Shown here: piece by piece, positions 1-32,209 of the stretch
Layout: each line of letters opens with the position of its first letter
Position numbering within the stretch: the stretch's first letter is position 1
Source: Actinomycetota bacterium
GTDB lineage: Bacteria > Actinomycetota > Coriobacteriia > Anaerosomatales > JAUXNU01
DNA: 32,209 nt
NCBI GenBank assembly: GCA_030682655.1
Contig: JAUXNU010000062.1
Location: 1-32,209, forward strand
Direction: 5' to 3'
The notes under the pieces: generated by a model
Database searches by the model: none
The model's input: the letters and a program-made list of their open reading frames with translations, nothing else
Told to the model about the DNA's origin: nothing
Position numbers and translations under genes: made by a program

Positions 1-80
1 GCCCACAGGCGTCGACGTCTCTCATCGAACTCTCCCGCGAGCGCCCGATAGCGCTCTCCGATCGCATGCTCGTTGATCAT
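1..80 (-). CDS. Transposase N-terminus, ISAzo13-like, cut by window edge
   Basis: On the reverse strand an ATG at 80 opens a frame that runs off the left edge after 26 codons. The peptide starts MINEHAIGERYRAL and continues with a charged DERRRRLW segment. This resembles the N-terminus of ISAzo13-family transposases, which have a charged 'RYRAL...DER.RRLWAA' segment ahead of a DDE catalytic core. Only the extreme N-terminus is visible, so neither the catalytic residues nor the inverted repeats can be checked. The ribosome site upstream is weak (AAGTAAG). It lies 5' to 5' with the trp operon promoter. The family call rests on memory of the N-terminal motif and could be wrong; the frame itself is convincing as protein. 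Confidence 0.55.
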   Translation of the reverse strand, partial: MINEHAIGERYRALAGEFDERRRRLW

Positions 81-193
81 ACGATCTTACTTCGACATCA
101 CCAGCCAATCTCCTACTTGTTGTTTGACGCTTCCTAAGTGCAAGAGGCTTTGCACTGACTTTGTCAATTCAGGGCCTGCGATTGGCCTGCGAG

Positions 194-222
194 TTGCACC
201 GTCCCTCTTCGGCGTGTAGAGT
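194..222 (+). promoter_or_regulatory. Promoter of the trp operon
   Basis: A -35 hexamer TTGCAC at 194-199 and a -10 hexamer TAGAGT at 217-222 are separated by 17 bases. The -10 ends about 12 bases before the first T-box leader sequence, so transcription would start just ahead of Stem I. This is a match by eye to the housekeeping sigma consensus. Confidence 0.5.
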
Positions 223-234
223 AACCTGCAATCG

Positions 235-533
235 GATATGAGCCGTTGACGGGGAGTAGTACCCCGGTACGCGCAAGCATAGAGAGTCGGGGATGGTGGA
301 AACCCGGCGTGAGCGTCCGGTAGGGAATGGGCCCCCGAGGCACCAGGGCAAAGGCATTGCGCCGACTAGTCCTGGCGGAACCCCCACCGATACAAGGGGC
401 CGGGTATTCGGAACGAGTCGCGCGAGGCGACACGGACCACGTACCGTCAGGACAAGTGGGCTCGCCGCATCTGGTGAGTCAACAAGGGTGGCACCGCGAG
501 ATTACCTCTCGTCCCTTGAGGATGAGGGGTTTT
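235..533 (+). promoter_or_regulatory. T-box riboswitch, tryptophan specifier (TGG)
   Basis: This is the untranslated leader of trpE. Visible T-box parts are the GGGAGTAGTA bulge region at about 239, the distal Stem I elements AGAGAG (about 281) and GGTGGAAACC (about 294), and the specifier segment GAATGGGCC at 325-333. That segment fits the usual 'GAA-codon-RCC' context and places TGG, the tryptophan codon, at 328-330. The canonical T-box sequence AGGGTGGCACCGCG is at 485-498, directly before an intrinsic terminator. In this family uncharged tRNA pairs with the specifier and the T-box bulge and stabilises the antiterminator. The inferred role is to let the trp operon be read only when charged tRNA-Trp is scarce. 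Confidence 0.93.
505..533 (+). terminator. T-box-controlled intrinsic terminator before trpE
   Basis: A 10-bp stem (505-514 with 520-529, two wobble pairs) closes a 5-base loop and is followed by TTTT and a T-rich stretch. The 5' arm directly follows the T-box sequence, so it would be mutually exclusive with the antiterminator. Confidence 0.9.
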
Positions 534-585
534 GTGTCTTCCGGGCCCTCATTCTCGAGGTATGTGCCGAGAAGGAGCGAGGGCA

Positions 586-4774
<4,189 letters not shown>

Positions 4775-4841
4775 ACGCGGTTTCGCCACAGGGCGGGCTG
4801 CAGGATTTCGGGGTATGTGCCCCGGGGATATGGAGGACGAG

Positions 4842-6209
4842 ATGGGAAGCGACAAGACGAGGTTCGGGCTTGATGAGACCAGGATTCCCGAGGCCTGGTA
4901 CAATATCATCCCCGATCTCAAGAACCCACCGGCGCCGCCGAAGGTGGTCACGCCTGACGGCACGGAGCTCGGACCGGACCAGATCGGCGAGGTCATGGCT
5001 TCGCTGTTCCCGATGGAGTGCCTCAAGCAGGAGATGTCCCCGGACCGCTGGATCGACATCCCGGGTGCGGTCATCGACGTGTACAAGACGTATCGTCCGT
5101 CGCCGATGCTGCGCGCCCGTCAGCTCGAGAAGGACCTCGGCCTGCCCGCAGGCGTCAAGATCTTCTACAAGTACGAGGGCGTGAGCCCCGCCGGCTCTCA
5201 CAAGCCCAACACAGCCATCCCGCAGGCGTATTACAACAAGCAGGAAGGCATCACCAAGATCTCGACCGAGACGGGTGCGGGCCAGTGGGGCAGCGCGCTG
5301 TCTATCGCCGGCGCGCTCTACGGCATCGACGTCGAGGTCTTCATGGTCAAGGTCAGCTACGAGCAGAAGCCCTACCGCCGCATCCTCATGGAGACCTACG
5401 GCGCGACCGTTCACTCCTCGCCGACCAACCTCACCGACGCCGGTCGCCACGTGCTGTCGATGGATCCGGACTCGACCGGTTCGCTCGGTATCGCGATCTC
5501 CGAGGCCGTCGAGGTCGCAGCGAAGAATCCCGACACGCACTACTCGCTCGGCTCGGTGCTGAACCACGTATGTCTGCACCAGACGATCATCGGCCAGGAG
5601 GCTATCGAGCAGATGGCACTTGCCGAAGAGGAGCCCGATGTCGTCATCGGGTGCGTCGGTGGCGGTAGCAACTTCGCCGGAATCGCATTCCCGTACTACC
5701 ACCGCAAGCTTGAGGGCAAGAGCAACGCACGCCTGCTCGCGGTCGAGCCCAAGGCGTGTCCGACACTCACCGCCGGTGAGTACCGATACGACCTGGGGGA
5801 CGAGGCCGGCATGACCCCGCAGATGCTGATGTACACGCTCGGACATGATTTCGTCCCGGCCGGTATCCATGCCGGTGGCCTTCGCTATCACGGCGACTCG
5901 CCGCTCGTCTCGCAGCTTGTCCACGAAGGCGAAGTAGAGGCCGTCGCCGTTGACCAGACCAAGTGCTTCGATGCCGCCGTCCAGTTCGCGCGCGCCGAGG
6001 GTATCCTGCCCGCACCGGAGTCGGCCCACGCGATCCTTGCCGCCATTAACGAAGCCAAGGCTGCCCAGGCGGCGGGCGAGGACAAGACGGTGCTCTTCAA
6101 CCTCTCCGGTCACGGCCACTTCGACCTGTCGGCGTACGAGGCATACAACGCCGGCGAGCTCGTCGATTACGACTTCGCCGCCGGTTCGACGTTGTGCGAA
6201 CCTGAGTAG
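4842..6209 (+). CDS. trpB2: TrpB2-type tryptophan synthase beta chain
   Basis: A PLP enzyme of the TrpB-like (TrpB2) family, 455 residues, longer than ordinary TrpB. The PLP lysine is Lys121 in GVSPAGSHKPNTA, where ordinary TrpB has GAHKINN. Other features are ETGAGQWGSAL, the phosphate-binding CVGGGSNFAG and the C-terminal NLSGHGHFDL. Members of the family make tryptophan from indole and serine and are thought to act without TrpA or as indole salvage enzymes. ATG 4842 was chosen over ATG 4815 because GGAGG lies 5 bases before it. It sits within the trp operon together with a standard trpB, so it is presumably under the same T-box control. Confidence 0.92.
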   Translation: MGSDKTRFGLDETRIPEAWYNIIPDLKNPPAPPKVVTPDGTELGPDQIGEVMASLFPMECLKQEMSPDRWIDIPGAVIDVYKTYRPSPMLRARQLEKDLGLPAGVKIFYKYEGVSPAGSHKPNTAIPQAYYNKQEGITKISTETGAGQWGSALSIAGALYGIDVEVFMVKVSYEQKPYRRILMETYGATVHSSPTNLTDAGRHVLSMDPDSTGSLGIAISEAVEVAAKNPDTHYSLGSVLNHVCLHQTIIGQEAIEQMALAEEEPDVVIGCVGGGSNFAGIAFPYYHRKLEGKSNARLLAVEPKACPTLTAGEYRYDLGDEAGMTPQMLMYTLGHDFVPAGIHAGGLRYHGDSPLVSQLVHEGEVEAVAVDQTKCFDAAVQFARAEGILPAPESAHAILAAINEAKAAQAAGEDKTVLFNLSGHGHFDLSAYEAYNAGELVDYDFAAGSTLCEPE

Positions 6210-6224
6210 CTCTTCGAGGAAGGA

Positions 6225-6902
6225 ATGACGGCGGGGGCCCTTCGGGGTCCCCGCTTCCCACACATGAGGAGAACACGAGTCAAGATATGCGGCCTGACAT
6301 CGGCCGCAGACGCTGCCGGGGCGGTACGCGCCGGTGCGGATGCGGTCGGCGTCTTGCTGGCCGAGTCTCCTCGGCAGGTTTCTGTGAGCGAAGCTGAGGA
6401 GATCCTCGCCGCCGTGCCGCCGTTCGTCGCGCGCGTTGGCGTCTTTGTCGACGCACCAGCCGACTACGTGGAGGCCGCCGTGAGGCGGCTTGGCCTGCAC
6501 GCGGTGCAGTTTCACGGCGACGAGAGTCCCGAGCAGTGCGCCGCGGCGCCGGCTCCGGTCATTAAGGTTCTTAAAGTCGGCACGGGATTTGATAGTAGTG
6601 TGGTGGAGCCCTACCGGGGCAGCGTGGCCGCCGTGCTACTCGACACATACGAACTTGCGAAGAGCGGCGGTACTGGCAAGACGTTTTGCTGGCAAGGAAT
6701 CACCAGTCTTCCCGGTTGGGCTCCGTTCGTTCTCGCGGGCGGACTCACGCCCGGCAACGTCGGTGAGGCCATCGCGACGCTCTGTCCCTACGCCGTCGAC
6801 GTGTCGTCCGGTGTTGAGGAACGCCCACGCGCCAAAGACCGTCTGCTCATGCAGGCATTCGTCGCGGCGGTTCGTGCGGCGGACGCGGAGGTGAGACGGT
6901 GA
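6225..6902 (+). CDS. trpF: Phosphoribosylanthranilate isomerase
   Basis: Converts phosphoribosylanthranilate to its ribulose form by Amadori rearrangement. The protein is 225 residues. The catalytic Cys lies in VKICGLTS and the catalytic Asp in [32 protein letters not shown] near the end is the phosphate-binding region. The family fold begins about 13 residues in. ATG 6225 has GAGGAAGGA directly before it, whereas ATG 6264 has no ribosome site, so the extra N-terminal residues are probably translated. They are encoded by a very stable hairpin (6231-6254). The stop overlaps trpB by 4 bases. Confidence 0.93.
6231..6254 (+). promoter_or_regulatory. UUCG-capped hairpin just inside the trpF reading frame
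   Basis: Ten bases at 6231-6240 pair fully with 6245-6254 (one G-U) around a TTCG tetraloop. It begins 3 bases after the trpF ATG and 21 bases after the trpB2 stop. There is no T-run, so it is not an ordinary terminator. It could lower trpF translation, stabilise a processed mRNA end or act as a weak attenuator. Confidence 0.5.
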
Positions 6903-8110
6903 GCGAGCAGTACTCCGGCGCTGACGAGCGCGGCTACTTTGGTCCCTACGGCGGAGCGTTCGTGCCCGAGACCATCGTGCCTGCGCTGGCTGAGCTCGAA
7001 GCGGCGTTTCGGGACGCTCAGAGCGACCCCACCTTCGCCGAGGAACTCGCGACGCTGCTCCGCGACTACGTCGGTCGTCCTTCGCCGCTCTATCGCGCGA
7101 CGCGGCTTGCCGAGGCGAGCGGACTCGGCGCGGTTTACCTCAAGCGCGAGGACCTCAACCACACAGGCGCGCACAAGATCAACAACACCCTCGGCCAGTG
7201 TCTGCTGGCGCGGCGCATGGGCAAGAAGCGCGTCATCGCCGAGACCGGCGCGGGCCAGCATGGGGTCGCCACCGCGACTGCGGCGGCGCTCCTTGGCATG
7301 GAATGCGCCGTCTTCATGGGTACCGAGGACATTCGCAGGCAGTCGCTCAACGTCTACAAGATGAAGCTTCTCGGTGCCGAGGTCGTGCCCGTCGACGACG
7401 GGTCCGGCACGCTCGCCGATGCCGTGACCGCCGCGATGCGTCACTGGGTCGAGCGCGTACGGGACACGTTCTACGTGCTCGGATCGGCGCTCGGGCCGCA
7501 CCCGTATCCCACGATCGTGCGCGAGTTCCAGAAGATCATCGGCGAGGAGACGTTGACTCAGCTCGCCGAGAAGGGCGTCGGACGGGTCGACGCGGTCGTC
7601 GCGTGCGTCGGCGGCGGCAGCAACGCCATCGGCACCTTCTACCCGTTCCTGCGCGCACTTCCGGCAGAGGAGCGCCCGCTGCTGCTCGGCGCCGAAGCCG
7701 CAGGCAAGGGTATCGACACCTTGCTCACCGGTGCTTCGCTCGCGTTGGGAGACCCCGGTGTGATGCACGGCTTCTACTCGTACCTGCTCCAGGACGAGGC
7801 CGGGAACCCGCTCGAGGCGTATTCGATCTCCGCGGGCCTCGACTACCCGGGCATCGGCCCGGAGCACGCGTACCTGCACGACGAGGGCCTCGTTCGCTAT
7901 GAGCCCGTCACGGACGAGCAAGCACTCACGGCCTTCGAGCTCCTGTGCCGCACCGAAGGCATCATCCCGGCGATCGAGTCGAGCCATGCGCTGGCGCTGC
8001 TGCCTCTGCTGGCCGAAGAACTCGGCCCCGACGCAGTGGTGGTCGTGACCGTGAGCGGCCGAGGAGACAAGGATGTCGACATCGTTCGAGAGGCGGGACT
8101 CGGTGAGTAG
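6899..8110 (+). CDS. trpB: Tryptophan synthase beta chain (TrpB1 type)
   Basis: Condenses indole with serine in the alpha2-beta2 tryptophan synthase. The protein is 403 residues, normal length. The PLP lysine is Lys93 in [13 protein letters not shown], the catalytic Glu is Glu115 in AETGAGQHG, and [10 protein letters not shown] binds the cofactor phosphate. The N-terminal [13 protein letters not shown] is typical of TrpB1. GTG 6899 overlaps the trpF stop and the 3' end overlaps the likely trpA start, which fits coupled synthesis of the two subunits. Confidence 0.97.
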
Positions 8111-9089
8111 CTACGTGGGAGACGATTCCGGCATCTTGCGCTCAGGGTCCTCGCCGCGGCTCCCGGCGCAGCCGGTAGACGCGGCTGCGGAGTCTTCGCT
8201 TCAGATGCCGGAATCGTCTGCGGCGATGCTCACCGAAGCATTCAGGAAGGGTAGACCAGCCCTTGTCACCTATCTCATGGGCGGGTATCCGGATCGGGCG
8301 ACGTCGCTCGAGTCGCTGAGGGCAGCGGCTGCGGCTGGGGCCGACGTCATCGAGCTTGGTGTGCCGTATGGCGACGCACTCGCGGACGGCCCCGTCATCG
8401 TTCGGGCGGCGAACGTCGCTCGCAGAGTGGAAGGTGGCTTCGGCCTGCGCGAGGCCATCGCACTCGCTGCGGAGTTCCTCGGGCACGGAGCCCGAAGCGA
8501 ACACTCCGCAGGCGTCGAAGACGCTGAGTTACTTGTGGCCCCCGCCGAGGACCGTGAGCGAAGGGCTCCGTGCCCGGAGGAGACACCCCCGCTCGCGCTC
8601 ATGACCTACTACAACCCGATGCTCCGCCTCGGACTCGAGCGCACTGCGCAGCTCGCGCGCGACGCGGGGGTCGCGGGCTTCATAGTGCCTGACATGCCGC
8701 CCGACGTTGCCGGGGACTGGCTGTCTGTGTCCGGTGGGCTAGACACGGTGTTCCTCGTCGCTCCCACCTCGACCTACGAGCGCCTCGCGCTGGTCGGGCA
8801 GCGGTCGAGCGGCTTCGTGTACTGCGTGTCCACGACCGGCGTCACGGGCGAGCGGTCGGAGCTGCCGCCGGAGCTGGCGGGGTTCGTTGCACGCGTGCGC
8901 GAGCACACACAGCTGCCGCTGGCGGTCGGGTTCGGAGTAGGCACGCCGCAGCAAGCCGCGGGTGTCGCGGCCCTCGCCGATGGAGTCGTCGTGGGATCGG
9001 CGATCGTCCGGCGCCAAGGAGACCCGGCCGCGGTCGGGCAGTTCGTCTCCGAACTGGCCGACGCGGTTCATGGGGCGCAGTCCGGCTAG
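8103..9089 (+). CDS. trpA: Tryptophan synthase alpha chain with two element-derived insertions
   Basis: Cleaves indole-3-glycerol phosphate to indole and glyceraldehyde phosphate. From GTG 8103 (GAGGCGGGA upstream, overlapping the trpB stop) it is 328 residues, about 60 longer than usual. Catalytic Glu84 in [16 protein letters not shown] and Asp95 are present, as are [23 protein letters not shown] and VGFGVGTP. Two stretches do not belong to the family: about 40 residues before [17 protein letters not shown], and about 33 residues between AAEFL and [11 protein letters not shown]. Each coincides with a palindromic DNA element. An alternative start at ATG 8226 matches the family N-terminus but has no ribosome site and would leave the first element untranslated. 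The 3' end overlaps a convergent gene by 3 bases. Confidence 0.93.
8120..8219 (-). repeat. Palindromic element at the trpB-trpA junction
   Basis: A 17-bp perfect inverted repeat (8120-8136 with 8203-8219) encloses a 66-base core. Read on the reverse strand the core begins GAAGCGAAGACTCCGCAG and ends GGCGAGGACCCTGAGCGCA, nearly the same as the core of the element at 8480-8576. It falls in the extended TrpA N-terminus. Confidence 0.75.
8480..8576 (+). repeat. Palindromic element inside trpA
   Basis: A 14-bp perfect inverted repeat, CGGGCACGGAGCCC (8480-8493) with its complement at 8563-8576, encloses a 69-base core beginning GAAGCGAACACTCCGCAG and ending GCCGAGGACCGTGAGCGAA. It is translated in frame as an insertion in a TrpA loop. 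The core matches that of 8120-8219, but the stem sequence is unrelated. Confidence 0.75.
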
Positions 9090-9589
9090 CGCCTCACCCG
9101 GGGCGAGTTCTTGATGCCCTTGCGGCGATAGGCCTTGCTGCTCTTGGTGATCTTGCGGACCGAGCGCTCGGCGTCCCGGCGCGCGTTCATCTCGTGCAGG
9201 GCGTAGAAGGTGCCCTTCTTTTTGTTCTTCCACTTCTCGAAGATCACGACGTGGCCCGGGGTGAGGACGGCATCGCCCGGCTTGAGCCTCTTCGTGGAGA
9301 TGCGCTTGCCGCGAGTGTGGATGGTGCGCGTGGTGTAGGACTTGTCGAGCTTCCAGGCCATCGACACGAACCCGGAGCAGTCCCTGCGATAGCCACGGTA
9401 GTAGCCACGCTGACTATACTGGACGTTCTTCTTCACCCAGACCTTGGCTCGGGAAACGACCTTGCTACGGGTGATGGCTGATGCGCTCGGGGGAGACACG
9501 GTGAGCGCCAGCGATAGGGCCATGCCGGCGAGAACCAGCGTGGTTGCGCGGCGGAGCCACGCGCGAGTGGGACGGTCGGTGGTGGTCAC
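9086..9589 (-). CDS. Secreted NlpC/P60-like cysteine peptidase
   Basis: A 167-residue protein, probably a cell-wall peptidase. From GTG 9589 (AAGGACAAGGA 6 bases upstream) it has a basic N-terminus and a hydrophobic segment at residues 15-38 ending in SASA, read as a signal peptide or anchor. The domain that follows shows the NlpC/P60 order: nucleophile Cys71 in RDCSGFVSMAW, His113 in TPGHVVIFEKW and a third polar residue near His132 in LHEMN. The C-terminus is very basic. The frame stays open far upstream of GTG 9589, but that part is Arg-rich and lacks family features. It converges on trpA. The substrate is not predictable. Confidence 0.75.
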   Translation of the reverse strand: MTTTDRPTRAWLRRATTLVLAGMALSLALTVSPPSASAITRSKVVSRAKVWVKKNVQYSQRGYYRGYRRDCSGFVSMAWKLDKSYTTRTIHTRGKRISTKRLKPGDAVLTPGHVVIFEKWKNKKKGTFYALHEMNARRDAERSVRKITKSSKAYRRKGIKNSPRVRR

Positions 9590-9915
9590 GAGCTGTCCTT
9601 GTCCTTGGCGAACGTACGCCACGTTGCGCGTCTGCATTGGCAGATCGGTCGCGCGGCGTGCCGGTCCCCCCGGGACTCTGAGGCCCATCTCAGGGCACAT
9701 CTCCGGGCGGCGGCCGGGGACAGGGAAGCGATATCGGTGCCAATCCCGGCTCGTGGCGGATCCGCTGCCTTCCCGAATCCGACGTCTTCGCAGGTTGCGT
9801 ATGGTGTGAGCGACGCATGTGTTTCCTGTGAAGTGGGCGGTCCTGGCACGTGTATCGCATAGCATGGGCCATCGAACGCGATACCGGCTCAGGCCGGAAT
9901 CAGGAGGTACTTGAG
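9590..9915. other. Intergenic region, no gene seen
   Basis: This 326-base gap lies between the divergent NlpC/P60-like and SHOCT genes and must hold both promoters. I see no convincing -35/-10 pair, RNA gene or repeat. Open frames here are Arg/Pro-rich and lack ribosome sites. Confidence 0.4.
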
Positions 9916-10233
9916 ATGATGTATCAATACGGAAACGCAGTCCCGGAACACATGTTCCGAGGAGACTTGTTTGGCGTAGGAGGTCTGGTCTTCATGGGAT
10001 TCGGATTGCTCGTGATCGTAGGTTTGATCATCTGGCTGGTTGTCGCGCAGAGCCGCTCGCAGGTTGTTGTCGCGCAGCACCCGACGTATGCGGGAACCCC
10101 GGTTCCACCGCCTGTGACCGCGTCAATGGTGGCCGACCCTGCCGAGACCATCGCTCGCGAGCGTCTTGCCCGGGGAGAGATCGACGCCGAGGAGTTCCAG
10201 CGCGTTCTCGCTGCACTTCGCAGCGCCAGGTAG
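9916..10233 (+). CDS. Small membrane protein with C-terminal SHOCT domain
   Basis: A 105-residue protein. ATG 9916 was chosen because AGGAGG ends 8 bases before it. One hydrophobic helix (about residues 22-44, LVFMGFGLLVIVGLIIWLVV) is followed by a Pro/Val-rich linker. The C-terminal 25 residues, ETIARERLARGEIDAEEFQRVLAAL, match the SHOCT (short C-terminal) domain, thought to mediate oligomerisation. Function unknown. It is followed by a GNRA-capped hairpin and then the protease gene on the same strand. Confidence 0.8.
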   Translation: MMYQYGNAVPEHMFRGDLFGVGGLVFMGFGLLVIVGLIIWLVVAQSRSQVVVAQHPTYAGTPVPPPVTASMVADPAETIARERLARGEIDAEEFQRVLAALRSAR

Positions 10234-10258
10234 CCGACAACCACGCATCATCGGGGCA

Positions 10259-10280
10259 CCCCACGACGCGAGTCGCGGGG
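10259..10280 (+). terminator. Hairpin after the SHOCT gene
   Basis: Nine-base arms (10259-10267 with 10272-10280, one mismatch) close a GCGA tetraloop 25 bases past the stop. The following bases are only weakly T-rich, so terminator function is uncertain. Confidence 0.4.
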
Positions 10281-10398
10281 CGCTTCTGCATGCTGTGTCA
10301 AGAACCCCTTCTGGAGGAACAAACTCCAACATACGTGTTGTACGCTCCGGCAGGCTTGCGAGGGTTCATCTGCGGGGCAGGGGCCAAGGAGGGGCACA

Positions 10399-12498
10399 AT
10401 GAAGCGCATCGCGAGTGCCGCGCTTGTCGCGACGGTTCTGTGCGCGCTCGTCGCATTTCCGGGCGCATCGGCGTCCGGCGCGGCGAACCGCACGACGGAC
10501 AACATCCCGTACGATATCTCGGCGCAACTCAAACACTTCGACCCGCCGTCGCAGGAGCCGACGATTGCCGACCTGGCTGCGCTCGACATCCCAGCGGATA
10601 TCCTTGCCGAACACGGCGACCCTGATCTTGTTCTTGAGCTGTTTGACTGGTCCGCGGATCACGCAGGTCCCCACAGTGTGCCGTTCTGGAAAGAATCGTC
10701 TGGCACGACGCATTCGGACGTGTACGTCGGGTGGGCCGATCTTGAGGCCCCCGCGACCTCGAGCCAGCAGGACCAGACGATCACACCGGATCAGATCCAG
10801 TACATGGCAGACGAGTTCGATGCTCGAATCTGGGAGTCGGACGTCTTTCACTTCGGCAACTACATGCCACGGGCTTCCGGGCCGGGCATGGACGGCTCGC
10901 GGGCCGCGATCATGGTCTACAACATCCGCGATGACGCGTATTGGACGAGCTACCGGTTCTACGTCGCCGGCTACTTCTGGGGCGGGCTCAACGATGATCT
11001 GGGCATCAACGCGGTGTTCGTGGACAGCTTCAACTGGGCGGACCGAACCGGTTCGGACTCAGCGCGGCCCTATCTATATGAAGGGACGCTCGCGCACGAG
11101 TTCGAGCACTTGATCCACAACGATGTGGACGGAAACGAAGACTCGTTCCTCGATGAGGGCATGGCAGACATGGCCGAGCAGTTCCTCTACGGGACCCAGG
11201 CCACAGGCGGACACATCGGCGAGTATCTCTACTACCACAGGGACTCCCTCACGGACTGGGACGGGGAGCTCTACGACTACGGGAATGCGGTCTTGTGGCA
11301 GGACTACCTCTGGGAGCACGCCGGCGGTGGGGCGCTCGGTGCGCCGCTCGCGGGTCGCGTCGCTCCCGGCTACGAGGCCAACATGTTCGACGAGACCGAC
11401 GACAAGTTCGCCGACTCCGGCGACGCGTTCATCTGGAATCTCATCCACAACCAGACCAACGGGCTGGCGAGCATCGGCGAGCTCGTGGGCGGAATGCCCG
11501 AGGTGGAGCAGCTTCATCGCGACTACACGCTCGCGAACCTGCTGGACGGGAAAGTCGGCCAGTCGCAGTGGAACTACCGCAACCTGGCGCTAGGGGGAGC
11601 GGACTCGGACTACTACACGATCGATGACGGGATCGCGTTCTACCAGTCCAACGTCAACGGCAACATGCCGCCGACTCGCAAGAATGTGCGTCGCCGGACA
11701 GGCGTTGAGTCCTGGGGTGCGTACTACCGCACCTTCGGTGGCGCAGAGCCGGGTGTCACAATGGCGTTCACGGGCAGCGCCACAGACGGAGTCACTCCGC
11801 ATTCCGCGCCTTCCGAGTGGTATGCGGGGCTTGGGAACAACCTGCAGAGGGGTCTCTCTCGCGAGTTCACCGATGTCGCCCCGGGTTCACAGCTCTCCTT
11901 CTGGACGTGGTACGACATCGAACAGGATTGGGACTACGGCTACATCGAGGGGTCTGCTGACGGCACGAACTGGGCCAAGCTCGCGCAGATCAGCGCGCTT
12001 CCGGCGGGCGGAGCCACGAACATCTACGGTTCCTCGGCCTGGGACGGTCCGGGAGGACTGACCGGCAACTCGGGAGGGTGGCAGCAAGCGACGTTCGACC
12101 TCGGTGGACTTTCCGGCGACGTCTTCGTGCGCTTCCGCTACGCGACCGACGAGGCCGTCAACGGACTCGGCTGGTACGTCGATGACGTGAGCGCGGGCGG
12201 CGAGTCGGACGCGGTCACCGATGCAACGCGGCCGCTTTGGACCGATGGCGGCTGGATGTTCACGAACGGGATGCAGGACAACGACTGGACGTGTGACGCT
12301 TATGTCCCCTACGTGAAGGCGAAGTGGCCGTGGTTCACGCTTACTCCGGTCGTCCCGTCGGCGGGAGTCGGTGTGACTGGAAGTATCTGGATACCCACGC
12401 AGTACCTCAAGAACAACAAGATCTACGGAATCGTCTCGAACCGCCCCAGCGGGTCCTTCGAGTCCGTGGGGCGTCTGACAGTGCAGAAGAGCAAGTAG
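10399..12498 (+). CDS. Secreted zinc metalloprotease, immune-inhibitor-A/M6-like
   Basis: A 699-residue exported protein. AAGGAGG precedes ATG 10399, and a signal peptide (residues 1 to about 26, hydrophobic core AALVATVLCALVAF) ends at ASASGA. The zinc motif is HEFEH at 233-237, with a downstream Glu253 in FLDEGMADMAEQ, typical of peptidases of the M6/immune-inhibitor-A group. The C-terminal third (about 440-600) has SQLSFWTWYDIEQDWDYGYIEGSADG and WQQATFDLGGLSGDVFVRFRYATD, resembling the beta-sandwich module of immune inhibitor A and MAM-like domains. It probably digests extracellular protein for amino acids. A strong hairpin follows the gene. The exact peptidase family is less certain than its metalloprotease nature. 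Confidence 0.82.
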   Translation: MKRIASAALVATVLCALVAFPGASASGAANRTTDNIPYDISAQLKHFDPPSQEPTIADLAALDIPADILAEHGDPDLVLELFDWSADHAGPHSVPFWKESSGTTHSDVYVGWADLEAPATSSQQDQTITPDQIQYMADEFDARIWESDVFHFGNYMPRASGPGMDGSRAAIMVYNIRDDAYWTSYRFYVAGYFWGGLNDDLGINAVFVDSFNWADRTGSDSARPYLYEGTLAHEFEHLIHNDVDGNEDSFLDEGMADMAEQFLYGTQATGGHIGEYLYYHRDSLTDWDGELYDYGNAVLWQDYLWEHAGGGALGAPLAGRVAPGYEANMFDETDDKFADSGDAFIWNLIHNQTNGLASIGELVGGMPEVEQLHRDYTLANLLDGKVGQSQWNYRNLALGGADSDYYTIDDGIAFYQSNVNGNMPPTRKNVRRRTGVESWGAYYRTFGGAEPGVTMAFTGSATDGVTPHSAPSEWYAGLGNNLQRGLSREFTDVAPGSQLSFWTWYDIEQDWDYGYIEGSADGTNWAKLAQISALPAGGATNIYGSSAWDGPGGLTGNSGGWQQATFDLGGLSGDVFVRFRYATDEAVNGLGWYVDDVSAGGESDAVTDATRPLWTDGGWMFTNGMQDNDWTCDAYVPYVKAKWPWFTLTPVVPSAGVGVTGSIWIPTQYLKNNKIYGIVSNRPSGSFESVGRLTVQKSK

Positions 12499-12508
12499 TC
12501 TCGGTGCC

Positions 12509-12550
12509 ATGTGTCGCGGGAGAAGCCGTTGCGCTGCTCCCGCGACACAT
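12509..12550 (+). terminator. Long hairpin after the metalloprotease gene
   Basis: A perfect 14-bp inverted repeat, ATGTGTCGCGGGAG (12509-12522) with its complement at 12537-12550, encloses a 14-base loop and begins 11 bases past the stop. There is no T-run, so it may be a factor-independent terminator of the T-less high-GC type or an mRNA 3' stabiliser. Confidence 0.55.
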
Positions 12551-12688
12551 CCGCTGCTGGTGAAGTACGACGGAGCGCCTGCTCTGCTCTGACGTCGGCG
12601 TGTTTCAGCTTCGCTGGCCCGGTTCGTGCTACCCTAGCGCCTTGTGCGTCCGCACGGACGCGCGTCTTCGGCAGGGAAGTGACATCGC

Positions 12689-14493
<1,805 letters not shown>

Positions 14494-14497
<4 letters not shown>

Positions 14498-15258
14498 GAG
14501 TCTGCCGCACGTGCCGCATTCGCTCGGATAGCGTCGCAAACGAACTGCGCCATGCCGACGTGGACCTTCTCGTAGGCTGCCGTGAAGCGCGGGTCGGCGA
14601 CGTACATCTCGCCCAGTCCCACATGCATCTCGTGGGAGCATGGGTAGAACCACTGATCGATCTGCAGCCGGTAGCGCTCGACGGCGTCCATGGCGCGTGG
14701 GTCGTCCGAGGCGACGCCTTCGTCCATGAGCGCGGCGATCGATAGTCCGATCTCCTCGGATTCGTCCTTGAAGCGCTTCCAGTCCTCCTTGGTGTAGCGG
14801 GCCGTGCGCTTGGCGGACTCCTTGTACGCGTCTGTCTCGCCCCAGCGCTCCCGGACTTCGTCCTCATACTTGGCGGGATCGAACTCGCCGAACGCCTCGA
14901 ACATGTCTTCCTTGGCCATGGTGACTCCCTTCTGCGCGCTTGCGATTGCGGCGTCGACCGCGTCGATCATGTGCGCGAGTTGCGCGGACTTGCCTTCAAG
15001 CATCCGGCGCTGCATGCGCAGCGCATCGAGGCGATCGAAGGCGGGATCGCCCGTGATTCGGCCGATCTCGGGAAGCCCGAAGCCGAGCTCACGGAAGAAC
15101 ATGATCTGCTGCAGCAGGGCCAGATCGTCGTTTTCGTAGAGCCGGTATCCGGCGTCGGAGCGCCCCGTTGGCCTGAGCAGGCCGATCTCGTCATAGTGAT
15201 GCAGCGTCCTGACGCTGATCCCCGCGACGCGCGCGACCTCTCCGACTGTCATGCCCAT
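14494..15258 (-). CDS. MerR-family regulator, TipA/Mta-like
   Basis: A 254-residue regulator. The start at 15258 (MGMTVGEVAR) has GGAGGT 7 bases upstream. Residues 1-70 are the MerR winged helix (VARVAGISVRTLHHYDEIGLLRP, RSDAGYRLYENDDL), followed by a dimerisation coiled coil at about 75-115. The C-terminal 130 residues (FDPAKYEDEVRERWGETDAY...) match the TipAS antibiotic-recognition domain of TipA, Mta and SkgA. Such proteins bind drug-like ligands and activate efflux or their own genes. Its own promoter has the 19-bp spacer and dyad typical of MerR control, so self-activation is likely. No efflux gene is adjacent. Confidence 0.92.
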
Positions 15259-15278
15259 CCTTCTCACCTCCAGCAAGC

Positions 15279-15309
15279 ACGATAGACCCTCACGTTACGT
15301 TAGGGTCAA
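15279..15309 (-). promoter_or_regulatory. MerR-type promoter and operator of the regulator gene
   Basis: On the reverse strand -35 TTGACC (15304-15309) and -10 TATCGT (15279-15284) are separated by 19 bases. The near-perfect dyad with GACCCT/AGGGTC arms and ACGT repeats at 15285-15307 fills this spacer. This overlong spacer with a central operator is the standard target of MerR activators, which untwist it. The -10 ends 20 bases before the start codon. Confidence 0.85.
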
Positions 15310-15426
15310 TACCCGGTTTGAGAGGTTCGTGTCATGTGTTGGCCGTGGCGTTGGGAGCAGGCCAAACTGCAGTAGCCAAGTGCTATGCTCGTCCGCATAG
15401 CGGTTACGTGTGAGGGAGGGCAGTCC

Positions 15427-17028
15427 GTGCGCATCGCGTTGGCCCAGATCAATCCGACCGTCGGAGACATCGGCGGCAACGTCGCCAAGATCATCGGGGC
15501 GGTGTCGCGCGCGGCGGAGGAGGGTGCAGGCTTCCTGCTCCTCCCCGAGCTCGCCATCACCGGCTACCCGCCCGAGGACCTGCTGTCCAAGCCCCATTTC
15601 GTCGAGGCCAACCTCGATGCGCTCGAGCAGGTCTCGGCTGCCTGCGGCAACGCCACGATCGTCGGCTTCGTGAACCGGGTCGGGGACACTCTCTACAACG
15701 CCGCCGCACTGTGTGGCAACCACCGGGTGCTGCAGGTCTATCACAAGCGTCGGCTGCCCAACTACGGCGTCTTCGACGAGCACCGGTACTTCGCTCCTGG
15801 CGATGAGGTCGGGCTCATCGAGCTGGGCGGAACCATGTTCGCCAACACGATCTGTGAGGACATCTGGACTCCCGAGATAGTCGCCGAGGCCGTTGCTGAA
15901 GGCGCGAGCGTGCTCCTCAACATCTCGGCCTCTCCGTACCACGCCGGCAAGGGCGACGAGCGCGAAGAGATGCTCCGCACCCGTGCCCGCGAGAGCGGCA
16001 CCTGGCTCGCCTACTGCAACATGGTCGGCGGCCAGGACGAACTCGTCTTCGACGGCCGTTCGGTCGTCATCTCGCCATCTGGTGACGTCATCGCGCGCGG
16101 CGCGACCTTCGCCGAGGACTTCTTCTCCGTCGACTTCACTCCAGGCGCCAAGCTGGGCGCCGCATTCCACACGGCTCCGGTCCCCGAACCTGCCGAGGAG
16201 ATCTACCAGGCAGTCGTCACAGGCCTGCGCGACTACGTGACCAAGAACGGCTTCTCCGACGTCGTCCTGGGCCTGTCGGGCGGTATCGACTCGGCGCTCA
16301 CGACCGCAATCGCCGCCGATGCGCTGGGGCCGGAGCACGTCCATGGTGTGATGATGCCGTCGCGGTACTCCTCGGCGGGTAGTGTCGATGACTCGAAGGC
16401 GCTCGGGGACAACCTCGGCATCGAGGTCATGGAGCTGCCGATCGAAGGGCCGTTCGGCGCATTCGAGGAGACGCTTGCGCCGGTGTTCGCCGGGCGCGAG
16501 CCCGACGTGACCGAGGAGAACCTGCAGTCGCGTGTTCGCGGGACGCTGCTGATGGCGTTGTCGAACAAGTTCGGTTGGCTTGTGCTCGCGACCGGCAACA
16601 AGAGCGAGCTTTCGGTCGGCTACTCGACGCTGTATGGCGATATGGTAGGCGGTTTCGCGCCTCTGAAGGACCTGCTCAAGACCCGCGTGTACGAACTTGC
16701 TCGTTGGCGCGACCGGGGCGGCGAAGTCATTCCTGCAGCGATCATCGACAAGGCTCCAAGCGCCGAACTCCGACCGGATCAGATCGATCAGGACTCGCTG
16801 CCACCCTACGACGTTCTCGACGCCGTTCTCGCTCTCTATGTAGAGCAGGACCGCTCGGTCGACCGGATCGTCGCCGATGGTCACGACCGGGCCACCGTCG
16901 AGCGCGTGGTCCGAATGGTCGACTCGGCGGAGTACAAGCGCCGCCAGGGGCCGATGGGCGTCAAGATCACGACGAAAGCCTTCGGCAAAGACCGCCGCGT
17001 TCCTGTCACGAATGGTTTCCGCGGATAG
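15427..17028 (+). CDS. nadE: Glutamine-dependent NAD+ synthetase
   Basis: Makes NAD+ from deamido-NAD+, ATP and glutamine. The protein is 533 residues from GTG 15427, with GGGAGGG 6 bases upstream; an earlier ATG at 15385 lacks such a site. The N-terminal nitrilase-type glutaminase has the Glu41/Lys107/Cys143 triad (LLPELAITGYPP, VYHKRRLPNYG, NTICEDIW). The C-terminal synthetase has the PP-loop LGLSGGIDSAL (284-289) and ATGNKSELSVGYSTLYGD. Both domains are complete. It is followed 8 bases later by an acetyltransferase gene, probably in one transcript. Confidence 0.97.
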   Translation: MRIALAQINPTVGDIGGNVAKIIGAVSRAAEEGAGFLLLPELAITGYPPEDLLSKPHFVEANLDALEQVSAACGNATIVGFVNRVGDTLYNAAALCGNHRVLQVYHKRRLPNYGVFDEHRYFAPGDEVGLIELGGTMFANTICEDIWTPEIVAEAVAEGASVLLNISASPYHAGKGDEREEMLRTRARESGTWLAYCNMVGGQDELVFDGRSVVISPSGDVIARGATFAEDFFSVDFTPGAKLGAAFHTAPVPEPAEEIYQAVVTGLRDYVTKNGFSDVVLGLSGGIDSALTTAIAADALGPEHVHGVMMPSRYSSAGSVDDSKALGDNLGIEVMELPIEGPFGAFEETLAPVFAGREPDVTEENLQSRVRGTLLMALSNKFGWLVLATGNKSELSVGYSTLYGDMVGGFAPLKDLLKTRVYELARWRDRGGEVIPAAIIDKAPSAELRPDQIDQDSLPPYDVLDAVLALYVEQDRSVDRIVADGHDRATVERVVRMVDSAEYKRRQGPMGVKITTKAFGKDRRVPVTNGFRG

Positions 17029-17036
17029 GGGGGTAC

Positions 17037-17486
17037 ATGGAGCCGTTCGATCTGCGCTATGTCGCTCCGGGTACGCCGGAGTACGAGCAGGCCAAGGGGA
17101 TTCGCTACGAATGCCTGTATGGCGAATGGGGGCTTCCAGAAACACTCGTCGAGGACACCGACGGTCGCACATACGTTCACCTCGCTGCGGTCATCGACGA
17201 GCATGTCGTGGGCTACGCCCGGTTGCACCTTCAGGGCGGCGACAGCAAGCTCTTCCAGGTGTGCGTCACCGAGCGCTGGCGTGGCCACGGTATCGCACGG
17301 GCGCTCGTGCTGGAGCTCATCGGGCTGGCGCGCCGCCAGGGCCGCCGCCAGGTCTATCTGGACGCGCGCACACATGTCATCGGCATGTACGAGAAGCTCG
17401 GGTTTGCCGTTGAGGGAGATGAGTTCCTGTCTCCGCGCACCGGCACGCCGCACCGCGTCATGCGGCTGCTTATCAACCCTGCGTAG
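17037..17486 (+). CDS. GNAT-family N-acetyltransferase
   Basis: A 149-residue single-domain acetyltransferase. ATG 17037 follows a GGGGGG stretch 8 bases after the nadE stop. The acetyl-CoA binding motif A is FQVCVTERWRGHGIARALVLELIGLARRQG (residues about 77-106, with the R/Q-x-x-G-x-G/A pattern as RGHGIA), followed by VYLDARTHVIGMYEKLGFAVEGDEF. The overall arrangement resembles ElaA-like GNATs. The acceptor is not predictable. A hairpin follows the stop. Confidence 0.88.
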   Translation: MEPFDLRYVAPGTPEYEQAKGIRYECLYGEWGLPETLVEDTDGRTYVHLAAVIDEHVVGYARLHLQGGDSKLFQVCVTERWRGHGIARALVLELIGLARRQGRRQVYLDARTHVIGMYEKLGFAVEGDEFLSPRTGTPHRVMRLLINPA

Positions 17487-17519
17487 CCCGCCTCGGTCCG
17501 GACGAGCCGTCCAGGCGGG
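17487..17519 (+). terminator. Hairpin after the nadE-GNAT unit
   Basis: CCCGCCT (17487-17493) pairs with AGGCGGG (17513-17519) and an inner GGACG/CGTCC stem extends it. It begins at the base after the GNAT stop. No clear T-run follows. Confidence 0.5.
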
Positions 17520-17629
17520 TAGAAAAGCGTCGACCGTTGCACTACCCTGGTCATGCGCTCAAGAGGGTTCGGGTGCGCGCCGCGCGCCCGTGAGGAGTCA
17601 GCAGTCCCGAGTCTTTGGAGGGGTATAAG

Positions 17630-18568
17630 ATGCCGACCATTATCCGTGACCAGGTTCGTGTTCCTGCCGATGTACCGGCAGAAGCGCGGGAGACCTACAT
17701 CGACAACTACATGGCCGCCACGCGCGGCACCGGTCGTCTCATGCTGTTTGCGTGCGACCAGAAGATCGAGCACATGAATGACGACTTCCACGGCGAGGGA
17801 ATAGCTGCCGAGGACTCCGATCCCGAGCACCTGTTCCGCATCGGCTCGCAGGGCGTTTGCGGCATCCTTGCCGGACAGCGCGGCCTCATCGCCCAGTATG
17901 CCGCGGACTACCCGGACATCAACTACCTCGTGAAGATGAACAGCAAGACCCATCTCGTGAAGACCAAGCAGGAAGATCCCTACAGCCCGCAGCTCTACGA
18001 CATCCAGGCCGCGTTCGACCTCGCCAACAATGGCGTGAACGTTGTCGGCGTCGGCTACACGATCTACCTGGGCTCCGAGTACGAGTCGCAGATGATGATC
18101 GAGGCTGGCCAGCTCATCGCCGAGGCGCACGCCGCAGGCATGATCGTTGTCTTGTGGCTGTACCCGCGTGGCACGGCTGTCGAGAACGAGAAGGACGCGC
18201 ACCTCATCGCCGGCGCCGCCGGCGTGGGGCTCTGCCTCGGCTCGGACTTCGTGAAGGTCAACCCGCCCAAGGGCGACGACTCCGGTTCCTCGGCGGAGAA
18301 GCTCAAGGAGGCCTCCTCGGCTTGTGGGCGTACCGGTCTCGTGTGCGCCGGTGGCTCGACCGTCGACGCGAGGACCTTCCTCACGCAGCTCTGGGAGCAG
18401 ATTCACGTGGGTGGCGCCAGCGGGAACGCCACGGGTCGCAACATCCACCAGCGCGAGCTGGGCGAGGCCGTGCGTCTGACCAAGGCGATCAGCGCGATCA
18501 CCCTGGCAGACTACGACGCCGACCGGGCGCTCGCGGTCTTTGAGGGCACGCAGGACTTCACCGTCTAG
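17630..18568 (+). CDS. Class I fructose-bisphosphate aldolase, archaeal (DhnA/FbaB) type
   Basis: Splits fructose 1,6-bisphosphate in glycolysis, or runs in reverse. The protein is 312 residues from ATG 17630 (GGAGGGG 7 bases upstream). Features of the DeoC/LacD-like class I family are LMLFACDQKIEHMN near the N-terminus, the Schiff-base lysine in GSDFVKVNPPKG, and VCAGGSTVDA plus GGASGNATGRNIHQR for phosphate binding. It has no class II zinc motif. A T-less hairpin follows. With the phosphofructokinase 2 kb downstream it gives two adjacent glycolytic steps in this neighbourhood. The substrate could be a related sugar phosphate. Confidence 0.85.
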   Translation: MPTIIRDQVRVPADVPAEARETYIDNYMAATRGTGRLMLFACDQKIEHMNDDFHGEGIAAEDSDPEHLFRIGSQGVCGILAGQRGLIAQYAADYPDINYLVKMNSKTHLVKTKQEDPYSPQLYDIQAAFDLANNGVNVVGVGYTIYLGSEYESQMMIEAGQLIAEAHAAGMIVVLWLYPRGTAVENEKDAHLIAGAAGVGLCLGSDFVKVNPPKGDDSGSSAEKLKEASSACGRTGLVCAGGSTVDARTFLTQLWEQIHVGGASGNATGRNIHQRELGEAVRLTKAISAITLADYDADRALAVFEGTQDFTV

Positions 18569-18620
18569 GAGTCGTCGCCCGGTTGCGGCGGCGACGGCGG
18601 TTCACGTACACGCCAGAATG

Positions 18621-18656
18621 CGCGGCACCGCCCCGGACATCCCGGGCGGTGCCGCG
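18621..18656 (+). terminator. Strong GC hairpin between aldolase and accD
   Basis: A perfect 13-bp stem, CGCGGCACCGCCC (18621-18633) with its complement at 18644-18656, closes a 10-base loop about 50 bases after the aldolase stop. It is followed by ATATGCTATA, which may double as the -10 of accD. Confidence 0.6.
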
Positions 18657-18696
18657 ATATGCTATACGGACGCATGTACCGAATGGATTGGGTGAC

Positions 18697-19575
18697 ATGT
18701 CGATCGCTGACTGGTTCAAGGCGCGAGAGGACCGCAAGTACACCGCCACCACGGGCCAGAAGACCGACGTGCCCGAAGGCGTGTGGACGAAGTGCACCGC
18801 ATGCAAGCACATCATCTACGAGGGTGAACTGACCGAGAACCTTCGTGTGTGCCGACACTGCGGCCACCATTTCGAGCTCACCGCCGCTCAGCGGGTGGTG
18901 ATGCTCGCCGATGAGGGCACGTTCGTGGAGTTCGATGCTGGCGTGACCTCTCTCGACCCGCTCGGCTTCGACGCGGTCAAGCCGTACACCCAAAGCATTT
19001 CCGTCGCCAAGGAGAAGACCGGCCTTGCTGAGGCGTTCGTCGTTGGCCGCGCACAGATGGGTGGGCACGCTGTCATCCTGGGCGCCATGGACTTCCGCTT
19101 CATCGCGGCGTCGATGGGTTCCGCGGTGGGCGAGAAGGTCGCGCGTGCGTTTGAGACCGCTTTGGCCGAGCGCCGCGCCGTGGTCATCACGGTTGCGTCG
19201 GGGGGTGCCCGCATGCAAGAGGGCATGCTCTCTCTCATGCAGATGGCAAAGACGAGCGCCGCCGCCGCGCGCCTCGCGGACGCGGGTCTGCCCTACGTCA
19301 CGATCCTGACGCATCCCACCATGGGCGGCGTCACTGCGAGCTTCGCCGTCCTGGCCGACGTCATTCTGGCCGAGCCGGGCGCGCTCATCGGGTTCGCCGG
19401 CGAGCGCGTCATCGAGCAGACCATCCGGCAAAGGTTGCCGAAGGGCTTCCGCTCCTCGGAATTCATGCGTGAACATGGCATGGTCGACGATGTCGTGCCG
19501 AGAACAGAGCTTACCGACCGAGTGGGCCTGGTGCTCGAGTACCTGACGTCCCGCTCCGGTGGTGAGGTCGCATGA
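18697..19575 (+). CDS. accD: Acetyl-CoA carboxylase carboxyltransferase subunit beta
   Basis: With AccA it moves the carboxyl group from biotin carboxyl carrier protein to acetyl-CoA, giving malonyl-CoA for fatty-acid synthesis. The protein is 292 residues from ATG 18697. The N-terminal zinc ribbon has four cysteines (CTACKH...CRHCGHH, residues about 30-52). The crotonase-like core has SGGARMQEGMLSLMQMAKT and HPTMGGVTASFA. The start is supported by the family N-terminus (SIADWFKAR). It overlaps accA by 4 bases (ATGA). The accB, accC and fab genes are not in view. Confidence 0.96.
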   Translation: MSIADWFKAREDRKYTATTGQKTDVPEGVWTKCTACKHIIYEGELTENLRVCRHCGHHFELTAAQRVVMLADEGTFVEFDAGVTSLDPLGFDAVKPYTQSISVAKEKTGLAEAFVVGRAQMGGHAVILGAMDFRFIAASMGSAVGEKVARAFETALAERRAVVITVASGGARMQEGMLSLMQMAKTSAAAARLADAGLPYVTILTHPTMGGVTASFAVLADVILAEPGALIGFAGERVIEQTIRQRLPKGFRSSEFMREHGMVDDVVPRTELTDRVGLVLEYLTSRSGGEVA

Positions 19576-20537
19576 GTCACTTCGTGATGGAGTTCGAGCG
19601 GCCGCTCGCAGAACTCAGGGAGAAGCTCGCCGAGCTCAAGCGGATGGATCTGGCGTCTCAACCGGACCTTGCCGCCGAGATTGCGACGCTGGAAGAGCAG
19701 CTTGAGCGACTCCGCATCGAGACCTACGAAAACCTCACCCCGTGGGAGCGGGTGCAGATCAGCCGGCACCCGGAACGGCCCAAGATGCAGGACTATCTGC
19801 CGGCGCTGTTCACCGACGTCATCGAGTTGCACGGCGACAGGCTGTACGGCGACGACGAGGCGATCTTCGCCGGGCTGGCGACGATCGATGGACGGCGTTG
19901 CGTTGTCCTTGGCCACAGGAAGGGCAAGACGACCAAGGAGAACATCCGGCGCAACTTCGGCAGTCCGCATCCCGAGGGCTATCGCAAGGCGATGCGCGCG
20001 ATGCGCCTGGCCGACAAGTTCGGGCTGCCGATCGTGAGCTTCATCGACACGCAAGGCGCATTTCCCGGCATCGAAGCCGAGGAGCGCGGCGTGGCATGGG
20101 CCATCGCGGAGTCACTCGCGCTTCTTTCGGGCTTGCGGGTGCCGGTCGTTGTCGTAGGAATCGGCGAGGGCGGCTCCGGCGGGGCGCTCGCCATCGGTTT
20201 TGGCGATCGGCTCATCATGCTGGAGAACGCGTACTACTCGGTCATCACGCCGGAAGCGTGCGGGTCGATCCTCTTCAAGGACTCGGCACATGCGCCGCAG
20301 GCAGCCGAGTGTTTGAAGATGACCGCTGAGGATCTCCTTGGCTTCGGTATTGTCGACGAGATCGTTCCGGAGCCGCTTGGAGGAGCACACACGGACGCCG
20401 CCGCCGTCATGGCCGATGTGCACGGTCGCGTGTCGTCGGCACTCGAGACGCTGTGCTCCCGTGATTCGGGCGAATTGGTCGAGGCGCGGTACCGAAGGCT
20501 GCGTTCGATCGGCGTTTGGGACGAGGGTACCGGGTAG
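19572..20537 (+). CDS. accA: Acetyl-CoA carboxylase carboxyltransferase subunit alpha
   Basis: Partner of AccD in the carboxyltransferase heterotetramer. The protein is 321 residues, normal length. After an N-terminal helical region (to about residue 55) come TPWERVQISRHPERP and the core with FGSPHPEGYRKAMRAMRLADKF, SFIDTQGAFPGIEAEERG and VGIGEGGSGGALAIGFGD, which bind carboxybiotin. ATG 19572 overlaps the accD stop, so the two subunits are translationally coupled. A phosphofructokinase gene follows 43 bases later on the same strand. Confidence 0.96.
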   Translation: MSHFVMEFERPLAELREKLAELKRMDLASQPDLAAEIATLEEQLERLRIETYENLTPWERVQISRHPERPKMQDYLPALFTDVIELHGDRLYGDDEAIFAGLATIDGRRCVVLGHRKGKTTKENIRRNFGSPHPEGYRKAMRAMRLADKFGLPIVSFIDTQGAFPGIEAEERGVAWAIAESLALLSGLRVPVVVVGIGEGGSGGALAIGFGDRLIMLENAYYSVITPEACGSILFKDSAHAPQAAECLKMTAEDLLGFGIVDEIVPEPLGGAHTDAAAVMADVHGRVSSALETLCSRDSGELVEARYRRLRSIGVWDEGTG

Positions 20538-20580
20538 GTAAAGGACACACGCTGCAACGTCATCCGAGGGGGTGTTTCGC

Positions 20581-21819
<1,239 letters not shown>

Positions 21820-21838
21820 CCGAGTGTCGGGAGATGGC

Positions 21839-23650
21839 GTGACGTACGGGTACGCCGGAAAGCTGCTCTACGTCGACCTGGCGGCGCGCACCACGCGCGT
21901 CGAGCCCCTTGCCGAGGAGATGGCACGCCAGTTCATCGGCGGCCGTGGCCTGGGGGCGCGGTTGCTCTGGGATCTCATGCCCCCGGGCACCGACCCGCTC
22001 GCGCCGGAGGCGCCCCTCATCTTCGCGACAGGCCCGCTGACCGGCACGAAGGCGCCGACCTCCGGGCGCTTCTCGCTCACCGGCCGCTCGCCGCTGACCG
22101 GGACGATTCTCGACACCAACTGCGGAGGTGCGTTCGGAGTGCGGCTCAAGGCCGCCGGCTTCGACGCGCTTGTCGTGACCGGTCGTGCCGAGGAGCCCAC
22201 GGTGGTGCGCATCGACTCCGGTGGTGTCGCGTTCGAGACCGCCGGTGAGCTGTGGGGCGCGGGAGTCGCCGCGTCCACGACAGCTCTCATCGGCGACACG
22301 CGTGCCACGAGCGTGGCACTCATCGGAGCAGCGGGAGAGAATCTCGTGAAGCTCGCCACCATCATGGTGGACGGCAAGCGTGCGCTCGGCCGTGGTGGCA
22401 TGGGCGCCGTCATGGGTTCGAAGAACCTGAAGGCGATCGTGGCGAGCGGAGAGGGACGACCTGCGGTCGCACGCCCCGACGACCTCGACTTCTTCCTCTA
22501 CGAGGTCAACAAGACACTGTCGGCCAACCCGGTCACGAGCCGTGCGCTTCCGGCGTTCGGGACCGCGATGCTTGTGGGTGTCCTTGGCAAGCGCGGGCTG
22601 ATGCCGGCGGACAACTTCCGCGCCGCTGCGGGCGAGATGGCCGAGTCGCTTTCCGGCGAGCGACTTGCCGAGGAGTTCCTGGTGCGCCGGAGCGGCTGCT
22701 GGGGCTGTCCCATCCAGTGCGGCCGGCAGACGAAGACCGCGCATGGCGAAGGCCACGGCCCGGAGTATGAGACGATCTGGGCGCTCGGCGCGAACCTGGG
22801 CATCGGCGACTTGGAGACGGTGGTCGAGCTCAACTACCTATGCAACGAGCTCGGGCTCGACACGATCTCGACCGGCGGGACGGTCGCGTGCGCGATCGAG
22901 CTCGCCGAGGCAGGCGCCGCCCCGGGTCCTACGCGAGGCGACGGAGCAGCGGTCGAGGCGGCGATTCGCGCGCTGTCTGCCCGCGACGGCGATCTCGGCG
23001 AGCAGATGGCCGAAGGCAGCAGGGCGCTCGCGGTCGCGCACGGGATGCCCGACGCCGCGATGCAGGTGAAGGGGCTCGAACTGCCCGCCTACGATCCTCG
23101 CGGGATGCAGGGGCAGGGCCTCGGCTACGCCACGAGCAACCGCGGCGGGTGCCATCTGCGCGGCAACATGGTCGGGTTCGAAGTACTTGGCACGCCCAAG
23201 CTGGTCGATCGCGACGCCGTGGGTGGCAAGGCGGGGCTGCTGATCGTCGCGCAGCACCTTGGCGCGGTGCTCGACTCTCTGTCGCTGTGCAAGTTCTCGA
23301 GCTTTGCGCTCTCCGAGGAGCACTACGCGCGGCTGCTGACCGCCGTGACCGGCATCGAGGTGGGCGGACAGGATCTGCTGCGGGCGGGGGAGCGCATCTG
23401 GAATCTCGAGCGCGCCTTCAATCTGCGAGAGGGCATCACCGCTGCCGACGACAGGCTGCCTGCGAGGCTGCTTGAAGACCCGAACGCGGCGGGTGAGGTC
23501 GTCGATCTCGTGCCGATGCTTGCGGAGTACTATCGGTTCAGAGGTTGGGACGAATCCGGCGTACCGACTTCTCGCAAGCTCGCGCAACTCGACCTGGAGT
23601 GGACGGTCGAAAGCGACTCTGCGGGTCCGACAGCCGGTCAGGAGGCCTGA
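21839..23650 (+). CDS. Tungsten-type aldehyde ferredoxin oxidoreductase
   Basis: Oxidises aldehydes to acids (or the reverse) with ferredoxin, using a tungstopterin and a 4Fe-4S cluster. The protein is 603 residues from GTG 21839, which has GGGAG 5 bases upstream. N-terminal pterin-binding features are FIGGRGLGARLLWDLMPPGTDPL and FSLTGRSPLTGTILDTNCGGAFG. Cluster cysteines are Cys287, Cys290 and Cys294 (SGCWGCPIQCGR), with the fourth at Cys484 (LSLCKFSSF). The specific substrate is unknown; the family includes general, formaldehyde, glyceraldehyde-3-phosphate and benzoyl-CoA-related members. It overlaps a class II aldolase gene, which could supply the aldehyde. No MoaD-like or electron-transfer subunit is adjacent. 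Confidence 0.93.
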   Translation: MTYGYAGKLLYVDLAARTTRVEPLAEEMARQFIGGRGLGARLLWDLMPPGTDPLAPEAPLIFATGPLTGTKAPTSGRFSLTGRSPLTGTILDTNCGGAFGVRLKAAGFDALVVTGRAEEPTVVRIDSGGVAFETAGELWGAGVAASTTALIGDTRATSVALIGAAGENLVKLATIMVDGKRALGRGGMGAVMGSKNLKAIVASGEGRPAVARPDDLDFFLYEVNKTLSANPVTSRALPAFGTAMLVGVLGKRGLMPADNFRAAAGEMAESLSGERLAEEFLVRRSGCWGCPIQCGRQTKTAHGEGHGPEYETIWALGANLGIGDLETVVELNYLCNELGLDTISTGGTVACAIELAEAGAAPGPTRGDGAAVEAAIRALSARDGDLGEQMAEGSRALAVAHGMPDAAMQVKGLELPAYDPRGMQGQGLGYATSNRGGCHLRGNMVGFEVLGTPKLVDRDAVGGKAGLLIVAQHLGAVLDSLSLCKFSSFALSEEHYARLLTAVTGIEVGGQDLLRAGERIWNLERAFNLREGITAADDRLPARLLEDPNAAGEVVDLVPMLAEYYRFRGWDESGVPTSRKLAQLDLEWTVESDSAGPTAGQEA

Positions 23651-24246
23651 TGTACGAGGATTTCGAACGCGTGGGGCGCGACCTGTTCCTGTCGGGCGCG
23701 ATATCGAGTCACGGTGGCAACATGTCCGTGCGCGTCGGGGACCGGATGATGATCACCCGGCGGGGTTCGATGCTCGGGCGTCTGCAGCCGGCCGACATCA
23801 TAGAGACTGCGCTCGACCACGACGATTCCGAGGTTGCCCTCGCATCCACCGAGATCGTCGTGCACCGCGCCATCTACGCCAAGACGAACGCACTTGCGAT
23901 CGTGCACGCGCATCCCGCCCACACGATCATGCGATCGCTGGTCGACGACGAGATCGTCCCGATCGATTCCGAGGCGAGCTACCTGCTGCACAAGGTGCCG
24001 GTGTACGCGCTCTCGCTCACGGCGGGATCGAGCGAGGTGGCCGAGGTAGTCTCCGATGCGCTCGTCGACTACAAGTGCGTCCTGCTCCGTGGGCACGGCC
24101 CGTTCGCCATCGGCACGGTGCTCGAGGAGGCGTTCCAGTGGGTAAGCTGTCTGGAGGTAGCCTGCAAGATCCTGAACCTGCGGGACTCGCTCGGCCTTCC
24201 GGTCAAGGAATACCGCGAGCACGGTGAGGAGTACGGGAAGTGGTAG
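23650..24246 (+). CDS. Class II aldolase/adducin-family protein (FucA/AraD-like)
   Basis: A 198-residue zinc enzyme of the family that includes fuculose-1-phosphate aldolase, ribulose-5-phosphate epimerase and related decarboxylases. ATG 23650 has AGGAGG 4 bases upstream and overlaps the AOR stop (TGATG). Zinc-binding histidines are visible in AIVHAHPAHT and in LLRGHGPF; the N-terminal SHGGNMSVRVGDRMMITRRG is the phosphate loop, and Glu in STEIVVHR is the likely catalytic acid. Its coupling to AOR suggests it makes or removes a short aldehyde that AOR uses. Substrate not predictable. Confidence 0.9.
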   Translation: MYEDFERVGRDLFLSGAISSHGGNMSVRVGDRMMITRRGSMLGRLQPADIIETALDHDDSEVALASTEIVVHRAIYAKTNALAIVHAHPAHTIMRSLVDDEIVPIDSEASYLLHKVPVYALSLTAGSSEVAEVVSDALVDYKCVLLRGHGPFAIGTVLEEAFQWVSCLEVACKILNLRDSLGLPVKEYREHGEEYGKW

Positions 24247-25004
24247 ACGACTCCGGCGTGAACAACCCCTCCGGTAAGCCGGAGCACGCGGATCGCCCCC
24301 TGCCCCGCTCTCTGCTTGAAGACGTGGTGGGTGCCGAGGCCGAGTTCCTAGCAGGCACGCGCCAACACTCCGATAACGTCGAAAGCGCGGTCCGCATCTT
24401 CCTCGAGTTCCTGCGCGGGTTCGAGTTCCTGTCGCTCGACCGGCCGTGTGTGACCGTCTTTGGCTCGGCGCGTTTCCACGAGGGGCATCCGTACTACGAA
24501 GTCGCCCGCAACGTCGGACGACAGCTGGCCGAGGCGGGCTACTGCGTCATGACCGGCGGGGGACCGGGCATCATGGAGGCCGCCAACCGCGGTTGCCAGG
24601 AGGCCGGCGGTCTGTCCATCGGCGCGAACATCCACCTGCCCAAGGAGCGGCAGCCCAACTCCTACGTCGACCGCTGGGTCGAGTTCGAGCACTTCTTCGT
24701 GCGCAAAGTGATGCTCGTGAAGTACTCGTGCGCGTTCATCGTGATGCCGGGCGGATTCGGCACCCTGGACGAGGTCTTTGAGACCCTCACGCTCATGCAG
24801 ACCGAGAAGATCACGTTCTTCCCGGTGGTGGCGGTGGGCAAGGAGTTCTGGCAGCCGATGATCGACTTCTTTCGCGATCGCCTAGTTGCTGAGGGCACGA
24901 TCGCGCCGTCCGACCTCGATCTCATCCACGTGACGGACTCGGTTGAAGACGCGGTCGCCTTCATCGAAGAGCACCCGCACGGCTGCAATCAAGACGCGGG
25001 GTAG
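24240..25004 (+). CDS. LOG-family protein (TIGR00730-like)
   Basis: A 254-residue Rossmann-like protein of the LOG group, whose best studied members release cytokinin bases from nucleoside monophosphates (phosphoribohydrolase). Motifs present are GSARFHEGHPYYEVAR, MTGGGPGIMEAANRG and the signature PGGFGTLDEVFETLTLMQTEK. It is longer than the shortest LOG enzymes because of about 60 N-terminal residues. GTG 24240 overlaps the aldolase stop. The last base is 3 bases from the convergent helicase stop. In bacteria that make no cytokinin the real substrate is probably AMP or a related nucleotide. Confidence 0.9.
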   Translation: MVDDSGVNNPSGKPEHADRPLPRSLLEDVVGAEAEFLAGTRQHSDNVESAVRIFLEFLRGFEFLSLDRPCVTVFGSARFHEGHPYYEVARNVGRQLAEAGYCVMTGGGPGIMEAANRGCQEAGGLSIGANIHLPKERQPNSYVDRWVEFEHFFVRKVMLVKYSCAFIVMPGGFGTLDEVFETLTLMQTEKITFFPVVAVGKEFWQPMIDFFRDRLVAEGTIAPSDLDLIHVTDSVEDAVAFIEEHPHGCNQDAG

Positions 25005-25007
25005 GGG

Positions 25008-27107
25008 CTACATCCACATAGAGCCGAGCCCGGCACGGATGTCTGCAGTGGTGACTCGTCCCGCCGCGCCAGCTGCGGTTTCGGGTTCACCCGCATCCGG
25101 TTGCGCCTGCACCGACCTGAAGAGGGACGCCACGCCGTCGGTCACGAACCGGCTTCGCTGCGCGTAGCCGTGGGGGTCGGCGCGTCCGAACGGCTGCGTG
25201 TAGTACCGCAGCGGGTAGGTGACGTAGAGGTCGTCTCGCGCGCGGGTACACGCGACGTACATGAGGCGGCGCTCCTCCTCGATCTCCTCGGGGGAGCCTG
25301 TGACCATGTCCGAGGGGATGTTGCCGTCGGCGGCGTGTATCACGTAGACGACGTCGAATTCCAGCCCTTTCGCGGAATGCATTGTGGAGAGGATGAGGAA
25401 GTCCTCGTCGAGCAGGGGAGGACCGGCGAGTTCCTGGGTGTAGGCGGGTGGGTCGAGTGCGAGCTCGGTGAGCAGCCGCTGCCGGTCGGGGTACTTGGAT
25501 GCCATCGACTCGATCTGCTCGATGTCGCGCAGGCGTGCGTCGGCGTTGTCGTAGCGCATCTCCAGTAGCGGTGCGTAGAAGACCCGGACGGCGTGGACTT
25601 GGGAAGCGAGGTCGCCGGGCTCCGAGCTGGACAGCCCGCGCATGAGAGTGACGAATCCGGGCCAGGCGCCTCTTGCGGCTTCCGGCGCCTGCCAGCCGAC
25701 CCACGTCTCGAAGTCGCAGCCGGTTCCGGCGAGCGAGTGCATGAGACCTGCGGCCGTGCGCGGGCCGATGCCGGGGAGCAGCTGGAGTGCGCGCAGGCCC
25801 GCGGTCTCGTCGCGGGGGTTCTCGGCCAGGCGCAGGAACGCGGTGAGGTCTTTGACGTGCGCCATCTCGATGAAGCGCAGCCCGCCGTACTTGATGAAGG
25901 GAACGTTGCGCCGGGACAGCTCGATCTCGAGCGCCGCGGAGTGATGCCCGGCGCGGAAGAGCACGGCCTGTTCGCGAAGCAGAGTGCCCCGCTCGCGGTG
26001 TTCGAGAATCGCGTCGATGACGTAGTCGGTCTGCTCGACCTCGTCGCGGCAGGACACGAGTACCGGGCGCGTGCCGCCGTCGCGGTCGGTGTGCAGCGTC
26101 TTGTCGCGACGCTCGGTCGCCTCGGCGATGAGCGCGTTGGTGGCATCGAGGATCGGAGCTGTGGAGCGGTAGTTGCGCTCGAGGGTGAGCACGGTGGCTC
26201 CGGGGAAGCGCTGCTCGAAGTCGAGGATGTTGCGCACCGTGGCCGCGCGGAAGGAATAGATGGACTGCGCGTCGTCGCCCACCGCCGTCACTCCGGTTCC
26301 GTCCGGACGCAGCAGTGAGAGGATCTCCGCCTGGAGCACGTTGGTGTCCTGGTACTCGTCGACCAGCACGTGGTCGAAGCGATCGCGCACCCGTGTTCCG
26401 GCCTCCGAGGCGAGCAGCCCGTGCCAGAACACCAGCAGGTCGTCGTAGTCGAGGACCTGCTGCGACTCCTTGCGGTCGGTGTAGGCGGCGAAGAGGCGGC
26501 CGAGGTCTTCTTCGGCATCGCGGCACCAGGGGAAGCGGGTTGCAAGCACGTGTGCGAGCGGTTCGCGCGCGTTGACGCATCGCGAGTAGATGTCGAAGCA
26601 CGTGGACTTCTGGGGGAACCGCTTGCCCGCGGTTCCGAGCCCGAGCTCGGTCCGGCATACGTGCATGAGGTCCTCGCCGTCGCCACGGTCCAGGATGGTG
26701 AAGTCCGGCTCGAGGCCGATGTCGCGACCATGCAGGCGGAGCAGGCGCGATGCGGCGGCGTGGAAGGTGCCGCCCCAGACGTTCGCGCCGGAGGTGGCAG
26801 TGCGCCGCGCCGTCTCGGTCGGCTCGCCAAGGAGACCCGGCGGCTTCAGCAGCGCGTCCACGCGGCGCAGCATCTCGGCGGAAGCTCGTCGCGTGAACGT
26901 CAGCAGGAGGATGCGGCCGGGGTCGACACCGCGTGCGATCAGGAAGGCAACCCGGTGGGCGAGGGTGGCAGTCTTGCCGGTTCCCGCTCCTGCTACGACC
27001 AGCAGCGGCCCGCCTTCGTGCGAGGCTGCGGCCCGCTGCTGTGGGTTGAGCGCGGTCAGGATCTCCTTGGCAGGGCGCGGTGCGGCGGCGGTGTGCGTGT
27101 CGGGCAT
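25008..27107 (-). CDS. UvrD/PcrA/Rep-family superfamily 1 DNA helicase
   Basis: A 699-residue 3'-5' helicase. ATG 27107 has GGAGGT 5 bases upstream. Motifs in order: Q motif LNPQQRAA (20-27), Walker A VAGAGTGKTAT (38-48), Walker B VLVDEYQDTN, VGDDAQSIYSFRAA, ERNYRST, ILSTMHSAKGLEFDVVYVIHA and EERRLMYVACTRARDDLY. The accessory domain between motifs is complete. The C-terminus lacks the long extension of typical UvrD/PcrA, so it may be a Rep-like or lineage-specific paralogue. A consensus SOS box overlaps its promoter, giving a DNA-damage-response role. Confidence 0.93.
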   Translation of the reverse strand: MPDTHTAAAPRPAKEILTALNPQQRAAASHEGGPLLVVAGAGTGKTATLAHRVAFLIARGVDPGRILLLTFTRRASAEMLRRVDALLKPPGLLGEPTETARRTATSGANVWGGTFHAAASRLLRLHGRDIGLEPDFTILDRGDGEDLMHVCRTELGLGTAGKRFPQKSTCFDIYSRCVNAREPLAHVLATRFPWCRDAEEDLGRLFAAYTDRKESQQVLDYDDLLVFWHGLLASEAGTRVRDRFDHVLVDEYQDTNVLQAEILSLLRPDGTGVTAVGDDAQSIYSFRAATVRNILDFEQRFPGATVLTLERNYRSTAPILDATNALIAEATERRDKTLHTDRDGGTRPVLVSCRDEVEQTDYVIDAILEHRERGTLLREQAVLFRAGHHSAALEIELSRRNVPFIKYGGLRFIEMAHVKDLTAFLRLAENPRDETAGLRALQLLPGIGPRTAAGLMHSLAGTGCDFETWVGWQAPEAARGAWPGFVTLMRGLSSSEPGDLASQVHAVRVFYAPLLEMRYDNADARLRDIEQIESMASKYPDRQRLLTELALDPPAYTQELAGPPLLDEDFLILSTMHSAKGLEFDVVYVIHAADGNIPSDMVTGSPEEIEEERRLMYVACTRARDDLYVTYPLRYYTQPFGRADPHGYAQRSRFVTDGVASLFRSVQAQPDAGEPETAAGAAGRVTTADIRAGLGSMWM

Positions 27108-27133
27108 GGGAGACCTCCGCGATTGAGCGCTTG

Positions 27134-27153
27134 AGGATACGAACGCGTGTTCG
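27134..27153 (-). promoter_or_regulatory. LexA (SOS) box over the helicase promoter
   Basis: The 14-mer CGAACGCGTGTTCG (27140-27153) fits the Gram-positive LexA consensus CGAACRNRYGTTCG on both strands. On the reverse strand it directly precedes a -10-like TATCCT (27134-27139), about 30 bases before the helicase start. LexA bound here would block the promoter. Confidence 0.8.
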
Positions 27154-27232
27154 TAGCGTACACGTGTTCGCCTCGAGACGGCAACCCCGCCGAGGGGAAC
27201 CTTCTGGGAAGGCGATGTGGACTGGAGGCGAT

Positions 27233-28513
27233 GTGGACGAGCGGGCGATGAGCGGCAAGCGGATTGTCAGCGTCTACATCGCCACGAGCGCGCTCTTCAC
27301 GCTGGCCACATCACTCATCTGGGGCGTGAACACGCTCTTTCTACTCGGAGCCGGTCTCGACATCTTTCACGTGATGCTCGTGAACGCCGCATTCACCGCC
27401 GGACAGGTCGTGTTCGAAGTCCCGACCGGAGTCATCGCGGATACCATTGGGCGCAAAGCGTCCTTCCTGCTCGGAATCGGCATCCTGTTCGTCTCGACGC
27501 TGCTGTACGTGGGTTCTGCGAGACACGAATGGGGACTCTGGGCGTTCATCGGCGCATCGGTACTGATCGGTTTCGGGTTCACATGCCAGACTGGAGCGGT
27601 TGACGCGTGGCTCGTGGATGCGCTGGATCATGTGGGCTACGACCGACCACGCGAGCAGGTCTTCGCGCGCGGCGGCATGGTGTTCGGAATCGCGATGCTC
27701 GTGGGTACGCTCGCGGGCGGGTTCCTTGGCCAGGTCGATCTTGAGCTGCCGTACCTGGTGCGCGCAGGAACGTTGCTCGCCGCCTTCGTCGTGACGTTCG
27801 TGATGATGCACGAGATCGGGTTTGAGCCGAGGCCGCTCAAACTGTCGCGGTTCGGCGCCGAAACGCGGACGATTCTCGACGCGGGTACACGATATGGTTG
27901 GCGGAGTCCGGTCGTGCGACCACTCATGTTCGTGTCGGCGGCGCAGGGGTTGTTCATGCTGTACTTCTTCTATGCGTCGCAGCCGTACGCGCTTCAGCTC
28001 CTTGGGCGGCCGGACCTTGTTTGGGTCGCCGGCGCGGTCACGGCGTTCTTTGGGCTGGCCAGCGTAGTCGGAAACGCGCTCGTCGGGCGCGTGACAACGA
28101 CGTCGTGGGGGCGCGTTCCTGTGCGACTGCTCGCGGGGGGAGCGGTGGCGAACGCGGTCGGCGTTGCGGCGCTGGGCGTGCTCGGTGTTCTAGCGCCGGA
28201 AGGGGGCAGCCCCGTGGCCTTTGCGGTGATGGTGCTGCTGTTCGGGCTCTTCGGCGTCGTGTCGGGTGTGATGGGTCCCGTGCGACAGGCGTTCCTCAAC
28301 GAGCACATCCCGTCGGCGCAGCGGGCAACGGTGTTGTCGCTGGATTCGTTCTTTGGCGATGTGGGAGGCTCGATCGGGCAGCCTGGATTCGGGTGGATAG
28401 CCCGCACGTTCTCGATCCCGGTCGGGTATCTCGTGGGAGCGCTGGCCATGGGGTTCGCGTGGCCGCTGTATCGACTTGCGGGAAGGTCGGCCAAGGAGGA
28501 TGCAAGGCCGTAG
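27233..28513 (+). CDS. MFS transporter
   Basis: A 426-residue membrane protein of the major facilitator superfamily. GTG 27233 has GGAGG 4 bases upstream; ATG 27248 (MSGKRIVSVY) is a second possible start. About 12 hydrophobic helices can be picked out. The loop between helices 2 and 3 has the MFS motif A variant GVIADTIGRKASFLLG. It ends in a basic, hydrophilic tail. Its likely role is efflux or uptake of a small solute, which the sequence does not reveal. It is divergent from the SOS helicase and is the last ordinary gene before the integron array. Confidence 0.88.
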   Translation: MDERAMSGKRIVSVYIATSALFTLATSLIWGVNTLFLLGAGLDIFHVMLVNAAFTAGQVVFEVPTGVIADTIGRKASFLLGIGILFVSTLLYVGSARHEWGLWAFIGASVLIGFGFTCQTGAVDAWLVDALDHVGYDRPREQVFARGGMVFGIAMLVGTLAGGFLGQVDLELPYLVRAGTLLAAFVVTFVMMHEIGFEPRPLKLSRFGAETRTILDAGTRYGWRSPVVRPLMFVSAAQGLFMLYFFYASQPYALQLLGRPDLVWVAGAVTAFFGLASVVGNALVGRVTTTSWGRVPVRLLAGGAVANAVGVAALGVLGVLAPEGGSPVAFAVMVLLFGLFGVVSGVMGPVRQAFLNEHIPSAQRATVLSLDSFFGDVGGSIGQPGFGWIARTFSIPVGYLVGALAMGFAWPLYRLAGRSAKEDARP

Positions 28514-28696
28514 GTGCAAAGGTGCAGGTGCGTAAGGCTTACGTGTCTCGCGTTGGCTTACGCAGACTGCATAAGTCCTTACCACGGCAAACAGAAGACG
28601 ACGTAGTGACTGTAATCGCTGGAAGAAGTACCCTCTTACACAGCAGAAGTCTGCCCGACACGACATCTCTCGCAGACTGCAGAATCCTTGTTAGCT
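28514..28696 (+). other. Left boundary of the cassette array; possible attI or degenerate attC
   Basis: No gene lies here. CGCAGACTGC occurs twice, at 28561-28570 and 28671-28680, and a related palindrome GCAGAAGTCTGC lies at 28643-28654. The second repeat is 9 bases before GTTAGCT (28690-28696). That sequence is exactly complementary to the first box (AGCTAAC, 29447-29453) of the next attC, so the first cassette probably begins at 28691. I cannot find a pairing partner that would make this a folded attC, so repeats plus a GTT core suggest attI or a decayed site. No intI gene is adjacent. Confidence 0.45.
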
Positions 28697-28768
28697 TGGA
28701 TTCATTGAGACGTTGGAGTCTAGTGAGCACGGTCCGTCTGCATCCGGTCGACACGGGGAGGGGTCGGA

Positions 28769-29443
28769 ATGGACGTAGCCCGCTGCGCGGCGTGCGGAGA
28801 CCAGCTGATTGAGGAGAAGTCGTTCTGCGCATCCTGTGGAACTGTCGTGAACCCTTCGCCGTTCGCCGACCCGGTCGCTTCGCCGGCTCCTGCCGCCGTC
28901 CGAAACGTGCCCAAGCCCAAGACCAGTTGGATCGTGGCCGGTGTCATCCTGGCGATCGTTCTCGCCGGAGGCTCAATCGGAGGCGTAGTCATGGCGCAGA
29001 ACCGCGCAGCAGAGAGGTCTGCCGCCACGCGAGCGTCTAGGCTCGGGGAGCTGAAGAGCCTCTACGCGGCGGCCGTGGCCGTTGAGTCTGCTTCGGAGGT
29101 GGGTGTCAACTACAGCGACTACGGTCGCCTCGTGCGAGAGGCCGCAGCAGCACTTGCAGTGTATGAGCCCAAGGACGCGGACGCCAAGGCAGTAGCAGCG
29201 GACCTCGGCGCCGCGATCGACTTCTACAAGTCGGCGAACGATGTGTGGGCCATCAAGTTCGATGACTCTCCAGCGGTCGCCTTCACTGACTTCAAGGCGG
29301 AGCATCCAGAGCTTGACGCTAAGCTGGAGCTCGCCGGCGGTTACGTCGACAACGCAATCCAGGAGTACTGGGCAAAGGCCGCGATTGAGATGGATGCTGC
29401 TCGCAAGGGCCTTTCGGACTACGACAACAGCGGGAAGCGCTGA
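28769..29443 (+). CDS. Zinc-ribbon membrane protein of unknown function (cassette A)
   Basis: A 224-residue protein. ATG 28769 follows a GGGGAGGGG site. The N-terminus is a zinc ribbon with Cys6, Cys9, Cys20 and Cys23 (CAACG...CASCG). A Pro/Ala-rich linker and one transmembrane helix (about 52-75, IVAGVILAIVLAGGSIGG) follow. The remaining 145 residues are a soluble, mostly helical Ala-rich domain (RASRLGELKSLYAAAVAVESASEVG...) that I do not recognise. The layout resembles bacterial proteins with an N-terminal zinc-ribbon, one helix and an extracytoplasmic domain. The stop is 3 bases before an attC, the tight packing expected of a cassette gene. Confidence 0.78.
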   Translation: MDVARCAACGDQLIEEKSFCASCGTVVNPSPFADPVASPAPAAVRNVPKPKTSWIVAGVILAIVLAGGSIGGVVMAQNRAAERSAATRASRLGELKSLYAAAVAVESASEVGVNYSDYGRLVREAAAALAVYEPKDADAKAVAADLGAAIDFYKSANDVWAIKFDDSPAVAFTDFKAEHPELDAKLELAGGYVDNAIQEYWAKAAIEMDAARKGLSDYDNSGKR

Positions 29444-29446
29444 CCA

Positions 29447-29529
29447 AGCTAACCAGCGGATCGAGCGGACGGCGTAAGGTCGTCTCGGATGAGAGCGCAC
29501 GTCCGCCGCTCATCCGCAATGCGTTCGGC
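29447..29529 (+). other. attC site of cassette A
   Basis: Outer boxes AGCTAAC (29447-29453) and GTTCGGC (29523-29529). Inner stem: GCGGAT (29456-29461) pairs with ATCCGC (29512-29517), C29462 is unpaired, and GAGCG (29463-29467) pairs with CGCTC (29507-29511). The loop is about 39 bases. The boxes depart from the strict RYYYAAC/GTTRRRY consensus outside AAC/GTT. Confidence 0.75.
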
Positions 29530-30103
29530 AGACGGATCACTCTCCGCGAAGACCATGGATATGGTGGGTGACCTGCGAGCCTCAGTCTCCGGACTCCCCC
29601 TCGGCGCACGGTCTGACGCATGGAGCGGATCGCGCCTCGATACGTCCGCTCTTCGCAGACGCGGTCGGCGCGGGCTTTCCGGCGGCCGGGGATCGCCGGA
29701 CACGGCGGCGGGGAGAGCGCGAGCGGCACGGAGCGGACAGTCCTCGCACACGCTGGCGCGTCCACCTGGGACCAAGGTCGTCCTCCTGTGCACCGCTCTC
29801 GCCGCATCCGGATCCACACATCCCGTGCGCGCATGCTCTCGCCGGACCTGCGAGGTCCGATCCCCCGACTCTCCTTCGGCGCATGGTTTCACACATGGGC
29901 GGTCGGGAGGGCGGGGAGTCGATCTCCGCACAGCCGTGGTGGACGAAGGCTCCTTGGCGATCGAGACCCGCGAGACACGGCAGCGAGGCGTGCGCATTGC
30001 GGGAGCGGAGTGGTCGGCCCTGTGATCCCGGAGCGCATCGACCTGGGGGCAAGATCGTCTCTTGGTGCATCGCTCTGGACGGCTACCGCCGTCCTTCCCG
30101 CTC
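29530..30103 (+). repeat. Cassette B: imperfect tandem repeat of unknown content
   Basis: Two diverged units, starting about 29570 and 29845 (spacing about 275), share the opening GACCTGCGAG, the segment around TCGGCGCA, and a closing segment around CACCTGGGACCAAGGTCGTC (29762) versus 30040. The first unit is also repeated at the start of cassette E (32072-32209), where about 80% of bases match. All open frames here are Arg/Pro/Ser-rich and lack clear ribosome sites, so I call no gene. However, around 29580-29625, 29855-29900 and 32128-32170 the copies differ mostly in every third base: the reverse strand reads PCAEGESGD in all three and the forward strand SPDSPSA in all three. This hints at a past or present short coding region. 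Confidence 0.6.
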
Positions 30104-30204
30104 GCCGAACCAGCGCGTCAACCTGACAAACCTCGGCGATGGAGCTACGCTTCTTACGAGGCCTCGTCGGCCTCGGTCTGCAGGTTACGCGCACTACGTT
30201 AGAT
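30104..30204 (+). other. attC site of cassette B
   Basis: Outer boxes GCCGAAC (30104-30110) and GTTAGAT (30198-30204). Inner stem: GCGCGT (30113-30118) with ACGCGC (30187-30192), unpaired C30119, then AACCTG (30120-30125) with CAGGTT (30181-30186). The spacers CA and ACTAC next to the outer boxes are unpaired. The central region is 55 bases. Confidence 0.85.
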
Positions 30205-30239
30205 TCAATCCCGCCTCCCCTGATGTCAGCCCGCGCGGG

Positions 30240-30257
30240 TACAATCGTCGTATACGA
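30240..30257 (+). promoter_or_regulatory. Possible promoter -10 and operator of the toxin-antitoxin pair
   Basis: TACAAT at 30240-30245 is a good -10, though I see no matching -35. Two bases later comes the 10-bp perfect palindrome TCGTATACGA (30248-30257), a plausible site for autorepression by the antitoxin complex, a common arrangement in such pairs. It lies inside the cassette, so the pair would carry its own promoter. Confidence 0.35.
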
Positions 30258-30283
30258 GTCTTCGGGTCTACGAGGTGGTCATC

Positions 30284-30505
30284 ATGACGGTCGACGAGAT
30301 CATGCGAGAAGCAATGACGCTCGACGCTGAGACGCGCGCTTCCATCGCTCATGAATTGCTGTCCAGCCTTGAGTCTCTGTCAGAGAGCGAGGTCGAGCGT
30401 CTCTGGATTGCTGAGGCCAGGCGCCGCAGCGCTGATGTGAAGGCCGGACGGGCGCAGACTTTCCCGGCGAACGAGTCGCTGACCCGCGCACGCGCCAATC
30501 GGTAG
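30284..30505 (+). CDS. Antitoxin of the addiction-module family (PF09720/TIGR02574-like)
   Basis: A 73-residue acidic/helical antitoxin. ATG 30284 follows GAGGTGGT; GTG 30275 is an alternative. The sequence MTVDEIMREAMTLDAETRASIAHELLSSLE...EVERLWIAEARRRSADVKAGRAQTF matches the small antitoxins whose C-terminal half wraps a RelE/ParE toxin. The toxin gene starts 5 bases after its stop. The pair is the whole coding content of cassette C. Toxin-antitoxin cassettes are frequent in large chromosomal integrons, where they are thought to resist loss of the array. Confidence 0.88.
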   Translation: MTVDEIMREAMTLDAETRASIAHELLSSLESLSESEVERLWIAEARRRSADVKAGRAQTFPANESLTRARANR

Positions 30506-30510
30506 ACTCC

Positions 30511-30807
30511 GTGATTCTCAACATCCACGAGGACGCAGACCGCGAGCTCAATGACGCAGCGGACTACTACGACGCGGAAAGCCTCGGACTCGGCACAGCG
30601 TTCCTCGATCAACTCGATGACGGGTATCAGCGAATCCTAGAGAATCCGCATGCGGCGGCGGAGATCGACCCCGATATCAGGAAGCTCGTCCTCGCGAAGT
30701 TCCCCTACAACCTGATCTACGAGATCGATGGTGATGTCGTCTTGATTCTCGCCGTTGCGCACCAGAGACGCAGGCCCCATTACTGGCGTGAACGCCGGGC
30801 GGGATGA
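30511..30807 (+). CDS. RelE/ParE-family toxin
   Basis: A 98-residue toxin. It starts at GTG 30511, 5 bases after the antitoxin stop and with no separate ribosome site, so it is probably translated by coupling. The fold pattern is typical: an N-terminal strand and helices (ILNIHEDADRELNDAADYYDAESLGLGTAFLDQLDDGYQRILENP), then beta strands RKLVLAKFPYNLIYEIDGDVVLILAVAHQRRRPHYWRER, with the conserved C-terminal 'AVAHxxRxPxYW'. Family members either cleave mRNA on the ribosome or poison gyrase; which applies here cannot be told. The stop codon abuts the attC site directly. Confidence 0.9.
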   Translation: MILNIHEDADRELNDAADYYDAESLGLGTAFLDQLDDGYQRILENPHAAAEIDPDIRKLVLAKFPYNLIYEIDGDVVLILAVAHQRRRPHYWRERRAG

Positions 30808-30893
30808 ATCTAACCCCGGCATCGAGCCGTCTTCGCGCTTCTTCGGCTACCATGACAGTTGTTGGGCGCGGCTCATGCCGTAACACGTTAGGC
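30808..30893 (+). other. attC site of cassette C (best consensus match)
   Basis: Outer boxes ATCTAAC (30808-30814) and GTTAGGC (30887-30893) match RYYYAAC and GTTRRRY fully. Inner stem: CGGCAT (30817-30822) with ATGCCG (30875-30880), unpaired C30823, then GAGCC (30824-30828) with GGCTC (30870-30874). The variable loop is 41 bases. It begins at the base after the toxin stop. Confidence 0.9.
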
Positions 30894-30985
30894 GAGAGTC
30901 CGAGTCGGCGGTTCGATGCGCCCAGTCGAAGCGATCGAAGCCCCGCAGCGTGTCGAACCTCTTCGCCTCTGGGAAGAAGATCGCG

Positions 30986-30999
30986 GGCCCTTCTGGGCC
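30986..30999 (-). terminator. Small hairpin after the dehydrogenase gene
   Basis: On the reverse strand GGCCC-AGAA-GGGCC lies 6 bases past the stop and is followed by a C/T-rich stretch. The stem is short, so this is tentative. Confidence 0.35.
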
Positions 31000-31005
31000 A
31001 ATTCG

Positions 31006-31764
31006 CTACTGAGCGATGAAGCCGCCGTCTACGGGCATGTTGATGCCAGTCACGAATGAGGCGTCGTCCGTGCACAGCCATACGACCGCGGCGGCGACTT
31101 CCTCGGGCTTGCCGAGGCGGCCGACCGGCTCCGTTGCCGTGAAGGCCTTGATCGCCTCGGGATCGCCGCCAGTGAACCGGTCGATCATCGGGGTCTGGAT
31201 GACGCCCGGGCACACCGAGTTCACGCGGATGTTCGCCGTGGCGTAGTCCAGCGCGATCTGCTTGGTGAGGCCGTTGACGCCGTGCTTGGAAGCCGTGTAC
31301 GCGGGGATCCCCGCGAAGCCGACGAGGCCCGCGACCGAGGCCGTGTTCACGATGACGCCGCCGCCCTGCTTCAGGAACTGGGCGATCTCAGCCTTGCAAC
31401 AGAGAAACACGCCGGTTAGGTTGATCGCGATGGTGCGGTCCCAGTTCTCCTCGGTGCAGTCGCCGCAGGGTCCCAGTACGCCCTCGATGCCGGCGTTGTT
31501 GTGGGCACAGTCGAGCTTCCCGTACACCTCGACCGCCTTGGCGATCAGCGCGCTCACGTCGGCCGCCTTGGAGACGTCCGCCCGGACGAAGACGGCCTCG
31601 CCACCGGCCTCCTTGATCATGCTCACGGTCTCCTCGCCCGCATCGACCGTGACGTCCGAAACCACGACCTTCGCTCCTGCTCTCGCGAACGCCAGAGCGC
31701 TCTGGCGACCGATCCCTGACGCCGCGCCGGTCACGAGAGCGACCTTGTTGTCTAGTGCACCCAT
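31006..31764 (-). CDS. Short-chain dehydrogenase/reductase (cassette D)
   Basis: A 252-residue classical SDR. ATG 31764 has GGAAGGAG 5 bases upstream. It shows the cofactor loop TGAASGIG (residues 12-19), NNAG, the catalytic Ser in NTASVAG, YTASK (Tyr-x-x-x-Lys), the CPGVIQTPM segment and a C-terminal DGGFIAQ. The closest general resemblance is to oxidoreductases annotated as glucose or 3-oxoacyl dehydrogenase-like; the substrate is unknown. Unlike most cassette genes it runs against the array direction, and it has its own promoter-like region. It is the only complete metabolic gene in the array. Confidence 0.93.
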   Translation of the reverse strand: MGALDNKVALVTGAASGIGRQSALAFARAGAKVVVSDVTVDAGEETVSMIKEAGGEAVFVRADVSKAADVSALIAKAVEVYGKLDCAHNNAGIEGVLGPCGDCTEENWDRTIAINLTGVFLCCKAEIAQFLKQGGGVIVNTASVAGLVGFAGIPAYTASKHGVNGLTKQIALDYATANIRVNSVCPGVIQTPMIDRFTGGDPEAIKAFTATEPVGRLGKPEEVAAAVVWLCTDDASFVTGINMPVDGGFIAQ

Positions 31765-31813
31765 GTCTACTCCTTCCTTCGTTGCCCTTCGGGCAACCAC
31801 TTGGGAAACACGG

Positions 31814-31860
31814 TGTATACCCTGGGATGAGCGTCGGCAAACCCGGCGCTCATCCCAGGG
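31814..31860 (-). promoter_or_regulatory. Promoter with palindromic operator for the cassette dehydrogenase
   Basis: A perfect 14-bp inverted repeat, CCCTGGGATGAGCG (31820-31833) with its complement at 31847-31860, has 13 bases between its arms. On the reverse strand TTGCCG (31835-31840) and TATACA (31814-31819) could be -35 and -10, with a short 15-base spacer holding one arm. It may be a repressor site or simply a hairpin. A smaller GTTGCCC/GGGCAAC hairpin lies nearer the ribosome site. Confidence 0.4.
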
Positions 31861-31984
31861 CTTGCCGACCCAGCCGAAGCCGCCGTCGCAGGTGACGCCA
31901 ACAGACTGGGCGGACTCGCCCCCCATACCGCATGACGGGTTGAACGTCCCGGGAGCGCATTGGGCAGGCCGGTCACTGGACCTC

Positions 31985-32077
31985 GCCGAACAACCGCATC
32001 GAGCAGACTGGGCGCCCCCGAGGTACTCTCGATGGGAAGCCGCGTGGAGCGCCCAGCAGCTCATGCGGACGTTCGGC
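31985..32077 (+). other. attC site of cassette D
   Basis: Outer boxes GCCGAAC (31985-31991) and GTTCGGC (32071-32077) are fully complementary. Inner stem: CCGCAT (31994-31999) with ATGCGG (32063-32068), unpaired C32000, then GAGC (32001-32004) with GCTC (32059-32062), extended by CTGGGCGC (32008-32015) with GCGCCCAG (32049-32056). The loop is 33 bases. Confidence 0.85.
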
Positions 32078-32209
32078 TGACGGGCTACTCTCCGTGAAGA
32101 CCATGACTATGGGGGGTGACCTGTGAGCCCAGGTCTCCGGATTCCCCTTCGGCGCAAGGTCTGACGTATGGAGCCGGTCGCGCCTTGAAGCATCCCCTCG
32201 GCGCGGGCG
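32078..32209 (+). repeat. Start of cassette E, second copy of the cassette B sequence
   Basis: From its attC junction onward this follows the first part of cassette B (29523 onward) with roughly four of five bases identical and almost no gaps, then leaves the window. No complete gene can be seen. On the reverse strand the frame holding PCAEGESGD continues as LGSQVTPHSHGLHGE and stops near 32096. In cassette B the same frame is broken by a TGA right after GESGD but has a stop at the equivalent end position. Confidence 0.7.

Follow-up and report, generated by a model that had tools for sequence, protein, structure and literature searches.

Integron cassettes without an open reading frame (ORF) are a known kind (PMC8876359). 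For ORF-less cassettes of Treponema promoter activity was demonstrated (PMC6557892), and most of the gene-less Vibrio cassettes that were tested also had promoter activity (PMC11014356). The Vibrio cassettes were selected as gene-less by the rule that they contain no ORF of more than 70 codons, and in-silico prediction failed to find their promoters (PMC11014356). As far as it is described in two papers that cite it (PMC6557892, PMC8876359), Xanthomonas campestris has a non-coding integron cassette that encodes an sRNA. Few bacteria have so far been used for tests of gene-less cassettes.

The DNA analysed here, called the window, has a length of 32,209 nt and is the whole of one contig (C62) of a 2.94 Mb genome assembly with 221 contigs. 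From about position 29447 rightwards it is occupied by an integron cassette array. One cassette of this array, cassette B, is probably a non-coding integron cassette (estimated probability about 0.75), lineage-restricted, multi-copy and without an ORF, and it most likely belongs to the kind that is already known from other integrons. Its parts and its surroundings are listed below; related copies are designated E, F and G, and the repeat units within a copy are numbered (B1, B2 etc.).

29447-29529, plus strand: attC of the preceding cassette A, with the core site GTTCGGC at 29523-29529
29523-30198, plus strand: cassette B from core to core, about 675 nt, without a recognisable gene
29550-29575, plus strand: start segment AAGACCATGnnTATGGkGGGwGACCTG, from the alignment of B1, E1, F1 and G1, present in four of four copies
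29570-29844, plus strand: unit 1 of cassette B, direct repeat with a spacing of 275, also the first unit in E, F and G
29845-30104, plus strand: unit 2 of cassette B, with an identity of 60-67% to unit 1 and of 79% to unit 2 of copy E
29585-29623, strand not assigned: phase-biased stretch, SPDSPSAHGLTHG in the forward and PCAEGESGD in the reverse direction
30077-30094, plus strand: perfect 7-bp inverted repeat GGACGGC-TACC-GCCGTCC, just 5' of the attC, the same in B and E
30105-30204, plus strand: attC of cassette B (core GTTAGAT at 30198); its identity to that of copy E is about 95%
30275-30807, plus strand: cassette C, toxin-antitoxin, directly downstream of B
30275-30505, plus strand: antitoxin of cassette C (PF09720, Pfam E-value 8e-10)
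30511-30807, plus strand: ParE toxin of cassette C (PF05016, Pfam E-value 2.5e-10)
32071-32209, plus strand: start of copy E, which continues in contig C107 (6535-5855, minus strand)

The attC of cassette A forms the left boundary of cassette B, which has GTTCGGC at 29523 as its left and GTTAGAT at 30198 as its right core and carries its own attC at the 3' end. A preliminary description of this DNA had reported a repeat-containing cassette at 29530-30103; the repeat stretch is real, but the cassette proper is slightly larger. The two diverged 275-base units of that description were confirmed as a direct repeat with starts at 29570 and 29845 (B1 versus B2: 67% identity over 236 nt, E-value 5e-6; B versus E unit 2: 68.5% over 235 nt, E-value 5e-13). 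The start segment contains a small inverted repeat, ACCAT-N4-ATGGT, one arm base of which differs in E.

A further copy had been proposed at the beginning of cassette E. This copy starts with the core site at 32071. Since the terminal 141 nt of the window overlap exactly with the start of contig C107 in reversed orientation, copy E could be read in its entirety. Two more copies were found, F (C107 192-1) and G (C26 3503-3716), both of which are cut by contig ends. The genome thus contains at least four related, diverged cassettes (B, E, F and G), more than the "at least twice" of the preliminary description, and as contigs end inside repeats this count is a lower bound and more copies may exist. 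The identity of B and E is 80-82%; their match extends from 29522 to 30203, with a core site as its limit on either side. Including both cores they have lengths of 682 nt (B) and 680 nt (E), and their alignment contains 72 transitions, 51 transversions and two single-base gaps. A chance repeat was ruled out by E-values of 5e-6 within B and 0.0 for B versus E. The first and the second units are each more similar between the copies (B1/E1 77%, B2/E2 79%) than the two units are within a copy (B1/B2 60%, E1/E2 63%), and therefore the internal duplication predates the separation of B and E.

Fifteen attC sites of the window and of contigs C107 and C26 could be aligned and have common AAC...TC...GTT features, including an extrahelical C. 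Six sites were folded as single-stranded DNA of the bottom strand. The attC sites of cassettes A and B formed hairpins with an extrahelical base (z -2.67 and -2.39, respectively), and the z values of the remaining four sites ranged from -0.94 to -6.00. With its own attC, a GTT core and an exchange exactly between core sites, B is an integron gene cassette, and the earlier proposal that it had been duplicated within the array agrees with the attC sites that flank it and with its copies. Upstream of B and E are cassettes A (weak zinc-ribbon match) and D (short-chain dehydrogenase), which are unrelated; downstream are cassettes C and T1, both of them toxin-antitoxin modules, which are protein-related, whereas their DNA matches over only 47 nt (74%). 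Because the flanking cassettes differ, a segmental duplication of a larger block was ruled out, and together with the end of the match at the cores this argues that the unit shared by B and E moved as a cassette.

An integron integrase above the TIGR02249 cut-off was not found in the 221 contigs, and thus a complete integron with an associated IntI was not recovered in this assembly. The share of genomes with an IntI above this cut-off is high in the order (46 of 69). The assembly may have a gap where this gene is situated; alternatively, the cassettes may form an integrase-less cluster. As integrase-less arrays are known, the missing IntI limits the term "complete integron", not the term "cassette".

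The body of cassette B was characterized with several coding tests. Its GC content by codon phase was 0.70/0.69/0.69, a spread of 0.01, and that of E had a spread of 0.03; both were like shuffled sequences, while the spread between codon positions was 0.25-0.41 in the genes of cassettes A, C and D. Codon-usage scores were around zero or below in all six frames of the body and were higher in the flanking genes. The B/E substitutions were evenly distributed over the three codon phases of the whole body (41/37/39), and 1-nt indels at 29671 and 29997 shift the reading frames. Pairwise synonymous tests (six frames, ten blocks) had a lowest P of 0.002, and no frame was convincingly consistent across the blocks. 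No sustained codon phase was present in the best conserved B/E islands (for example about 29935-29965, and about 75 nt into the attC), and Pfam gave no match, including no toxin or antitoxin domain, for four candidate frames of the B body. The longest open frames have 212 codons in B (plus strand) and 223 codons in E (minus strand) and thus lie on opposite strands. In shuffled sequences of the same composition the longest frame had 148 +/- 35 codons (P 0.05 for B and 0.01 for E). Therefore, the 70-codon rule (PMC11014356), under which neither B nor E would pass as gene-less, is of little use at this GC content. Apart from a local exception of 30-39 nt, cassette B contains no recognisable protein-coding gene.

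This exception is the stretch at 29585-29623. In the four first units (columns 63-92, window 29585-29614) eight of eight changes fell into one codon phase (scan P 0.0004), and in all six units (columns 63-101) this was the case for 14 of 20 changes (scan P 0.014); the scan P was obtained with a permutation test over all windows and phases. Eleven residues (TCE, SP, S, SA, G, T and G) are invariant in all six units. The preliminary description had reported that differences fall mostly at one base in three in the best conserved part, which applies to this stretch but not to the whole body. The two peptides that it had described as kept, PCAEGESGD with only synonymous changes on the reverse strand and SPDSPSA on the forward strand, are each present in five of the six units, while E2 reads PCAETEFGD and SPNSVSA. 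The local phase bias is real yet unexplained; it could represent a micro-peptide or a remnant of former coding, and it argues for some coding history.

The short protein gene that had been suggested earlier would be in accordance only with the phase bias of about 10-13 codons, with a peptide of about 24-40 codons from the GTG at 29568 (M-TCEPQSPDSPSAHGLTHG...), or a reverse frame sharing the wobble bases, that is or was translated, and an untranslated rest. The frame is, however, not sustained. Copy F has no ATG, GTG or TTG in the forward frame of the stretch, the forward frame of E has a stop after 39 codons, that of B is open for 239 codons and has an unrelated tail, and the codon positions do not differ in GC in this stretch either. 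In addition, a peptide/unit profile search in other genomes revealed only weak matches, and the best one in the 69 genomes of the order (E-value 0.003) crosses a stop codon and is not a convincing homologue. A translated short peptide is thus improbable, and slightly less probable still is a reading in which a conserved micro-peptide (TCEPxSPDSPSAHGLTHG..., about 24-40 residues), of a family without known relatives, is encoded by the cassette and was spread with it as a multi-copy integron cassette.

Alternatively, the cassette could be decayed, i.e., formerly coding with two repeats of about 91 codons and now a pseudogene that is carried along in the array. The local codon-phase remnant would be compatible with this history, and in E one and the same frame, interrupted by a single stop, comprises the motif at the end of unit 1 (KVVRLCTAL) and the whole unit 2 (from SPNSVSAHG to KVVRLCIAL). 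Nevertheless, coding-like composition is absent in all frames, the best conserved islands have no sustained codon phase, and an intact relative was not found in any genome searched. Decay is the main rival of the ORF-less reading, but it is rather unlikely.

The preliminary description had also considered a structured RNA, and a structured non-coding RNA would have a precedent in the sRNA cassette of Xanthomonas. The conserved islands without a shared frame speak for such an RNA, and the perfect hairpin GGACGGC-TACC-GCCGTCC is conserved in B and E; this exact pattern occurs genome-wide only in these two copies, although a 7-bp hairpin in 680 GC-rich bases is not unusual by itself. The folding energy of the body was the same as that of shuffled sequences on both strands (z -0.60 and -0.55), and Rfam had no match in cassette B. 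Compensatory changes were found for four of 173 pairs in the B/E alignment, and two of them were merely G-U swaps; as only two full copies could be aligned, the power to detect covariation was low. Folding or covariation beyond chance was thus not observed for the two full copies, and a structured RNA is improbable. A tRNA or tmRNA remnant was also rejected, as ARAGORN found none in the contigs that carry E, F and G. Neither of the two readings, gene or RNA, could be established for the entire body: the combination that had been named beforehand as speaking against both, evenly spread substitutions and no covariation, is what the body exhibits, and only the local pattern survived the scan-corrected test.

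Relatives of the body were not found in the 69 genomes of the order, in samples from the class (398 genomes) and the phylum (396 genomes), in a pattern scan of a genome collection, or in viral contigs, phages and plasmids; the public collections searched may omit records of this genome or of near ones. Two hits in the class (L068, L069) and one in the phylum (L169) were short, GC-rich and not cassette-like and were treated as chance; the phylum hit is situated inside an open frame of 743 codons. As far as searched, the cassette family is confined to this genome.

Compared with the described systems, the ORF-less cassette B resembles those of Treponema (oral metagenome) and of Vibrio superintegrons (PMC6557892, PMC11014356) in that it has a classical attC and no recognisable gene and is situated in an array rich in toxin-antitoxin cassettes. 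In contrast to these, it belongs to a high-GC genome, has about 675 nt, occurs there at least four times in diverged form and contains an older internal tandem duplication. With the sRNA cassette of Xanthomonas campestris, as it is cited, it shares a non-coding body; a signal for a structured or discrete RNA was not observed here. It shares the array and the attC type with toxin-antitoxin cassettes, but has no toxin or antitoxin domain in four frames (Pfam).

The history of the ORF-less cassette B might have started with an ancestral cassette that underwent the internal 275-nt tandem duplication before B and E split. Thereafter it would have been copied or re-captured as a unit via recombination at attC by the integron integrase. 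By analogy to the Treponema and Vibrio cassettes it could act in cis on adjacent cassettes, as a promoter or as other regulatory DNA. A match to a sigma-70-like promoter was not found in the cassette, a difference to these systems, and a promoter role is putative; a cis-regulatory effect on the neighbours can be proposed only tentatively. As a single genome holds at least four diverged copies and its order is mostly IntI-positive, this family would lend itself to a comparative test of the nature of such cassettes: regulatory part, tiny gene or dead freight.

A toxin-antitoxin cassette of the PF09720 type is situated directly 3' of both B and E; with two cases this proves nothing. The other cassettes on the joined contigs represent typical cargo, i.e., toxin-antitoxin pairs, PIN/MazE and an Mrr endonuclease. 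In L007 a cassette with an Mrr-type restriction endonuclease domain (PF04471; 1126-1953, minus strand) lies amid toxin-antitoxin cassettes and is possibly defence cargo. The short-chain dehydrogenase gene of cassette D (31009-31764, minus strand) opposes the direction of the array and thus would need its own promoter. Between this gene and the attC of cassette D a strong inverted repeat, CCTGGGATGAGCG...CGCTCATCCCAGG, was observed at 31810-31870; the only Rfam hit, a weak, sub-threshold match of this hairpin to MIR531, is surely due to chance. Contig C76 contains a gene for an IS110-family transposase (PF01548, E-value 3.6e-14; 4948-6022, minus strand) directly before an attC site, and a repeat of about 140 nt occurs at the two ends of this contig. 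This resembles an IS110/IS1111-type element situated in the array; its transposase may be frame-broken.
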